From Flintibacter sp. KGMB00164 (GTDB lineage: Bacteria; Bacillota; Clostridia; Oscillospirales; Oscillospiraceae): a DNA stretch of 64,000 nucleotides. The notes beneath the pieces were generated by a model, which saw only the letters and a program-made list of their open reading frames with translations, ran no database searches and was not told where the DNA came from. Shown here piece after piece: positions 1-64,000 of this stretch. The stretch is taken from contig NZ_CP044227.1 of assembly GCF_008727735.1 (NCBI RefSeq), forward strand, positions 1-64,000. Direction: 5' to 3'. How positions within the stretch are numbered: the first letter of the stretch is position 1; each line of letters begins with the position of its first letter. Both the position numbers and the translations under genes were made by a program.

Positions 1-1275
1 ATGCAGCCGGAGATGACCGCCACCACCATCAACACCTGGTTTGACGACGCCACCGCCGTGGCGCTGGAGGACGACCGTTTTGTCCTCTACTCCCCCACCC
101 GGTTTAAGCGGGACATCATCGCCACCCGGTACGTCTCCAAAATCCAAAACGCCCTGCGGGAGCTGTTCTCCGCCGAGATGGACGTGGTGGTCCTCACAGA
201 GGGGGAACTGGACCAATACCAGCAGCCCGCTCAAAAAAATGATTTCTTCCCCGGGACAGAGGAGTACACCTTCGAACGCTTCGTGGTGGGCTCCTCCAAC
301 AAGTTTGCCCACGCCGCCGCCCGCGCGGTGGCCGACAACCCCGGTCAGAGCTACAACCCCCTGTTTATCTATGGCGAATCCGGTCTGGGCAAAACCCACC
401 TGCTTTACGCCATCGCTCATACCATTCATAAGAACCACCCGGAGTACAAGGTGGTCTACATCAAGGGAGACACCTTCACCAATGAGTTGATCCAGGCCAT
501 CCGTGAGGGCCGCAACGCGGAGTTCCGGGAGAAGTACCGCGGCGCCGACGTGTTCCTCATGGACGACGTGCAGTTTATCGCCGGCCGTGACTCCACCCAG
601 GAGGAGATGTTCCATACCTTCAACACCCTCTATGAGCTGAAAAAGCAGATCGTCTTCACCTCCGACCGGCCTCCCAAGGAGATGCTGCGCCTGGAGGACC
701 GACTGAAGACCCGCTTCGAGTGGGGCCTGTTGGCTGACATTCAGCCCCCCGACTACGAGACCCGCATGGCCATCATCAAAAACAAGGCCGTGCGCATGGG
801 GGTGGAGCTTCCCGAGTTCCTGCTCCAGCTCATTGCCGAGAACATCACCGCCAACGTGCGGCAGATCGAGGGCACCGTCAACAAGATCATGGCCTATCAG
901 CAGCTCATGGGCGACTCGGTGGACAAGGACACCGTGGTCCGGGCGGTCAAGGACATGTTTAAGGAGAAGTCGGACATCGTGCCCACCGCCGACGTCATCA
1001 TTGACGAGGTTTGTAAGTTCTACAACATCGAGCCTGCCACCCTCCGTGGCCAGGGCCGTGCCAAGGATATCTCTCTGGCCCGCCAGATCGCCATGTATCA
1101 GATCCGCCGCATGACCAACCTCTCTTTGAAGGAGATCGGCAAGGAGTTTGACAACCGGGACCACACCACGGTGCTTCACTCCATTGAGCGCATTGAGGAT
1201 CTGGTCAAGACTGATCCGGAGAAGGCGGAGATCATTAAGGATATTACTTCGAATATCAATATCCGCTACGAATAA
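1..1275 (+). CDS. dnaA: Chromosomal replication initiator DnaA (5' end cut off)
   Basis: AAA+ initiator that binds DnaA boxes in oriC and opens the duplex. The Walker A motif GESGLGKT is at residues 125-132 of the visible part and Walker B (VFLMDD) near 184. The C-terminal DNA-binding domain carries the signature DHTTVLHSIERI near residues 387-398. The window starts with an in-frame ATG, but the first residues (MQPEMTATTINTWF) match the interior of domain I, so I infer that about 15-20 N-terminal residues lie outside the window. The stop TAA at 1273-1275 is followed directly by a family B palindrome. dnaN lies downstream on the same strand, with oriC between. Confidence 0.97.
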   Translation: MQPEMTATTINTWFDDATAVALEDDRFVLYSPTRFKRDIIATRYVSKIQNALRELFSAEMDVVVLTEGELDQYQQPAQKNDFFPGTEEYTFERFVVGSSNKFAHAAARAVADNPGQSYNPLFIYGESGLGKTHLLYAIAHTIHKNHPEYKVVYIKGDTFTNELIQAIREGRNAEFREKYRGADVFLMDDVQFIAGRDSTQEEMFHTFNTLYELKKQIVFTSDRPPKEMLRLEDRLKTRFEWGLLADIQPPDYETRMAIIKNKAVRMGVELPEFLLQLIAENITANVRQIEGTVNKIMAYQQLMGDSVDKDTVVRAVKDMFKEKSDIVPTADVIIDEVCKFYNIEPATLRGQGRAKDISLARQIAMYQIRRMTNLSLKEIGKEFDNRDHTTVLHSIERIEDLVKTDPEKAEIIKDITSNINIRYE

Positions 1276-1327
1276 CCTACTTTTCTCGAGAGAAAAGCAG
1301 AAAAAAGAGCTTTGTCCGAAACGAGTG
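1276..1327 (+). repeat. Family B repeat, copy B1 (abuts dnaA stop)
   Basis: This copy begins directly after the dnaA TAA with CCTACTTTTCTC and continues as a near-palindrome (arms CTTTTCTC / GAGAAAAG), followed by the typical segment that includes GCTTTGT and GAAAC. It is shortened: the usual GAAAC...GTTTC hairpin is incomplete because family A copy A1 begins at 1328. Confidence 0.75.
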
Positions 1328-1940
1328 TCCCTTTCTGAGCGATCAGAAAGGGACGAAAGAATCGCCGGGGAACGCCTTCGAGGAACACTTCGCCTGTGGC
1401 GGTGTTCCTAGGCGGCTTATCCCCGGACCCCTGTTTACGAGAGCGTGTCCCTTGGGCCGTTTGGTCTTTTCCGGCGTTTCTAAGTTTTGACCGTGCTCCT
1501 TTCTATTCTCGGCCCACTGGGGCCTTTTGCCATCAAAATTTGAAGGCATCTATATTCTAACGCACACCGCCTGGTGCCTGCCTACCTGTTTGGTGCAGCG
1601 ATGATCGAGCGGACAGACCGCTCACGCCCGGCCACGGACCAACTGCCACGGCTTTGCCGGAGTAGGCGGTGTCCGTATAACGCGGACACGTTTAAATTTC
1701 TACCTTGCAGGCCCCCAGTGGGCCGAGGCAAGAAGAACGCAAGGTCTTGTGTTCGGAGCCGCCGGATGCAAGTGCCAATCTTCCAGGAGGGCGTCCCCCG
1801 TAATGGGGGTCTGGGGGCAATGACTGTGAGCACCGCCGCAGGCAAGGTGCTCACCGGAAGCGGCCTCCAGCGATTCTTTGGTTACTTTCTGATCGTTCAG
1901 AAAGTAACATCCGTCTCTCCCCTGCCCCGCAGGGCGGAAT
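1328..1940 (+). repeat. Family A structured repeat, copy A1 (forward)
   Basis: Large intergenic element with no plausible gene. The left hairpin has arms TCCCTTTCTGA / TCAGAAAGGGA (1328-1353). The next hairpin has arms AGGAACAC / GTGTTCCT. The centre carries ACACCGCCT ... AGGCGGTGT around the CCTACCTGTTTGGTGC motif. The right inner hairpin is GTGAGCACC / GGTGCTCAC and the right outer hairpin GTTACTTTCTGA-type / TCAGAAAGTAAC. The right GC-rich end (CCCCGCAGGGCGGAA) is present; the left one is missing next to B1. It sits between dnaA and the DnaA-box cluster. Confidence 0.85.
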
Positions 1941-1964
1941 ACTTTTAGTAGAACCACCTATTTC

Positions 1965-2200
1965 CAGCATAATTGAATATTGGCTGCATAAATATTCATT
2001 TTATATACGCATAGTATCTAAAATCCCAGGTCGAACTGCATCTTAGTTATCCACACTTAAATGTGGATAACTTGGTGTATGTTGTGGAAAACTCCCGTGG
2101 GCACCACTACCTGTGGAAAGGGACCAAAATTCTTCCCCACCCCCTGTGGACGCGCTTTCCATTGCGAGAGTAAGGCTGGAGGCGTTTTTCCACATTTTTT
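1965..2200. other. oriC region: AT-rich stretch and DnaA-box cluster
   Basis: Between dnaA and dnaN there are two perfect DnaA boxes in inverted orientation, TTATCCACA at 2047-2055 and TGTGGATAA at 2062-2070, six bases apart. One-mismatch boxes lie at 2083-2091 (TGTGGAAAA) and 2186-2194 (TTTTCCACA). Weaker ones lie at 2112-2120 (TGTGGAAAG) and 2145-2153. On the dnaA side, 1970-2035 is AT-rich and contains the inverted repeat GAATATT (1975-1981) / AATATTC (1991-1997), a candidate unwinding element. Location and motifs match Firmicutes origins. The exact functional borders are inferred. Confidence 0.88.
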
Positions 2201-2284
2201 CCCCCTACGGGCTACTATTACGAAAATTAATCCTCTCCTCTCTTTAGAGAGAGCGGGGAGGAGCGACGCGAAGGAGGCAAACCC

Positions 2285-3391
2285 ATGAAATTTTCCTGTG
2301 AAAAGGCACTGCTCACAGCGGCTGTATCCATTGCATCAAGAGCGGTTGCAGCGAAAAGCTCCATCCCTGCCATGGAGGGAATCCTGATTGAAGCCGACAC
2401 CCGACTCCGCCTCACCGGTTATAATTTGGAAACCGGCATCCAGGCCACCGTCCCTGCTGAGATCAAGCAGCCCGGCTCTTTGGTGCTTTCCGCCCGCCTT
2501 TTTGGTGAAATTATCCGCAAAATGCCCGATGATGTGGTGGTTTTCACCTCAAAAGATTACATGGTCAACATCAAGTGCGGCATGAGCGAATTCAATATTT
2601 TAGGTACCGATCCTGAGGAATTCCCCGAGTTGCCCACCGTGGACCAGCAGAACTCCATCACTCTGGAGCAGTCCGCTCTGCGCTCCATGATTGCACAGAC
2701 CCTGTTTGCCGTCAGCGACAACGAGAGCCGCCCCGTCCACACTGGTTCCCTCTTCGAGGTGGACCACAACGATTTGACTGTGGTGTCCGTGGACGGCTAC
2801 CGCCTGGCGCTGCGCCGGGAGAAGGCCGATAAAATTGAAGGATCGGAACAGTTTTCTTTCGTGGTGCCCGGCTCTGCCCTGAGTGAAGTAGAGAAGATTT
2901 GCTCCGGAGAGGGACCTGTTACGGTAAACCAGGGTGCCCGCCACATTTTGTTCCAGGCCGGAGACACCGTGTTGGTCTGCCGCCGGCTGGAGGGTGAGTT
3001 CCTCCCCTACCGCAACGCCATCCCCCGCAACAACCCCATTCAGATCCAGTGCGACACCCGCGCTCTCCTCTCCTCCATTGAGCGCGTCTCTCTGATCATT
3101 AGTGAGAAGCTCAAGAGCCCGCTGCGCTGCGTGTTTGGAGATGGAATGGTAGATATTACCACAAAGACCGCCATTGGCGACGCCGCCGACCAGTGCCCCA
3201 TCGATGGAGACGGCCAGGGACTGGAGATCGGGTTCAACAATAAGTATTTGATGGATGCCCTGAAGGCCGCCCCGGCGGATAAGCTGCGTCTGGAGTTCTC
3301 CTCCAGTGTGGCTCCCTGTGTCATCCTGCCCGCTGAGGGGGAGGAGACCTTCGTCTACATGGTGCTGCCCGTCCGCCTGAAGGCGAATTAA
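2285..3391 (+). CDS. dnaN: DNA polymerase III beta subunit (sliding clamp)
   Basis: Ring-shaped processivity clamp that tethers polymerase III and other clamp-binding proteins to DNA. The 368 residues match the usual length, with the three-domain beta-clamp pattern throughout. Conserved stretches include MKFSCEKALLTAAV at the start and the C-terminal VYMVLPVRLK that ends the family. The ATG at 2285 has a strong ribosome site (GAAGGAGG, about 2271-2278). It lies downstream of the oriC boxes in the classical order and is followed by yaaA and recF. The TAA at 3389-3391 is immediately followed by a family B palindrome. Confidence 0.98.
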   Translation: MKFSCEKALLTAAVSIASRAVAAKSSIPAMEGILIEADTRLRLTGYNLETGIQATVPAEIKQPGSLVLSARLFGEIIRKMPDDVVVFTSKDYMVNIKCGMSEFNILGTDPEEFPELPTVDQQNSITLEQSALRSMIAQTLFAVSDNESRPVHTGSLFEVDHNDLTVVSVDGYRLALRREKADKIEGSEQFSFVVPGSALSEVEKICSGEGPVTVNQGARHILFQAGDTVLVCRRLEGEFLPYRNAIPRNNPIQIQCDTRALLSSIERVSLIISEKLKSPLRCVFGDGMVDITTKTAIGDAADQCPIDGDGQGLEIGFNNKYLMDALKAAPADKLRLEFSSSVAPCVILPAEGEETFVYMVLPVRLKAN

Positions 3392-3456
3392 CCTACTTTT
3401 CTTGAAAGAAAAGTAGGCAAAAGAACTTTGTGCGAAACTGCGTTTCGCCTCTGAAG
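3392..3456 (+). repeat. Family B repeat, copy B2 (abuts dnaN stop)
   Basis: Cleanest short copy. It starts right after TAA with the palindrome arms CCTACTTTTCTT / AAGAAAAGTAGG, then CAAAAGAACTTTGT, then the hairpin GCGAAAC-tgc-GTTTCGC at 3432-3448. The yaaA start follows 14 bases later, so it sits in the dnaN-yaaA gap. Confidence 0.8.
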
Positions 3457-3470
3457 TAGAAGGAGTAACT

Positions 3471-3686
3471 ATGGAAAAAGAGACTGTTCAGATTCGTACG
3501 GAGTTCATTAAGCTCCAGGATCTGCTGAAATTTGCCGGAGCCGTGGAGACCGGCGGCGACGCCAAGCTGATCATTCAGGAGGGCCGGGTCAAGGTGAACG
3601 GGGAGACCTGCACCATGCGGGGCAAGAAGATGCGCCCCGGGGACGTGGCCTGCATTGACGACCAGCTGGAGCTGACCGTCCAATGA
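3471..3686 (+). CDS. yaaA: S4-domain RNA-binding protein YaaA
   Basis: Small S4-like RNA-binding protein of 71 residues, the normal size for YaaA between dnaN and recF in Firmicutes. The S4 core is visible as [20 protein letters not shown] ... GRVKVNGE near residues 15-45, followed by RGKKMRPGD. The family is thought to act on ribosomal or other structured RNA; a precise role is not visible here. The stop overlaps the recF start by four bases (ATGA at 3683-3686), which implies translational coupling. Confidence 0.93.
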
Positions 3687-4801
3687 AGTTAAACCGGCTG
3701 GAGCTGGACTTTTTCCGCAACTATGCCCACGTGGAGGCCACCTTTCACCCGAGGGTGAATCTCATCTACGGGGACAACGCCCAGGGAAAGACCAATCTGC
3801 TGGAGGCCATTGCCTACCTCTCCTCGGCCCGGTCCCACCGGGTCCGGTACGACCGAGAGCTCATCATGTTAAATGAGCCTCAGGGCTACATCAAGGGAGA
3901 AGTGGACAGCCGGGAGCGCACCTTTATTCTGGAGGCCAAGCTCTGCCGGGGCAAAACCCGACAGCTCTGGTCCAACGGCCTGCGGCTGAAAACCGCCGGA
4001 GAGCTGGCGGGGATTCTGACCACCGTCCTCTTCTGTCCCGAGGACCTCTACCTCATCCGGGAAGGGGCCGCCGCCCGGCGGCGCTTTTTGGATGGAGCTA
4101 TTTGTCAGCTGCGGCCCAGGTATGCTCAGGCGCTGGCGGAGTATAACCGCCTCTACGAGCACAAGACCCGGATTTTGCGGGATTGGCAGGAAAATCCCTC
4201 TCTGCTGGACACGTTGGACGACTTTAACCTCCGTATGGCCCAGTTTGGAGCCCGGATCATTCACTACCGGGCCCACTTTGTCCGGCGGCTGGGGGAACAG
4301 GCCCCCGCCATCCACGCCGATTTTTCCGGCGGGCGGGAGCAGCTTGGACTGCGGTATGAGACGGTTTCCACCGTTCAGGACCCCCTGGGCAGCGTTCAGG
4401 ATATTTTTGAAAGCCTGATGCGCCACCAGGAGAGCCACCGTCGGGCGGAATTGGACAGCCGCCAGTGTCTCAGCGGTCCCCACAAGGACGATCTGGTGGT
4501 GGAGCTGGACGGACAGAGCGCCAAGCAATTTGGCTCCCAGGGCCAGACCCGGACGGCGGCCCTGTCCCTGAAACTGGCCCAGCGGGAGATTTTTCAGCAG
4601 GAGACCGGCGAGTGGCCGGTGCTGCTGCTGGACGACGTGCTGTCTGAATTGGACGGAAAACGGCAATCCTTTGTATTGAACCGCATCCAGGGCGGTCAGG
4701 TGTTCATCACCTGCTGCGAGCCGGAAAAGCTGGACGGCCTGGAGCGCGGCAAGAGCTTTCAGATCCAGGGAGGGAGCGTTCTCTCCCAGCGCTTGGTGTG
4801 A
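3683..4801 (+). CDS. recF: DNA replication and repair protein RecF
   Basis: SMC-like ATPase that loads RecA at gaps through RecFOR. The length of 372 residues is typical. Walker A GDNAQGKT begins at residue 30. The signature and Walker B region near the C-terminus includes LSGPHKDDL and [11 protein letters not shown]. The start overlaps the yaaA stop. A small membrane protein begins 13 bases downstream and is probably co-transcribed. Confidence 0.97.
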
Positions 4802-4814
4802 AGGAGGCGGCGGG

Positions 4815-5120
4815 ATGCCCATTGTCATTGGAATTTTCTTTCTGCTGCCCCTGTTTTTTGGCGCTTTGGCGGAGTATTTGTGCTGCCGCCTGCCCCGGCG
4901 CCGGTTTTGGCGGTTTCTGCCGCCGGTGATTGCGGTTGTCTTTCTGATTGTGGCCGTGTGGATCCGGATACAGAATTGGGAGAGCAAAGACGTCTCCCCC
5001 CTCACCCAGTTGATCATTTTTCCCGGCGTGCCCGCGGTGGCGCTGCTGCTGGGGGTCTATCTGGGGTGGAGGTTTTGGAAGTATCTTTGGTCGCCGAAGA
5101 TTATTGATGATTTACGTTGA
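4815..5120 (+). CDS. Small membrane protein, unknown function
   Basis: A 101-residue protein with three hydrophobic stretches, near residues 2-20, 34-50 and 66-84. A basic segment (RLPRRRFWR) follows the first, which suggests a polytopic membrane protein. The ATG at 4815 has AAGGAGG 13-7 bases upstream. It follows recF by 13 bases, so it probably belongs to the dnaN-yaaA-recF transcript. I recognise no family. Family A copy A2 begins 7 bases after the stop. Confidence 0.75.
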   Translation: MPIVIGIFFLLPLFFGALAEYLCCRLPRRRFWRFLPPVIAVVFLIVAVWIRIQNWESKDVSPLTQLIIFPGVPAVALLLGVYLGWRFWKYLWSPKIIDDLR

Positions 5121-5127
5121 AAGATAG

Positions 5128-5752
5128 GGTTCCGCCCTGTGGGACGGGGAAGCCAGGAGTGTTCTTTCCAGCGATGGAAAGAACCAAAGATCGCCGGGGG
5201 ACGGCTCCGATGAGCGCCTTCGCGGAGCGAGCGCTCATAGTCACCTTTCCCCCGAACCCCCTATTTACGGGAGTGTGTCCCTTTGGGCTGTTGGTAATTT
5301 TCGGCGTTCCTAAGCTTTGACCGTGCTCCTTCCTACTCCCGGGCCTTAGGCCCTTTTGCCACTAAAATTTGCCGCTCAGGCAGTTCTAACTTACACCGCC
5401 TACCCCCTACCTACCTGTTTGGTGCGGCGGTGGTCGGCTTGCCCAGCTGCCCTGGCTTTGCCAGAGTAGGCGGCGTGATTTCAGCGCAAAATCTTCTAAA
5501 TTTCAGACCTGGTAGGGGCCAGTGTCCCCGAGGCAACAAGGATGCAAGATCTTGTGTTCGGAGGAGCCGGACGCAAGTGTCAGGCTACCAGTAAGGTACC
5601 CCCGTAAATGGGGGTCCAGGGGGCGACGCCTATGAACACCCGCCTGCGGCGAGGTGTTCATCGAAGGAGTCCCCTTGGCGCATCTTTGGTTACTTTCTGT
5701 GCGAGCAGAAAGTAACATCCGTCCCCTACCCCCGCCCCGCAGGGCGGAACCC
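5128..5752 (+). repeat. Family A structured repeat, copy A2 (forward, both ends intact)
   Basis: The best reference copy, 625 bp. The left end GGTTCCGCCCTGTGGGACGG (5128-5147) is the inverted complement of the right end CCGCCCCGCAGGGCGGAACC (5733-5752) with two mismatches. Left hairpin GTTCTTTCC / GGAAAGAAC, then GAGCGC / GCGCTC. Centre with ACACCGCCT and GGCGG-type complements. Right inner GAACACC / GGTGTTC and right outer GTTACTTTCTG / CAGAAAGTAAC. It fills the 4815 gene-remB gap. No gene, and no obvious target duplication. Confidence 0.88.
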
Positions 5753-5809
5753 TCCCCCAACAAATCAAATCCACAAAACAGACCATGAATGTGGAAAAAG
5801 GAGGCCACC

Positions 5810-8130
<2,321 letters not shown>

Positions 8131-8181
8131 GCGGTCCTTTGTCCCTGTTTTTTCAGCCATCCTTCAAGGAGGAAACAATAG

Positions 8182-10740
8182 ATGAGTAAAAAACCTCAAT
8201 ACGATCCCGAGGAGATCCGTTTCCCGGACCAGGTGATCAAGACTGCTCCCCTGGTCAAGGAGATGGAGGACTCCTACATCGAATATGCCATGTCCGTCAT
8301 CGTGGGCCGGGCTCTGCCCGACGTGCGGGACGGCCTGAAGCCGGTACACCGCCGCATCCTCTACGCCATGTACGAGGACGGCCTCACCAGCGACAAGCCC
8401 TTCAAAAAGTCGGCCACCTGCGTGGGCGACGTGCTGGGCCGCTACCATCCCCACGGCGACCAGTCCGTCTATGACGCCCTGGTGCGTCTGGGCCAGGACT
8501 TCTCCATGCGCTATGTGCTGGTGGACGGCCACGGTAACTTCGGTTCCATCGATGGCGACCCCCCTGCCGCCTACCGTTACACCGAGGCCCGCATGTCCAA
8601 GCTCTCCAACGAGATGCTCCGGGACATCGAGAAGGAGACGGTGGACTGGGACCCCAACTTCGACGAGAGCCGCAAGGAACCCCGTGTCCTGCCCAGCCGC
8701 TTCCCCAACCTGCTGGTGAACGGCTCTTCCGGCATCGCCGTAGGTATGGCCACCAACATTCCCCCCCACAACCTCACCGAGGTCATCAACGCTGTGATCT
8801 GCGTGCTGGACAACGAGAACGCTACCTTGGACGACCTGATGGAGCACATCCAGGGTCCCGACTTCCCCACCAAGGGCATGATCATGGGCCGCAGCGGCAT
8901 CCGCGCTGCCTACGCCACCGGCAAGGGCCACATCCGTGTCCGCGCCCGCACCGAGTTTGAGGAGTTCGGCAAGGACCGTACCCGCATCATCGTCACCGAG
9001 ATCCCCTACCAGGTCAACAAGCGCATGCTCATCAAGAACATGGCCGACCAGGTGGAGGACAAGCGTCTGGAGGGCATCTCCGACATCCGGGACGAGTCCG
9101 ACCGCAACGGCATGCGCATCGTCATCGAGCTCAAGCGGGACGCCAACCCCCAGGTGGTTCTCAACCGCCTCATCGCCCAGACTCAGCTCCAGGTGACCTT
9201 CGCCATCAATATGCTGGCTCTGGTCCACGACCAGAAGCAGCCCAAGATTCTCACCCTGCGGGAGATTCTGGACGAGTACATCGCCTTCCAGGAGCAGATC
9301 ATCACCCGCCGCACCATCTACGACCGCCGCAAGGCCCAGGAGCGGGCCCATCTGCTGGAGGGTCTGCTCATCGCTCAGGACAACATTGACGAGGTCATCA
9401 AGATCATCCGCACCAGCTACGACAACGCCAAGGAGCGCCTGATGACCCGCTTCGGTCTGGACGACGTGCAGGCTCAGGCCATCCTGGACATGCGCCTGAA
9501 AGCCCTCCAGGGCCTGGACCGGGAGAAGCTGGAGGCCGAGTACAAGGAGTTGGAGGAGCGCATCGCCTACTACGACAAGCTCCTTTCCGACGAGGGTCTG
9601 CTGCGCCAGGTCCTCAAGGACGAGCTCACCGAAATTCGGGATAAGTACGGCGACCAGCGCAAGACCGAGATCGCCTTCGTGGAGGACGACCTGGACATTG
9701 AGGACCTCATCGAGGAGGAGCAGTGCGTCTTTACCCTCACCCAGGCGGGCTACATCAAGCGCACCCCGGTGAGCGAGTACGCCGCGCAGAGCAAGGGCGG
9801 CCAGGGCCGCAAAGGTATCACCACCCGGGACGAGGACTGCGTGGTGGACGTGTTTACCGCCTCCACCCACGACTACCTGTTCTTCTTCACCGACACCGGC
9901 AAGGTGTACCGGAAGAAGGGCTACCAGATCCCCGAAAGCGGCAAGACCGCCAAGGGCACTAACATCGTCAACATTCTCCAGGTGGAGCAGGGCGAGAAGG
10001 TGCAGACCATGATCCACACCCGGGAGCTGGACAACCCCGATCTGTACCTGGTCATGGTCACCCGCAACGGCACCGTCAAGCGTCTGCCCGTCACCGCCCT
10101 GAAGAACATCCGCAACAGCGGCATCCGTGCCCTGCGCCTGGAGGAGGGCGACCAGCTCATCTCCGTGCGGGAGACCGACGGCACCAAGAAGATCCTCATC
10201 GCCACCCATGACGGTATGGCCGTCTGCTTTGACGAAAACGACGTGCGGCCCATGGGCCGTGACGCCGTGGGCGTGCGCGGCATCCGCCTGCGGGAGGGCG
10301 ACTATGTGGTCAGCGCCGCCCGGGCCACCGCCGGCCGCACCGTTCTTACCATCACCGAGAAGGGCTACGGCAAGCGCACCCCCGTGGAGGACTATCGTGT
10401 CACCAACCGCGGCGGCATCGGCATCAAGAACTACGCCGTCACCGAGAAGACGGGCAAGATCGTGGGCATCAAGGTGGTGGACGGCAGCGAGGACCTGCTG
10501 CTGGTCACCCAGGCGGGTATCCTCATCCGCACCCACGTGGACGCCATCCGGGAGGCCGGACGTGCCACCCAGGGCGTTATCGTCATGCGCTTCAAGGAGG
10601 AGGGGGACAAGGTAATCTCCCTGGCTCTGGCGGAGCGGGAGGAGACCGCCGAGGTCACCAAGCCCGAGACCACAGAAGCGGAAACCATGGAAGCAGAAAC
10701 CACCGAAACCCCGGAAGAGACCCAGGCTGATCAGGAGTGA
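8182..10740 (+). CDS. gyrA: DNA gyrase subunit A
   Basis: DNA cleavage and rejoining subunit of gyrase, 852 residues. The active-site Tyr lies in EARMSK-proximal [10 protein letters not shown] (near residue 130). A GyrA-box-like segment [10 protein letters not shown] near residue 534 marks the start of the six-bladed C-terminal beta-pinwheel. The tail is acidic and rich in Glu/Thr. In the quinolone-determining region the sequence reads [15 protein letters not shown]: the position equal to E. coli Ser83 is Gln. RBS AAGGAGG upstream of the ATG. Cotranscribed with gyrB by spacing. Confidence 0.98.
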
Positions 10741-10775
10741 TAGATCGCTCCTGGTGAGAAAAGGAGGTTTGTCCC

Positions 10776-11177
10776 GTGAGAAGACGTCGTGTGACCTATC
10801 GTCCCAGTAAGGCCCAGGGGGCATTTAGCGTGGTCGTTGGTATCGTCTTTGTGCTCATTGGTTTGTTTGTAGTTATCCCCGGAGGATTTGGAATCTTTGG
10901 TATTCTGTGGACGCTGATGGCCTTGGGAATCACAGTGATGAGCGGATACCAGGCCTTTGGCAAGGGCTATGCCGGACCGGAAATCACCATTGAGGAGGAC
11001 GAGGAGCCCCGCCGTGGGGTATCCTCCTCCCCTGCTCCCCAGACCCACGACCACATTCCTTCCACGTCTCTGGATGTGAAGGGACGGCTGGAGCAGCTCA
11101 AGGAGCTGAAAGAGGCCGGGCTGCTCAGTCAGGAGGAGTACGACAAGAAGCGGCAGGAGATTTTGAAGGGGCTTTGA
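10776..11177 (+). CDS. Small membrane protein with C-terminal SHOCT-like helix
   Basis: 133 residues from a GTG start with AAGGAGG nine bases upstream. Two hydrophobic segments (near residues 15-35 and 38-58) are followed by an acidic linker (EEDEEP). The C-terminal short helix GRLEQLKELKEAGLLSQEEY resembles the SHOCT (short C-terminal) domain found in many bacterial proteins. It is a paralogue of the next gene: both share the pattern QTHDHIPST.LDV..RLEQL. The function is unknown. It lies 35 bases after gyrA, possibly in the same transcript. Confidence 0.8.
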   Translation: MRRRRVTYRPSKAQGAFSVVVGIVFVLIGLFVVIPGGFGIFGILWTLMALGITVMSGYQAFGKGYAGPEITIEEDEEPRRGVSSSPAPQTHDHIPSTSLDVKGRLEQLKELKEAGLLSQEEYDKKRQEILKGL

Positions 11178-11194
11178 GTAAGGAGGATAATCCG

Positions 11195-11617
11195 ATGCAA
11201 AGACGCCGTATGATCGACCGACCCAATCAGGTCCAGGGGAAAAGCTGGATCTCAGTGATTTGGGGCGTGATACTTCTTATCGTTGGTTTTGGGACGATGA
11301 TGTCTACATCCGCTGCCATTGGCGCTGTGTGGACGGTGTTTGCTGTGGTCCTGATCGTGAACGGCGCCCGTAAGGCCCTTGCGCCCAAGAATGCCTCCAA
11401 GCTGGATGACAGTGTAGAGAAGGTTGTGTCCCGGATTCAAAATAAGTCTCCCGAGAAAAAAACAGTCCGCAGCAAACAGGAGACCCACGACCATATTCCC
11501 TCCACCGCCCTGGATGTGGAGGCGCGGCTGGAGCAGCTCCGGAGCCTGAAAGAGGCGGGACTGATGGACAACGCGGAGTATGAGCAGCGGAAGCAGAAGC
11601 TGTTTAAAGGACAGTAA
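11195..11617 (+). CDS. Small membrane protein with SHOCT-like helix, paralogue of upstream gene
   Basis: 140 residues from ATG 11195 with AAGGAGG at 11180-11186. An upstream TTG at 11174 overlaps the previous gene but lacks a ribosome site. Two hydrophobic segments near residues 17-50 are followed by a basic linker and the motif ETHDHIPSTALDVEARLEQL with a SHOCT-like end (LKEAGLMDNAEYEQRKQKL). It is a tandem duplicate with its neighbour, so the two may form a hetero-oligomer; that is inference. Family A copy A3 follows within 5 bases. Confidence 0.8.
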   Translation: MQRRRMIDRPNQVQGKSWISVIWGVILLIVGFGTMMSTSAAIGAVWTVFAVVLIVNGARKALAPKNASKLDDSVEKVVSRIQNKSPEKKTVRSKQETHDHIPSTALDVEARLEQLRSLKEAGLMDNAEYEQRKQKLFKGQ

Positions 11618-11621
11618 GTAG

Positions 11622-12243
11622 AATTCCGCCCTGCGGGGCGAGAAGGGGCGATGTGCCTTTCTGAACGATCAGAAAGGCACGAAAGAATCGCCGGGGAACG
11701 GCTCCGATGAGCGCCTGCGCGCAGCGGGCGCTCATAGTCACCTTTTCCCCGGACCCCTAATTACGAAAGTGGGCCACTTTGGTTTGTTCGTCATTTTCGG
11801 CGGGCAAAATCAAGATCTGTTTCTGTCCTACTCTCGGCCCACTGGGGCCTTTTGCTATCAAAATTTGATGGTTCTTGTATTCTAATGCACACCGCCTGGT
11901 GCTTGCCTACCTGTTTGGTGCGGTGGGTGCCGTTCTAGTGTCCCAGCAACTGCCTAGCTGCCACGGTTATACCCAGCCAGACGGTGTCCGTACAGCGCGG
12001 ATGCGTTCAAATTTTAATGCAATAGGGGCCAGTGTCCCCGAGGCAAGAAGGATGCAAGATCTTGTGTTCGGAGCCGCCGGACGCAAGTGCCAATCTTCCA
12101 GGAAGGCGTCCCCCGTAATGGGGGTCTGGGGGCAATGACTGTGAGCGCCCGCTGCGCGAAGGCGCTCACCGGAAGCGGCCCCCAGCGGGTCTTTGGTTTC
12201 TTTCTGACCGCTCAGAAAGAAACCCGCCCCGCAGGGCGGAACC
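11622..12243 (+). repeat. Family A structured repeat, copy A3 (forward)
   Basis: Both GC-rich ends are present (TTCCGCCCTGCGGGGCG on the left; CCGCCCCGCAGGGCGGAACC ending at 12243). The left hairpin is GTGCCTTTCTGA / TCAGAAAGGCAC. The right outer hairpin is GTTTCTTTCTGA / TCAGAAAGAAAC, with the right inner hairpin GTGAGCGCC / GGCGCTCAC. Paired changes relative to A2 keep the stems intact. The central part is more diverged, with an insertion after GGTGCGGTGGGTGCC. Confidence 0.85.
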
Positions 12244-12299
12244 CTCTCTCCTTCCCTGCACAAATCTTTAAAAAACCACTCTCTCCCAAGGAGAAATGA

Positions 12300-12737
12300 A
12301 TGAAAACAGTCACCATTTACACCGACGGCGCCTGCTCCGGCAACCCCGGCCCGGGCGGTTGGGGCGCGATTTTGATGTACGGCCCCCACAAAAAGGAGAT
12401 GTCCGGGGGCGAGCCCCAGACCACCAACAACCGCATGGAGCTTACCGGGGTGATTTCCGCCTTGCGGGCCTTGAAGGAGCCCTGCGTGGTGGAGCTCTAC
12501 TCCGACTCCAAGTACGTCATTGACGCGCTGGAGAAGGGCTGGGCCAAGGGCTGGCGTGCCCGGGGCTGGGTCAAAGGAGATAAAAAGCCTGCCCTCAACC
12601 CCGATTTGTGGCAGCAGCTGCTGGAGCTGTGCGAGTACCACACGGTTAATCTCCACTGGGTCAAGGGCCATGCGTCCAATCCCTATAACAACCGCTGTGA
12701 TGAACTGGCCGTAGCCCAGAGCCAGAAGTTTAAGTGA
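12300..12737 (+). CDS. rnhA: Ribonuclease HI
   Basis: Cleaves RNA in RNA-DNA hybrids; 145 residues, standard length. The start [20 protein letters not shown] carries the first catalytic Asp. The other acidic residues lie in [20 protein letters not shown] and the C-terminal NNRCDELA. The HWVKGHAS segment gives the conserved His. ATG 12300 is preceded by CAAGGAG. The gene is flanked by family A copy A3 upstream and the glyS T-box leader downstream. Confidence 0.97.
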
Positions 12738-12779
12738 TCCACTTGGGCAGAAAGTAAGGGATTTTGTGACAAAATCCCC

Positions 12780-12808
12780 TTGACAGCGGAAGATTTGTCC
12801 AGTAGAAT
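12780..12808 (+). promoter_or_regulatory. Sigma-A-type promoter of glyS leader
   Basis: A perfect -35 TTGACA (12780-12785) and a -10 TAGAAT (12803-12808) with exactly 17 bases between. Transcription should start near 12815, at the head of the T-box leader. It follows the rnhA stop by 42 bases. Confidence 0.85.
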
Positions 12809-12814
12809 GTCATC

Positions 12815-13053
12815 ACAAAGCTGTGACAGAGAACAGTACCCCCCGCCGGGGCGCAAGAGAGAGGATGGCCGGTGTGAATCCTCCGAAGGCGGGTTGGGGA
12901 ACGGCCCTCTGGAGCGCGGGCAGGAAATGGCCCGCCGGTCCCCGCCGTTACCGGGAACGAAGTGCGTACCAGCCAGGTACGAATTCAGGTGGAACCACGG
13001 ACATTTTTGTTCGCCCTGAGCCGAAAACCGGCTCAGGGCGTTATTGTTTTTTT
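12815..13053 (+). promoter_or_regulatory. T-box riboswitch with terminator, upstream of glyS
   Basis: The leader carries the T-box antiterminator core AGGTGGAACCACGG (12987-13000), which pairs with the uncharged tRNA 3' end. It is followed by an intrinsic terminator with arms CGCCCTGAGCC / GGCTCAGGGCG (13012-13040) and a T-rich tract to 13053. Stem I and the bulged region lie in 12815-12960. I cannot fix the specifier codon by eye; glycine is expected from the downstream gene. Known mechanism: uncharged tRNA-Gly stabilises the antiterminator and turns glyS on. Confidence 0.92.
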
Positions 13054-13106
13054 GCGACAAAATACACTGCTCTGAGCCAAATCAATCAGAAAAGGAGCGT
13101 ATCACC

Positions 13107-14543
13107 ATGAAAAACAGCGAAAAGACCATGGAAAAGATCGTTGCTCTGTGTAAGGGCCGCGGCTTTATCTTCTCCGGCAGCGAGATCTACGGCGGCCTGG
13201 CCAACACCTGGGACTACGGCCCTCTGGGTGTGGAGCTGAAGAACAACGTCAAGAAGGCCTGGTGGAAGAAGTTCGTCCAGGAGAACCCCTACAACGTGGG
13301 TCTGGACGCCGCCATCCTGATGAACCCCCAGACCTGGGTGGCTTCCGGCCATCTGGGCGGCTTCTCCGATCCTCTGATGGACTGTAAGGAGTGTAAGGAG
13401 CGTTTCCGCGCCGACAAGCTCATCGAGGACTGGTGCGGCGAGAACGGCGTGGAGCTGGACAAGCCCATCGACGCCTTCTCCCAGGAGGAGATGAAGAACT
13501 TCATCGAGGAGAAGAACATCCCCTGCCCCACCTGCGGCAAGCACAACTTCACCGACATCCGTCAGTTCAACCTGATGTTCAAGACCTTCCAGGGCGTCAC
13601 CGAGGATGCCAAGAACACCGTGTATCTGCGTCCTGAGACCGCCCAGGGTATCTTCGTCAACTTCCAGAACGTGCAGCGCACCACCCGCAAGAAGCTGCCC
13701 TTCGGTGTCTGCCAGATCGGTAAGTCCTTCCGTAACGAGATCACCCCCGGCAACTTCACCTTCCGTACCCGTGAGTTTGAGCAGATGGAGCTGGAGTTCT
13801 TCTGCAAGCCCGGCACCGACATGGAGTGGTTCCAGTATTGGCGTTCCTTCTGCCGCGACTGGCTGCTGAACCTGAACATGAAGGAGGAGCACCTGCGTCT
13901 GCGTGACCACAGCCCCGAGGAGCTGTGCTTCTACTCCAAGGGTACCACCGACTTCGAGTTCCTGTTCCCCTTCGGCTGGGGCGAGCTGTGGGGTGTGGCC
14001 GACCGTACTGACTACGACCTGACCCAGCACCAGACCACCTCCGGCAAGGACATGACCTACTTCGACCAGGAGACCGGCGAGCACTATATCCCCTACGTGG
14101 TGGAGCCCTCTCTGGGCGCCGACCGTGTGACCCTGGCCTTCCTGGTGGAGGCCTACGACGAGGAGGTCGTGGGTCAGGACAAGAAGGGCAACGACGACGT
14201 GCGCGTGGTCATGCACTTCCACCCTGCTCTGGCTCCCTTCAAGGCTGCCATCCTGCCTCTGTCCAAGAAGGAGGTCCTGGCTGGTCCTGCTCAGAAGCTG
14301 CGTGATGAGCTGAGCAAGTACTTCATGGTGGACTACGACGACACCGGTTCCATCGGCAAGCGTTACCGCCGCCAGGACGAGATCGGTACCCCCTACTGCA
14401 TCACCCTGGACTTCCAGACCGTGGGCGACGAGAACACCCCCGCCGACAACTGTGTCACTATCCGTGACCGTGACACCATGGAGCAGGTGCGTATCCCCAT
14501 GGACCAGGTGAAGAGCTGGCTGGAGGAGAAGCTGGCTTATTGA
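13107..14543 (+). CDS. glyS: Glycyl-tRNA synthetase (single-chain, alpha2 type)
   Basis: Class II synthetase charging tRNA-Gly, 478 residues, the eukaryote/archaeal-like homodimeric form used by many Firmicutes. Motif 1-3 context: [21 protein letters not shown] at the N-terminus, [20 protein letters not shown] as motif 2, and EPSLGADR as motif 3. A Cys pair in CPTCGK (near residues 138-143) is typical of the insertion domain. ATG 13107 has AAAGGAG at 13091-13097; upstream in-frame codons belong to the leader. Family B copy B3 follows the stop. Confidence 0.97.
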
Positions 14544-14544
14544 T

Positions 14545-14662
14545 CGCTTTCTTGAAAGAAAAGTTAGCAAAAGAACTTTGTGCCCCGCTTTCTTGAAAGA
14601 AAGCTTGGCAAAGAACTTTGTGCGAAACTGTGTTTCGCCTCTTCGCTTCGCTTTGCCTCTGA
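14545..14662 (+). repeat. Family B repeat, copy B3 (double unit after glyS)
   Basis: Two head units in tandem directly after the glyS TGA: CTTTCTTGAAAGAAAAG-type, then CGCTTTCTTGAAAGAAAGC. Each is followed by ..CAAAGAACTTTGTGC. The hairpin GCGAAAC / GTTTCGC is present after the second unit. A palindromic terminator follows at 14672. Confidence 0.78.
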
Positions 14663-14671
14663 GTTTTCAAT

Positions 14672-14715
14672 AAAAAACGTGGGAAGGACCAAGTTGGTCC
14701 CTCCCACGTTTTTTT
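14672..14715. terminator. Bidirectional terminator between glyS and the HTH gene
   Basis: Hairpin arms ACGTGGGA and GGACCAA with complements TTGGTCC and TCCCACGT. It is flanked by A-run and T-run (AAAAAACGT / ACGTTTTTTT), so it can end transcripts from both strands. Confidence 0.85.
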
Positions 14716-14717
14716 GA

Positions 14718-14924
14718 TTAAAAATAAAACAGATCTTCAAATTTTTTGTCCAGCGCGATGCACAGCACCAGTGCCAGCTTGGCGGTGGGGTTAAACTGCC
14801 CCGTTTCAATAGAGCTGATCGTCTGTCTGGATACACCCACCAGCTTGGCAAGGTCACCCTGGGACAGATTTTTTTCCGCCCGGGCCACCTTCAAACGATT
14901 TTTTAAAACCAGCTGGTCGTCCAT
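14718..14924 (-). CDS. Small XRE-family HTH regulator
   Basis: 68 residues, essentially one Cro/CI helix-turn-helix domain (RLKVARAEKNLSQGDLAKLV followed by GVSRQTISSIETGQFNPT). This is the compact YozG-like class usually paired with a small membrane protein. The start lies 4 bases after the stop of the upstream membrane-protein gene (14929-15240), so the two form an operon. The operon promoter carries two near-identical 12-bp palindromes, probably its own operators; this is inferred. Confidence 0.9.
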   Translation of the reverse strand: MDDQLVLKNRLKVARAEKNLSQGDLAKLVGVSRQTISSIETGQFNPTAKLALVLCIALDKKFEDLFYF

Positions 14925-14928
14925 ATCC

Positions 14929-15240
14929 TCACCATCCTGACAAATACTTGACTAAATTATACACGATCATGGCCAAACAGAAAAGAGCCATCCCAGCCTG
15001 AGAGCGCTGCTTGAGGTTGACCGCCTTGTAGAGACAGCACCCAAAGGAGCAGGCCCAGAACATAGACAAAATATCTCCCACGGGAATGTGGTTGATGAGC
15101 TTATAGGTGGTCAGCAGCAGACCAATGCCAAAGACAAAAATCAGGCTGAACGATTCGCCTTGAATACGAATGGTCTTTTCCCGCTCATCCCCTGCTTGGT
15201 TTTCCTTTTGACTGCGGGACAGAACTTCATTTTTATCCAT
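14929..15240 (-). CDS. Small membrane protein (DUF6442-like), operon partner of HTH gene
   Basis: 103 residues. The hydrophilic N-terminus (MDKNEVLSRSQKENQAGDER) is followed by three hydrophobic segments near residues 34-48, 53-71 and 80-98. This fits the small membrane proteins (such as DUF6442) commonly next to compact XRE regulators. The assignment to that family is by eye. The start at 15240 is chosen over a longer reading frame because GGAAAGGAG lies 8 bases upstream. It may sense an envelope signal for the regulator, which is inference. Confidence 0.78.
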   Translation of the reverse strand: MDKNEVLSRSQKENQAGDEREKTIRIQGESFSLIFVFGIGLLLTTYKLINHIPVGDILSMFWACSFGCCLYKAVNLKQRSQAGMALFCLAMIVYNLVKYLSGW

Positions 15241-15299
15241 AAAAATTACTCCTTTCCCAGTTGCGCGGAAAACCGGCCGTGTCCCCCGCGACTGAGACA

Positions 15300-15358
15300 A
15301 GAATAGCATGGTATAATTGAACTGTCAAGTACACTTGGCATAAAAACAAGTAAACTTG
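15300..15358 (-). promoter_or_regulatory. Promoter with two tandem 12-bp operators for the HTH operon
   Basis: On the minus strand: -35 TTGACA (15328-15323), a 17-base spacer, and -10 TATTCT (15305-15300). Plus-strand palindromes CAAGTACACTTG (15326-15337) and CAAGTAAACTTG (15347-15358) differ at one base. They lie 21 bp centre to centre, two helical turns, and the first overlaps the -35 box. This is a textbook autorepressor layout; binding by the HTH protein is inferred. Confidence 0.82.
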
Positions 15359-15386
15359 ATATCATGCAAAGGACACTTTGATAAAA

Positions 15387-15497
15387 CACGTGGGAGCGAC
15401 GCAGCACGTCACTCCCACAAAAATTGATCTTACGGGCGCAGAAGCGAAACGAAGTTTCGCACAAAGTTCTTTGTCCCGCTTTCTTTCAAGAAAGCGG
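15387..15497 (-). repeat. Family B repeat, copy B4 (after VWA gene)
   Basis: Read on the minus strand it starts just after the VWA gene stop: palindrome CGCTTTCTTGAAAGAAAGCG, the hairpin GCGAAAC-ttc-GTTTCGC, then GCGCCCGTAAG, and finally the hairpin GTGGGAGTGACG / CGTCGCTCCCAC followed by a T-rich stretch. The last hairpin can serve as the operon terminator. The stretch 15241-15300 between this copy's neighbour gene and the promoter holds nothing else I recognise. Confidence 0.8.
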
Positions 15498-15500
15498 GGG

Positions 15501-16703
15501 CTAGCGGGAGAGAAGCTTTTTCATGCCGTCCTCCAGCCCCTCCACCGTGAGGGGAAACATGGGGAAAATCCGTGCAATGGTGTCATAGGTCTGGGTCCAG
15601 TACTGTCCCCAGGTGGGCCGCTGGCTGGGGTTGAGCCAGATGACATTGGGATATTTCCCCCGGAAGCGGTGGAGCCAATCCAGCCCCGTTTTTGGGGCGT
15701 TAGGGTCCCGGTTGGGCGAATAGGAATAGTCGCCCATCAGCTCATAGGGAGCCATCTGAGCGTCGCCCACGAAGATGACCTTGTACTCACTGGAGATATT
15801 GTCCAGGATCCACTGGGTGGGCTGGCCATACTCCGAGAGCATGGTGGGCGAGGTAAACACCCGGCCATAGGGGCAGTTGTGGAAGTAGTAGACCTTCAAG
15901 TCCTTGAAGTGTCCCACCTTGCTCACTGCCTGGAACAGGGCGGAGCACAGCTGGGCATAGTAGTCCATAGAGCCGCCGGAGTCCATGAGCAGCAAGACTT
16001 TGACGGTATTCTCCCGGGGGCGCTTGTAGCGCACCTTTAACATGCCGCCGCTGTCGGCGGTGTCCTTGATGGTGTTGTCCACGTCGAACTCCGTGGGGGG
16101 CAGGTCCACCAGGCCGGAGAACTGCCTCAGGTGCCGCAGAGCCACCTGGAACTGGCGGGTGTCCAGGGTGTTGTCCCGGCGGAAATCCCGGAACTTCCGC
16201 TCCCCCGCCACCCGGAAGGCCCGCTTGTACATGCTCTGGCCGCCCACCCGGATACCCTTGGGGGACAGGCCGGAGTTGCCAAAGGTGGACATGCCATGGG
16301 TGCCTACCCAGTAGTTGCCGCCGTTGTGCTGCTCCTTCTGCTCCTGCATGCGCTCTTTCAGCATGCGCTCAATTTCTTCCTCGCTGAGCCCCATGTTTTT
16401 CAGGGCCTGCTCCTCGTCCCAGTTGGCGTAGTCCTGGAGCACGTCCGGCCGGTTAAGCCAGTCCATCAGCTCCTGGGACACTTCCTGCTGGAAGGGCACG
16501 TCCTTGAAATATTCCAGAAAACAGCGGTCGAAGCGGTCAAAATCGGCCTCACTCTTCACCAGCAGACAGCGGCACAGGTGGTAAAACCCGGTGAAGCTGG
16601 AGCCGTGGAGCCCTTTGTCCATGGCCTCCATCAGGGCCATCCACTCGGTGAGGGAGACCTTCAGGCCGTTTCGCCGCAGCAGGTAGAGAAAATCCTCAAA
16701 CAT
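15501..16703 (-). CDS. VWA-domain protein, CoxE-like, partner of MoxR ATPase
   Basis: 400 residues. The C-terminal half is a von Willebrand factor A fold with the metal-site motif as DSGGSMD (KVLLLMDSGGSMDYY, near residues 240-255); the canonical DxSxS is here DSGGS. The N-terminal half is helical and charged, with ALKNMGLSEEEIERMLKERM. Such proteins pair with MoxR-type AAA+ ATPases for metal insertion or protein maturation. The MoxR gene is directly upstream on the same strand. The start at 16703 has AAAGG 8 bases upstream. The client is unknown. Confidence 0.87.
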   Translation of the reverse strand: MFEDFLYLLRRNGLKVSLTEWMALMEAMDKGLHGSSFTGFYHLCRCLLVKSEADFDRFDRCFLEYFKDVPFQQEVSQELMDWLNRPDVLQDYANWDEEQALKNMGLSEEEIERMLKERMQEQKEQHNGGNYWVGTHGMSTFGNSGLSPKGIRVGGQSMYKRAFRVAGERKFRDFRRDNTLDTRQFQVALRHLRQFSGLVDLPPTEFDVDNTIKDTADSGGMLKVRYKRPRENTVKVLLLMDSGGSMDYYAQLCSALFQAVSKVGHFKDLKVYYFHNCPYGRVFTSPTMLSEYGQPTQWILDNISSEYKVIFVGDAQMAPYELMGDYSYSPNRDPNAPKTGLDWLHRFRGKYPNVIWLNPSQRPTWGQYWTQTYDTIARIFPMFPLTVEGLEDGMKKLLSR

Positions 16704-16776
16704 TGCGTTTCCTTTCCATTCCACAGCCGGGAAAAAACCCTGGCATCCCGCGCCGGAGCATGGGAAAACAAGCCGT

Positions 16777-16817
16777 GGAAGTTCTTTTTGGTTCTTTTTC
16801 TTTCAAGAAAAAGAATC
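16777..16817 (-). repeat. Family B fragment, copy B14 (overlaps MoxR stop)
   Basis: Palindrome with arms GGTTCTTTTTCTT / AAGAAAAAGAATC (16790-16817) plus the AAGTTCTTTTT element. The MoxR gene stop (16816-16818) lies inside its edge. No GAAAC hairpin is kept. Confidence 0.6.
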
Positions 16818-17625
16818 ACCGCCAGACCCGGCGCAGGGCGTCCATGTCCTCGTTCTTCTTCAGCAGCACCCCCAGATAGGGCACCTCCTTGCCGATGCGG
16901 CTCACGTCCACGCCGCCGTGCTGGAGAGCCTGGATCCAGTCGATGATCTCGCTGGTGGAGGGCTTCTTCTTGATCTGGGGCAGCTGGCGGATCTTGTAGA
17001 AGGCCTCCAGCACCTGGGTGAGCAGCTTCTCGTCCAGATCGGGATAGTGGACCCGGACAATGTCGGCCATCAGCTCCTTATCAGGGAAGGAGATATAGTG
17101 GAACACGCACCGGCGCAGGAAGGCGTCGGGCAGCTCCTTTTCCGCGTTGGAGGTAATGATGACCACCGGGCGGTGCTTGGCCTTCACGGTCTCGCCGGTC
17201 TCGGGGATGTAAAACTCCATGCGGTCCAGCTCCCACAGCAGGTCGTTGGGGAACTCCAGGTCGGCCTTGTCGATCTCGTCAATGAGCAGGATGACCTGCT
17301 TATCAGCGGTAAAAGCCTCGCCCAGCTTGCCCAGCTTCACATACTTGGCGATGTCGTCCACGCCCTGGCCGCCAAACTGGCTGTCATAGAGGCGCTGGAC
17401 CACGTCATACACATACAGGCCGTCCTGAGCCTTGGTGGTGGATTTGATGTTCCAGATGACCAGCTCCTTGTCCAGAGCCTGAGAGATGGCCTGGGCCAGC
17501 ATGGTCTTTCCGGTGCCCGGCTCGCCCTTGATGAGCAGGGGCTTTTGCAGTACCATGGCGATGTTTACTGCCCGGAGCAGCTCCTCATCGGCCACATAAT
17601 TTTGACTTCCTCGAAATTCCTTCAT
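16816..17625 (-). CDS. MoxR-family AAA+ ATPase
   Basis: 269 residues. Walker A GEPGTGKTML is near residue 33, Walker B VILLIDEIDKAD near 112 and sensor 1 VVIITSNAEKEL near 152. The Arg-finger region is AFLRRCVFHY. MoxR ATPases act as chaperones with VWA proteins; the VWA gene lies about 110 bases downstream. The start at 17625 is preceded by GGAAGGA. No third gene (substrate) is next to the pair, since the following minus-strand gene region is the HTH operon. Confidence 0.93.
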   Translation of the reverse strand: MKEFRGSQNYVADEELLRAVNIAMVLQKPLLIKGEPGTGKTMLAQAISQALDKELVIWNIKSTTKAQDGLYVYDVVQRLYDSQFGGQGVDDIAKYVKLGKLGEAFTADKQVILLIDEIDKADLEFPNDLLWELDRMEFYIPETGETVKAKHRPVVIITSNAEKELPDAFLRRCVFHYISFPDKELMADIVRVHYPDLDEKLLTQVLEAFYKIRQLPQIKKKPSTSEIIDWIQALQHGGVDVSRIGKEVPYLGVLLKKNEDMDALRRVWR

Positions 17626-17721
17626 GGTCTGATTCCTTCCCGGCCCAAGGGCCTTTGTGTGCTTATTCTTTGGAATTGTATAATCTTTTTTGAGTAAATT
17701 CAAGTATTTTACCTTATTTTT

Positions 17722-17770
17722 TGAAAAAGGAAAAACAAGCGCGTCCGGATCGATTCAAACCCGGACGCGC
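17722..17770 (-). terminator. Terminator after the AEC transporter gene
   Basis: Perfect 10-bp arms GCGCGTCCGG (17739-17748) and CCGGACGCGC (17761-17770). On the minus strand they are followed by TTGTTTTTCCTTTTTC. Confidence 0.85.
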
Positions 17771-17786
17771 GTTTTGGTTGAAAACA

Positions 17787-18731
17787 TTACCCAATCAAAA
17801 GCATCAAAATGGGAATACTGATAAAGCTGGCCAGGGTGCTCAGACAGGCTCCCGTGGCGGCGTACTGCTCGTCGGCGCCGAAGGCTCCAGACAGCACCGG
17901 AACCTGGCTGACCACGGGCAGGGCGCTCTCCACCACAAACACCTGCATGGCCAGGCCGGTCACGCCAAACAGATGGCAGATGCCCCAGCAGATGACAGGA
18001 GCCACCCCAAGCCGCACCACCAGCATGGTGGGCAGGCCGGGCAGCAGGCGCAGGTTTTTTAGACCCACTTCCCAGATGATGTAGCCGCAGTAGATGAGTG
18101 CAAGCGGAGATACGGTGTCTCCGATGTACCCGGCAAATTTCATCATCACGGCTGGCAGCTGCAAATCCAGCACCAGCATCAGAATGGAGAAGATGACCCC
18201 CAGAATGGGAGGCTTGCTAAGCAGGTTTTTGAAAAAGCCCAGCACCGTGGTTCGGGTGCCTTCGGCGGTGCCGGAGCGCTGAATGAGCATAATGCCCAGA
18301 GACTGGAGAAAACTGGTGTTTCCCAGGTAATAGATCATCACATAGGGAAGGCATTCGTCCCCAAAGAGCTGAGTACATACGGGCAGGCCGATAAACAGCG
18401 TGTTGGACAGGCCGGTCATGACCACAAAGACGCCCCAACGGGAGCGGGGCAAGTGCAGAAGCTGAGCCAGTCCCGCAGCCAGCAGCAGGGTGATCGCCAT
18501 ACCAAGGACAGCGGCAATCAGCATAAAGCCCGCCTGAACCAGCATGTCATGACTGAGATTGGAAAGCAGTCCGGTAATACAGGTGCAGGGCACAGCGATG
18601 TTGACGATGTACTTGCTTAGAAATTTCTTTTCCGACGGGCCCATCCAGCCCCGCCAGCCCATAAAAAAGCCCACGCTCATCAGAGCCATCAGGATGAGGG
18701 AGGCGGACAGGGCGTTAAAAAATCCGGACAC
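17787..18731 (-). CDS. AEC-family transporter (auxin efflux carrier fold)
   Basis: 314 residues, polytopic, about ten hydrophobic segments spread over the whole length. Family features include VFVVMTGLSNTLFIGLPV in the middle and the second-half LVVRLGVAPVI and SALPVVSQVPVLSGAFGAD. These carriers export or import organic anions; malate-type substrates are common in the family, but this one cannot be told. It starts with GTG at 18731 and has an AAGAAGGG site upstream. It is flanked by its own terminator and probably monocistronic. Confidence 0.9.
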   Translation of the reverse strand: MSGFFNALSASLILMALMSVGFFMGWRGWMGPSEKKFLSKYIVNIAVPCTCITGLLSNLSHDMLVQAGFMLIAAVLGMAITLLLAAGLAQLLHLPRSRWGVFVVMTGLSNTLFIGLPVCTQLFGDECLPYVMIYYLGNTSFLQSLGIMLIQRSGTAEGTRTTVLGFFKNLLSKPPILGVIFSILMLVLDLQLPAVMMKFAGYIGDTVSPLALIYCGYIIWEVGLKNLRLLPGLPTMLVVRLGVAPVICWGICHLFGVTGLAMQVFVVESALPVVSQVPVLSGAFGADEQYAATGACLSTLASFISIPILMLLIG

Positions 18732-18763
18732 AGGCTACCCTTCTTTCCATCATAAAGCCAGCA

Positions 18764-18785
18764 GGCCCCCGCTTTCGCGGGGGCC
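18764..18785 (-). terminator. GC-rich hairpin after ricT
   Basis: Perfect arms GGCCCCCGC / GCGGGGGCC around TTTC, 15 bases after the ricT stop. The U-tract on the minus strand is weak (TGCTGGCTTTATG), so termination may be partial. Confidence 0.55.
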
Positions 18786-18800
18786 GTATGAAATCATTTA

Positions 18801-20081
18801 CTATGCTTTCGGGGCGCCGGAGCCGTTCCCATTTCCTCTGGGACGGCGGCGGCGGGGACGGCGGCGCTTCTCGCCGCCCTCAGCGGGAGCGGAGGACTCG
18901 CCTTTGGGGGCGCGGTCGGCGGGCTTCTCCTGGGGCTTTTCCTGCCGCTGAGGGCGCTCCTGCTTGGGACGGGGAGGCCGGGCAGGCTTTTCCTGCCGCT
19001 GAGGACGCTCTCCCTCCTGCTGCTGAGGCTTGGGAGAATCGCTGCGGCGGCGGGAGCGGCTGCGGCCGGAGCTCTTGGCGGGCTTGGCGGGAGCGGGGGT
19101 GTCAAAGCCCTCGTACTGGGGAGTCTCTCCGTTGAACACCGCCTCCAGGGCGGCGGCCAGAGGAGACGCGGAGCCCTTCAGATCGGGCACCTCCTCCTTC
19201 TCCACGGGCTTGCGCAGCTTGGCCAGCTCCTCCAGGGGAGGCTCCACATAGCCCTCGGGGCGCTTACCCTTGCCGTTGCGGACGATGCAGATCTCGCAGT
19301 TCTGATAGCACTTGGGGGTTTCCGGAGCGCTGTCCAGACGCACCTGCACCGTCTGGCGCAGCAGGTTGACACTGGACACGGTGCCCGCTCCGTCGGGGGT
19401 CTCTACAAAGGACTCCTGCTTGGGAGAGTGCTTGACAAGATCCTCATAGGCGTCCTGCTCATATTTCAGGCAGCACATCAGCCGCCCGCAGGTGCCGGAA
19501 ATCTTGGTGGGATTCAGAGACAGGTTCTGGGTCTTGGCCATCTTGATGGAGACGGGCTGGAACTCATCCAGGAACTGAGAGCAGCAGAAGGGCCGTCCGC
19601 AGATGCCCAGGCCGCCCAGCATCTTGGCCTCGTCCCGCACGCCGATCTGACGCAGCTCGATGCGGGCGTGGATGGCGCTGGCCAGGTCCTTTACCAGGGC
19701 GCGGAAGTCCACACGGCCCTCGGCGGTAAAGAAGAAGAGCACCTTGTTGCCCTCAAAGCTGTACTCAGCCTCCACCAGCTTCATCTCCAGACCGTGCTGG
19801 GCGATCTTCTCCTGGCAGATTTGGAAGGCCTTTGCCTCCTTCTCCTTGTTGCGCTCCCGGACCTTCTCGTCCTCCTCAGTGGCCCGGCGCAGCACCGGGC
19901 GCAGAGGTGCGGTGAGCTCCATCTCGTCGATGGGGGTGTTGCCCTGGGTACATTCGCCGTACTCCACACCCCGGGAGGTCTCGACGATCACCCCTTCGCC
20001 GGGCTGGAAGACCTCGCCGTTGGGGTTAAAATAGTACTGTTTGCCTCCGCTTTTGAAGCGGACGGAAATAATTTCAACCAT
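18801..20081 (-). CDS. ricT: RicT (YaaT, PSP1-domain) with long basic C-terminal tail
   Basis: PSP1-domain protein; in Bacillus, RicT with RicA and RicF forms an iron-sulfur complex acting on RNase Y and phosphorelays. Conserved cysteine clusters are seen as GICGRPFCC near residue 160 and CGRLMCCLKYE near 195. The Bacillus protein is about 275 residues, but this one has 426. The extra C-terminus from about residue 310 is rich in Arg, Pro, Gln, Lys and Gly (e.g. RSRSRRRSD, RRRPRRRRPRGNG) and looks disordered and nucleic-acid-binding. holB is upstream, as in the yaaO-tmk-holB-yaaT order. Confidence 0.92.
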   Translation of the reverse strand: MVEIISVRFKSGGKQYYFNPNGEVFQPGEGVIVETSRGVEYGECTQGNTPIDEMELTAPLRPVLRRATEEDEKVRERNKEKEAKAFQICQEKIAQHGLEMKLVEAEYSFEGNKVLFFFTAEGRVDFRALVKDLASAIHARIELRQIGVRDEAKMLGGLGICGRPFCCSQFLDEFQPVSIKMAKTQNLSLNPTKISGTCGRLMCCLKYEQDAYEDLVKHSPKQESFVETPDGAGTVSSVNLLRQTVQVRLDSAPETPKCYQNCEICIVRNGKGKRPEGYVEPPLEELAKLRKPVEKEEVPDLKGSASPLAAALEAVFNGETPQYEGFDTPAPAKPAKSSGRSRSRRRSDSPKPQQQEGERPQRQEKPARPPRPKQERPQRQEKPQEKPADRAPKGESSAPAEGGEKRRRPRRRRPRGNGNGSGAPKA

Positions 20082-20124
20082 GGTTGTTCTCCTTATAGGT
20101 TGTATCTCTCAATTTAAAAAGCAG

Positions 20125-20756
20125 GGTTCCGCCCAGCGGGGCGGGTTCCGTTGTTTAGAGACGGATGTTACTTTCTGCTCGCACAGAAAGTAACCAAAGA
20201 TGCGCCAAGGGGACTCCTTCGATGAACACCTCGCCGCAGGCGGGTGTTCATAGGCGTCGCCCCCCTGGACCCCCATATTACGGGGGACGCCCTCCTGAAA
20301 AACTTCTATACCCTCCCGGCGGCCCTAAGACAAGATCTGTACTCCTTCTCGCCTCGGCCCACTGGGGCCTACATGGGCAGAAATTAAAAAGGTTCTGCAC
20401 TGTACGGACACCGCCTACCCTGGTAAAACCGTGGCAGCTGGCCCGCCTGACCACCACCGCACCCAACAGGTAGGCAGGCATCAGGCGGTGTGCGTTAGAA
20501 TACAAGAACGCTCAAATTTGGATGGCAACAGGCCCCTGTGGGCCGAGAATCGAACGGGAACAGATCTTGATTTTGCCCGCCGGAACTTACGTACCAACCA
20601 AAGTGACCCGCTCCCGTAAACAGGGGGACCGGGGGAAAGGTGACTATGAGCGCCCGCTGCGCGAAGGCGCTCATCGGAGCCGTCCCCCGGCGATCTTTGG
20701 TTCTTTCCATCGCTGGAAAGAACGCTCTCCGCTCCCCCGCCCCGCAGGGCGGAACC
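20125..20756 (-). repeat. Family A structured repeat, copy A4 (reverse)
   Basis: Both GC ends are present (GGTTCCGCCCAGCGGGGCGG on the left; CCGCCCCGCAGGGCGGAACC on the right). In window orientation the left hairpin is GTTACTTTCTG / CAGAAAGTAAC with inner GAACACC / GGTGTTC. The right hairpin is GTTCTTTCC / GGAAAGAAC with inner GAGCGCC / GGCGCTC. The central motif is reverse-complemented. It lies between holB and ricT, and its right end joins family B copy B5 through AACCCCAGAGGCGAAACG. Confidence 0.86.
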
Positions 20757-20818
20757 CCAGAGGCGAAACGAAGTTTCGCACAAAGCTCTTTTGCCTACTT
20801 TTCTCTCGAGAAAAGTAG
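20757..20818 (-). repeat. Family B repeat, copy B5 (encodes the holB stop)
   Basis: Hairpin GCGAAAC-gaa-GTTTCGC and palindrome with arms CCTACTTTTCTC / GAGAAAAGTAGG. The palindrome contains the stop codon and last residues of holB (LLFSREK then TAG). Confidence 0.8.
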
Positions 20819-21733
20819 GGCGGTGAGCCAGGGGAACAGGGCGGCGGGGCCTACGTTCAGCCCGGCGGCCTGGCGCATTTCTTTCACGCCCTGAGCCGCC
20901 CGCAGCGCCCGGGCGCGGTCGGGGGCCTGGAGGATCTGATCCCCCAGAGCAGCGCCGGTGAGATCCAGCAGGCTCTGGGTGTCCTCCCGGCTCAGTTTGT
21001 CCAAGGTGAGGGAAAACTCCAGCAGCTCCAGCTCCTGACCACTCACCAGCAGACGGGCCAGCTTGTCGGACTTGTCTTTCAGGGCCTGGGCCTGTTCTCC
21101 CCCGCCGGCCAGCTGTTCCACTGCCCGGCCCAGCAGGCCCTGGCAGCGGTTGGCGGCGTCGGCAAGCTCATCCCGGCTGGCCTGAGGGAAACGCGCCTGG
21201 AGCCAGGAGAGGCACTCGTCAGGAGCCACCGGGTCCAGGGTGAGGGTCTCACACCGGGAGCGCACCGTCTCCAAAATGCCGCCCGCATTCTCCGAAAGCA
21301 GCAGAAAGGCGGCGTAGGCCGGTCCCTCTTCCAGCAGCTTGAGCATGGCGTTCTGGGCGCTGGCGTTCATCCGGTCAGCCCCCTCCAGAATGTACACCTT
21401 CCGCTCCCCCTCGTTGGGGCGGATGTAGGCGTCAGAGCGCAGGGCGCGGACCTGGTCCACATTGATAGGTTTGCCCTCCCCCGCTCCGGCAATCCAGGCG
21501 ATGTCGGGGTGGATGCCCCCCTGGGCTTTGCGGCACTGGGGACAGTGTCCGCAGGGGCGCTGGTGTTCCGGGGCAGTGCACACCATGGCCTGGGCCAGCA
21601 GGCCGCCCAGGGTGTGCCGTCCGGAGCCCACCGGCCCGGAAATGATATAGGCGTGGGACAGTCCACGGCCTCCCTCCTGCTGGGAGAGCTGAGCCTTCAG
21701 ACGGCGGTTGCCCGCCAGAGCAGAGAGTTCCAT
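20795..21733 (-). CDS. holB: DNA polymerase III delta' subunit
   Basis: Clamp-loader delta' subunit, 312 residues. The AAA+ fold has a P-loop-like GPVGSGRHTLG near residue 35 and the zinc-module cysteines CGHCPQCRKA near 60. SRCETLTLDP marks the sensor region. ATG 21733 is preferred, with GTGAGGA upstream; the GTG four codons earlier is an alternative. The C-terminal seven residues LLFSREK and the stop are encoded by the family B palindrome. The neighbouring yaaO-like gene and ricT reproduce the Firmicutes gene order, but tmk is absent. Confidence 0.93.
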   Translation of the reverse strand: MELSALAGNRRLKAQLSQQEGGRGLSHAYIISGPVGSGRHTLGGLLAQAMVCTAPEHQRPCGHCPQCRKAQGGIHPDIAWIAGAGEGKPINVDQVRALRSDAYIRPNEGERKVYILEGADRMNASAQNAMLKLLEEGPAYAAFLLLSENAGGILETVRSRCETLTLDPVAPDECLSWLQARFPQASRDELADAANRCQGLLGRAVEQLAGGGEQAQALKDKSDKLARLLVSGQELELLEFSLTLDKLSREDTQSLLDLTGAALGDQILQAPDRARALRAAQGVKEMRQAAGLNVGPAALFPWLTALLFSREK

Positions 21734-21772
21734 AGCGTTCCTCACATACGGTAAAAGTTTAACGATTTGATG

Positions 21773-23083
21773 TCAGAGGCACATAACAGGGACATCTAAA
21801 TTATTATATCCTATTTCCCGCAAATAGGCCAGTTCTTTTTCCCCAATCACCTCGCCGGGCGCCACAACCGGTACGCCGGGGGGATAGGGAGCCAGCTGGC
21901 CGGCCGCAACCCGGCCCAGGCAGTTCTCCAGAGGCAGCCGCTCCACCGGGGCAAACAGGGCTTCCCGCAGGGAGCGAACAGGCTTGGGCATCGGCGGCGG
22001 GGGCAGGATGGGCGGTGTGCCCAGCAGGTTCCGGTGCCGCTGGAGAGCCTCTTCCAGACGATGAAGGTCGTCCTCGTTGTCCTGGGCGGTGAGGATAAGC
22101 ACCACATGGCCGCTGTCGGCCATCTCGGGCCAGATGTTCTCCCCTTCCAGGGCCTGAGCCAGGGCATTTCCATCCGGCGAGGTCAGAGTCAGCCGGGTAG
22201 GGTCTAAGCGCAGCTCCCCCTCCTGCAAGCTGGGGAAGGCGGCGCGGAGGGCGGCGGTGCGCCGGGCCACCCGGCGGTATTCCTCCGTCCCTTTCCCGTC
22301 TAAATAGTCCCGGGCGCAGTCCAGGGAGATCATCATGGGATAGGACGGGCTGGAGCTGCCGAACACCGAGGTCATCTGACGCACCCGCCGGGGGTCCACG
22401 CCGTTGGTGAACAGCAGGGCGGACTGACCCAGGGCGGGCAGGGTCTTGTGAGCGGAGCAAATGAGGGCGTCGCAGCCGGAAAAGGCGTCCACGCCCAAAA
22501 AGGGCAGGTGGGCTCCATGGGCACCGTCCACGATCAGGTTTCCACCTCGGGCATGAATAATGTGGGAAAGTTCCTTTACATCAGACAACACTCCGGAATA
22601 AGTCGGAGATGTAATACAGACAGTTTTGATATTTGGGCGGGAATCCAGCAGGTTTTCCACATCCGTGGGGAAAATTGGGCCGGCAATCCCCTCCCCTGCC
22701 CGCCAGGGCCGAGGCAGATAGACGGGCTCTAAGTCCAGCAGAGCCAGGGCGTTGTACACAGCCCGGTGGCATCCCCGGTCGATGAGCACCTGGTCGCCGG
22801 GACGGCAGAACAGGGCCAGGGCAGCGTGGAGTCCCAGGGTGGAGCCGCCGGTAAGAAACAGGCAGTTGTCCATGCCGAACCGCTCCGCCCACAGCTTCTG
22901 GGCCGTGTCAAAGGGCTCGCCGCCGGAAAAGAGGTCGCCGGTGGGTTCCACCTCAGTCACATCCAGCGGAGCAATGGACTGAAGCTCCGGGACAGGCAGG
23001 AAGCTGCCCTTGTGGCCGGGCATGTGAAACCGGGCAGGTTTTTGTGCGGCGTAGGCGCGGATGGCGTCATAGAGTGGGGTCAT
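21773..23083 (-). CDS. Orn/Lys/Arg decarboxylase-type PLP enzyme (YaaO-like)
   Basis: 436 residues, fold-type I PLP enzyme of the Orn/Lys/Arg decarboxylase group, like Bacillus YaaO or SpeA. N-terminal FHMPGHKGS is typical. The cofactor lysine is in CSAHKTLPALGQSA near residue 225, and the Asp that holds the PLP nitrogen is in IVDGAHGAHL. It probably decarboxylates arginine or lysine for polyamine synthesis; the substrate cannot be told. Neighbours are holB and an LTA-synthase-like gene. Confidence 0.92.
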   Translation of the reverse strand: MTPLYDAIRAYAAQKPARFHMPGHKGSFLPVPELQSIAPLDVTEVEPTGDLFSGGEPFDTAQKLWAERFGMDNCLFLTGGSTLGLHAALALFCRPGDQVLIDRGCHRAVYNALALLDLEPVYLPRPWRAGEGIAGPIFPTDVENLLDSRPNIKTVCITSPTYSGVLSDVKELSHIIHARGGNLIVDGAHGAHLPFLGVDAFSGCDALICSAHKTLPALGQSALLFTNGVDPRRVRQMTSVFGSSSPSYPMMISLDCARDYLDGKGTEEYRRVARRTAALRAAFPSLQEGELRLDPTRLTLTSPDGNALAQALEGENIWPEMADSGHVVLILTAQDNEDDLHRLEEALQRHRNLLGTPPILPPPPMPKPVRSLREALFAPVERLPLENCLGRVAAGQLAPYPPGVPVVAPGEVIGEKELAYLREIGYNNLDVPVMCL

Positions 23084-23104
23084 GGTCTGCCTCCTGTGGA
23101 CCGG

Positions 23105-24997
23105 TCAGTCCTGACCGGTGGGATCAATTTTGTGCTGGCGGTAGTACTGGACGTAGAACAGGTCGTTGACCAGTTCCTCCTGCTCCTCCTCCAACGTGTC
23201 GGTGAGCTGTCCGTCGGGAGTCAGGTAGAGGCCCTGCTGGTGGACCAGAGGAGTGGCCTGGCGCACTTCCCGGGTAAACTGGAGATAAGACGGGCCGGTC
23301 CAGCCGCACTGGTCAAAGAGCTCCTGCATCAGGAAGCAGGGAGAGAAGTCCCCGCCGTCCCCCTCAAAATCGTTGTTCAGTACCTCTTTAGCCGCCGAAT
23401 TTGCCCAGATGAGGTAGGGGGTGGAGTAGTATTCATAGAAGCTCTCCAGGCTGGTCATGGAGAAGTCGGCTCCGATGCCCTCATAGGCGGAGTTGCCGTT
23501 ACCGCCCCAGGGCTTATGGTCGCCGAAGAGGACCACAACCACAGGCTCCTCCATCTCCTCCAGGTCGTGGACCATGCCGGTGAGGGCGGAGATGGTCATG
23601 CTCACGCCGTGGAGATAGTTGTTGAAGACGTGGCAGCTCTCCTCGGGCAGGCCGGTCTCCTCCGGGTCCAGATAGGCCTCGTTGGCGGTGTAGGTCCACT
23701 CGTAGGGACCGTGGTTCTGGTAGCTTACGGAGAAGGAGAAGACCGGGCCGTTGTCCTCCTCCAGCTGGGTCTGCAGATCGTTGACGATCTCATCTACCAG
23801 CAGATAGTCGGAGTTCCACTGAGCGCCCACCGGGTCCACCAGCTCCTCGTAGTGGTTCTCACTGAACCAGTACTCCTGGAAGCCCAGGTACTGGTTGATG
23901 TTCTGGCGGTTGTAGAACCAGCCGTAGCCGGGGTGGCTGCCCCGGGTGTTGTAGCCCTGGCGGTCAAAGTACCAGACATAGGAGTCGGTGGGCTGGGTAA
24001 AGTCGTCGTAGCTGCTGTATCCCGTCAGGAAGCACCACTCCGTGTCCACGGTGCCGCCTGCAAAGATGTTGGTCAGCAGGTTGCCGGATACCGAGTGCTC
24101 CTCCAGCCAGTGCCAGGGGGCGTATACGTTTTGTACCGCCTCCACCTCGCCCAGAGCGGAGAAGTCGGTCAGGTCGCAGAAGGCCTCCAGCATGATGCCC
24201 ACCACGTTGACCTTCTGATCGGCGGGGATGTCCTCCTCCTCATAACTTTCCAGAATGGTCTGGGCCACCTGGGCGTCGTAGCCCTGGGGCTGGGAGGGCA
24301 GCAGAGTCTGCACCGTGTACAGGAAGGGATAGAGCACGCCGTGGGAGACGTAGACCTCAGAGTCGGACCAGGGGTTGATGAGCTCCTCCCCCGGGGTGGT
24401 CTGCTGGTAGAGGTGGCTGCTGAAGTAGGAGCCCCACAGGGCGGCGGCAAGGAGGGCCGCTGTGGACAAAAATCCCATCAGGCGCACAGAGAGGCGGCGC
24501 ACACCCCGGGGCAGCAGGATCAGCGCCAGCAAAAGGCCCAGCCCCGCCCACAGCAGGGTGTTCTGGATCAGCGGTGTGATCTCCAGGGTGTAGCCTCCCA
24601 CAATGCCGCCGGCCTCGTTGACCAGCTTGAGATCGGAGGCCAGCAGCGGGTCGCCCCGCAGCTGCATCTTGTAGAAGTTGGCCAGGGCGATGCCCAGCAC
24701 CGGCAGGGCGGTGAGCAGGTAGGCGGCCCAGCACCGGCCGATCAAAAAGTAGAGCAGCCAGATGAGCAGCACCGGGGCCAGCAGGTTCAGCCACAGCAGC
24801 ATGGGCTGCTGAAGGTAGTAGTCCATTAAGGCCTGGCTGGACAGCTCCGAGTCGGCCGCGGCCGCCAAAGGCAGGGTCAGCCAGCCCAGCAGAACGCCCA
24901 GGGCGGTGAGCCCCAGAGAGAGCCACAGATGGTGCCAAACCAGGTATCGGGGGTCGCTCCCTTTGGGGAAGCGGATGACACGATAGAGATGGGCCAA
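23105..24997 (-). CDS. LTA synthase-like sulfatase-fold membrane enzyme
   Basis: 630 residues. The N-terminal part has about five membrane segments (e.g. LLWLNLLAPVLLIWLLYFLI). The extracellular alkaline-phosphatase/sulfatase domain has the nucleophile context AGGTVDTEW, where Thr is expected to take phosphoglycerol, and metal-site motifs MLEAF and LFGDHKPWGG. These enzymes build lipoteichoic acid or add phosphoglycerol to glycans. I choose TTG 24997 because GGGAGGG lies six bases upstream; the longer frame runs into family B sequence and has no homology there. Confidence 0.88.
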   Translation of the reverse strand: MAHLYRVIRFPKGSDPRYLVWHHLWLSLGLTALGVLLGWLTLPLAAAADSELSSQALMDYYLQQPMLLWLNLLAPVLLIWLLYFLIGRCWAAYLLTALPVLGIALANFYKMQLRGDPLLASDLKLVNEAGGIVGGYTLEITPLIQNTLLWAGLGLLLALILLPRGVRRLSVRLMGFLSTAALLAAALWGSYFSSHLYQQTTPGEELINPWSDSEVYVSHGVLYPFLYTVQTLLPSQPQGYDAQVAQTILESYEEEDIPADQKVNVVGIMLEAFCDLTDFSALGEVEAVQNVYAPWHWLEEHSVSGNLLTNIFAGGTVDTEWCFLTGYSSYDDFTQPTDSYVWYFDRQGYNTRGSHPGYGWFYNRQNINQYLGFQEYWFSENHYEELVDPVGAQWNSDYLLVDEIVNDLQTQLEEDNGPVFSFSVSYQNHGPYEWTYTANEAYLDPEETGLPEESCHVFNNYLHGVSMTISALTGMVHDLEEMEEPVVVVLFGDHKPWGGNGNSAYEGIGADFSMTSLESFYEYYSTPYLIWANSAAKEVLNNDFEGDGGDFSPCFLMQELFDQCGWTGPSYLQFTREVRQATPLVHQQGLYLTPDGQLTDTLEEEQEELVNDLFYVQYYRQHKIDPTGQD

Positions 24998-25120
24998 GAA
25001 GATCCCTCCCAAAGAAAATGTAAAATGCACGTAAAGCGCAAAGAGCAGTATAACATATTTTTTGTCAAAGAAAAAGGTATGAAGTGTGAAAGGTGCACAT
25101 TTTCCACCGACTTTTCCACA

Positions 25121-25183
25121 CCCCCGCTTTCTTGAAAGAAAGCGGGGCAAAGAACTTTGTGCAAAGCTCCGCTTTGCTTCTGG
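25121..25183 (+). repeat. Family B repeat, copy B6 (not next to a stop codon)
   Basis: Palindrome CGCTTTCTTGAAAGAAAGCG, CAAAGAACTTTGTG, then the hairpin GCAAAGC-tcc-GCTTTGC. The hairpin arms differ from GCGAAAC / GTTTCGC by matching changes. It lies upstream of the LTA-like gene and joins copy A5 at TTCTGGGGATGCCGCC, the mirror form of the A4/B5 junction. The bases 24998-25120 hold no other feature I recognise. Confidence 0.75.
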
Positions 25184-25820
25184 GGATGCCGCCCTGCGGG
25201 ACGGGAGAGGGCGAAGTGTTCTTTCCAGCGATGGAAAGAACCAAAGATCGCCGGGGGACGGCTCCGATGAGCGCCTACGCGCAGCGGGCGCTCATAGTCA
25301 CCTTGTCCCTACCCCCTCTGGCCCTTCGGGCCATCTCCCCCTGACAGGGGGAGTCGGCCCCCGGTCCCCCATTTACGAAAGCGGTTCACTTCGGCCGGGC
25401 AGTCAGTTCCGGCGGGCAAAATCAAGTTCTGTTTCCGTTTTACTCTCGGGCCTTAGGCCCTGTTTCCATTAAAATTTGAAGGCTTTTGTCTTCTAACGCA
25501 CACCGCCTGGTACATCCCTACCTGTTTGGTGCGGCGGTGGTCGGGTGGACTAACTGCCACGGTTATGCCAGACTAGGCGGTGTCATTTCAACCCTACATC
25601 TCCTAAATTTTTGCTTTGTAGGCCCCAGCGGGCCGAGGTAAGAAGAACGCAAGGTCTTGTGTTCGGAGCCGCCGGACGCAAGTGCCAAATTCTCAGGAGC
25701 GCGTCCCCCGTAATTGGGGTCCGGGGCAAGCCGCCTATGAGCGCCCGCTGCGCGAAGGCGCTCATCGAAGGCGGCCCCGGCGATTCTTTGGTGACTTTCT
25801 GATCGCTCGGAAAGTCACAC
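25184..25820 (+). repeat. Family A structured repeat, copy A5 (forward, with 56-bp insert)
   Basis: The left end GCCGCCCTGCGGGACGG is present; the right GC end is lost. Left hairpin GTTCTTTCC / GGAAAGAAC, inner GAGCGCC / GGCGCTC-type. Right outer hairpin GTGACTTTCTG / CGGAAAGTCAC (25791-25818). A 56-bp block at 25306-25361 with its own hairpins (TGGCCC / GGGCCA and CTCCCCCTG / CAGGGGGAG) is also found in copy A7, inverted. Confidence 0.85.
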
Positions 25821-25843
25821 CCCTCGTTTTTACAAAAGGAAAC

Positions 25844-25880
25844 GTATAAAAAACCCGGCCGCCAGAGCTTGGCGGCCGGG
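25844..25880 (-). terminator. Terminator after the M23 peptidase gene
   Basis: Arms CCCGGCCGCC (25854-25863) and GGCGGCCGGG (25871-25880); the minus strand continues with TTTTTTATAC. Confidence 0.88.
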
Positions 25881-25896
25881 TAAGAAGAAAAACAAG

Positions 25897-27411
25897 TTAA
25901 GGCAGATAAGACAGGGGATTCACAGCGGTTCCGTTCACGCGGACCTCAAAGTGACAGTGCACGCCGGTGGAGCGTCCGGTGGAGCCCGCCTTGGCGATCT
26001 GCTGTCCCTTGTACACCTTGTCTCCCACCGAGACCAGCAGAGAGGAGTTGTGAGCGTAATAGGTCTGGGTACCGTTGTCGTGGGTGATAATGACCAGATT
26101 GCCGTAGGAGCCCTTGTAGCCGGCATAGGTGACCGTGCCGCCGTCGGCAGCGCGGATGGCTGCGCCGTAGGAGCAGGAGATGTCCAGGCCGGAGTGGTAG
26201 CTGTAACTGCCGAAGATATACCGCCCGCCGAAGTAGGAGGTGATGCGGCCGCTGATGGGCCACTGGTAGCTGCCGGTGGAGGCCGTCTTGGGCTTCTCCT
26301 TGGTACCCACCGCCTTGACCGTGGTGGTGGCCTCACGCAGAACGGTGGTGGAGTTCACCACGCGGTTGGTCTCTTGACCGTTGACGTAGGTGACGGTGGC
26401 GTTCACTTGGGACTCACCCTCCACACCCTGGGTGATGATCTTGCTGTTGCCTACATACATGGTGGGGTCTTCCCGGGTCTCCACGGGACATTCAATGGCC
26501 TCGGTGTAGGTCACGTCCTCCACCGTCTGCACGGACAGCACAGGAGTCAGCTCCTTCACGTTGAGCACATCGCCTACCATCAGGCGGTCCAGATTGGCCT
26601 GGGGGTTCAGGGCCATCAGGTCGCTCAGGGACATGTCGTTGGCGTAGGCGATGCCGTAGAAGGTGTCGCCCTCCACCACGGTGTAGGTGGTGGAGCCGTT
26701 GCTGTTGGCCCGCAGGGCCTGCTCCATCTCATCAATGGTCAGGATGGAGTCCACGGCATACACGGGCTTGATTTCCACCGTGTTCAAGAACTCCACTGAG
26801 GTGGTGTTCTCCGTGGTGTACTGGTCCTTAAAGCTCTGGAGCAGATCGTTCAGGGCGTCCTGGTCCTTGACCACGCCCACCGCCTTGCCGTCTACCACCA
26901 CCTGGTACTTGCGCAGCTCACCGCTGAGATCGTCCAGCTGGGTGTAAAAGTAGTTCTGGATGTCCTGCTCTGAGGACAGGTCGGAGCGCAGGGAGATGGT
27001 GAATTCATACTCCAGGTTGCCCTGTACGTGGTAGTCATAGCCCAGAATGGAGGAACCGGTGGACTCCACATTGGCGATGGCCTCATCCACCACCGAGGCG
27101 TCGGCCACCACGCCCACCGTCTCCCCGTTCACCGTGACGGCATAGCTGGGAGAGTAGAGGGCCAGCAAGGTCATGGCCACGCCCACAGCGGCGGAGCCAG
27201 CCAAAAAGGAGATGGGGCCGGTGGCCCGGTTGCCCGCCACCACGTTGTGCAGGCGGTGAGCCGCCCGCCGTCCGTGGATGCGGGACCACTCCCGGGCAGT
27301 CTTCCACCACGCCTTGGCGTTCTTTTTCCAATTTTCCCACCGCTCCCGCTCTGCTCCGGCAGATTCGGAGGGCTGAGCGGCAGGGGTCTTCAATTCGGTG
27401 ATCTCCTGCAT
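25897..27411 (-). CDS. Membrane-anchored M23 peptidase with LysM and G5-like domains
   Basis: 504 residues. A cytoplasmic Trp/Arg-rich start is followed by one membrane segment near residues 66-88. Next come a linker, a LysM domain (YTVVEGDTFYGIAYANDMSL, near 241-284), a G5-like beta region (near 289-365) and a C-terminal M23 fold. The zinc ligands appear as HSGLD near 420 and HCHFEV near 487. It is expected to cut peptidoglycan cross-bridges at the cell surface, perhaps in elongation or sporulation. The start at 27411 has GAGGTAG upstream. Confidence 0.92.
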   Translation of the reverse strand: MQEITELKTPAAQPSESAGAERERWENWKKNAKAWWKTAREWSRIHGRRAAHRLHNVVAGNRATGPISFLAGSAAVGVAMTLLALYSPSYAVTVNGETVGVVADASVVDEAIANVESTGSSILGYDYHVQGNLEYEFTISLRSDLSSEQDIQNYFYTQLDDLSGELRKYQVVVDGKAVGVVKDQDALNDLLQSFKDQYTTENTTSVEFLNTVEIKPVYAVDSILTIDEMEQALRANSNGSTTYTVVEGDTFYGIAYANDMSLSDLMALNPQANLDRLMVGDVLNVKELTPVLSVQTVEDVTYTEAIECPVETREDPTMYVGNSKIITQGVEGESQVNATVTYVNGQETNRVVNSTTVLREATTTVKAVGTKEKPKTASTGSYQWPISGRITSYFGGRYIFGSYSYHSGLDISCSYGAAIRAADGGTVTYAGYKGSYGNLVIITHDNGTQTYYAHNSSLLVSVGDKVYKGQQIAKAGSTGRSTGVHCHFEVRVNGTAVNPLSYLP

Positions 27412-27580
27412 AATCTACCTCAAATCATACGGTCAACTCTGTCCCGGAAAGAAATGACAGAGTGGAAAAGAAATGATTACAAATTGGTTACAAAGCTACT
27501 ATACACGCAAACGCACATGCCGTCAACACCTTTTTTCCAGGAAAATGATGAATTTTTTTATAACAAACCGGGAAAAGTGC

Positions 27581-27620
27581 AAAAAAGCACAAAAACCAGA
27601 GCGGTTTTTGTGCTTTTTTT
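27581..27620. terminator. Bidirectional terminator between the membrane protein and the M23 gene
   Basis: Arms GCACAAAAACC (27587-27597) and GGTTTTTGTGC (27603-27613), with A-run before and T-run after, so it works on both strands. The 27412-27580 gap upstream of the M23 gene holds nothing else I can identify. Confidence 0.85.
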
Positions 27621-27628
27621 GCAAACGC

Positions 27629-29083
27629 TCACCCATCCAACTCCCAGGGGACAAAGGTGAAGGACACGTCCCAGGGACTCTGGCGGTAGACCAGGTAGGA
27701 GATATCTCCCTTGCCGGGAAACTCGTTTGTAACCCACCCGTTGAAGGGAACCAGGGGCAGGGTGACGGACTGGGCGCCTGCCTCCACCTGCTCCCAGGCG
27801 TATTCCAGGCGCTGGTGGTAGACGGTAAAATTACAGGCATAGAGGGCCACCAGCAGCACGCACGCACCGGCCAGAGGGAAGCGCAGCCAGTGCAGAGAAC
27901 CAAGGCCCTGGGTACGGGCGCAGGTGTACAGCTCTCCGGCCACCAGCATAAGGACCACATAGCCGCAAAACAGGTTCCGGGGTCCTACCGGAGAGACAAA
28001 GAGCAGCGGCCCGTTGAGTACGCAAAGGGACAGGGCCAGCAGCAGAATCCGGATCTTGGCCGCTCCACCCCGCCACTGGAGCAGAGCAATGAGCCACACG
28101 GCGGCCATCAGAAGGCCCAGGATCAGCTGTCCGTCGCTGTAAAGACTCTCCGTCCGGAACAGGTCGCCCACGGCAAAGAAGAGACAGAAAAGGTGGACTG
28201 GAAGCAGCACGCCGCCCCACAGCTTCCACCAGGAACAGCCCTGGCGGCGCAGCAGCCACACCAGCAGGAAGCTAATGAGCGCAGTGGCCACAACAGGGAG
28301 AACAAAGGTGTCGGTGACAATGCGGTAAAGGTTGTCCCGGGCCAGCTCCAGCCCCACCGAGCGGGTGTCGCTGCCCGTCTGGGCGTAGCCGGGAGACAGG
28401 AACATGATGGCCGCTCCCAACCAGCTGCCCAGAGCCAAAGCCATGGCTCCCGGCAGCTGGTCCCGGCAGAAAAACCAGGCCCAGACCAGCACAGCCAAGG
28501 CCGCCAGAGCCAGATAGATGGTCACCGTCTCCATAAACAGGCAGCAGGCCAGGGCCAGCAGAGCGGTGCGGGCCAAAGAGGTGGGGCGTTTGGGATTCTT
28601 CTCCATCCAGCCCAGCAGGATCAGCAGCCCCAGCATGGGCAGCAGATAGTTGACCAGTGCCGCGCCCCAGGAGTAGACCTGCTGCCACAGCCCCCGGGAG
28701 GAGATGACTACCAGGGCGGCGGAGAGCAGGAAGGCCTCTCCCCTGCCCACCGCTCTGGAGCGGAAGCGCCGGGCCAGTAGCAGGACCAGGGCAATGAGCG
28801 CGCCGCCCAGCAGTACGCCCCGGAGAAAGGCCAAGGGGGTGACATACAGCTTGGCCTGGAGCACGCCCAGCAGGTTGCCCAGGTAGCGGCCGTTGTGAGG
28901 GACGCCCACCACCAGGGCGTCCTGGGTGTTGGGCCGGGTGAGGAGCAGGTCCTGCCAGCTGTCAAACTTCCAGAAGATAAAGTAGCAGTCGTCACACTCG
29001 GGGACAAACAGCAGTCCCAGCACCAGCAGAGCCAGCAAAACAAAAGGAATCGCCCAGCGCGGGGCGGAAGAATGTGATTTCAT
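27629..29083 (-). CDS. Polytopic membrane protein (DUF6056-like)
   Basis: 484 residues with about 10-12 hydrophobic segments. The first luminal loop contains DDCYFIFWKFDSWQDLL, and a later loop SSRGLWQQVYSWGAALVNYL. The layout (N-terminal anchor, acidic Asp pair after the first segment, many later helices) resembles lipid-linked-sugar glycosyltransferases of the GT-C type and DUF6056 proteins. Family membership is by eye; the substrate is unknown. The CDS ends 16 bases before the bidirectional terminator. Confidence 0.78.
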   Translation of the reverse strand: MKSHSSAPRWAIPFVLLALLVLGLLFVPECDDCYFIFWKFDSWQDLLLTRPNTQDALVVGVPHNGRYLGNLLGVLQAKLYVTPLAFLRGVLLGGALIALVLLLARRFRSRAVGRGEAFLLSAALVVISSRGLWQQVYSWGAALVNYLLPMLGLLILLGWMEKNPKRPTSLARTALLALACCLFMETVTIYLALAALAVLVWAWFFCRDQLPGAMALALGSWLGAAIMFLSPGYAQTGSDTRSVGLELARDNLYRIVTDTFVLPVVATALISFLLVWLLRRQGCSWWKLWGGVLLPVHLFCLFFAVGDLFRTESLYSDGQLILGLLMAAVWLIALLQWRGGAAKIRILLLALSLCVLNGPLLFVSPVGPRNLFCGYVVLMLVAGELYTCARTQGLGSLHWLRFPLAGACVLLVALYACNFTVYHQRLEYAWEQVEAGAQSVTLPLVPFNGWVTNEFPGKGDISYLVYRQSPWDVSFTFVPWELDG

Positions 29084-29129
29084 GTCAGACTCCAGCGTGA
29101 TTGGCCCGGGAAACGGGCGGTGATAGAAG

Positions 29130-29165
29130 AATCCCCCGCAAGCAGCGGCTACTTGCGGGGGGATT
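29130..29165 (-). terminator. Hairpin between typA and the DUF6056-like gene
   Basis: Arms AATCCCCCGCAAG (29130-29142) and CTTGCGGGGGGATT (29152-29165) with one bulged G. On the minus strand a T-rich TTCTTCTATC follows. It probably ends typA transcripts beyond copy B7. Confidence 0.65.
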
Positions 29166-29235
29166 GCGAAATAAAGCTGTACGCCTTTATAAGGCTTCCA
29201 GGCGAGGGGCAGGGAAATCAGTGATGTTTCTCTCC

Positions 29236-29326
29236 TTACGGGGGCAGAAGCGAAACGAAGTTTCGCAAAAAGCTTTTTTGCATACTTTTTTCTCGAAAAA
29301 AGTATGGCTTTCTTTCAAGAAAGCGG
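29236..29326 (-). repeat. Family B repeat, copy B7 (after typA)
   Basis: On the minus strand, directly after the typA stop, come CGCTTTCTTGAAAGAAAGC, then a second palindrome CTTTTTTCGAGAAAAAAG-like, GCGAAAC-ttc-GTTTCGC and CCCGTAAG. Double-headed copy. Confidence 0.78.
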
Positions 29327-29327
29327 C

Positions 29328-31157
29328 TTAACCTTTCTTTTTAGAAGCCAGCTTCATGCGCTCGCCGTGATCCAGGATGCGCTTACGCAGGCGCAGGTTC
29401 TCGGGGGTGCACTCCAGCAGCTCGTCGTCGGCCAGGAACTCCAGGCACTGCTCCAGGCTCATCTGCTTGGGAGGAGTCAGGCGCAGGGCGTCATCGGAGC
29501 CGGAGGCGCGCATGTTGGTCAGCTGCTTCTTCTTACACACGTTGACGGAGATATCCTCAGCCTTGGGGGTCTCGCCCACGATCATGCCGGCGTAAACGGG
29601 CACGCCCGCGCCGATGAACAGGGTGCCACGCTCCTGGGCGTTGAACAGACCGTAGGTAACGGCATCGCCGGTCTCGAAGGCCACCAGAGAGCCGGTGCTG
29701 CGGCGCTGGATCTCGCCCTTCATGGGAGCGTACTTCTCAAAGACGGAAGCCATGATGCCCTCGCCCTTGGTGTCGGTGAGGAACTCGTTGCGGTAACCGA
29801 ACAGGCCGCGGGAAGGAACCAGGAACTCCAGCTTGGTGCGGTTGCCCACGGGGTTCATGGACTGGAACTCGCCCTTGCGGGAGCCCAGCTTCTCCATCAC
29901 CGCGCCCACGCAGTCGTTGGGCACGTCGGCCACCAGGCGCTCGATGGGCTCGCACTTCTTGCCGTCGATCTCCTGGTAGAGCACACGGGGGGGAGAAACC
30001 TGGAACTCATAGCCTTCCCGGCGCATGGTCTCCATCAGGATGGACAGAGACATCTCGCCGCGGCCGGCTACATTAAAGGAATCGGTGGAGTCCTCCATCT
30101 CGGTGACCTTCAGGGACACGTCCTTCAGAGTCTCACGGAACAGGCGGTCCCGCAGCTGGCGGGAGGTGACGAACTTGCCCTCCTTGCCCGCGAAGGGAGA
30201 GTCGTTGACGGAGAAGGTCATCTCGATGGTGGGAGCGGAGATCTTTACGAACTCCATGGGCTCCACACAGTCGGGGGCGCAGATGGTGTCGCCGATGGTG
30301 ATGTCGCCGATGCCGCTCATGGCAATGATGTTGCCCGCGGTGGCCTCGGTGACGGGCACCTTGGCCAGACCGTCAAACTGGTACAGGGCGGTAGCCTTGG
30401 CCTTCTTGGCGGGAGCGTCGGGATCGTGGTAGTTGCACACGGCGATCTCCTGGTTCTGCTTGATGGTGCCCCGCTCGATGCGGCCGATGGCGATACGGCC
30501 CACGAACTCGCTGTAATCGATGGAGCTCACCAGCATCTGGAAGGGAGCTTCCTCGTCCACGTCGGGAGCGGGGATATACTCCAGAATGGTGTCGAAGAGA
30601 GGCTTGAGGTCGCTGCCCGCCTCGTCAGGCTGGACGGAGGCAGTGCCCTGACGGCCGGAGCAGAAGAGCATGGGGCTGTCCAGCTGCTCGTCGGTGGCGT
30701 CCAGATCCATCAGCAGCTCCAGCACCTCGTCGATGACCTCGTAGACGCGCTGGTCGGGACGGTCGATCTTGTTGACCACCACGATAACACGGTGGCCCAG
30801 CTCCAGGGCCTTGGACAGCACAAAGCGGGTCTGAGGCATGGGGCCCTCGGCGGCGTCCACCAGCAGGATAACGCCGTTGACCATCTTCAGGATACGCTCC
30901 ACCTCGCCGCCGAAGTCGGCGTGGCCCGGGGTGTCCACGATGTTGATCTTCACATCGCCGTACTGCACGGCGGTGTTCTTGGCGGTAATGGTAATGCCGC
31001 GCTCACGCTCCAGATCGTTGGAGTCCATCACGCGCTCCACCACAGTCTGATTCTCACGGTAGACGCCGGACTGCTTGAGCATCTGGTCTACCAGGGTGGT
31101 CTTGCCGTGGTCGACGTGAGCAATAATGGCGATATTTCTCAGCTTCTCATTCTTCAT
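29328..31157 (-). CDS. typA: Ribosome-associated GTPase TypA/BipA
   Basis: Translational GTPase related to EF-G/LepA that binds ribosomes under stress and cold; 609 residues, the standard length. G1 AHVDHGKT is near residue 14, G3 DTPGHADFG near 78 and G4 NKIDRPDQR near 132. The C-terminal BipA-specific domain includes [20 protein letters not shown]. The start at 31157 is taken because it has AGGAGG nine bases upstream; the longer open frame extends into the promoter region of the divergent SOS-type gene. Confidence 0.97.
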
Positions 31158-31390
31158 CTGCAAATTCCTCCTGTATGCCGTCAGCCGCTCCCCTGCGAAG
31201 CAGCACAATACGCTTTGACGAAACATTATACCGCCAGATGGCGGAAAAAGCAACGGTCCGTGAAAAAATCTCACACAAATTTGACTCAAAACCACCCCTC
31301 TCTTCCAGAAAAAAAGACGGCAGGGCGGTGGAAAGAGATGTGGAAAAGTGTGTGGAAAGTGTGTAAAACCGAAAAGATGTTCGACAGCTC

Positions 31391-31439
31391 TTGACAAACT
31401 CGAACATATGTTGTATCTTACGAATAGAACATCTGTTCT
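31391..31439 (+). promoter_or_regulatory. Promoter with two LexA-type (SOS) boxes
   Basis: -35 TTGACA (31391-31396), 17-base spacer, -10 TATCTT (31414-31419). The spacer holds CGAACATATGTTG (31401-31413), one base off the Gram-positive LexA core GAAC-N4-GTTC. A second box AGAACATCTGTTCT (31426-31439) has the exact GAAC-N4-GTTC core just downstream of the -10. A repressor there would block polymerase. The rest of the 31158-31390 gap toward typA shows no clear feature. LexA binding is inferred. Confidence 0.82.
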
Positions 31440-31484
31440 TGACTCCCATGGAGCAGGAACTGGAGGATACAGGGAGGGAACGCC

Positions 31485-31733
31485 ATGCAGACCGTATATC
31501 AGACCATCTCCATCCGACCCCGGTGGGAGGCTCCCCGGGCGGAGGAAAAGATCATTGATCTGGCCCAGTACCGCCGGAAGCTGGAGCGGCAGGAAGAGCT
31601 GGAAGAGGCGGACGTGCAGCCCCGGGTCCGGTCCAGCCAGCGGCGCAACCGCTGGGGGCTCTACTGGGATGCGGTGGCCAGCTTGGGTGTGGTGGCCATG
31701 GCGGTGACCTTCTGCGTGGAGCTGCTGTTGTAA
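31485..31733 (+). CDS. Small C-terminally anchored membrane protein under SOS-type control
   Basis: 82 residues. The hydrophilic, charged N-terminal part includes AEEKIIDLAQYRRKLERQEE and an Arg-rich stretch (VRSSQRRNRW). One C-terminal membrane segment, near residues 62-82, reads AVASLGVVAMAVTFCVELLL. The ATG at 31485 has GGGAGGG six bases upstream. LexA-type boxes lie in its promoter. Small SOS membrane proteins in other bacteria (YneA, SidA, DivS) stop cell division; this one shares no visible sequence with them, so the role is a guess. It is monocistronic. Confidence 0.78.
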   Translation: MQTVYQTISIRPRWEAPRAEEKIIDLAQYRRKLERQEELEEADVQPRVRSSQRRNRWGLYWDAVASLGVVAMAVTFCVELLL

Positions 31734-31753
31734 GATTACTTTAAAGAAGGAAG

Positions 31754-32341
31754 GGTTCCGCCCTGCGGGGCGGGTTCCTTTTTGCTTGCCCAAAAAGGAA
31801 CCAAAAATGCCCTGGGGGTTGATTCCGGTGAGCGCCTACGCACAGCGGGCGCTCACAGTCATCTGCCCCCCAGACCCCCAAATACGGGGGACGCTCTCCT
31901 GAGAACTTGGCACTTGCGTCCGGCGGCTCCGAACACATGATCTTGCGTCCTGCTTGCCTCGGGGATATTGTCCCCTACCCGGTCAGAAATTTTAAAGTGT
32001 CTGCGCTGTACGGACACCGCCTACGCTGGCAAAACTGTGGCAGCTGGTCCGTCGACCACTGCCGCACCGAACAGGTAGGCAGGCAGCAGGCGGCGTGCGA
32101 TAGAATGAAACAACCCACAAATTTTGATGGAAAAAGGCCCCAGTGGGCCGAGAGGAGAAGAAAGCAAGGTCAAAGCTTAGGCCGCCGGAAATTACGAACA
32201 AACCAAAGTGGCCCGCTTTCGTAAAAATGGGGTCCAGGGGTGGCGACTTGGAACGCCCGCTCCGCGTGGCGTTCCTCGGAGCCACACTCCCTGGTGCCTT
32301 TTTGGTTCCTTTTTGGGCAAGCAAAAAGGAACACCCGTCCC
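31754..32341 (-). repeat. Family A structured repeat, copy A6 (reverse)
   Basis: Left end GGTTCCGCCCTGCGGGGCGG intact; right end degraded. Both outer hairpins use the longer variant GGTTCCTTTTTG / CAAAAAGGAACC (left) and the matching right form. Inner hairpins are GTGAGCGCC / GGCGCTCAC and GGAACGCC / GGCGTTCC. It lies between the convergent SOS-type gene and murE. Confidence 0.85.
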
Positions 32342-32356
32342 CCAAAAACAAAAAAC

Positions 32357-32388
32357 TTATCCACATTTTTCATCCAAACTGTGGACAA
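32357..32388. other. Inverted DnaA-box pair outside oriC
   Basis: A perfect TTATCCACA at 32357-32365 and TGTGGACAA (one mismatch) at 32380-32388, in inverted orientation with 14 bases between. They lie in a short gap between A6 and the murE terminator. This may be a titration site or chance. Confidence 0.45.
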
Positions 32389-32434
32389 AAAACCGGAACC
32401 TGAGCAGCTCCAAGAGTCGCCAAGGTTCCGGTTT
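32386..32434 (-). terminator. Terminator after the murE-like gene
   Basis: Arms AAACCGGAACCT (32390-32401) and AGGTTCCGGTTT (32423-32434). The minus strand goes on with TTTTTTGTCC. Confidence 0.8.
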
Positions 32435-32459
32435 GATTATTGTTTATGGAAAGGAAAAG

Positions 32460-34457
32460 TCAGGCAGAAACACAGATTCCAAGCACCCGCTGCCCCAGGG
32501 CATCCAGCAGCAGCACGTGCTCCCCAGTCCGGGACAGGATCACGCAGCGGCCCACGCCGCCCTCCACCGCCTGGAGAGCCAGCTTCAGCGTCTCGGCCAG
32601 AGAGGGGGGCAGCGCACCCTCTTCCAGAAGGGCGGCGGCCTTCTTGCCGTCCATGCGGAGAAGCTCTGCTTGGCGGTTCTCTCCCAGAGCCAGAGAGGGC
32701 TCCTCATCCACAAAGTAGATGAGTTTATCCACATGCATGCTCTGCGCGGTGGACAAAGCCTGTGCCCGGTCCTGCATTAGCACCGCCGTGCCGCCCGCGG
32801 CCGTGATGGCGGCGGCATCGGCGGCAATGTCCTGGCCCTGTTCCGGCAGGCAGATGACAAAGGTCTTGCCCTTCACCTGCTCCAGAGCGGGCAGAGTCTC
32901 CAGCGCCTTCTGGGCCGGAGCGGCGGGGGTGAGACGGTGGCGCAGGTCGTACTCCTGCAAAAATGCCTGGACGTATTCCACGTCGGTGGGGGTGTCGATA
33001 TACTCGGTGCCCCGCTTCTGGCGGGTCTCCCGGCCCTTGCCGGTGAGCAGAAGCACGGTGGGCTTTTCGCTCTCCAGCACCGCCTGACGGATGGCCTCGC
33101 CCCGGTTGGGGATGATGCGGCAGCGGGCTTTGCCCTTTTCCACGTTGGGACGGATCTCGTTGCAGATGTCCAGAGTATCCTCCTCCCCGCTGTCCTCCTC
33201 GGTGAGGTAGACCCGGTCACACCAGGCGCCGGCGGCCTCGCCCAGGTCGTGGCGGCGGTCGTAGGCCTTTTTGCCCGGACAGCCAAACACGATGGCCAGC
33301 TCCCGCTCGGGGTATTCCGCCCGGACGGAGGAAAACAGGGTCTCAAAGCTCAGGCGGTTGTGGGCGTAGTCCACAATAGACAGCACCCGCCCGTCGGCAT
33401 TGGCGTACACCTCCATGCGGCCGGGCACCCGCGCCCGCACCAGTCCGTCGTACACCGCCCACTCAGGGATGTCCAGGGCCTCGCACAGGGCGGCGGCTCC
33501 CAGGGCGTTCTCTACGTTAAAGAGACCGGGCATGGTCAGCCGCATCTGGCGGGTGTACCGGGGGGTGCGCAGAGTAAAGAGGATCTGCCCGTCCTCCTTG
33601 TGTACGTCGCTGGCGTACACCTGGGCGGCGGGGTCCTTCTGGGAGAAGGTAATGATGGGCGCTCCGGCGGCCTGGGCGGCCTCCATCACCCGCTGGGCGT
33701 GGTCACAGTCCAGGTTCACGCAGCTGATGTGGGCCTGGGCAAAGATCTTCAGTTTGGAGGCAAAATAGTCCTCAAAATCGGGGTGCTCAATGGGGGAAAT
33801 GTGGTCGTAGCCGATGTTGAGGAAGCAGGCGGCGGCAAACTCGGTGCATAGGGAGCGGTGGTATTTCAGCGCCTGGCTGGATACCTCCATGGTCACATAT
33901 TCCAGCCCGGACTGGGCGGCGTTGGCGAAGTGGCGCTGGAGGTCCAGAGGCTCCGGGGTGGTGAGGTGGGACTCAAAGCGCTCCACGCCGTCGTAGGTGT
34001 CGATGGAGGAGACAACGCCCGTCTCCCCTCTCCCCTGGCTCTCCTGGTAGCGGTCCAGGATGGACTTCATATAGTAGGCGGTGGACGACTTGCCCTTGGT
34101 GCCGGTGATGCCGATGACCTTCAGCTTGCCGGAAGGATGGTCGTAGAACCGGTCGGCCAGAGGGGCCAGCACCTTGCGGGTATCGGTGATGGCGATGCGG
34201 GGCAGGCCGGGGATGGTGTCCTCCTCCTGGCTGACGCAGGCCATAGCGCCCTGGTCCCGGGCCATCTCCAGAAATTTGGTCTGAAAGTGGGCGCCCTTGC
34301 GGATAAACAGGGTGCCGGGGGCCACCTGCCGGGAGTCGCAGGTGAGGCCGGTGACGCGCTGGCTCCGGTCCAGGCCGTCAGGGATGGGGGCGGCAAGCAG
34401 GTTCTGCTCCGAAAGCAGGTCCAGGTAGTCTCCCAAAGTATGGACAGGGATGGTCAT
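32460..34457 (-). CDS. murE: MurE-type ligase (L-Lys-type by similarity) with ArgB-like C-terminal domain
   Basis: 665 residues against about 480-500 for MurE. The Mur ligase core has the P-loop GTKGKSS near residue 110, DHISPIEHPDFEDYF with the expected carbamylated Lys (ASKLK), and RVPGRMEV. The IEHPxFEDYF stretch resembles streptococcal MurE, which adds L-Lys. The usual meso-DAP motif DNPR is not seen; the segment reads LTEEDSGEEDTLDI. From about residue 510 an extra domain of about 155 residues resembles the C-terminal half of N-acetylglutamate kinase (LQAVEGGVGRCVIL ... HVLLLDALGQRVLGI). The start at 34457 has GGAGGTG upstream. It sits 20 bases after racD. Confidence 0.85.
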   Translation of the reverse strand: MTIPVHTLGDYLDLLSEQNLLAAPIPDGLDRSQRVTGLTCDSRQVAPGTLFIRKGAHFQTKFLEMARDQGAMACVSQEEDTIPGLPRIAITDTRKVLAPLADRFYDHPSGKLKVIGITGTKGKSSTAYYMKSILDRYQESQGRGETGVVSSIDTYDGVERFESHLTTPEPLDLQRHFANAAQSGLEYVTMEVSSQALKYHRSLCTEFAAACFLNIGYDHISPIEHPDFEDYFASKLKIFAQAHISCVNLDCDHAQRVMEAAQAAGAPIITFSQKDPAAQVYASDVHKEDGQILFTLRTPRYTRQMRLTMPGLFNVENALGAAALCEALDIPEWAVYDGLVRARVPGRMEVYANADGRVLSIVDYAHNRLSFETLFSSVRAEYPERELAIVFGCPGKKAYDRRHDLGEAAGAWCDRVYLTEEDSGEEDTLDICNEIRPNVEKGKARCRIIPNRGEAIRQAVLESEKPTVLLLTGKGRETRQKRGTEYIDTPTDVEYVQAFLQEYDLRHRLTPAAPAQKALETLPALEQVKGKTFVICLPEQGQDIAADAAAITAAGGTAVLMQDRAQALSTAQSMHVDKLIYFVDEEPSLALGENRQAELLRMDGKKAAALLEEGALPPSLAETLKLALQAVEGGVGRCVILSRTGEHVLLLDALGQRVLGICVSA

Positions 34458-34476
34458 AACAGACACCTCCGGGGGA

Positions 34477-35196
34477 TTATTTTCGGAAAATGGTGCGCAG
34501 AGGCTTGTGGCACACCTCGATGGAGCGTTGGGCCAGCACCTCCATGGCGTCCACGTAGAAGGAGGACAGGTGGTGCTCACTGGCAAAGACGGACAGTTCG
34601 GTGCAGGCCAGCACGGCGCAGTCGCAGCCCTGCTCCACCAGGTCTTTGGTGAAGGCGGCAAACTTCTCCGGGTCTCCCGCTTTGCCCGCTTTGATGTCGT
34701 CATAGATGAGAGACATCACCTGCTTCTGAGCGGCAGGCCGGGGTGCGGCGGCGTAGATGCCGAAGGCGGCAAACTCCCGCTGGTACAGACCGGTGCGGAT
34801 GGTGCCGTCGGTGGCCAGAATGCCGGGGCGCTTCTTCCCCTGGCTTACCAGCAGCCGGGCGGTCTCCCGGATCATGTGGATGATGGGGATGGAGATCTGC
34901 TCCTGCACCCGGTCCAGGAAGTAGTGGGAGGTGTTGCAGGGCACCGCGATGGCGGTGCATCCCGCCCCCTCCAGCATGCGGGCGTCGGACAGCAGGCGCT
35001 CGTAGACTTCGTCCTTCTGTGCCTGGGTACCCAGGATGGCCGCTGTGCGGTCGGGCATGGCGCAGTCGGAAAAAATCAGCACCGAGAGGTGCTCCTGATC
35101 GGTGCGGGCGTCGGTGCGGTCGATGATATATTGATAAAAGGTGTTGGTGGCCTGGGGGCCCATGCCCCCGATGACGCCAAGACGGTCGTTGCTCAT
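34477..35196 (-). CDS. racD: Aspartate/glutamate racemase family protein
   Basis: 239 residues of the cofactor-independent Asp/Glu racemase family. The two catalytic cysteines lie in VPCNTSHYF near residue 84 and LACTELSVF near 197. It starts LGVIGGMGPQAT, typical of aspartate racemases rather than MurI. It probably supplies D-Asp to the nearby ligase. murE follows 20 bases downstream; family A copy A7 separates it from the ligase gene upstream. Confidence 0.9.
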   Translation of the reverse strand: MSNDRLGVIGGMGPQATNTFYQYIIDRTDARTDQEHLSVLIFSDCAMPDRTAAILGTQAQKDEVYERLLSDARMLEGAGCTAIAVPCNTSHYFLDRVQEQISIPIIHMIRETARLLVSQGKKRPGILATDGTIRTGLYQREFAAFGIYAAAPRPAAQKQVMSLIYDDIKAGKAGDPEKFAAFTKDLVEQGCDCAVLACTELSVFASEHHLSSFYVDAMEVLAQRSIEVCHKPLRTIFRK

Positions 35197-35232
35197 CTAA
35201 AATACCTCATTTAATTGGGGCGAATATATCGT

Positions 35233-35905
35233 AGGGGCGACCTGCGGTCGCCTAAGGAGACGGATGTTACTTTCTGCACGCGCAGAAAGTAACCAAAGAC
35301 GCGCCAAGGGGGCTCCTTCGACGAACACCTGGCTTACGCCGGTGTTCATAGGCGTCGCCCCCCTGGACCCCCATTACGGAGGGACGCCCTCCTGTCAGAT
35401 AGTAGAATCCTCCCGGCGGCCCGAACACAAGATCTTGCATCCTCCTTGCCCCGGGGGCACTGGCCCCTACCGGGTCAGAAATTTCAAAGTGTCTACGTTG
35501 TACGGACACCGCCTACTCTGGCAGAGCCAGGGCGGCTGGGCAGTGGCTGGGAAACCAGCCGACCACCGCCGCACCAAACAGGTAGGCAAGCACCAGGCGG
35601 TGTACAGTAGAGCCGCCCGCCTGTAAATTTTAGATTGGTAGGGCCTAAGGCCCGAGAGTAGAACGGGAACAGAACTTGATTTTGCCCGCCGGAACTGACT
35701 GCCGAACCAAAGTGACCCGCTCCCGTAAAAGGGGTCCGGGGCCGACTCCCCCTGTCAGGGGGAGATGGCCCGAAGGGCCAGAGGGGGTAGGGATAAGCTG
35801 ACTGTGAACACCACCGCAGGTAGGTGCTCACCGGAAGCGCTCCCCGGTCACTCTTTGGTTCCTTTCTGGTGATCCAGAAAGGAACCCGCCCCGCAGGGCG
35901 GAACC
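35233..35905 (-). repeat. Family A structured repeat, copy A7 (reverse, with 56-bp insert)
   Basis: The left end is altered to GGCGACC-tgc-GGTCGCC (35236-35252), a compensated version of the usual GC-rich hairpin. The right end CCGCCCCGCAGGGCGGAACC is intact. Outer hairpins are GTTACTTTCTGC / GCAGAAAGTAAC and GGTTCCTTTCTG / CAGAAAGGAACC. The 56-bp block at 35738-35793 is the inverted counterpart of the one in A5. It splits the ligase and racemase genes of the cell-wall cluster. Confidence 0.85.
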
Positions 35906-35909
35906 CTCT

Positions 35910-37124
35910 TTAATCCTGCGGTTTCTTGTTATACTTCTCAAACCGCTTCATATTTCCCAGGTGATTCTTCCACACCCGCAGCCGGCGCTTGAGGGACCCA
36001 TCCCCCTCATACACCAGGGAGTGGTGATCGGCTCCGGCGCGGATGAGGGACTTCATCTCCTGGTGGTACTTCTTGGGAGTGAAGTCAAAGGCCACCTTTT
36101 TGGGTACCATCCGCCACAGAGAGCGGTTCTTGGTGATTTCAAAGGGCAGTTCCTTCTCCTCCACCCGGTCCTCCACCACCAGCTTGGCAATATTATGCCC
36201 CGATCCGGTGACATAGTAGTTGCTCCGGCCCTGGCGGCAGTTGATTTCAAAGGCCTTGTACTTGCCGTCCCGCTGGTCGTACTTGATGTCAAAGTTGGAG
36301 AAGCCGGTAAAGTGCAGGTCCTCCAGCAGGCCCTTGATCTTCTGGGACAGCTCCTCGTCGTGCTCGGTAAGGATGACGGCGTGGTTGCCGATGCCGTGGG
36401 GGGAGTGCTCCTCCAGCAGCACGTGGCCCAGACACATGAGCTTCACCTTGCCGTTGCGGTCGGAGTAGTTGGTCAGCACCCGCATATAGGTGTCATCTCC
36501 GGGAATGAACTCCTGGAGCACCATGTGGTCGGGGTAACCGGCGGCGTACACCTGGTCCAGGGCGGCAAGCAGCTCCTCCCAGCTCTGGCAGATGTAGACC
36601 TTGGCCAGCTCGTGGACGCCGCAGGCCCAATAGGCCACGGAGTCGGCAGGCTTGGCGATGTAGGGCGGTCCCCAGGGCAGGGTGAAGTCGTGACCCATGG
36701 ATTTGTCGTAGATGAAGGTGGCGGGGTGGTCGATGCCGTGCTGGTCACACAGAGCGTAAAACTTCTCCTTGTTGATGAGGGTGTCCAGCAGCTCGCCGTC
36801 AATGTAGGGTGCAATGGCGTTTTCCGGCAGCTGGTCCTTGCAGTGGGCGGCCAGCTGGACATAGCTGTCGCCGCAGCCCATGACCAGGACCTTCTTGTCC
36901 GGAAATTCCTTGCACACCTGAGCCACATTCTTGCGGAAGGCGTCGGCGCTCTCGTTGTCGGCGCACACCCGGTAGTCAATGATGGCGCTGCCGTGGCAGG
37001 GGAAGGAGGGGTAGCGGCCATAGGCAATGCTCTTGACGCCGTAGGCCTCATGGAAGGCACGGGCCACGCTGTACACGTTGATATCGCCGCCAAACAGCAG
37101 CGGCTGGAAGGATAACTCACTCAT
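35910..37124 (-). CDS. D-aspartate ligase-like ATP-grasp enzyme (Aslfm type)
   Basis: 404 residues, ATP-grasp fold. By eye it aligns along most of its length with the Enterococcus faecium D-aspartate ligase Aslfm: GGDINVYSVARAFHEAYG near the start, then QEFIPGDDTYMRVL, MCLGHVLLEEHSPHGIGN and FEINCRQGRSNYYVTGSG. Aslfm joins D-Asp to the side-chain amino group of L-Lys in UDP-MurNAc-pentapeptide. In E. faecium the gene lies with an aspartate racemase, as here. Substrate remains inferred. It is flanked upstream by the alanine-racemase-like gene (53-base gap). Confidence 0.88.
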   Translation of the reverse strand: MSELSFQPLLFGGDINVYSVARAFHEAYGVKSIAYGRYPSFPCHGSAIIDYRVCADNESADAFRKNVAQVCKEFPDKKVLVMGCGDSYVQLAAHCKDQLPENAIAPYIDGELLDTLINKEKFYALCDQHGIDHPATFIYDKSMGHDFTLPWGPPYIAKPADSVAYWACGVHELAKVYICQSWEELLAALDQVYAAGYPDHMVLQEFIPGDDTYMRVLTNYSDRNGKVKLMCLGHVLLEEHSPHGIGNHAVILTEHDEELSQKIKGLLEDLHFTGFSNFDIKYDQRDGKYKAFEINCRQGRSNYYVTGSGHNIAKLVVEDRVEEKELPFEITKNRSLWRMVPKKVAFDFTPKKYHQEMKSLIRAGADHHSLVYEGDGSLKRRLRVWKNHLGNMKRFEKYNKKPQD

Positions 37125-37176
37125 AGCAGGATGACTCCTTTTGTTTCCTTATGGTAATATCTGCGGAAAACCCGCG

Positions 37177-38244
37177 TTATCGAAATTCAATGGGCATACC
37201 CCGGGCATAGAGGGGATCCAGGTCAAAGGCGGCCACATCTCCCGCGGAGCACTTCACATCGGTGACATTCAAGATGGTCTCGGAGGCGCCGATGGAACCG
37301 ATGACCCGCACCCGCTGGCCGTTGAGACGCACGGTACGGTTGCGGCTGCGCCGCCAGGCCCGCCACAGCTCCAGCAGGCTCTGACTTCTGGGGCGCTCCA
37401 CCCCAAAGCCGTTCTGGTAACCCACCGGCAGGACAGCCACCCGGGTGGGCTTTTTCATGGCGATGAGCTTGTCCGCGCCCACGGTGTGCCCCTTGGGCAG
37501 CCAGCGCACCTCGGTGATGGAGGCCTCGCCGTAGCCCACGGTGGTCAGCCCGTCCCCTTTCGTGCGGCGGCAGCGGCCCAGAATGGCCGACCCGGCCCGC
37601 ACCGCGTCCAGGCGGGCGTCATCAAAGTGCATCAGGGCGAAGGAACCGGCGGCGTGGACGGTGCCGGTCTCGAAACCTGCCTGATGGATGGCTTCCAGCA
37701 CCTGCTGGAATTGCTTGAGCTGGCCGTCCACCTCCTGGCTCTTGCCGGTGACGGCGTGGAGCTGGGTGTAGATGCCGGACAGAGCCACGTTGGGCAAAGA
37801 GCGGTAGGCCAGCAGGATCTTCTCCGGCTCAGAGATCAAAAAGCCGCCAAAGCCAAGACCGGTGTCCACCTGAATGTGTGCCTCAGCCACGGTGGAGCGG
37901 TTCTCCGCCACGGCGTTCAGGGCCAGGCCGGTGTCCACAGACGAGACGGTGCACACCACGCTCAGGTCCACCAGCTGTTCCAGCTCCTCCCGGTCCACGG
38001 TGGAGCGCAGCATCAGGATCTCCTCGGTCTCAAAGCCCGACTCCCGCAGCAGCTGGGCCTCCTCCACCGAGTTGACGCCGAAACGGGTCACACCGGCGTC
38101 CCGGAGCAGCCGGGCCAGGCGCACGGCGCCCACACCGCCTCCCTGACCGGACACCACGCCGTACAGGGCGGCCCCCTGGGCCCGCTCCTTGATCACTGCC
38201 ATATTGTTTCGAATGGCGGAGCGTTCAATGATCAATCTGCGCAT
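37177..38244 (-). CDS. Alanine-racemase-like protein lacking catalytic residues
   Basis: 355 residues, TIM-barrel plus C-terminal domain of the alanine racemase type. The region that normally reads VVKADAYGHG here reads VVSGQGGGVG, so the PLP lysine is Ser. The substrate Arg in DTGMGR is Phe (VDTGLGFGGF). The segment with the second catalytic Tyr (SYG) reads TVG. It may bind PLP without activity, or be a scaffold or regulator. The start at 38244 has GGGAG upstream. First gene of the cluster running down to murE. Confidence 0.85.
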   Translation of the reverse strand: MRRLIIERSAIRNNMAVIKERAQGAALYGVVSGQGGGVGAVRLARLLRDAGVTRFGVNSVEEAQLLRESGFETEEILMLRSTVDREELEQLVDLSVVCTVSSVDTGLALNAVAENRSTVAEAHIQVDTGLGFGGFLISEPEKILLAYRSLPNVALSGIYTQLHAVTGKSQEVDGQLKQFQQVLEAIHQAGFETGTVHAAGSFALMHFDDARLDAVRAGSAILGRCRRTKGDGLTTVGYGEASITEVRWLPKGHTVGADKLIAMKKPTRVAVLPVGYQNGFGVERPRSQSLLELWRAWRRSRNRTVRLNGQRVRVIGSIGASETILNVTDVKCSAGDVAAFDLDPLYARGMPIEFR

Positions 38245-38307
38245 CGCGGTATGACTCCCTTCTCTGTCTGCCGGCAAGCTTGGCCGTGGGATCTCCTGGA
38301 ATGTTTT

Positions 38308-38336
38308 ATTTTATCACCATATCGGGGAAAAGGCAA
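38308..38336 (-). promoter_or_regulatory. Candidate promoter of the cell-wall cluster
   Basis: On the minus strand, -35 TTGCCT (38336-38331), 17-base spacer, -10 TAAAAT (38313-38308), about 64 bases upstream of the first gene. It is divergent from the miaB promoter. Confidence 0.6.
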
Positions 38337-38424
38337 CGGAACGCAAGGGGCCGTGGAGAAAAACCAGGGGTAGTTTTCCCAAGGTTTACAAAAAGTTTAT
38401 AAATGCTTCCACCCCCCTCTGGCC

Positions 38425-38453
38425 TTGTTTCAGGGGCCAAAAAATGATACAAT
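38425..38453 (+). promoter_or_regulatory. Candidate promoter of miaB
   Basis: -35 TTGTTT (38425-38430), 17-base spacer, -10 TACAAT (38448-38453), 38 bases before the miaB start. Confidence 0.65.
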
Positions 38454-38490
38454 ACTATGATTAAACTAATAAATTAGTATGGAGGACTCC

Positions 38491-39912
38491 ATGGAACGTA
38501 ATACAACCACCATTTCCCGGGAGGACATCGCCCGGCAGATGGATCATTGTCACGCCGTTGCCCAGATCAATGCCCAGCGTCCCCAGCCCCCGCTGGCCTT
38601 TGTGGACACCTACGGCTGTCAGCAGAATGAGGCCGACTCCGAGCGCATCCGCGGTTATCTTCAGGAGATGGGCTACGGCTTTACCCAGGACGAGGAGCAG
38701 GCCGACGTGATCGTCATCAACACCTGCGCCATCCGGGAGCACGCCGAGCAGCGGGTGCTGGGCAACCTGGGTGCCCTGGTGCATGTAAAGCGCCGCCATC
38801 CCGGCCAGCTCATCTGCCTGTGCGGCTGCATGGCCCAGGAGGCCCATGTGGCCCAGAAGGTGAAGGAGTCCTACCGCCATGTGGACCTGGTCTTTGGTCC
38901 CCAGGTGCTGTGGCGCTTCCCTGAGTTCATCCACAGCCTGCTCACCGCCCGGGGCCGGGTGTTCCAGACCCCCGACCTGCCCGGCTCCATCGCCGAGGGC
39001 ATCCCCGTGGTGCGCCAGGACAAGGTGAAGGCCTGGGTGTCTATCATGTATGGATGCAATAACTTCTGCTCCTACTGCATCGTGCCCTATGTCCGGGGCC
39101 GGGAGCGCTCCCGAGAGCCAGAGGATATCCTCGCGGAGGTCCGGCAGCTGGTGGAGGAGGGGTATAAGGATATTACCCTGCTGGGCCAGAACGTAAACTC
39201 CTACGGCAAGGACCTGGAAAATCCCATGGACTTTGCAGACCTCCTCTCCAAGGTCAACGAGATCCCCGGGGACTTCCTCATCCGCTTTATGACCTCCCAC
39301 CCCAAGGATGCCACCCAGAAGCTCTTTGAGACCATGGCCCGGTGCGAGAAGGTGGCTCCGGTGCTTCACCTGCCCTTCCAGGCGGGCAACGACCGCGTCC
39401 TGAAGGTGATGAACCGCCGCCACACCCGGGAGCAGTATCTGGAAAAGATTCGTGCCCTGAAGGCCCTCATCCCCGACATCGTGCTCACCTCCGATGTCAT
39501 CGTGGGCTTCCCCGGGGAGACCACCGAGGAGTTTGAGGACACCCTGAAGGTGCTGGAAGAGGTGCGCTACGACGCCCTGTTTACCTTCATCTACTCCCCC
39601 CGTGTGGGTACCCCTGCCGCCAAGATGGACGACCCCATGCCCCGGGAGGAGAAGCTTGCCAACTTCAACCGCCTGGTGGCCCTCCAGGACAAGATCTCTG
39701 AGGAGAAGCACGCCGCCTACATCGGCAAGACGGTGCGCTGCCTCATTGACGGCCAGGGGGATGATGCGGAGTATCCCTTTACCGCCCGGACGCCGGGTAA
39801 CCGTTTGGTGAGAGTGAAGGGCGGTACTGCCGATGATGTGGGGCAGTTCCGGGAGATCAATATTATTGGGGCCAATAAGTGGTCGCTTTACGGGGAATTG
39901 TCGGAGAAATAA
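38491..39912 (+). CDS. miaB: tRNA-2-methylthio-N6-dimethylallyladenosine synthase
   Basis: Radical-SAM methylthiotransferase that converts i6A37 to ms2i6A37 in tRNA; 473 residues. The N-terminal domain has VDTYGCQQNEADSER, the first cluster-ligand region. The SAM cluster motif is CNNFCSYC near residue 190, and a C-terminal TRAM-like part includes GKTVRCLIDG. ATG 38491 is used because GGAGG lies five bases upstream; an ATG 12 bases earlier is within that site. miaA, which makes its substrate, is further down the same cluster. Confidence 0.96.
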   Translation: MERNTTTISREDIARQMDHCHAVAQINAQRPQPPLAFVDTYGCQQNEADSERIRGYLQEMGYGFTQDEEQADVIVINTCAIREHAEQRVLGNLGALVHVKRRHPGQLICLCGCMAQEAHVAQKVKESYRHVDLVFGPQVLWRFPEFIHSLLTARGRVFQTPDLPGSIAEGIPVVRQDKVKAWVSIMYGCNNFCSYCIVPYVRGRERSREPEDILAEVRQLVEEGYKDITLLGQNVNSYGKDLENPMDFADLLSKVNEIPGDFLIRFMTSHPKDATQKLFETMARCEKVAPVLHLPFQAGNDRVLKVMNRRHTREQYLEKIRALKALIPDIVLTSDVIVGFPGETTEEFEDTLKVLEEVRYDALFTFIYSPRVGTPAAKMDDPMPREEKLANFNRLVALQDKISEEKHAAYIGKTVRCLIDGQGDDAEYPFTARTPGNRLVRVKGGTADDVGQFREINIIGANKWSLYGELSEK

Positions 39913-39925
39913 CACTTTTTGCTTT

Positions 39926-40510
39926 GGGGACGGGAGTGTTCTTTCCAGCGATGGAAAGAACCAAAGATCGCCGGGGGACGGCTCCGATGAGCGCCTTCGC
40001 GGAGCGGGCGCTCATAGTCGCCTTTCCCCCGGTCCCCCTGTTTACGGGGGCGGGTCACTTTGGGCTGTTGGTAATTTTCGGCGGTCCTAAGCTTTGACTG
40101 TGCTCCCTTCTCCTCTCGGCCCACTGGGGCCTACCCATCTAAAATTTATAGGAGGGCGGTTCTAACGGACACCGCCTGGTGCGTCCCTACCTGTTTGGTG
40201 CGGCGGTGGTCGGGTGGACCAGCTGCCACGGTTTTGCCCAGGTAGGCGGTGTCCGTACAGCGCGGATACTTCTAAATTTCTGACCCGGCAGGGGCCTGTG
40301 TCCCCGAGGCAAGAAGAATCACAGATCTTGTCTTTGCCCGCCGGATGGTTACCACCCAACCATCAATAGGGCGTCCCCCGTAGCCGGGGGTCCGGGGGTA
40401 AGAGACTATGAACACCCGCCCTTGGCGAGGTGTTCATCGGAACGCAACCCCCGGGGCATTTTTGGTTCCTTTTTGGGCAAACAAAAAGGAACCCGCCCCG
40501 CAGGGCGGAA
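39926..40510 (+). repeat. Family A structured repeat, copy A8 (forward)
   Basis: Left hairpin GTTCTTTCC / GGAAAGAAC (39938-39961), inner GATGAGCGCC / GGGCGCTCAT. Right inner GAACACC / GGTGTTC, right outer GGTTCCTTTTTG / CAAAAAGGAACC, and right end CCGCCCCGCAGGGCGGAA. The left GC end is reduced to GGGGACGGG. It fills the miaB-mutS gap. Confidence 0.86.
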
Positions 40511-40563
40511 TTTTCCCAAAGATATTAGAAAAGAAACTCACAACGCAGAAAGACGGTGAACCC

Positions 40564-43164
40564 ATGGCAGAACTGACCCCCATGATGAAACAATATCTGG
40601 AGATGAAGGACCGCAACCCAGACTCCATTTTGTTTTTCCGACTGGGCGATTTTTATGAAATGTTCTTCGACGACGCCAAGCTGGTGTCCAAGGAGCTGGA
40701 CCTGACCCTCACTACCCGGGACCGGAACAAGCCCCCGGAGGAGCGCACCCCCATGTGCGGCGTGCCCTACCACTCCTGTGAGAGCTACATCGCCCGGCTC
40801 ATCGCCAAGGGCTACAAGGTGGCCATTTGCGAGCAGACCGAGGACCCCGCCACCGCCAAGGGCCTGGTGGACCGGGATATCATCCGCATCATCTCCCCGG
40901 GCACCGTTATTTCTGCCTCCATGCTGGAGGAGGGAAAAAACAACTTCCTCAGCGCCGTCTATGCTGACGAGTCAGGGGTAGGCCTGTGCCTGTGTGATAT
41001 CTCCACCGGCGAGGTGTTTGCCACCTCCTTCCCTGCCGGACCGGAGGCCCGGGACCACCTGGAAAACGAGCTGGGCCGCTTCCATCCCACCGAGGCGGTG
41101 CTCTCCGAGGGGGCCTGGGCGCTGGTGGGCCTCACCGACTTTTTGAAGGATCGGCTGGACTGCATGTGCCAGCACTGGGAGGAAGAGGGCTTTGCCCTGG
41201 ACCATGCCCGGGAGATGGTGGATAAGCAGTTTACCGCCGGGCTGGAGACCCTGCCTGCCGGCGACACCGCCGCCGTCCAGGCCACGGGGGGGCTGCTGCG
41301 CTACCTCTACGACACCCAGAAGACCGATTTGGGACACATCGCCGCCTTTTCCTACTACACCACGGGGCAGTTTATGGAGCTGGACCTCACCGCCCGGCAG
41401 ACTCTGGAACTTACCGAAACCCTGCGGGGCAAAGAGAAAAAGGGCTCCCTGCTGTGGGTGATGGACAAGACCCGCACCCCCATGGGCCACCGCCTCATCC
41501 GGGGCTGGATGGAGCGGCCCCTCCTCTCCCCCGTACAGATCGCCCGGCGGCAGCAGGCGGTGGGCGACCTGGTGGAGGACATCATCACCCGGGAGGAGCT
41601 GACCCTCACCCTGCGGGAGGTCACCGACCTGGAGCGGCTCATTGGCCGGGTGGTGTACGGCACCGCCGGAGGCCGAGACCTCACCGCCCTGGCGGCGGGC
41701 CTGGGGAAACTGCCCCGCATCCGGGAGCTGCTCTCCCCCTGCTCCTCCGCTCTGCTCCAGTCCCTGGCTGAGCAGCTGGACGATCTGCCCGAACTGCGGG
41801 AGCTTCTCCAGCGTGCCCTGGTGGACGAGCCTCCCTTCTCCGTGCGGGAGGGCAAGTTCATCCGGGAGGGGTACAGCGAAGAGGTGGACCGGCTGCGCAA
41901 CGTGATGGACCACGGGGCGGACATGCTGGCCGACCTGGAGGCACGCACCAAGGAGCAGACCGGCATCAAGAATATGAAGGTGGGCTACAACAAGGTCTTT
42001 GGCTACTACATCGAGGTGGCCAAGTCCCAGACCAACCTGGTGCCCGAGGGCTGGGTGCGCAAGCAGACCACCGTCAATTCCGAGCGTTACATCTCCCAGG
42101 AGCTCAAAGACCTGGAGCACACCATCCTCTCCGCCCAGGACAAGGTGGTGGCCCTGGAGTATCAGCTCTTCTGCGAACTGAAGGACACCGTCTGCCGCCA
42201 CGTCACCCAGGTGCAGAAGAGCGCCGCCGCCGTGGCTCAGGTGGACGTGCTCAACTCCTTTGCCACCGTGGCCGCCGCGGGCAATTACTGTATGCCCCAG
42301 GTGGACAATTCCTCGGTGCTGAACATTGTGGAGGGACGCCACCCGGTGGTAGAGAAGATGCTCAAGGACTCCCTCTTTGTCCCCAACGACACCCACATGG
42401 ACGACGGGGACGACCTGTGCGCCATCATCACCGGCCCCAACATGGCGGGCAAATCCACCTACATGCGCCAGGTGGCCCTCATTACTCTCATGGCTCAGAT
42501 GGGCTCCTTTGTCCCCGCCAAGTCCGCCCACATCGGAGTGGTGGACCGGGTATTTACCCGCATCGGGGCCAGCGACGACCTGAGCGCGGGCCAGTCCACC
42601 TTCATGGTGGAGATGACCGAGGTGGCCCAGCTGCTGAAAAACGCCACCCGCCGCTCCCTGCTCATTTTGGACGAGATCGGCCGGGGCACCAGCACCTACG
42701 ACGGCATGGCCATCGCCCGGTCGGTGCTGGAGTACTGCGCCGACAAGCGGCGGCTGGGGTGCAAGACCCTCTTTGCCACCCACTACCACGAGCTTACCGT
42801 CCTGGAGGGAGAGATCCCCGGGGTGAAAAATTACAATATCGCCGCCAAAAAGCGGAAAGACCAGGTGATTTTCCTGCGAAAGATCGTCCGGGGTGGAGCC
42901 GACCAGAGCTACGGTATCGAGGTAGCCCAGCTGGCGGGCGTGCCCGACCGGGTCATCAAGCGTGCCCGGGAGATTTTAAAGGACCTGGAGGCCGGAGGCG
43001 TGGAGCGTCCGGTGGTTTCCGTCCAAGAGGACAGCGGGCAGGTGTCTCTGGGAGATCTGGGAGGCGAGACGGTGCTGAAAAAACTGCGGATGACCGATGT
43101 GAATATTCTCTCCCCCATTGAAGCACTGAATCTGCTCAATGAATTGAAGCAGGACCTGAACTAA
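40564..43164 (+). CDS. mutS: DNA mismatch repair protein MutS
   Basis: Recognises mismatches and, with MutL, starts repair; 866 residues. The mismatch-binding FYE motif is in LGDFYEMFFDD near residue 28. The C-terminal ATPase has Walker A GPNMAGKSTYMRQ near 620, the signature LSAGQSTFMVEM and Walker B LLILDEIGRGTST. ATG 40564 is chosen; the longer frame runs back through family A copy A8. mutL follows after copy A9. Confidence 0.97.
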   Translation: MAELTPMMKQYLEMKDRNPDSILFFRLGDFYEMFFDDAKLVSKELDLTLTTRDRNKPPEERTPMCGVPYHSCESYIARLIAKGYKVAICEQTEDPATAKGLVDRDIIRIISPGTVISASMLEEGKNNFLSAVYADESGVGLCLCDISTGEVFATSFPAGPEARDHLENELGRFHPTEAVLSEGAWALVGLTDFLKDRLDCMCQHWEEEGFALDHAREMVDKQFTAGLETLPAGDTAAVQATGGLLRYLYDTQKTDLGHIAAFSYYTTGQFMELDLTARQTLELTETLRGKEKKGSLLWVMDKTRTPMGHRLIRGWMERPLLSPVQIARRQQAVGDLVEDIITREELTLTLREVTDLERLIGRVVYGTAGGRDLTALAAGLGKLPRIRELLSPCSSALLQSLAEQLDDLPELRELLQRALVDEPPFSVREGKFIREGYSEEVDRLRNVMDHGADMLADLEARTKEQTGIKNMKVGYNKVFGYYIEVAKSQTNLVPEGWVRKQTTVNSERYISQELKDLEHTILSAQDKVVALEYQLFCELKDTVCRHVTQVQKSAAAVAQVDVLNSFATVAAAGNYCMPQVDNSSVLNIVEGRHPVVEKMLKDSLFVPNDTHMDDGDDLCAIITGPNMAGKSTYMRQVALITLMAQMGSFVPAKSAHIGVVDRVFTRIGASDDLSAGQSTFMVEMTEVAQLLKNATRRSLLILDEIGRGTSTYDGMAIARSVLEYCADKRRLGCKTLFATHYHELTVLEGEIPGVKNYNIAAKKRKDQVIFLRKIVRGGADQSYGIEVAQLAGVPDRVIKRAREILKDLEAGGVERPVVSVQEDSGQVSLGDLGGETVLKKLRMTDVNILSPIEALNLLNELKQDLN

Positions 43165-43183
43165 AGTCCTGTGTAATCTTATA

Positions 43184-43752
43184 GGGACGGGGGATGTTCT
43201 TTCCAGCGATGGAAAGAACCAAAGATCGCCGGGGGCCGCCTTCGATGAGCGCCTACGCGCAGCGGGCACTCATAGGCGGCTTGCCCCCAGACCCCCATAT
43301 TACGGGGGACGCCCTCCTGTCAGATAGTAAAATCCTCCCGGCGGCCGAAGATAAGATCTGTGATTCTTCTTGCCTCGGCCCACTAGGGCCTACAAATTAA
43401 AAATTTGAAAGATGTGCAGTTGAAATAACACCGCCTGGTGCAGAAAAACTGTGGCAGCTGGTCCATCCGACCGCCGCCGCACCAAACAGGTAGGGATTCA
43501 CCAGGCGGTGTGCGATAGAGCAGCAATGCCCTCAAATTTTGATGGCAAAAGGGCCTAAGGCCTGAGAGAAGAGGGATGCACGGTCAACGCCTAGGACCGC
43601 CGGAACTTACGGACCAGCCAAAGTGACCCGCTCCCGTGAATGGAGGCCTGGGGGGCAGATGACTGTGAGCGCCCGCTGCGCGAAGGCGCTCACCGGAATC
43701 AACCCCCAGCGCATCTTTGGTTACTTTCTGTGCGAGCAGAAAGTAACATCCG
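43184..43752 (-). repeat. Family A structured repeat, copy A9 (reverse)
   Basis: Left hairpin GTTCTTTCC / GGAAAGAAC. Right inner GTGAGCGCC / GGCGCTCAC and right outer GTTACTTTCTG / CAGAAAGTAAC. Both GC-rich ends are degraded. It fills the mutS-mutL gap and is in the opposite orientation to A8 and A10. Confidence 0.84.
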
Positions 43753-43857
43753 TTTCCGTCCCCAAAAATCGACCCATTCCCTCTAAAAGATAATGTAAAG
43801 GCGAAAGCTTTACACACAATCCATAAAAATTTGACCTCAAGCATTTTGGAGGTACCT

Positions 43858-45876
43858 ATGCCAACCATTCAAGTATTAGACTCCCATGTGGCCGACCTGA
43901 TTGCCGCCGGCGAGGTGGTGGAGCGGCCCGCCAGCGTGGCCAAGGAGCTGATGGAAAACGCCATTGACGCCGGGGCCTCCAAGGTGACGGTGGAAATTTC
44001 CCACGGCGGGCTCACCTTTCTGCGGGTGACCGACGACGGCAAGGGCATCCCCGCCGGGGAGCTGAAAACCGCATTTCTCCGCCATGCCACCAGCAAGCTG
44101 CGCACCGCCTACGACCTGGAGGCCATCGGCACCCTGGGGTTCCGGGGCGAGGCTCTGGCGGCCATCTCGGCGGTGTCCCGGGTGGAGGTGATGACCCGCC
44201 CCGCGGATGCCCCCCTGGGTGCTTCCCTCTTCTTGGAGGGCGGCGTGCCCGGCGAGATCGAGGAGGCAGGCTGTCCCCTGGGCACCACCATGGTGGTGCG
44301 GGACCTGTTTTACAACACCCCCGCCCGGCTCAAATTTATGAAGAAGGACTCCGCCGAGGGAGCCGCCGTCTTTGCGGTGGTCCAGCGGGTGGCCCTGTCC
44401 CATCCGGAGGTGAGCGTCAAGTTCATCCGGGACGGCAAGCAGGAACTGCTCACCCCTGGAGACGGCGCCCTCCAGAGTGCGGTGTACGCCGTACTGGGCC
44501 GGGAGCTGGCCCTGGGCTTCCGGGAGGTGAAGAGCGGCGGCGACGGGATCAAAGTGACCGGTTTTGTCTCCCAGCCCGCCTGCTGCCGGGCCAGCCGGAA
44601 CTGGCAGTTCTTCTTTGTCAACGGGCGGCAGGTGAAGTCCCGCCTGCTCATGGCCGCTCTGGAGCAGGCCTACCAGAACCAGAAGATGGTGGGCAAGTTT
44701 CCCGCCTGTGTCCTCCACGTGGAGGTGAAGCTGAGTCAGGTGGACGTAAACGTCCACCCCGCCAAGACCGAGGTAAAATTCGGCAGCGAGCGGGAGGTAT
44801 TCAACGCCGTGTACCACGCCGTCCTCTCCGTCCTGGAAGGGGACCGCAGCCATCCACAGGCCACCTTCTCCCCTGCCCGTCCCAAGCAGACGCCCGGCCA
44901 GACTACCATGCCCGGACTGTCCGCCCAGACCTACCGCCAGCTCACCGTGGCTGACGTGGCCACGCCCCGCTTTACCCCCAAGCCCCGTCCCACCTGGACG
45001 CCGCCTCCCGCCGCCGCGCCCCGGCCTTCTGTCCCGAAAAAGGCCCCCTATGTGGAAAGCGGTGTGGAAAACTTGGTGGAGAAAGTGGACAACTCCGTAC
45101 ACCCTGTGGAAAACTTAGTGGACAAAGTGGATAAGATTCCGCAGGAAACCTTATTAAACTCCAAAAAGCTGGAGAAACACGCACAAGTTATCCCTTCCGA
45201 ACCTCAGCCCCAGCCCATCCCAGAGCCAGTGGCCACGCCGGAACCCAAGGACGAGCCGGTGGAAAAACCTGTGCACATGCCGGAGCCGGAGGCCGAGCCG
45301 GTTCCCGAGGTGGAGCCCTGGCGCTTGGCCGGAGAGGTGCTGAACACCTATATTATTGTGGAGCAGGGGGACAAGATCCTGCTTATCGACAAGCACGCCG
45401 CCCACGAGCGGATGAACTTTAACCGCATGAAGGCCCAGGGGTACCAGGCCATGGCCCAGACCCTGCTCAGCCCCGCCATCTGCCGTCTGGCCCCGGAGGA
45501 GCAGGCGGTGCTGCTGAGCAATCTGCCCCTGTTGGAGGAGTTTGGCTTTCAGGTGGATGACTTCGGCGGCGGAGCGCTGGCGGTGCGGGAGGCTCCCGAC
45601 TACCTGGACGTGGAGGACATCCCCGATACCCTCTCCCAGCTGGCCCAGAAGCTGCTTACCACCGGACACGCCGATCCCGCCGCTGCCCGGGATGAGCTGC
45701 TGCACACCATGGCTTGCAAGGCGGCCATCAAGGGGGGCTGGAAGACCAGTCCTCAGGAGCTGGAGCGGGTGGCTCAGGCAGTGATGGATGGAAGCGTCAA
45801 GTATTGCCCCCACGGGCGGCCGGTGGCGATTGAGCTGACACGGAAAGAATTGGAGAAGCAGTTTAAGCGGGCTTAA
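43858..45876 (+). CDS. mutL: DNA mismatch repair protein MutL
   Basis: GHKL ATPase that couples mismatch recognition to strand removal; 672 residues. ATPase motifs: ENAIDAG near residue 38, LGFRGEALAAIS and NTPARLKF. A long variable linker (about 350-460) contains a repeated VENLV.KVD pattern and many Pro/Glu. The C-terminal endonuclease region has DKHAAHERMNFN where DQHAxxExxxxE is usual, then MACKAAIKGG and CPHGRP. The last Glu of the first motif is Asn, so nicking activity is uncertain. ATG 43858 has TTTTGGAGG upstream. Confidence 0.96.
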   Translation: MPTIQVLDSHVADLIAAGEVVERPASVAKELMENAIDAGASKVTVEISHGGLTFLRVTDDGKGIPAGELKTAFLRHATSKLRTAYDLEAIGTLGFRGEALAAISAVSRVEVMTRPADAPLGASLFLEGGVPGEIEEAGCPLGTTMVVRDLFYNTPARLKFMKKDSAEGAAVFAVVQRVALSHPEVSVKFIRDGKQELLTPGDGALQSAVYAVLGRELALGFREVKSGGDGIKVTGFVSQPACCRASRNWQFFFVNGRQVKSRLLMAALEQAYQNQKMVGKFPACVLHVEVKLSQVDVNVHPAKTEVKFGSEREVFNAVYHAVLSVLEGDRSHPQATFSPARPKQTPGQTTMPGLSAQTYRQLTVADVATPRFTPKPRPTWTPPPAAAPRPSVPKKAPYVESGVENLVEKVDNSVHPVENLVDKVDKIPQETLLNSKKLEKHAQVIPSEPQPQPIPEPVATPEPKDEPVEKPVHMPEPEAEPVPEVEPWRLAGEVLNTYIIVEQGDKILLIDKHAAHERMNFNRMKAQGYQAMAQTLLSPAICRLAPEEQAVLLSNLPLLEEFGFQVDDFGGGALAVREAPDYLDVEDIPDTLSQLAQKLLTTGHADPAAARDELLHTMACKAAIKGGWKTSPQELERVAQAVMDGSVKYCPHGRPVAIELTRKELEKQFKRA

Positions 45877-45947
45877 CCTACTTTTCTTGAAAGAAAAGTA
45901 GGCAAAAGAACTTCCAGGGAAACTTCGTTTCCCTTCTGCGCCTGTAA
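45877..45947 (+). repeat. Family B repeat, copy B8 (abuts mutL stop)
   Basis: Starts immediately after TAA with CCTACTTTTCTT / AAGAAAAGTAGG, then the hairpin GGGAAAC-ttc-GTTTCCC and GCGCCTGTAA. The arms are compensated relative to GCGAAAC / GTTTCGC. Confidence 0.8.
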
Positions 45948-45997
45948 AAGAGATTGCGTCGGGAAAGCGGCTTCCCTCGCCGGAAAGGATTCTGTAG

Positions 45998-46625
45998 AGG
46001 CGGCTTTTGGCCGCCTGGGAAAACGATGTGACTTTCTGAACGATCAGAAAGTCACCAAAGAATCGCCGGGGAACGGCTCCGAGGAGCGCCTTCGCGCAGC
46101 GGGCGCTCCAAGTCGCCTTTTCCCCGGACCCCTTGTTATGAGGGAGGGTCCCTTTGGGCTTTTGGTTATCCCCGGCGGGCAAAATCAAGTTCTGTTTCCG
46201 TTCTACTCTCAGGCCTTAGGCCCTTTTGCCATCAAAATTTGAGGGCATTGCCGCTCTATTGTACACCGCCTGGTGCATCCCTACCCGTTGGGTGCGGCGG
46301 TGGTCGGGCAGACCAGCTGCCACGGTTATGCCAGGGTAGGCGGTGTCCGTACAGCGCAGATACTTTTTGATTTCTGCCCATGTAGGCCCCAGTGGGCCGA
46401 GGCAAGAAAAACGCACGGTCTTGTGTTCGGAGCCGCCGGACGCAAGTGCCAATCTTCCAGGATGGCGTCCCCCGTAAACGGGGGTCTGGGGGCAATGACT
46501 GTGAGCACCGCCGCAGGCAAGGTGCTTACCGGAAGCGGCCCCCAGCGCATCTTTGGTTACTTTCTGTGCGAGCAGAAAGTAACATCCGCCTCTAAACAAC
46601 GGAACCCGCCCCGCAGGGCGGAACC
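45998..46625 (+). repeat. Family A structured repeat, copy A10 (forward)
   Basis: The left end is a hairpin AGGCGGC / GCCGCCT (45998-46015) in place of the usual form; the right end is intact to 46625. Left hairpin GTGACTTTCTGA / TCAGAAAGTCAC, inner GGAGCGCC / GGCGCTCC. Right outer GTTACTTTCTG / CAGAAAGTAAC with inner GTGAGCACC / GGTGCTTAC. It fills most of the gap between mutL and the next gene. Confidence 0.85.
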
Positions 46626-46660
46626 CTCCTCCCTGACAACTTAAAGAAAGGAGCCCTGTT

Positions 46661-47341
46661 ATGAGCTGGAACGCCGCACTATACTACTACCACCTCTCCC
46701 GAGGTGGGGACTACTTCGGCCTACCCCAAAAGGCGGGGGAGAGCTCGGCCCACGCCGCCCTGGTGCTTCCCCGGGAGAAGGGCCCAATCCACATTTCGCC
46801 CTGGCTGGACAACTATGGCCGCTACGGGGTAAGCTGGAAAGTGGCAGTCACCTGCCAGGTGGAGCTCCAAGCCCCCTATACCTTGAAAATCACCGGCGGC
46901 GGCGCAGTGCGCCGGGGGCTCAATACCGTGCTGGATGGGCTGGAGCAGGGCTATAAGATGCTGGGCGGCAAGGGAGAGCTCACCCCGGATTTCGGAGCTC
47001 CGGAACTGGCGGCTCAGCGTGGCCTGAAATCGGATAACGCCCAGTTTACCCGGTGGGTGCTCCAGAGCGCCGAGCTGCGGCAGGGCTTGAAAAAGTTGGA
47101 GAAGGCCTCGGTTCGGGTGGAGCCCCTGCTTCCTGACAGCACCCAGCATATGGTCTGTGTCCTGACGGATATGGACAGCTTTGATGTGGACGATGTCATG
47201 CTGGAAGACTGGAAGCGGAAGAGCGCTTATGAGGAGACCGGCGTGTTTGAGCGGCTGGACGCCCTGGTGGAGCTGTTGGAGACCGCCCGGAACGCAGTGA
47301 CCGCCTGGCCCATGCCCCAGACCTATGAGGGGCCCAAATAG
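46661..47341 (+). CDS. Conserved-looking protein of unknown function
   Basis: 226 residues, start ATG 46661 with AAAGGAG upstream. No membrane segment or known motif was recognised. The N-terminus MSWNAALYYYHLSRGGDYFG and the middle part (HISPWLDNYGRYGVSWKVAV) look like a folded soluble domain, and the C-terminal half is helical (ELRQGLKKLEKASVRVEP). Codon use matches its neighbours. It lies between mutL and miaA inside an otherwise well-known cluster, so it may relate to RNA or DNA metabolism, but nothing in the sequence proves that. Confidence 0.72.
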   Translation: MSWNAALYYYHLSRGGDYFGLPQKAGESSAHAALVLPREKGPIHISPWLDNYGRYGVSWKVAVTCQVELQAPYTLKITGGGAVRRGLNTVLDGLEQGYKMLGGKGELTPDFGAPELAAQRGLKSDNAQFTRWVLQSAELRQGLKKLEKASVRVEPLLPDSTQHMVCVLTDMDSFDVDDVMLEDWKRKSAYEETGVFERLDALVELLETARNAVTAWPMPQTYEGPK

Positions 47342-47393
47342 ACCATTGACCGGGGGAGTATAATAGAGGTAAACTCCCCAGCAAGAGAGGACA

Positions 47394-47500
47394 CCGCCCC
47401 GCAGGGCGGAACCCCAGAGGCGAAACGCAGTTTCGCAGAAAGCTTTTTTGCTACTTTTTTCTCGAAAAAAGTAGGGCCAAGCTTTCTTTTAAGAAAGCGG
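47394..47500 (-). repeat. Solo family A end joined to family B copy B9
   Basis: CCGCCCCGCAGGGCGGAACC (47394-47413) is a lone family A end. It is followed by the same CCCAGAGGCGAAACG junction as at A4/B5. Then come GCGAAAC-gca-GTTTCGC, palindrome CTACTTTTTTCTCG-type and CTTTCTTTTAAGAAAG. It lies upstream of miaA rather than after a stop codon. Confidence 0.75.
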
Positions 47501-47517
47501 GAAAGAGGTGAACCCCC

Positions 47518-48462
47518 ATGCCCCCTAAAATCTTAGTGATCGTCGGCCCCACAGCCTCGGGCAAGACCCGCATGGCGGTGGAGCTGGCCCAGCGCCACAA
47601 CGGCGAGGTGATCTCCGCCGACTCCATGCAGATCTACCGCACCATGGACATCGGCACCGCCAAGCCCACCAAAGAGGAGATGGGGGGCATCCCCCACCAC
47701 ATGATCGACGTGGCCGACCCGGAGGAGGACTTCTCCGTGGCCCGGTACGTGGAGATGGCCGCCCGGTGTGTGGACGACGTGCTGGCGCGGGGCAAACTGC
47801 CCATCGTGGCCGGCGGAACAGGGCTGTACATTGACTCCCTGCTGTCCGGACGCACCTTTGCCCCCTTCTCCCCCGACAGCGCCCTGCGGGGCGAGCTGGA
47901 GCGGGAACTGGCGGAAAAGGGCGGGCAGGCCATGCTGGAATCGCTCTCCCAGGTAGACCCGGAGGCGGCACAGCGCCTCCACCCCAACGACCACAAGCGC
48001 ATTGTCCGCGCCCTGGAGGTCTACCGCTCCACCGGCAAGACCATCACCCAGCACAACCGGGAGACCCAGGCCATTCCACCCCGGTATAACGCCCTGACCA
48101 TTGGCCTGGCCTTCCAGGACCGGCAGGCCATGTGGCGGCGCATTGACCAGCGGGTAGACGAGATGGTGGCGGCGGGCCTGGAGGATGAGGTGCGGCGGCT
48201 GCTCACCAGCGGCATCTCCCCAAAATGCACCGCTATGCAGGCCATCGGCTACAAGGAGTTTACCCAGGCCCTGTCCGGGGAGATGACCTGGCAGGAGGCC
48301 GCCGACGTGGTAAAGCTGCGCTCCCGCCAGTATGCCAAGCGGCAGCTCACCTGGTTTGGCCGCAACCCCAACACCCGCTGGGTGCGGTGGGACGATCCCC
48401 CGGAATTTGAGCAGGGGCGGCGGGCTTCGACAGAATATATGGAAGAATTTGGTATATCATAG
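47518..48462 (+). CDS. miaA: tRNA dimethylallyltransferase
   Basis: Transfers the dimethylallyl group to A37 of tRNAs reading UNN codons, the substrate for MiaB; 314 residues. P-loop [14 protein letters not shown] near residue 8, [20 protein letters not shown] near 34, and [11 protein letters not shown] near 100. The C-terminal [15 protein letters not shown] is also typical. Start ATG 47518 with GAGGTG upstream. hfq begins 46 bases downstream, a conserved pairing. Confidence 0.97.
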
Positions 48463-48508
48463 GGGCACTCAGGCCGGGACTCCGGCCATAGAAAAAGGAG
48501 TGCTACAT

Positions 48509-48739
48509 ATGCAGAAAACAAATAATCTTCAGGAGATCTTTCTCACCCAGGTCCGCCGGGAGCGCCGGAATGTCACGGTTTTTTTGATGAATGGCTATCA
48601 GATGCGGGGCTATGTCACCGGGTTTGATGCCTTTACGGTAGTCTTGAGCAGCGACGGCAAACAAATGGTAATTTACAAGCATGCCATTTCCACCATTGTA
48701 CCTGAGCGGCCCATTCCCCTTACCTCTCCGGAGAGCTGA
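48509..48739 (+). CDS. hfq: RNA chaperone Hfq
   Basis: Sm-like RNA chaperone that forms a hexamer and supports small-RNA pairing; 76 residues. Sm1 region: [20 protein letters not shown]. Sm2: [10 protein letters not shown], near residues 57-66, with the KHA core. ATG 48509 is fixed by AAAAAGGAG nine bases upstream; the longer open frame overlaps miaA and is spurious. In the miaA-hfq operon. Confidence 0.97.
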
Positions 48740-48793
48740 TCCCCTCCGGAGATCGATCCAGCCCCCTGCCAGCGGGCAGAAAGAGAGAACGCT

Positions 48794-50062
48794 ATGAAAC
48801 AAGGACGACCCCTTATCACCTTTGTCATCGCCCTGTTTGCCGGGGCGCTGGTCCTGTATTTTCTGATCAGCTTGTGGAAAACCTTTCAGGACCCCTTTAC
48901 CACCACCTATACGTACAGCTATACCCTGAACGACAGCATCCAGACCGAGGGCCTCATCATTCGGGATGAGCAGGTGCTCTCCGGCAGCGGCGGCATTGTG
49001 GATGTGACCCGGGGCGAGGGCGAAAAGGTGGGCGTCAACCAGACGGTGGCTCTCATCTACCGGGACGACCAGGCCCGCCAGAGCCAGGAGCAGCAGGAGG
49101 CCCTGCGCCTGGAGATCACCCAGCTGCAGTATGCCCTTGGCCAGGGAGAGGATGTAAGCTCCGCGGCCAAGCTCAACGACGACATTTTAAACGCCATGGT
49201 GTCGCTGCGGACGGCCAGCGCCCAGCAGGACTTCAGCGACCTGGAGGACCAGGTGCTGGAGGTCAAGGGCAAGGTGCTGCGCCGGGAGTACACTTACAGC
49301 GACGAGCTAAGCGCCGAATCTCTCACCACCCGGCTTCAGGAGCTGGAGACCCAGTACCAGACCCTGCGCAATCAAAGCTACTCCGCCATCACTCAGGTCA
49401 CCGCGCCCACGTCGGGCACCTTCTCCACCCTGGTGGACGGGTATGAGGGGCTCATCAATTCGGAGAGCGCCGGGAACCTTACCCCCCAGGCCCTGCAGGA
49501 CCTGCTGAATCAGAACCCCGCCGGCGACAGTGCCGCCGTGGGCAAGCTCATCTCCTCCGACAAGTGGTACTTTGCCGCCGTGGTCACCCAGGAGGAGGGG
49601 GAGCGGCTGGAACAGGCCGGGACGCTCACCCTCCGCTTTGCCGGAGATTTTACCCAGGATATCTCCATGAAGGTGGAGAAGGTGAACCAGGACGGCCAGG
49701 GCCAGGCGGTGGTCCTTCTCTCCAGCGACCGCTATCTGGAGCAGACCACCCTGCTGCGCCGGGAGACGGCGGAGCTCATCTTCAACAGCCGAACCGGCCT
49801 GCGGGTGCCCAAGAGCGCTCTGCGTATGGTCACCACTACCTCCACTGACGAGGAGACCGGTGAGACCACCGAGACCGACACCCTGGGGGTCTATGTGGTC
49901 ACTGCCGGACGGGCGGAGTTTAAGCCTGTGACCATCCTCACCGAGGGGGACGATTTCTATGTGGTCCAGTCGGTGCGGGAGGACAAAAAAGCTCTGCGGG
50001 CGGGAGACGAGGTCATCGTCCAGGCCACAGGACTGTACGACGGACAGCTGCTGCTGTATTGA
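48794..50062 (+). CDS. HlyD/RND-type membrane-fusion-like protein, head of the division cluster
   Basis: 422 residues: one N-terminal membrane anchor (residues 7-30), a barrel-sandwich hybrid half near 60-85, a coiled-coil-like helix rich in Gln/Glu near 95-190, the second half near 195-210 (TQVTAPTSGTFSTLV), and a C-terminal beta domain. This is the layout of adaptor proteins, yet no transporter gene is near. It stands 54 bases upstream of yggS-sepF-divIVA, a place where such a protein is often found in Clostridia. Function unknown. Confidence 0.85.
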   Translation: MKQGRPLITFVIALFAGALVLYFLISLWKTFQDPFTTTYTYSYTLNDSIQTEGLIIRDEQVLSGSGGIVDVTRGEGEKVGVNQTVALIYRDDQARQSQEQQEALRLEITQLQYALGQGEDVSSAAKLNDDILNAMVSLRTASAQQDFSDLEDQVLEVKGKVLRREYTYSDELSAESLTTRLQELETQYQTLRNQSYSAITQVTAPTSGTFSTLVDGYEGLINSESAGNLTPQALQDLLNQNPAGDSAAVGKLISSDKWYFAAVVTQEEGERLEQAGTLTLRFAGDFTQDISMKVEKVNQDGQGQAVVLLSSDRYLEQTTLLRRETAELIFNSRTGLRVPKSALRMVTTTSTDEETGETTETDTLGVYVVTAGRAEFKPVTILTEGDDFYVVQSVREDKKALRAGDEVIVQATGLYDGQLLLY

Positions 50063-50116
50063 TGGAAACAGCCCGCCCCATGGGGGCGGAAGGACAAAAG
50101 AAAGAAGGAAACAAAG

Positions 50117-50824
50117 ATGTCCATTCAGGAGCATGTGAACGCAGTACGGGAAAAGATGGCGGCGGCGGCCAAGGCCGCCGGACGGGACCCCGGGGAGATC
50201 ACCCTGTGCGCTGCCACTAAGGTGCAGACCGACGACACCATCCGGGAGGCCATTGCCGCGGGAATTACGGTATGCGGCGAGAACCGGGTGCAGGAGCTCA
50301 CCGCCCACCTGGAGGCCAACGCCTATGAGGGTGCCCAGGTGCACTTTATCGGCCATCTGCAGACCAACAAGGTGAACAAGGTGGTGGGCAAGGTGGACCT
50401 CATTCACTCAGTGGACTCGGAGCGGCTGCTGCGGGCCATTGACCGCCAGGCGGACAAGCTGGGGCTGGTGCAGGACGTGCTGCTGGAGGTAAATGTTGCC
50501 GGGGAGCTGAGCAAAGGGGGCTGTTCCCCCGACGAGGCCTGGGAACTGGCCCAGCTGGCTCAGTCCTTGGAGCATGTGCGTTTGCGGGGTCTGATGGCCA
50601 TTCCCCCTATCGCCCAGAAGCCCGGAGACAATACCCCTTATTTTTCCATTATGAAGAAGCTTTATGTTGACATAAAGGAAAAAATAGCCCATAATCAAGA
50701 TGATATGGATTGCCTGTCCATGGGGATGAGCGGCGATTATGAGGACGCCATTGCCCAGGGCGCCACGCTGGTGCGGGTGGGTACGGCCCTGTTTGGGCCT
50801 CGGCCCCCCATGGCAAAACAATAA
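50117..50824 (+). CDS. PLP homeostasis protein (YggS/YlmE family)
   Basis: 235 residues, a single alanine-racemase-like barrel without the second domain. The PLP lysine is in CAATKVQTDDTI near residue 36, and family features include GENRVQEL, HFIGHLQTNKVNKVV and SMGMSGDYEDAIAQGATLVRVG. YggS-family proteins bind PLP and buffer its supply; a racemase activity has not been shown. Located directly upstream of sepF, as in Bacillus ylmE-ylmF. Start ATG 50117 with GAAGGAAA upstream. Confidence 0.95.
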   Translation: MSIQEHVNAVREKMAAAAKAAGRDPGEITLCAATKVQTDDTIREAIAAGITVCGENRVQELTAHLEANAYEGAQVHFIGHLQTNKVNKVVGKVDLIHSVDSERLLRAIDRQADKLGLVQDVLLEVNVAGELSKGGCSPDEAWELAQLAQSLEHVRLRGLMAIPPIAQKPGDNTPYFSIMKKLYVDIKEKIAHNQDDMDCLSMGMSGDYEDAIAQGATLVRVGTALFGPRPPMAKQ

Positions 50825-50861
50825 CGCAGAGATATATTCCAGAGAAAAGAGGGTTACTACC

Positions 50862-51335
50862 ATGGGATTTTTAGACGAGTTCAAGCGCCTGGCCCACCCC
50901 TATGAGGATGAGGAAGAGGACGAGTTTGACGAAGATTTTGATGCGTCTCCCCGTCCCGTGGAGCGCCGGGAGCGTCCCGCCCGCAGCGAGCAGAGCTATG
51001 CGCCCATCGACGAGCTGGAAGCCCGCCGCAGCAACAAGGTGGTCAACATCCGGGCGGCCACGCAGCTGCAGGTGGTGCTGGTAAAGCCCGAGCGCTTTGA
51101 GAATGCCAGTGAGATCGCCGACCACCTGCGGGAGAAGCGCACGGTGGTGCTCAACCTGGAGTCCACCAACAAGGAGATCGCCCGCCGTCTGCTGGACTTC
51201 TTGTCCGGCGTGGCCTACGCCAACGAGGGCAAGATCAAGAAGGTGGCTATCAGCACTTACATCATCACGCCCTACAACGTGGATATCCTGGGCGATCTGA
51301 TTGACGAATTGGAGAACAACGGGCTGTATTTCTAA
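50862..51335 (+). CDS. sepF: Cell division protein SepF
   Basis: 157 residues. The N-terminal amphipathic helix MGFLDEFKRLAHPYEDEEED binds membrane, and the C-terminal DUF552 core includes VVLNLESTNKEIARRLLDFL and ends LENNGLYF. SepF tethers FtsZ rings to the membrane in Firmicutes. The start ATG 50862 gives the expected helix; a longer frame overlaps yggS. ylmG and ylmH, often next to sepF, are absent here. Confidence 0.96.
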   Translation: MGFLDEFKRLAHPYEDEEEDEFDEDFDASPRPVERRERPARSEQSYAPIDELEARRSNKVVNIRAATQLQVVLVKPERFENASEIADHLREKRTVVLNLESTNKEIARRLLDFLSGVAYANEGKIKKVAISTYIITPYNVDILGDLIDELENNGLYF

Positions 51336-51391
51336 ATAGCCTTGCCCTGCCCGGTTGCGGGCACAACAGATAAGATTTTGGGGGGATTACT

Positions 51392-52111
51392 ATGCTGACT
51401 CCGCAGGAGGTTTCTGAGCGCGCCTTTCCCAAGGCGTCCTTTGGCGGATACAATATGGCCCAGGTGGACGAGTTCCTGGACGTACTGACCGAGGATTACA
51501 GCGCCCTTTACAGCGAAAACGCGGTGCTGAAGAGCAAAATGAAGGTGCTGGTGGAAAAGGTAGAGGAGTACCGTTCCACGGAAGAAGCCATGCGAAAGGC
51601 GCTGATGACCGCCCAGCGGATGGCGGACGAGCTGGTGAAGGAAGCCCAGGACCAGCGGGACCAGATGCTGCAGCAGGCCCAGGCTGAGGCCCAGCAGCAG
51701 GTGGAGTCCATCCGCAAGGAGGTGGAGGCGGAGCAGTATCGTCTCTCCTGCGCCAAGCAGGAGACCGCCGCCTATGTGCAGAAGGTGAAGGCCCTGCATC
51801 AGCAGGCCCAGACCTATCTGGACCAGCTGGACCAGATCACGCCCCAGCAGCCTCAGGCGGAGCAGCCCGCCCAGACCGATGCGGTAGACCAGGCGGTCTC
51901 CGACATTGACGACAGCGTGCAGCGTCTGGTGGCCAAGGCCATGGCCGAGGCCAAGGAGGAGAACGAGAAGGCCCGCCAGGGCCAAGACCTGTCCGACACC
52001 GCCGAGTTCCCCGCCCAGGGGAGCAAGGAGCCGGAGCACGACGACATGGAGCAGACCACCCGCATCGACTTCGGGGAGTTGCAGTTCGGCCGGGACTACG
52101 AGATTAAATAA
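51392..52111 (+). CDS. divIVA: DivIVA-domain protein
   Basis: 239 residues. The N-terminal membrane-curvature domain is recognisable as MLTPQEVSERAFPKASFGGY followed by VDEFLDVL. After it comes a long coiled coil rich in Gln, Glu and Ala up to about residue 150 and a charged tail ending with LQFGRDYEIK. It probably marks poles or septa. It ends the yggS-sepF-divIVA run and is followed by a strong terminator. Confidence 0.93.
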   Translation: MLTPQEVSERAFPKASFGGYNMAQVDEFLDVLTEDYSALYSENAVLKSKMKVLVEKVEEYRSTEEAMRKALMTAQRMADELVKEAQDQRDQMLQQAQAEAQQQVESIRKEVEAEQYRLSCAKQETAAYVQKVKALHQQAQTYLDQLDQITPQQPQAEQPAQTDAVDQAVSDIDDSVQRLVAKAMAEAKEENEKARQGQDLSDTAEFPAQGSKEPEHDDMEQTTRIDFGELQFGRDYEIK

Positions 52112-52115
52112 GATA

Positions 52116-52153
52116 AAATATCCCCCGGAATTTAAGATTCCGGGGGATATTTA
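52116..52153 (+). terminator. Terminator after divIVA
   Basis: Arms AAATATCCCCCGGAAT and ATTCCGGGGGATATTT around TTAAG, five bases after the divIVA stop. Confidence 0.9.
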
Positions 52154-52177
52154 TTGCCATTTATTCTACGCATAAAA

Positions 52178-52354
52178 AATGGGAGCGACCTGAGCAGTCA
52201 CTCCCCAAAAATCTCTTTTACGGGCGCAGAAGGGAAACGAAGTTTCCCATAAAGTTCTTTGCCAAGCTTTCTTTCAAGAAAGCGGCGGGGGCGGAGGCGA
52301 AACGAAGTTTTGCAAAAAGCTTTTTTGCCTACTTTTTTCTCGAAAAAAGTAGGT
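52178..52354 (-). repeat. Family B repeat, copy B10 (double unit, after rluD)
   Basis: On the minus strand: palindrome CCTACTTTTTTCGAG-type (contains the rluD stop), hairpin GCAAAAC-ttc-GTTTCGC, palindrome CTTTCTTGAAAGAAAG, hairpin GGGAAAC-ttc-GTTTCCC, CGCCCGTAAA, then a terminal hairpin of the GGGGAGTGAC / GTCGCTCCC type followed by ATTTTTT. Confidence 0.8.
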
Positions 52355-53234
52355 TGACAAACCATTCAGGCAGGGGGCACTCCAGTTCCACCGGTTGTCC
52401 GGTGGTGGGGTGGATAAAGCGCAGCCGCCGGGCGTGGAGGCACTGGCCTGCCAGGCCTGGCACCGGCTTTTTTGACCCATACATCGTATCGCCCAGCAGG
52501 GGATGGCCCAGATAGGCCATGTGGACGCGGATCTGGTGGGTGCGGCCGGTCTCCAGACGGCACTCCAAGTGGGTGCAGCCGGAATAACGTCCCAGCACCT
52601 TCCAGTGGGTCACCGCCGGACGGCCCTTGGGGTCCACCGCCATCTTTTTCCGGTCCACCGGGTGGCGGCCGATGGGGGCGTTCACCGTGCCGCTGTCCTC
52701 TTTGAAGCCGCCCACCGCGACCGCCTCGTACACCCGGGCCAGGGTGTGGTCCTGAAGCTGGGCGGCCAGAGCCAGATGGGCGCGGTCGTTTTTGGCCGCG
52801 ATAATAAGGCCGGAGGTGTCCCGGTCAATGCGGTGGACAATGCCCGGGCGCAGCTCCCCGTTGATGCCCGACAGGGAGTCCCCGCAGTGGTAGAGCAGGG
52901 CGTTGACCAGGGTGCCGTCGGGGTGTCCGGGAGCGGGATGGACCACCAGCCCCACCGGCTTGTTCACCACGATCACGTCGTCATCCTCGTATACCACGTC
53001 CAGAGGGATATTCTGAGGCACGATCTCCACCGGCTGAGGGTCGGGGAGCAGCACCTCCACCACCATGCCGGGGGTGGTCTTGGCGTTCTTTTTCAGAGGC
53101 TTTCCACTGCTGGTCACCGCCCCCTGTTCCAGCAGGCGCTGGGCGGCGGAGCGGGTCAGGTCCTCTACCTGGCTGGCCACAAAGGCGTCCAGCCGCTCGC
53201 CCCCCTCCTGGGCGGTCAGAATGAGGGGGGTCAC
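52329..53234 (-). CDS. rluD: RluA-family pseudouridine synthase (RluD)
   Basis: Isomerises uridine in rRNA; 301 residues. An S4-like N-terminal domain (RLDAFVASQVEDLTRSAAQR) precedes the catalytic core with HRIDRDTSGLIIAAK, whose Asp is the nucleophile, and GRTHQIRVHM. I start at GTG 53234, whose GTGA overlaps the lspA stop (four-base overlap), rather than an upstream ATG. The C-terminal LLFSRKK and TAG come from the family B palindrome. Confidence 0.92.
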   Translation of the reverse strand: MTPLILTAQEGGERLDAFVASQVEDLTRSAAQRLLEQGAVTSSGKPLKKNAKTTPGMVVEVLLPDPQPVEIVPQNIPLDVVYEDDDVIVVNKPVGLVVHPAPGHPDGTLVNALLYHCGDSLSGINGELRPGIVHRIDRDTSGLIIAAKNDRAHLALAAQLQDHTLARVYEAVAVGGFKEDSGTVNAPIGRHPVDRKKMAVDPKGRPAVTHWKVLGRYSGCTHLECRLETGRTHQIRVHMAYLGHPLLGDTMYGSKKPVPGLAGQCLHARRLRFIHPTTGQPVELECPLPEWFVNLLFSRKK

Positions 53235-53707
53235 AGGTTGTTCTCCCGGGACTTGGGTCCCTCCAGCTTGTCCCACAGCAGCAGGTAGTACAGGGCGGCC
53301 CCGATGCCGCCCACTACCACGCAGATGTCGGCCACATTAAAGACGGCAAAGTTCATAAACAGCACATTGAACATGTCCACCACGTAGCCCTGCAGCGCCC
53401 GGTCGATGAGGTTGCCCACGGCTCCTGCCAGCAGCAGAGCCAGACACACCCGGCCCAGAGGATGGCGGAAGAACTTTTTCACCAGAGCCACCGCCAAAAC
53501 CACCGACATCACCAGGGAGATCAGGGTCAAAATCCAGGTGTGCTCGTTGAACAGGGAGAAGGCGGCGCCGGTGTTCTGCACGTAGGTCAGGTCCAGAATG
53601 TAGGGCAGAAAGGGCACGTGGTGCCCCAGGGGGATATTTTGAACCACCAGATATTTTACCAGCTGGTCCAGGGCCACCAGAGCGGCCACAAGCAGGGCGT
53701 ACAGCAT
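53231..53707 (-). CDS. lspA: Lipoprotein signal peptidase II
   Basis: Removes signal peptides of lipoproteins at the membrane; 158 residues with four hydrophobic segments. The catalytic Asp pair is in GNLIDRALQGYVVDM near residue 100 and FNVADICVVVG near 122. The QNTGAAFSLF segment is typical. The start at 53707 has AAGGAG seven bases upstream. rluD follows with a four-base overlap, the standard lspA-rluD pair. Confidence 0.95.
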   Translation of the reverse strand: MLYALLVAALVALDQLVKYLVVQNIPLGHHVPFLPYILDLTYVQNTGAAFSLFNEHTWILTLISLVMSVVLAVALVKKFFRHPLGRVCLALLLAGAVGNLIDRALQGYVVDMFNVLFMNFAVFNVADICVVVGGIGAALYYLLLWDKLEGPKSRENNL

Positions 53708-53879
53708 AAGAAAACTCCTTGAAAGGCGACATAATACAAGTAAGATGGACTCTATTTTATCATGTTCTCTGCCCGGGTACAACGGGGAATTTCCAGACAG
53801 GATGTAGATTTTTACCTTTCACCATACAGCGCCAGGTGGTAAAATAGAAAAAGCAAGAAAACGAAGGAGGGGAACGGTC

Positions 53880-54572
53880 ATGGAGATCCAGGGCCTGCAA
53901 AAAATGACCCTGCTGGACTACCCCGGCAAGGTGGCCTGTACGGTTTTTCTGGGAGGGTGTGACTTTCGCTGTCCCTTCTGTCACAACGGGGAGCTGGTCC
54001 TCTCCCCTGCCCCGGCGGAGATGAACCAGGAGGAGCTGCTGGCCTTTTTGAAAAAGCGCCAGGGTCTGCTGGACGGGGTGTGCATCACCGGCGGAGAGCC
54101 GCTGCTGCGGCCTGACCTACCCCAGCTGCTGGATGCGGTGAAGGCCATGGGCTACCCGGTGAAGCTGGATACCAACGGCAGCCACCCCCGGGCTCTGGTG
54201 GACCTGGTGGAGCGCAAGCTGGTGGACTATGTGGCGATGGACGTGAAAAACAGCCCGGAGCGCTACCCGGAGACGGTGGGCGTGCCGGGTCTGGACGTGG
54301 GTCCCATCCGGGAGAGCGTGGGCTTTTTGCTGGAGGGCCTGGTGGACTATGAGTTTCGCACCACGGTGGTGCGGGAGCTGCACGACGAAGACAGTTTTCG
54401 CGCCATTGGTCCCTGGCTTTCCGGGGCGAAGCGATACTTTTTGCAGTCCTTTGTAGACCGGGACACGGTGATTCAGGAGGGGCTGCACCCCTGGGACCGG
54501 GATCATCTGCAAGGATTTGCTGAACTGGTGCGGCCCTGGGTGCCTTCCGTGGAGCTGCGGGGCGTAGATTAA
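53880..54572 (+). CDS. Radical-SAM activase (anaerobic RNR-activating type)
   Basis: 230 residues. The cluster motif CDFRCPFC near residues 30-37 follows FLGGCDF, a CxxxCxxC pattern. The N-terminal MEIQGLQKMTLLDYPGKVACT is typical for the NrdG-like or pyruvate-formate-lyase activating type named anaerobic ribonucleotide reductase activating protein. No reductase gene lies in the window, so the partner is unknown. The 53708-53879 gap upstream contains no strong feature. It is followed by a bidirectional terminator. Confidence 0.85.
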   Translation: MEIQGLQKMTLLDYPGKVACTVFLGGCDFRCPFCHNGELVLSPAPAEMNQEELLAFLKKRQGLLDGVCITGGEPLLRPDLPQLLDAVKAMGYPVKLDTNGSHPRALVDLVERKLVDYVAMDVKNSPERYPETVGVPGLDVGPIRESVGFLLEGLVDYEFRTTVVRELHDEDSFRAIGPWLSGAKRYFLQSFVDRDTVIQEGLHPWDRDHLQGFAELVRPWVPSVELRGVD

Positions 54573-54573
54573 G

Positions 54574-54618
54574 AAAAACAGGCGGTGATTTTCCATTGGA
54601 AAATCACCGCCTGTTTTT
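54574..54618. terminator. Bidirectional terminator between activase and cmk-like gene
   Basis: Arms AAACAGGCGGTGATTTTCC / GGAAAATCACCGCCTGTTT around ATT, with A and T runs on the outside. Confidence 0.9.
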
Positions 54619-54626
54619 AATTCGGC

Positions 54627-55247
54627 TTATTCTGTGGTGTCCGGGCAGTTTTCCGCCAGATCCAGAATGATGTCCACACACTTGTCGATCCCCAGCACGC
54701 TGGAGTCCAGACACACGTGGTAGTTTTGAGACATGCCCCACTCCCGGTCGGTGTAGTGCTTGTAGTTGATGCGGCGGCGGGCGTCCTTGTCCTGCAGACG
54801 CTTCTCCGGGGCTACCTCCGACTCGCCGTACAGCCGCACGATGCGGTGGGCGCGGAAGTCCATGCTGGCGTGGATAAAGGTGTGCAGACAGTCGGTGCGG
54901 TCCTTCAGAATGTAGTCGGCGCAACGGCCCACGATGACACAGGGACCCTTGTCTGCCAGGTCCCGAATGACGTTGTGCTGGATGGTCCACAAAAAGTCGG
55001 CGGCGGTCATGCCGCCCATGACACCGGGGACGCCCCGGCCCAAAAAGGAGAACGCAAAGTGGGTCTTGCCGGGGGCAAACTCCCCCTGCTCCTCAATGTA
55101 CTTGGGGTCAAAGCCGCTCTCCAGAGCCACCTGTTTGACCAGTTCCTTGTCGTAGTAAGGGATGCCAAGGCGCTGGGCCACCGTCTTGCCGATGGTGCGT
55201 CCGCCGCTGCCAAACTCCCGACTGACGGTGATGATACTTTTCTTCAT
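54627..55247 (-). CDS. Cytidylate kinase-like protein
   Basis: 206 residues of the cytidylate-kinase-like (AAK) family common in Clostridia. The N-terminus IITVSREFGSGGRTIGKTVA has a Gly-rich nucleotide site. IVGRCADYILKDRTD and HASMDFRAHRIVRLYG follow. It is not the standard Cmk next to rpsA. The preferred nucleotide is unknown. Its start faces queT across a 458-bp gap containing a structured element. Confidence 0.9.
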   Translation of the reverse strand: MKKSIITVSREFGSGGRTIGKTVAQRLGIPYYDKELVKQVALESGFDPKYIEEQGEFAPGKTHFAFSFLGRGVPGVMGGMTAADFLWTIQHNVIRDLADKGPCVIVGRCADYILKDRTDCLHTFIHASMDFRAHRIVRLYGESEVAPEKRLQDKDARRRINYKHYTDREWGMSQNYHVCLDSSVLGIDKCVDIILDLAENCPDTTE

Positions 55248-55410
55248 AACCGATTAACCTCCTTCGCCGGGCGGGAGACCGCCAACGATTTGACTATATT
55301 ATACAACATCCAAACTGATTTTGCATGTGTTTTTGCAGCGGCAGTCAAGAGAAAAAGCGGGTGGACAAAGGGCCTGAGGTGTGATAAGATACCGGCGACG
55401 AGTTTGTATC

Positions 55411-55600
55411 TGTCTCGTCCAAGCCCGAAGCGCGGAGGACAGGCCCATAGGGGAGCTTGGAGCGGAGCGAAGGGCGCAAACCAAGACCGGCATGTGCCGG
55501 GCTGTTTGTGCCCTGAGACGAAGTGAAAGCGACCCGGCCATGGGCCCAGTCCGCAGCGTGACACCACGAAGCGCGGAGAACAGGCCCATAGGGGAGGGCC
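55411..55600 (+). other. Structured element with a 30-bp direct repeat upstream of queT
   Basis: A 30-bp segment at 55426-55455 recurs at 55567-55596 with one mismatch (core CGCGGAG.ACAGGCCCATAG). A strong hairpin lies between: AGGGCGCAAAC (55471-55481) pairs with GTTTGTGCCCT (55504-55514), one G-U pair, and encloses CCGGCA / TGCCGG. A smaller stem CCAAGC / GCTTGG lies at 55419-55460. It has no coding pattern. I could not match it to a preQ1 riboswitch by consensus. The rest of the gap to 55705 holds a further GGGGC / GCCCC hairpin near 55658-55672. Confidence 0.6.
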
Positions 55601-55705
55601 GTGTATCCAATTCGCAGCGTGATCACGCCATGCCTTGTTTCGGGTTCGTTCGGGGGGCAAGAAAATGCCCCGCCGTTCTCTAAATAATAAAATGGAGGTT
55701 TTTTT

Positions 55706-56254
55706 ATGCGCAAATTTACCACCCGAGACCTGTCTCTGGCCGCCATCATCGCGGCGGTGTACGCGGTTCTCACCCTGATCCTGCCTATCCCCGCCTTTAC
55801 CGGCATCCAGGTGCGCCTGTCCGAGGCCCTCACCGTGCTGCCCTTCCTGTTTCCTGCCACCACGCCGGGACTGGTCGTGGGCTGCTTTATTGCCAACCTG
55901 TTTTCCCCCTATTCCCTGGACGTGATCTTCGGTACCGCCGCTACCCTGATTGCCTGCATTCTGACCCGGCACATGCCTAACCGGTATCTGGCTCCCCTGC
56001 CCCCGGTTCTGTGCAACGCGGTCATCGTGGGCGCGGAGTGCGCCTGGTATCAGGTGGGAGGCTTTGGTCCCGCCTTCTGGCCCGCCTACGCCTTCAACGC
56101 CTTTACCGTGGGCTTTGGGGAACTGCTGGCCTGCTATATCCTGGGCAGCGTGCTGCTGGCCGCCCTGCCTCGGGTGTCCTTCTTCCGGGCGATGATCCCT
56201 CAGAAGCGCCTGGAGCGTCTGGGATTTGACCGTACGGCTCACTCGCTTTCTTGA
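55706..56254 (+). CDS. queT: QueT-type queuosine precursor transporter
   Basis: 182 residues, ECF S-component with about five to six membrane segments. The family start MRKFTTRDLSLAAIIAAVYA and the conserved VRLSEALTVLPFLFP are both present, as is the later YAFNAFTVGFGELLACYILG. QueT brings queuosine precursors into the cell with a shared energising module not in this window. ATG 55706 has ATGGAGG at a fitting distance. The stop TGA lies inside the family B palindrome. Confidence 0.92.
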   Translation: MRKFTTRDLSLAAIIAAVYAVLTLILPIPAFTGIQVRLSEALTVLPFLFPATTPGLVVGCFIANLFSPYSLDVIFGTAATLIACILTRHMPNRYLAPLPPVLCNAVIVGAECAWYQVGGFGPAFWPAYAFNAFTVGFGELLACYILGSVLLAALPRVSFFRAMIPQKRLERLGFDRTAHSLS

Positions 56255-56360
56255 AAGAAAGCTTGGCAAAGAACTTTGCGGGAAACTTCGTTTCCCTTCT
56301 GCGCCCGTAAGGAAGATTTTTTGTGGGAGTGACGTTCTGCGTCGCTCCCGCTTTTTTCTT
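56244..56360 (+). repeat. Family B repeat, copy B11 (contains queT stop; full three-hairpin form)
   Basis: CGCTTTCTTGAAAGAAAGC carries the queT stop. Then come CAAAGAACTTTG, hairpin GGGAAAC-ttc-GTTTCCC, GCGCCCGTAAG, and finally GTGGGAGTGACG / CGTCGCTCCCGC followed by TTTTTTC, a good intrinsic terminator. This copy shows the complete module. Confidence 0.85.
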
Positions 56361-56467
56361 GCCCAAAAAGCAACATCTGTCCCTTGCGTTTTGTTCATAA
56401 AAGAAACATAATTTATTCACACTTAAAATTTGATTTTCTTGGGAAATGGACTAAGATAAAGTAAATT

Positions 56468-56484
56468 CGTGATAACAGATCACG
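56468..56484. promoter_or_regulatory. Candidate operator upstream of ftsH
   Basis: A perfect 17-base interrupted palindrome CGTGAT-aacag-ATCACG lies 40 bases upstream of the ftsH start. An AT-rich stretch at 56400-56465 probably holds the promoter. The binding protein is unknown. Confidence 0.5.
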
Positions 56485-56523
56485 TTTCTTCCCCAAGGGG
56501 AGATCAGAAAGGATGGAGCTTTT

Positions 56524-58341
56524 ATGCAGGAAGTGAAAAAACCTTCCAAGCGCCCCCTAGTTTTCTATTATCTCATTGGTATGCTTATTTTAATGGTGCT
56601 GAACATGACGTTTTTCCCGGCAGTGCTGGAAAAACAGGTTCAGGAGGTGAGCTACTCCACCTTCATGTCCATGACCTATGAGGACAACATCGGTCTGGTG
56701 CAGATCGAAGGGGATGAGATCACCTTTACCGACAAGGCTCAGGAGAAGATTTACAAGACTACCGCCATCGACAGCGATACCGAGATGGTCCAGCGGGTCT
56801 ATGAGCACGGCGGCGATATCAACCGCATCGATACCCAGCCCGGACTGCTCACCTCCATTCTGGTGGGGTGGGTGCTGCCACTGGTGCCCTTCCTGCTCAT
56901 TGGCTACTTTATCCGCAAGCGGATGCAGAAGAGCATGGGCGGCGCGGACGGCATGATGTTCGGTATGGGCGGCGGCTCAGGCGCCAAGGTATATGTCCCC
57001 TCCTCCAGCGGCATCCGCTTTGCCGACGTGGCCGGTGAGGACGAGGCCAAGGAGCTGCTCAGCGAAATCGTGGACTTCCTCCACGACCCCGCCAAGTACG
57101 CCGCCATCGGCGCCAAGCTGCCCAAGGGTGCGCTGCTGGTAGGCCCTCCGGGCACCGGCAAAACCCTGCTGGCCAAGGCTGTGGCCGGTGAGGCCAACGT
57201 CCCCTTCTTCTCCATCGCAGGCAGCGAATTTGTGGAGATGTTCGTAGGCCGGGGCGCCGCCAAGGTGCGCGACCTCTTTAAGCAGGCCAACGAGAAGGCC
57301 CCCTGTATCGTCTTTATCGACGAGATCGATACCATCGGCAAAAAGCGTGACGGTCAGCTGGCCGGCAACGACGAACGGGAGCAGACCCTCAACCAGCTGC
57401 TCACCGAGATGGACGGCTTTGACGGCTCCAAGGGCGTGGTGGTGCTGGCCGCCACCAACCGCCCCGACAGTCTGGACCCCGCCCTGCTGCGTCCCGGCCG
57501 CTTTGACCGGCGTATTCCCGTGGAGCTGCCCGACCTCCAGGGCCGCATTGAGATCCTGAAGGTCCATGCCCGGAAGATCCGTCTGGCGGAGGACGTGGAC
57601 TTTGAACCTATCGCCAAGACCGCTGCCGGTGCCTCCGGCGCGGAGCTGGCCAATATCGTCAACGAGGCCGCCCTGCGGGCGGTACGGTCGGGACGGCAGT
57701 TTGCCACCCAGGAGGACCTGCAGGAGAGCGTGGAGGTGGTCATCGCGGGCTACCAGAAGAAGAGCCGGGTGCTCTCCGACGAGGAGAAAAAGATCGTGGC
57801 GTACCACGAGGTGGGCCACGCCCTGGTGGCTGCGCTGCAGAACCACTCCGCTCCGGTGCAGAAGATCACCATTATTCCCCGAACCTCCGGCGCCCTGGGT
57901 TATACCCTCCAGGTAGACGACGGCGACCACTTCCTTATGTCCAAGGATGAACTGCTCAACAAGATTGCCACCTACACCGGCGGCCGGGCCGCTGAGCAGC
58001 TGGTCTTCCACTCCATCACCACTGGAGCCTTCAACGACATTGAACAGGCCACCAAGCTGGCCCGGTCTATGATCTCCCGCTTCGGCATGAGCGAGGAGTT
58101 TGGTTTTGTGGCCTTTGAGACGGTGAGCAACCAGTACCTGGGCGGTGACGCCTCCCTGGCCTGCTCCCCCGAGACCCAGGCCCGTATCGACAAGAAGGTT
58201 ACCCAGCTGGTGGATGAACAGTACCAGAAGGCTATGGAGCTGCTGAAGGAAAACGAGGGCAAGCTCCATGAAATTGCCGGGTACCTCTATGAGCATGAGA
58301 CCATCACCGGACAGGAGTTTATGGACATTTTGAATCGGTAA
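56524..58341 (+). CDS. ftsH: ATP-dependent zinc metalloprotease FtsH
   Basis: Membrane AAA+ protease that degrades membrane and regulatory proteins; 605 residues. Two membrane segments near residues 15-33 and 107-126. AAA+ part: Walker [15 protein letters not shown] near 205, Walker [13 protein letters not shown] near 262, [23 protein letters not shown]. Zinc site HEVGH near 426 and the downstream Asp in [10 protein letters not shown]. The pore motif reads [15 protein letters not shown] terminator follows the stop. Confidence 0.97.
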
Positions 58342-58351
58342 TATCTTGTTT

Positions 58352-58390
58352 CCCCCAGGGCTTGTCCCTGGGGGAGCTTTTTTGTTTTTT
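58352..58390 (+). terminator. Terminator after ftsH
   Basis: Arms CCCCCAGGG (58352-58360) and CCCTGGGGG (58366-58374), then AGC and a T-rich tract, ten bases after the stop. Confidence 0.9.
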
Positions 58391-58980
58391 GGACGGGTGT
58401 TACTTTCTGCTCGCACAGAAAGTAACCAAAGATGCGCCAAGGGGTGTTCTTCCGATGAGCGCTGCGCCTTTGCTTGCGCTCATAGTCAGCCCACCCCCTG
58501 GACCCCCATTTACGGGGGACGCCCTCCAGGGAGATGGGTTATGACCTCCCGGCGGACCTGAAACAAGCTCCGCAGTTCTTTTTGCCTCGGCCCACTGGGG
58601 CCTTCGAATTGGAAAATTGAAAGATGTGCGCTTGAAATAACACCGCCTACTCTGGCAAAACTGTGGCAGCTGGTCCGTTCGACCAGTGCCGCACCAAACA
58701 GGTAGGCAGGCACCAGGCGGTGTACATATAAAGTGACAATGCCTTCAAATTTTGATAGTAAAAGGGCCTAAGGCCCGGGAGTAGAATGGAGCACAGTCAA
58801 AACTTAGGCCGCCGGGGACTACGAAACAACCGAAGGGACACGCTCCCGTAGCCGGGGGGGCTGGGGGGCAGATGACTGTGAGCGCCCGCTGCGCGTAGGC
58901 GCTCACCGGAAGCGGCCCCCAGTCACTCTTTGGTTCCTTTCTGGTGATCCAGAAAGGAACCCGCCCCGCAGGGCGGAACC
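58391..58980 (-). repeat. Family A structured repeat, copy A11 (reverse)
   Basis: Left hairpin GTTACTTTCTG / CAGAAAGTAAC. Right outer GGTTCCTTTCTG / CAGAAAGGAACC, right end CCGCCCCGCAGGGCGGAACC intact. It lies between ftsH and the CBS gene (convergent) and is followed by copy B12. Confidence 0.85.
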
Positions 58981-58989
58981 TTCTCCATA

Positions 58990-59108
58990 AAAAAGGTGGG
59001 AGCGACGCAGAATGTCACTCCCACAAAAAGTCTCTCTTACGGGCGCAGAAGGGAAACGAAGTTTCCCACAAAGCTTTTTTGCCTACTTTTTTCTCCGAAA
59101 AAAGTAGG
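58990..59108 (-). repeat. Family B repeat, copy B12 (abuts CBS gene stop)
   Basis: On the minus strand it starts right after TAA: CCTACTTTTTTC with its complement, hairpin GGGAAAC-ttc-GTTTCCC, CGCCCGTAAG, and terminal hairpin GTGGGAGTGACA / TGCGTCGCTCCCAC followed by CTTTTTT. Confidence 0.82.
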
Positions 59109-59537
59109 TTACCGGCGGACGATGTTTTCCGAAATCTCCCCCAGCGCCTGAGCGGCCTCCATATCAAAGCACTGGCTGCGGGCCAGGTCGGCCAGAGAGA
59201 CGATGCCCACCAGCTTTCCTCCCTCCACCACCGGCAGGCGGCGCACCTGCTGGCGGGCCATGAGCTGGGTGGCGGCCCGGCAGTCGTCCTGGGGCGACAC
59301 CGTGGCGCACCCCCGGGTCATGATCTCCCGCACCAGGGTCTGGGCGGGGTCCTCCTCGGCGGCCACACAGCGCAGTACGATATCCCGGTCGGTGACCATG
59401 CCACGCAGCTTCCGGTCCTCCCCGCACACCGGCAGCACGCCCACGTTGTGACGGCTCAGGAGCCGGGCGGCCAGGGCGGCGGAGGAGGTGGGTTCAATGG
59501 TGACCACACTGGGGTTCATCAGATCCTTAACTTGCAC
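59109..59537 (-). CDS. Two-CBS-domain protein
   Basis: 142 residues from GTG 59537: QVKDLMNPSVVTIEPTSSAA begins the first CBS domain and VREIMTRGCATVSPQDDCRA the second; each ends with a motif such as VTDRDIV or VSLADLA. CBS pairs bind adenosine nucleotides and regulate partners or act alone. GTG is chosen because AAGGA lies eight bases upstream and the family starts here; the ATG nine bases earlier is an alternative. No partner gene is adjacent. Confidence 0.85.
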   Translation of the reverse strand: MQVKDLMNPSVVTIEPTSSAALAARLLSRHNVGVLPVCGEDRKLRGMVTDRDIVLRCVAAEEDPAQTLVREIMTRGCATVSPQDDCRAATQLMARQQVRRLPVVEGGKLVGIVSLADLARSQCFDMEAAQALGEISENIVRR

Positions 59538-59734
59538 AGGGATCATCCTTTCCAGACGCACGGCGTCCTGTTTCTGTCAGTATGCCCCGGGCCTGCCTTC
59601 ACCATACCGGCGATTCTTTAAATCAGATTAAGAATTAGACGAGAGTGTCAAAATCCCGTTGCATTCTCCCAGAAAAACAGGTATACTTGCATCATTTCCA
59701 AGCGGTATATTTTACCGCAGAGAGGAGAACCAAC

Positions 59735-61468
59735 TTGAATAACGAAGGAAAAAAGCCCCGGAAAAACCTGAGCAAACCGGGCAAGATCCTCATCAACCTG
59801 CTGGTGACGGCGGTGGTAGGCTTTATCTACTTCTATCTGGGCCTGCCCGCTATTAATCTGCAGTCTCCGGACTTTTACAGCTTCATTTTTGTGCTGTGTC
59901 TGGCCTATGTGGCCTCTGCCCTGGTGACCTCCGGTTTCCGGGACGGCAAGACCTCCGGCAAGGCCCGGGTGGGAGACTACTTCCGCTTTATCAAGCAGCA
60001 GTGCCTGCCGGTGGGCATCTTTATGGTGCTGCTGGTAGTGGTGGCCCTGGTGGGCCAGATCATCTCTCTGCCCATCTTCCGGGCGGGAGCCTACCGGGAT
60101 CTGCTCACTGTGGAGAACGGCACCTTTGCCGAGGATATCAGCCAGATCTCCTTTGACAAGATCCCCACCCTGGACCGGGACAGCGCCGAGTACCTGGGCG
60201 ACCGGCAGATGGGTACCCTCAGCGACATGGTCAGCCAGTTTGAGTACCCCTCCAAGCAGTCGGTGCAGATCAACTATCAGGGCCGGCCGGTGCGGGTCTC
60301 CCCCATTGCCTACGCCGACCTCATCAAGTGGTTTACCAACCGTGGCGAGGGTCTGCCCGCCTATGTGGTGGTGGACATGGTGACCCAGGAAGCCAGTGTG
60401 GTGCGTCTCCAGGAGGGCATGAAGTACTCCTTCTCCGAGCCCCTGAACCGCAACATTATGCGCCATCTCCGCTTCCAGTATCCCACTTATATGTTCGATA
60501 GCCCCAAGTTTGAAATCGACGAGGATGGCCAGCCCTGGTGGATCGCGCCCCGTGTGGTGAAGACCATCGGCCTGTTCGGCGGCACCGACATTAAGGGCGC
60601 GGTGCTCTGTAACGCCATCACCGGCGAGAGCACTTACTACGACATTGCCGACGTGCCCAGCTGGGTGGACAACGTGTACACCCCCCAGCTCATTATGGAG
60701 CAGTACGACTACCATGGCACCCTTATCAACGGCTTTATCAACTCCGTGCTGGGTCAGCGGGACGTGACGGTGACTACCGAAGGGTATAACTACATCGCCC
60801 TCAACGACGATGTGTATGTGTACACCGGCGTCACCTCCGCCAACGCCGACCAGTCCAACCTGGGCTTCCTGCTGAGCAACCAGCGCACCAAGGAGACCCG
60901 TTTCTACGACGCCCCCGGCGCCACCGAGTACGCGGCCATGTCGTCGGCCCAGGGTGTGGTGCAGGATCTGGGCTACACTGCTACCTTCCCTCTGCTGCTC
61001 AACATCGCCGGGGAGCCCACCTACTTCATCCCCCTGAAGGACCAGAGCAGTCTGGTGAAGATGTACGCCATGGTCAACGTGGCCCAGTATCAGATCGTGG
61101 CCACCGGCACCACTGTATCCCAGTGTGAGCAGACCTATGTGCGCCAGCTCTCGGACAAGGGCATCACCAAGCCGGAAGAGGTGCCTCAGACCACCGCCCA
61201 GGGCACCGTGGCGGAGATCCGCTCCGCTGTGCTGGACGGCAACACCTACTACTTTGTCCGCCTGGACGGCGAGCAGGTCTTCTACTCCCTGTCGGCGGCC
61301 AAGAATGAACTGGCTGTCATTCTGAACGTGGGTGACAAGGTGACCATTGAGCACGCAGCTACTGAGGAGGGCGGCTCCATTCTGGACGGTTACTCCCTGA
61401 CCATCGATGGCCGTGCCGCGTCCAACCAGGCCGACACAGGCGAGAATACCGCCCAGCCGGCGGCATAA
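59735..61468 (+). CDS. Membrane protein with large extracytoplasmic domain, unknown function
   Basis: 577 residues from a TTG start with AGAGGAG seven bases upstream. Three hydrophobic segments lie near residues 20-40, 48-63 and 86-107, followed by a long extracytoplasmic part with no motif I know. Phrases such as PQLIMEQYDYHGTLINGFIN and TFPLLLNIAGEPTYFIPLKD suggest an all-beta or mixed fold. It is long and well formed, so surely a gene. It is monocistronic, with a terminator 13 bases after the stop. Confidence 0.82.
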   Translation: MNNEGKKPRKNLSKPGKILINLLVTAVVGFIYFYLGLPAINLQSPDFYSFIFVLCLAYVASALVTSGFRDGKTSGKARVGDYFRFIKQQCLPVGIFMVLLVVVALVGQIISLPIFRAGAYRDLLTVENGTFAEDISQISFDKIPTLDRDSAEYLGDRQMGTLSDMVSQFEYPSKQSVQINYQGRPVRVSPIAYADLIKWFTNRGEGLPAYVVVDMVTQEASVVRLQEGMKYSFSEPLNRNIMRHLRFQYPTYMFDSPKFEIDEDGQPWWIAPRVVKTIGLFGGTDIKGAVLCNAITGESTYYDIADVPSWVDNVYTPQLIMEQYDYHGTLINGFINSVLGQRDVTVTTEGYNYIALNDDVYVYTGVTSANADQSNLGFLLSNQRTKETRFYDAPGATEYAAMSSAQGVVQDLGYTATFPLLLNIAGEPTYFIPLKDQSSLVKMYAMVNVAQYQIVATGTTVSQCEQTYVRQLSDKGITKPEEVPQTTAQGTVAEIRSAVLDGNTYYFVRLDGEQVFYSLSAAKNELAVILNVGDKVTIEHAATEEGGSILDGYSLTIDGRAASNQADTGENTAQPAA

Positions 61469-61480
61469 CTTAAAATCTCA

Positions 61481-61522
61481 AATCAAAGAAGGCCGTCCCG
61501 GCAGGGACGGCCTTCTTTGATT
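61481..61522. terminator. Bidirectional terminator between the unknown gene and ROK gene
   Basis: Perfect arms AATCAAAGAAGGCCGTCCC / GGGACGGCCTTCTTTGATT around GGCA. It serves the two convergent genes. Confidence 0.9.
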
Positions 61523-61524
61523 GC

Positions 61525-62403
61525 TTAGTTCAGATTTTGTTGGACGGTACAGCCCATGCCGATCATGCTGGCCCGGTTGCCCAGCTGAGCAGCGGCCAGA
61601 CGGCAGCCCAAGAAGCTGGACTTCAGTAGGGGATGGACCCGAGCCTCCACCCGGGGCAGGACCTGTGGGGCCTCCATGACCCCGCCGCCTAAAATTACCC
61701 GCTCCGGGGCAAAGGCGTGGATCAGGCCGACCAGACCCAAAGCCACCTCGCCGCACCAGCGGTCCACCAACTGGGACACAGCAGGCTCATCCAGGCGGGC
61801 AAAGATAGCGCGGCCATCGGTGAGGGTGGGATCTAGTTCCCGGGCCATGCGGACCAAGGCGGTGGTGCTGGCGTAACGCTCATAGCTGCCCGAACCCCGG
61901 TCATCGGCCTGCAGATCCTCCGGGTGGACCAACATGCCGCCGAATTCTCCGGCGCTGGCCATGCCCCGGTAGAGCTGCCCATTCAGAATGCAAGCTCCGC
62001 CTACTCCGGTACCATAGCTGACCATAAGGCTGTGGCGGGCCCCCTGGGCCGCGCCGTGGAAGGCCTCGCCCAGAGCGGCAGCGTTGACATCGTTTTCCAC
62101 TGCGGCCGGCACTCCCAGCTCCTGAGTGAGCAGACGGCCCACCTCCATGCCGGTGTAACCGGGGATATTGTCACATAATAGAATACGGCCACTCTCCGGC
62201 TCTACTTCTCCGGCGGTGGACAGGCCTACCCCGTCAATGGGGCCCATAGCACGGACCAGAGTAATCACCCGGTCCAGCACCGCCTGGGCGCCCTCCTGGG
62301 CGTGGGTGGGGGTCTGCTGGGTGTGAGACAGTGCAGTTCCGTCCCACAGGCCGCTTTTAATCATTGTGCCGCCTAAATCAATGCAGGCAATGCGATAAGA
62401 CAT
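61525..62403 (-). CDS. ROK-family sugar kinase without the zinc motif
   Basis: 292 residues. N-terminal CIDLGGTMIKSGL binds ATP phosphate. The catalytic region has VENDVNAAALGEAF with the base Asp, then SYGTGVGG. ROK kinases usually carry a CxCGxxGC zinc site; here the position reads HPEDLQADDRGSGSYERYAS with no cysteine. Such forms exist among beta-glucoside and other kinases. The sugar is unknown. The start at 62403 has AAGGAAGG upstream. Confidence 0.9.
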   Translation of the reverse strand: MSYRIACIDLGGTMIKSGLWDGTALSHTQQTPTHAQEGAQAVLDRVITLVRAMGPIDGVGLSTAGEVEPESGRILLCDNIPGYTGMEVGRLLTQELGVPAAVENDVNAAALGEAFHGAAQGARHSLMVSYGTGVGGACILNGQLYRGMASAGEFGGMLVHPEDLQADDRGSGSYERYASTTALVRMARELDPTLTDGRAIFARLDEPAVSQLVDRWCGEVALGLVGLIHAFAPERVILGGGVMEAPQVLPRVEARVHPLLKSSFLGCRLAAAQLGNRASMIGMGCTVQQNLN

Positions 62404-62462
62404 GCTAGCTTCCTTCCTTATGAGTGAAATTTCTGCCCTCAAGGTACAATACTCTGCGCAAA

Positions 62463-62639
62463 AGAGTGGGAGCGACGGAATACGTCACTCCCACAAAAAG
62501 TTCTCTTACGGGCGCGGAAGGGAAACGAAGTTTCCCACAAAGTTCTTTGCCAAGCTTTCTTTCAAGAAAGCGGTGGGCGCAGAGGCAAAGCGAAGCTTTG
62601 CAGAAGGCTTTTTGCCAACTTTTTTCTCAAAAAAAGTTA
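62463..62639 (-). repeat. Family B repeat, copy B13 (double unit, after pncB)
   Basis: On the minus strand from the pncB stop: CTTTTTTTGAGAAAAAAG, hairpin GCAAAGC-ttc-GCTTTGC, CTTTCTTGAAAGAAAG, hairpin GGGAAAC-ttc-GTTTCCC, CGCCCGTAAG, and terminal hairpin GTGGGAGTGACG / CGTCGCTCCCAC followed by TCTTTTGC. Confidence 0.82.
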
Positions 62640-64000
62640 GTGCATGTCGTGGCTGTTGAGGAGGTTCTGCTTGATGTCCCACAGCTTCTGGCTCAGGTCC
62701 ACATAGTAGTTGTGGGGATTCTCAAAGCGCTTTACCTCGTCCCACAGGGAATCCACCTGCCGCTGGCAGTAGGAGCGGCTGGCCTGGAGGTCGGGCACCT
62801 GATAGACCAGTTCGCCGTTCAGGAAAATGGGGACCATCAGCTCCCGGGCCTCATAGTCGGTGTAGGTCTTGCGCTTCCAGGTGGCGTCGGGGTCAAAGAG
62901 CTCCAGAGGCTGGGTGAAGTCAAACTCCTCGTTGTGCAGGCAGATGAGATCGGCCTCCGCCTTGCCCGTGTCCTTGGAGAAGATACGGTAGATCTTTTTG
63001 AAGTGGGGGGTGGTGATCTTGGCGGCATTTTCGCTGATCTTGATCTTGGGAATGATATTGCCGCTCTCATCCTCGATGGCCACCAGCTTATACACCCCGC
63101 CGAACACCGGCTCGGAGCGGGAGGTGATGAGCCGCTCGCCCACGCCGAAGGAGTCGATACGGGCGCCCTGGCGAACCAGGTCCCGAATGATGTACTCGTC
63201 CAGGGCGTTGGAGGCAAAAATCTTGCAGCTGGTAAGACCCGCCTCGTCCAGCATCTCCCGGGCCTTCCGGGACAGGTAGGTGAGGTCGCCGGAGTCCAGG
63301 CGGATACCGCACTTGGTGATGCCCATGGGCTCCAGCACCTCTTTGAAGGCACGGATGGCATTGGGCACACCGGATTTCAGCACGTTATAGGTGTCCACCA
63401 GCAGGATGGCGTTTTCCGGATAGAGCTGGCAGTAGGTCTTGAAGGCGGTGTACTCGTCGGGGAACATCTGCACCCAGGAGTGGGCCATGGTGCCGGTGGC
63501 GGGAGAGCCGTAGTGCTGGTCGGCCATGGTGCAGGCGGTGGCGGAGCAGCCGGCGATGTAGCTGGCCCGGGCGCCCAGCAGAGCGCCGTCGGGGCCGTGG
63601 GCCCGGCGGGAGCCGAATTCCGCCACCGGGCGGCCCTCGGCGGCCCGGACGATGCGGTTGGACTTGGTGGCGATGAGGCACTGGTGGTTGAGGCACAGCA
63701 GGACAAAAGTCTCAATAAACTGGGCCTGGATGGCGGGGGCGCGCACGGTAAGGATGGGTTCACCGGGGAAGATGGGGGTGCCCTCGGGCACAGCCCAGAT
63801 GTCGCCGGTAAAGCGGAAGGTGCGCAGATAATCTAAAAACTCCGGGGCAAAGCAGCCCTTGGACTGGAGGTAAGCGATGTCCTCCTCGTCAAAGCACAGG
63901 TTCTCGATGTACTCCACCACCTGGGCCAGGCCCGCCGCAATGGCGAAGCCTCCCTTGTCGGGGACGGAGCGGTAAAACACGTCAAAGTAACAGATCCGGT
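62637..64000 (-). CDS. pncB: Nicotinate phosphoribosyltransferase (N-terminus beyond window)
   Basis: Salvages nicotinate into NAD synthesis by making nicotinate mononucleotide. The reading frame stays open to the right edge; the last visible residues (RICYFDVFYRSVPDKGGFAI) belong to the family's N-terminal part, so perhaps 20-30 residues are missing. Key segments are EFGSRRAHGPDGALLGARA with the catalytic His, LVDTYNVLKSGVPNAI and GIRLDSGDLTYLSRKAR. Its TAA sits at the base of a family B palindrome. Confidence 0.95.
   Translation of the reverse strand, partial: RICYFDVFYRSVPDKGGFAIAAGLAQVVEYIENLCFDEEDIAYLQSKGCFAPEFLDYLRTFRFTGDIWAVPEGTPIFPGEPILTVRAPAIQAQFIETFVLLCLNHQCLIATKSNRIVRAAEGRPVAEFGSRRAHGPDGALLGARASYIAGCSATACTMADQHYGSPATGTMAHSWVQMFPDEYTAFKTYCQLYPENAILLVDTYNVLKSGVPNAIRAFKEVLEPMGITKCGIRLDSGDLTYLSRKAREMLDEAGLTSCKIFASNALDEYIIRDLVRQGARIDSFGVGERLITSRSEPVFGGVYKLVAIEDESGNIIPKIKISENAAKITTPHFKKIYRIFSKDTGKAEADLICLHNEEFDFTQPLELFDPDATWKRKTYTDYEARELMVPIFLNGELVYQVPDLQASRSYCQRQVDSLWDEVKRFENPHNYYVDLSQKLWDIKQNLLNSHDMH

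Follow-up and report, generated by a model that had tools for sequence, protein, structure and literature searches.

A tandem LexA-box promoter and its family of small, predicted tail-anchored proteins in Oscillospiraceae

The locus and its promoter

The window analysed here is the whole stretch of 64,000 nucleotides from Flintibacter sp. KGMB00164. It carries a gene for a protein of 82 amino acids (82-aa protein), which is preceded by a sigma-A-type promoter with two, possibly three, LexA-type boxes and followed by an intrinsic terminator (Table 1). The terminator-like hairpin 3' of the gene points to a one-gene transcript, and the preliminary description of this DNA was thus right in naming the gene as the only one downstream of the promoter; the C-terminal membrane segment that it had assigned to the product was also found again.

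Table 1. Features of the locus, given as positions in the window or, for parts of the protein, as residue numbers
Feature	Position	Strand	Remarks
Possible third LexA box, GAAAAGATGTTC	31371..31382	+	One mismatch; upstream of the -35 element
-35 element, TTGACA	31391..31396	+	CTTG[AC] here in almost every one of 49 aligned promoters of homologues
LexA box 1, GAACATATGTTG	31402..31413	+	One mismatch; fills the promoter spacer and abuts the -10 element
-10 element, TATCTT	31414..31419	+	TA and final T invariant in 49 promoters
LexA box 2, GAACATCTGTTC	31427..31438	+	Exact core GAAC-N4-GTTC; at the expected transcription start
Ribosome-binding site, GGGAGGG	31474..31480	+	From sequence
82-aa tail-anchored protein (predicted)	31485..31733	+	MQT-Y start
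IIDLAQYRRKLE helix	residues about 23-44		
Arg-rich stretch	residues 47-57		
C-terminal transmembrane helix (predicted)	residues about 58-82		
Intrinsic terminator	31755..31783	+	GC hairpin, then T run; ~20 bp past the gene

The promoter, TTGACA-17-TATCTT (31391-31419), showed 10 of 12 matches to the sigma-A type, where the expectation for the shuffled region was 0.5 promoter-like sites. It had been described earlier together with one near-match and one exact LexA core, and all of these were recovered with the 17-nt spacer as stated; the possible third box had been overlooked. Counterparts of this third box, of the GAAAAAATGTTC type, were seen 31-33 bp 5' of box 1 in three genomes of the same genus (G189, G039 and G396), and an upstream box copy is present in the G030 promoter as well.

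Single boxes were not enriched in the window (28 sites with at most one mismatch versus 21.9 expected), and the whole genome had no excess of exact LexA cores, with 17 found versus 23 for the reversed-pattern control. Such counts would agree with the boxes being chance palindromes and the gene not being SOS-regulated. It is the cluster that is unusual: only 4 of 300 Markov-simulated 64-kb sequences had two boxes, at least one with an exact core, no more than 25 bp apart, and none of the 300 had a triple within 60 bp. As the enrichment of single boxes was not significant, the case rests on the tandem arrangement and its conservation.

The genome (2.92 Mb, one contig), in which the 82-aa gene lies at 31485, has one clear lexA at position 2655529. 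The box upstream of lexA is GAACATCCGTTT and that of uvrB is GAACATTAGTTC; the two boxes of the window share the form GAACAT..GTT with both of them and therefore look like sites of the organism's own LexA. Among relatives, many lexA genes (L174-L202) have a single near-invariant operator, [AG]GAAC[AG]AATGTTTG, the consensus of which is weaker than that of the tandem operator of the 82-aa gene. Another LexA-type box, GAACATTCGTTT, was seen at G000:C1:1821398 (L036) ~26 bp before a gene for a serine-recombinase-like protein of 493 aa, which suggests an SOS-controlled mobile element.

The open reading frame is real, as judged by its GGGAGGG site, its homologues in about 25 genera and a dN/dS of about 0.37 in comparison with the closest relative, L011 (74% identity). 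An AlphaFold model (two sequences; pLDDT 65, pTM 0.28) placed helices at residues 26-44 and 56-81, only the second of them being fairly confident. Downstream, a similar intergenic sequence (GCAAAAAGGAACC..., with inverted copies) seems to recur at 31780-31990, 32290-32340 and 35260-35510 of the window and looks like an intergenic repeat family.

The protein family and its promoter across genomes

Homologues were searched for in 400 genomes from the bacterial family to which this organism belongs. The protein alone as query returned 18 hits, about 15 of which were true small homologues (L018, L024, L026 and L027 were rejected as false ones), and a profile of 15 sequences extended the family to at least about 68 members, spread over about 25 genera, a prevalence that is a lower bound with about 11 candidates scored per genome. 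Order- and class-level searches beyond the bacterial family gave no convincing member; weak hits obtained there lay mostly inside long ORFs and were taken as chance. Searches of Pfam, NCBIfam and PDB returned no family match; what hits there were (best E 0.003) were weak, scattered and compositional, and they differed from member to member.

Members are mostly 82-125 aa long and are built alike, with an M[EQ]TxY start, a central [GN][KN][VI][VIL]D[LF]xx[YCW]RxxL motif, an acidic, Arg-rich linker and a hydrophobic helix at the end. A single transmembrane segment was predicted at the extreme C-terminus in 66 of 66 complete members, and beyond the transmembrane window these proteins continue for a median of 2 residues. 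In the same 66 proteins the lysines and arginines flanking this segment averaged 4.7 before and 0.2 after it, and by the positive-inside rule this excess predicts a cytosolic N-terminus. The best-conserved part besides the transmembrane helix, DLxxYRRxLE, is accordingly predicted to be cytosolic.

The promoter follows the protein closely. Two or more boxes (at most one mismatch) were found within 250 bp upstream in 56 of the 69 homologues identified by protein alone, one box in 10 and none in 3, and an exact core was present in 50 of the 69; of 1176 control windows, each 250 bp long and taken from these loci, two had two boxes. Spacing between the boxes, determined in 49 homologues, was 24 bp in 32 cases and 25 bp in 17. 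The 49 aligned promoters have the layout CTTG[AC] ... tcGAACRNNTGTTGTAT..T ... GAACNNNNGTTC, in which the spacer is taken up by box 1, which extends into the -10 element, and box 2 covers the start. The GAAC of box 1 is invariant in them, and in 45 of 49 its last position has a conserved G in place of C, probably owing to the joint demands of LexA and RNA polymerase.

The same association was obtained from the opposite direction. When the tandem-box pattern was searched for in the 400 genomes with no use of protein sequence, it was found in 43 of them, once in each, and the reversed-pattern control gave 0 matches. All 43 sites lead into a member of the family, so that the promoter alone identifies the gene. 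The genes at five of these sites (G087, G158, G213, G150 and G287, from genera g87 and g74) were absent from the protein-search list, and in G026, listed weakly by that search, the frame appears to shift and the promoter pattern is present.

Tandem boxes at a fixed spacing, conserved in 49 homologues and unique to the gene of this family, leave chance palindromes scarcely credible as an explanation. As tested in silico for LexA-regulon membership, a GAAC-N4-GTTC-type operator overlaps the promoter and is conserved among orthologues. Judged by this comparison, LexA control of the promoter is very likely, and the earlier proposal that an SOS promoter under LexA control drives a small tail-anchored membrane protein gains strong support from comparative evidence in both directions. 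A diverged copy (L138, MKSMTTHRDNIINFSDY...) was observed beside typA in G128, a genome of the same genus with lower GC; no LexA box could be recognised in the 300 bp 5' of its frame, possibly through loss of SOS control.

Family members were present in 20 of 60 lexA-positive and 0 of 41 lexA-undetected genomes in a sample of 101 genomes, nearly one per genus (Fisher P 7e-6, a rough value since some of these genomes are incomplete and shared ancestry is uncorrected). Genera with lexA and no detectable family copy exist as well.

Within the genus the 82-aa gene is divergent from typA, and in other genera the family gene has different neighbours, which indicates that gene and promoter behave as an independent unit. 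A changing neighbourhood, together with the frequent SOS control of phage genes, might also be expected if the gene were left over from a prophage or mobile element and its promoter had retained LexA boxes. We consider this origin very improbable, given one copy per genome across about 25 genera, the lack of a match of the window protein to any phage or plasmid record searched and the housekeeping neighbours (typA and a MurE-like gene); in the window, neither an integrase nor a phage gene was noticed next to it. At a number of loci from several genera (L054, L062, L063, L068, L078, L087, L089, L090 and others), a divergent gene upstream encodes a secreted protein of one common family, with a signal peptide followed by repeats; this neighbour may mark the ancestral location of the SOS gene.

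Known SOS membrane proteins and the possible function of the family

Those SOS division inhibitors that do not belong to the SulA group are small, span the membrane once and resemble one another little (PMC6851548, PMC13396833). They commonly target FtsW (PMC13396833, PMC6851548, PMC4211646) and, in Gram-positive bacteria, their genes commonly adjoin lexA (PMC6851548, PMC13396833). The 82-aa protein has the general feature of this functional class, being a small, predicted single-pass protein encoded behind a LexA operator. Its gene is not beside lexA, and over a distance of about 1.5 kb around lexA in L001 no candidate was seen. No LysM- or YneA-like ORF was found beside lexA in 30 loci (up to 1.5 kb on each side, several of them ended by contig ends). 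Six LysM matches occur in the organism's own genome; the three of these proteins that were inspected included none that was small and single-pass and none with an SOS box.

YneA of Bacillus subtilis and ChiZ of Mycobacterium tuberculosis, which act on late division steps (PMC6851548, PMC13396833), are likewise small, single-pass and LexA-controlled. They have an extracellular LysM domain and a gene beside lexA, and in YneA the membrane helix acts on FtsW and the LysM domain does the blocking (PMC6851548, PMC13396833). In contrast, the 82-aa protein is without LysM (no Pfam or NCBIfam match), its helix is C-terminal and its conserved part is predicted to be cytosolic. SosA of Staphylococcus (77 aa) resembles it in having one transmembrane segment, no LysM and SOS control, whereas the membrane segment of SosA is N-terminal, its functional C-terminus is extracellular and its gene adjoins lexA (PMC6851548), so that the order of parts is reversed in the 82-aa protein, and the two have no motif in common. 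An N-terminal segment with an extracellular C-terminus, as in YneA, ChiZ and SosA, is not seen here, the predicted topology leaving a median of 2 residues beyond the helix. Together with the missing LysM domain and the position of the gene away from lexA, this places the 82-aa protein outside those families; it may nevertheless work as they do. SidA and DidA of Caulobacter are also short DNA-damage-induced membrane proteins, of which SidA (29 aa) is LexA-controlled, has essentially no cytosolic domain and acts on FtsW, and DidA, with 71 aa, does not depend on SOS and uses its periplasmic part to bind FtsN (PMC4211646). By its sequence, the 82-aa family is a new one within a known kind of SOS membrane protein, with a predicted architecture that is inverted in comparison with the Gram-positive inhibitors known so far.

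TisB-type SOS toxins are small SOS-induced membrane proteins too, and a TisB- or Hok-like product would depolarise the membrane and lead the cell into dormancy. The tightly closed double LexA operator is such as one would expect of a gene with a costly leak. However, the 82-aa protein is larger than TisB-type toxins and has a conserved cytosolic helix, and one would not expect a pore-forming peptide to have 50-90 residues of conserved cytosolic domain. Furthermore, an Rfam search found no known antitoxin RNA family nearby, which an undescribed RNA would escape, and no antisense promoter-like site lies over the gene. A toxin therefore seems improbable to us.

The predicted topology also bears on what the protein might do instead at the membrane. 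It could be an SOS-induced anchor, the cytosolic helix of which brings in a soluble partner or controls its activity, with no block of division; such a partner might be a factor for repair or segregation, a protease or an envelope enzyme. The most conserved non-transmembrane part, DLxxYRRxLE, is predicted to be on the cytosolic side, and the near absence of an outer part would fit recruitment better than a block of septal synthesis from the periplasm. Nonetheless, no partner gene travels with this single-gene unit, the neighbours of which vary between genera, and no known SOS family of such a kind was found; we hold this possibility to be unlikely, albeit deserving attention.

By analogy with the inhibitors described above, we lean towards SOS-induced division inhibition as the function of the 82-aa family, which the preliminary description had also put forward as a possibility. 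Against it stand the lack of sequence similarity to known inhibitors, the position of the gene away from lexA and the genera that have lexA and no detectable copy. Moreover, YneA inhibits through an extracellular part, and what is critical in SosA is likewise extracellular, whereas the 82-aa protein has almost nothing outside. From the data at hand we infer LexA binding, induction, topology, division inhibition and its target as follows. In the undamaged cell, LexA dimers on the two boxes 25 bp apart would keep the promoter tightly shut; upon damage, RecA filaments would cause LexA self-cleavage and the 82-aa protein would be made. Its C-terminal helix would insert in the membrane, the [VI][VIL]D[LF]xxYRRxLE helix and the Arg-rich stretch would stay cytosolic, and cell division would be blocked during DNA repair. 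With no extracellular part, division inhibition, if real, must use the membrane and cytosolic helices: the former may dock on a divisome membrane protein, FtsW being the prime candidate in view of what is known of YneA and SidA, while the latter may hinder divisome activation or recruit a partner.

By its size, anchor and regulation, and with the apparent lack of a lexA-linked YneA, no other candidate for the division checkpoint of Oscillospiraceae ranks above this family. It is a tentative proposal, plausible though somewhat short of likely, that it represents a sequence-unrelated and inverted class of SOS checkpoint, in which a tail-anchored inhibitor with the DLxxYRRxLE helix on the cytosolic side acts as the main division checkpoint of Oscillospiraceae.

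Implications for Oscillospiraceae

Oscillospiraceae are abundant in animal guts. Nothing was found in the open-licence literature on Oscillospiraceae in connection with LexA or SOS, and the way in which they halt division when their DNA is damaged seems not to have been described so far. The study of the gut SOS meta-regulon (PMC3998124) was COG-based, so that a gene without a COG would be missed there.

The 82-aa family provides a specific and uniformly regulated checkpoint candidate in about 25 genera, and its tandem-box promoter, with LexA control as predicted, is a ready-made DNA-damage reporter. If the protein is a division inhibitor, it would be another independent invention of an SOS checkpoint, working from the opposite side of the membrane from YneA and SosA, and it would offer a tool for division studies in Oscillospiraceae.
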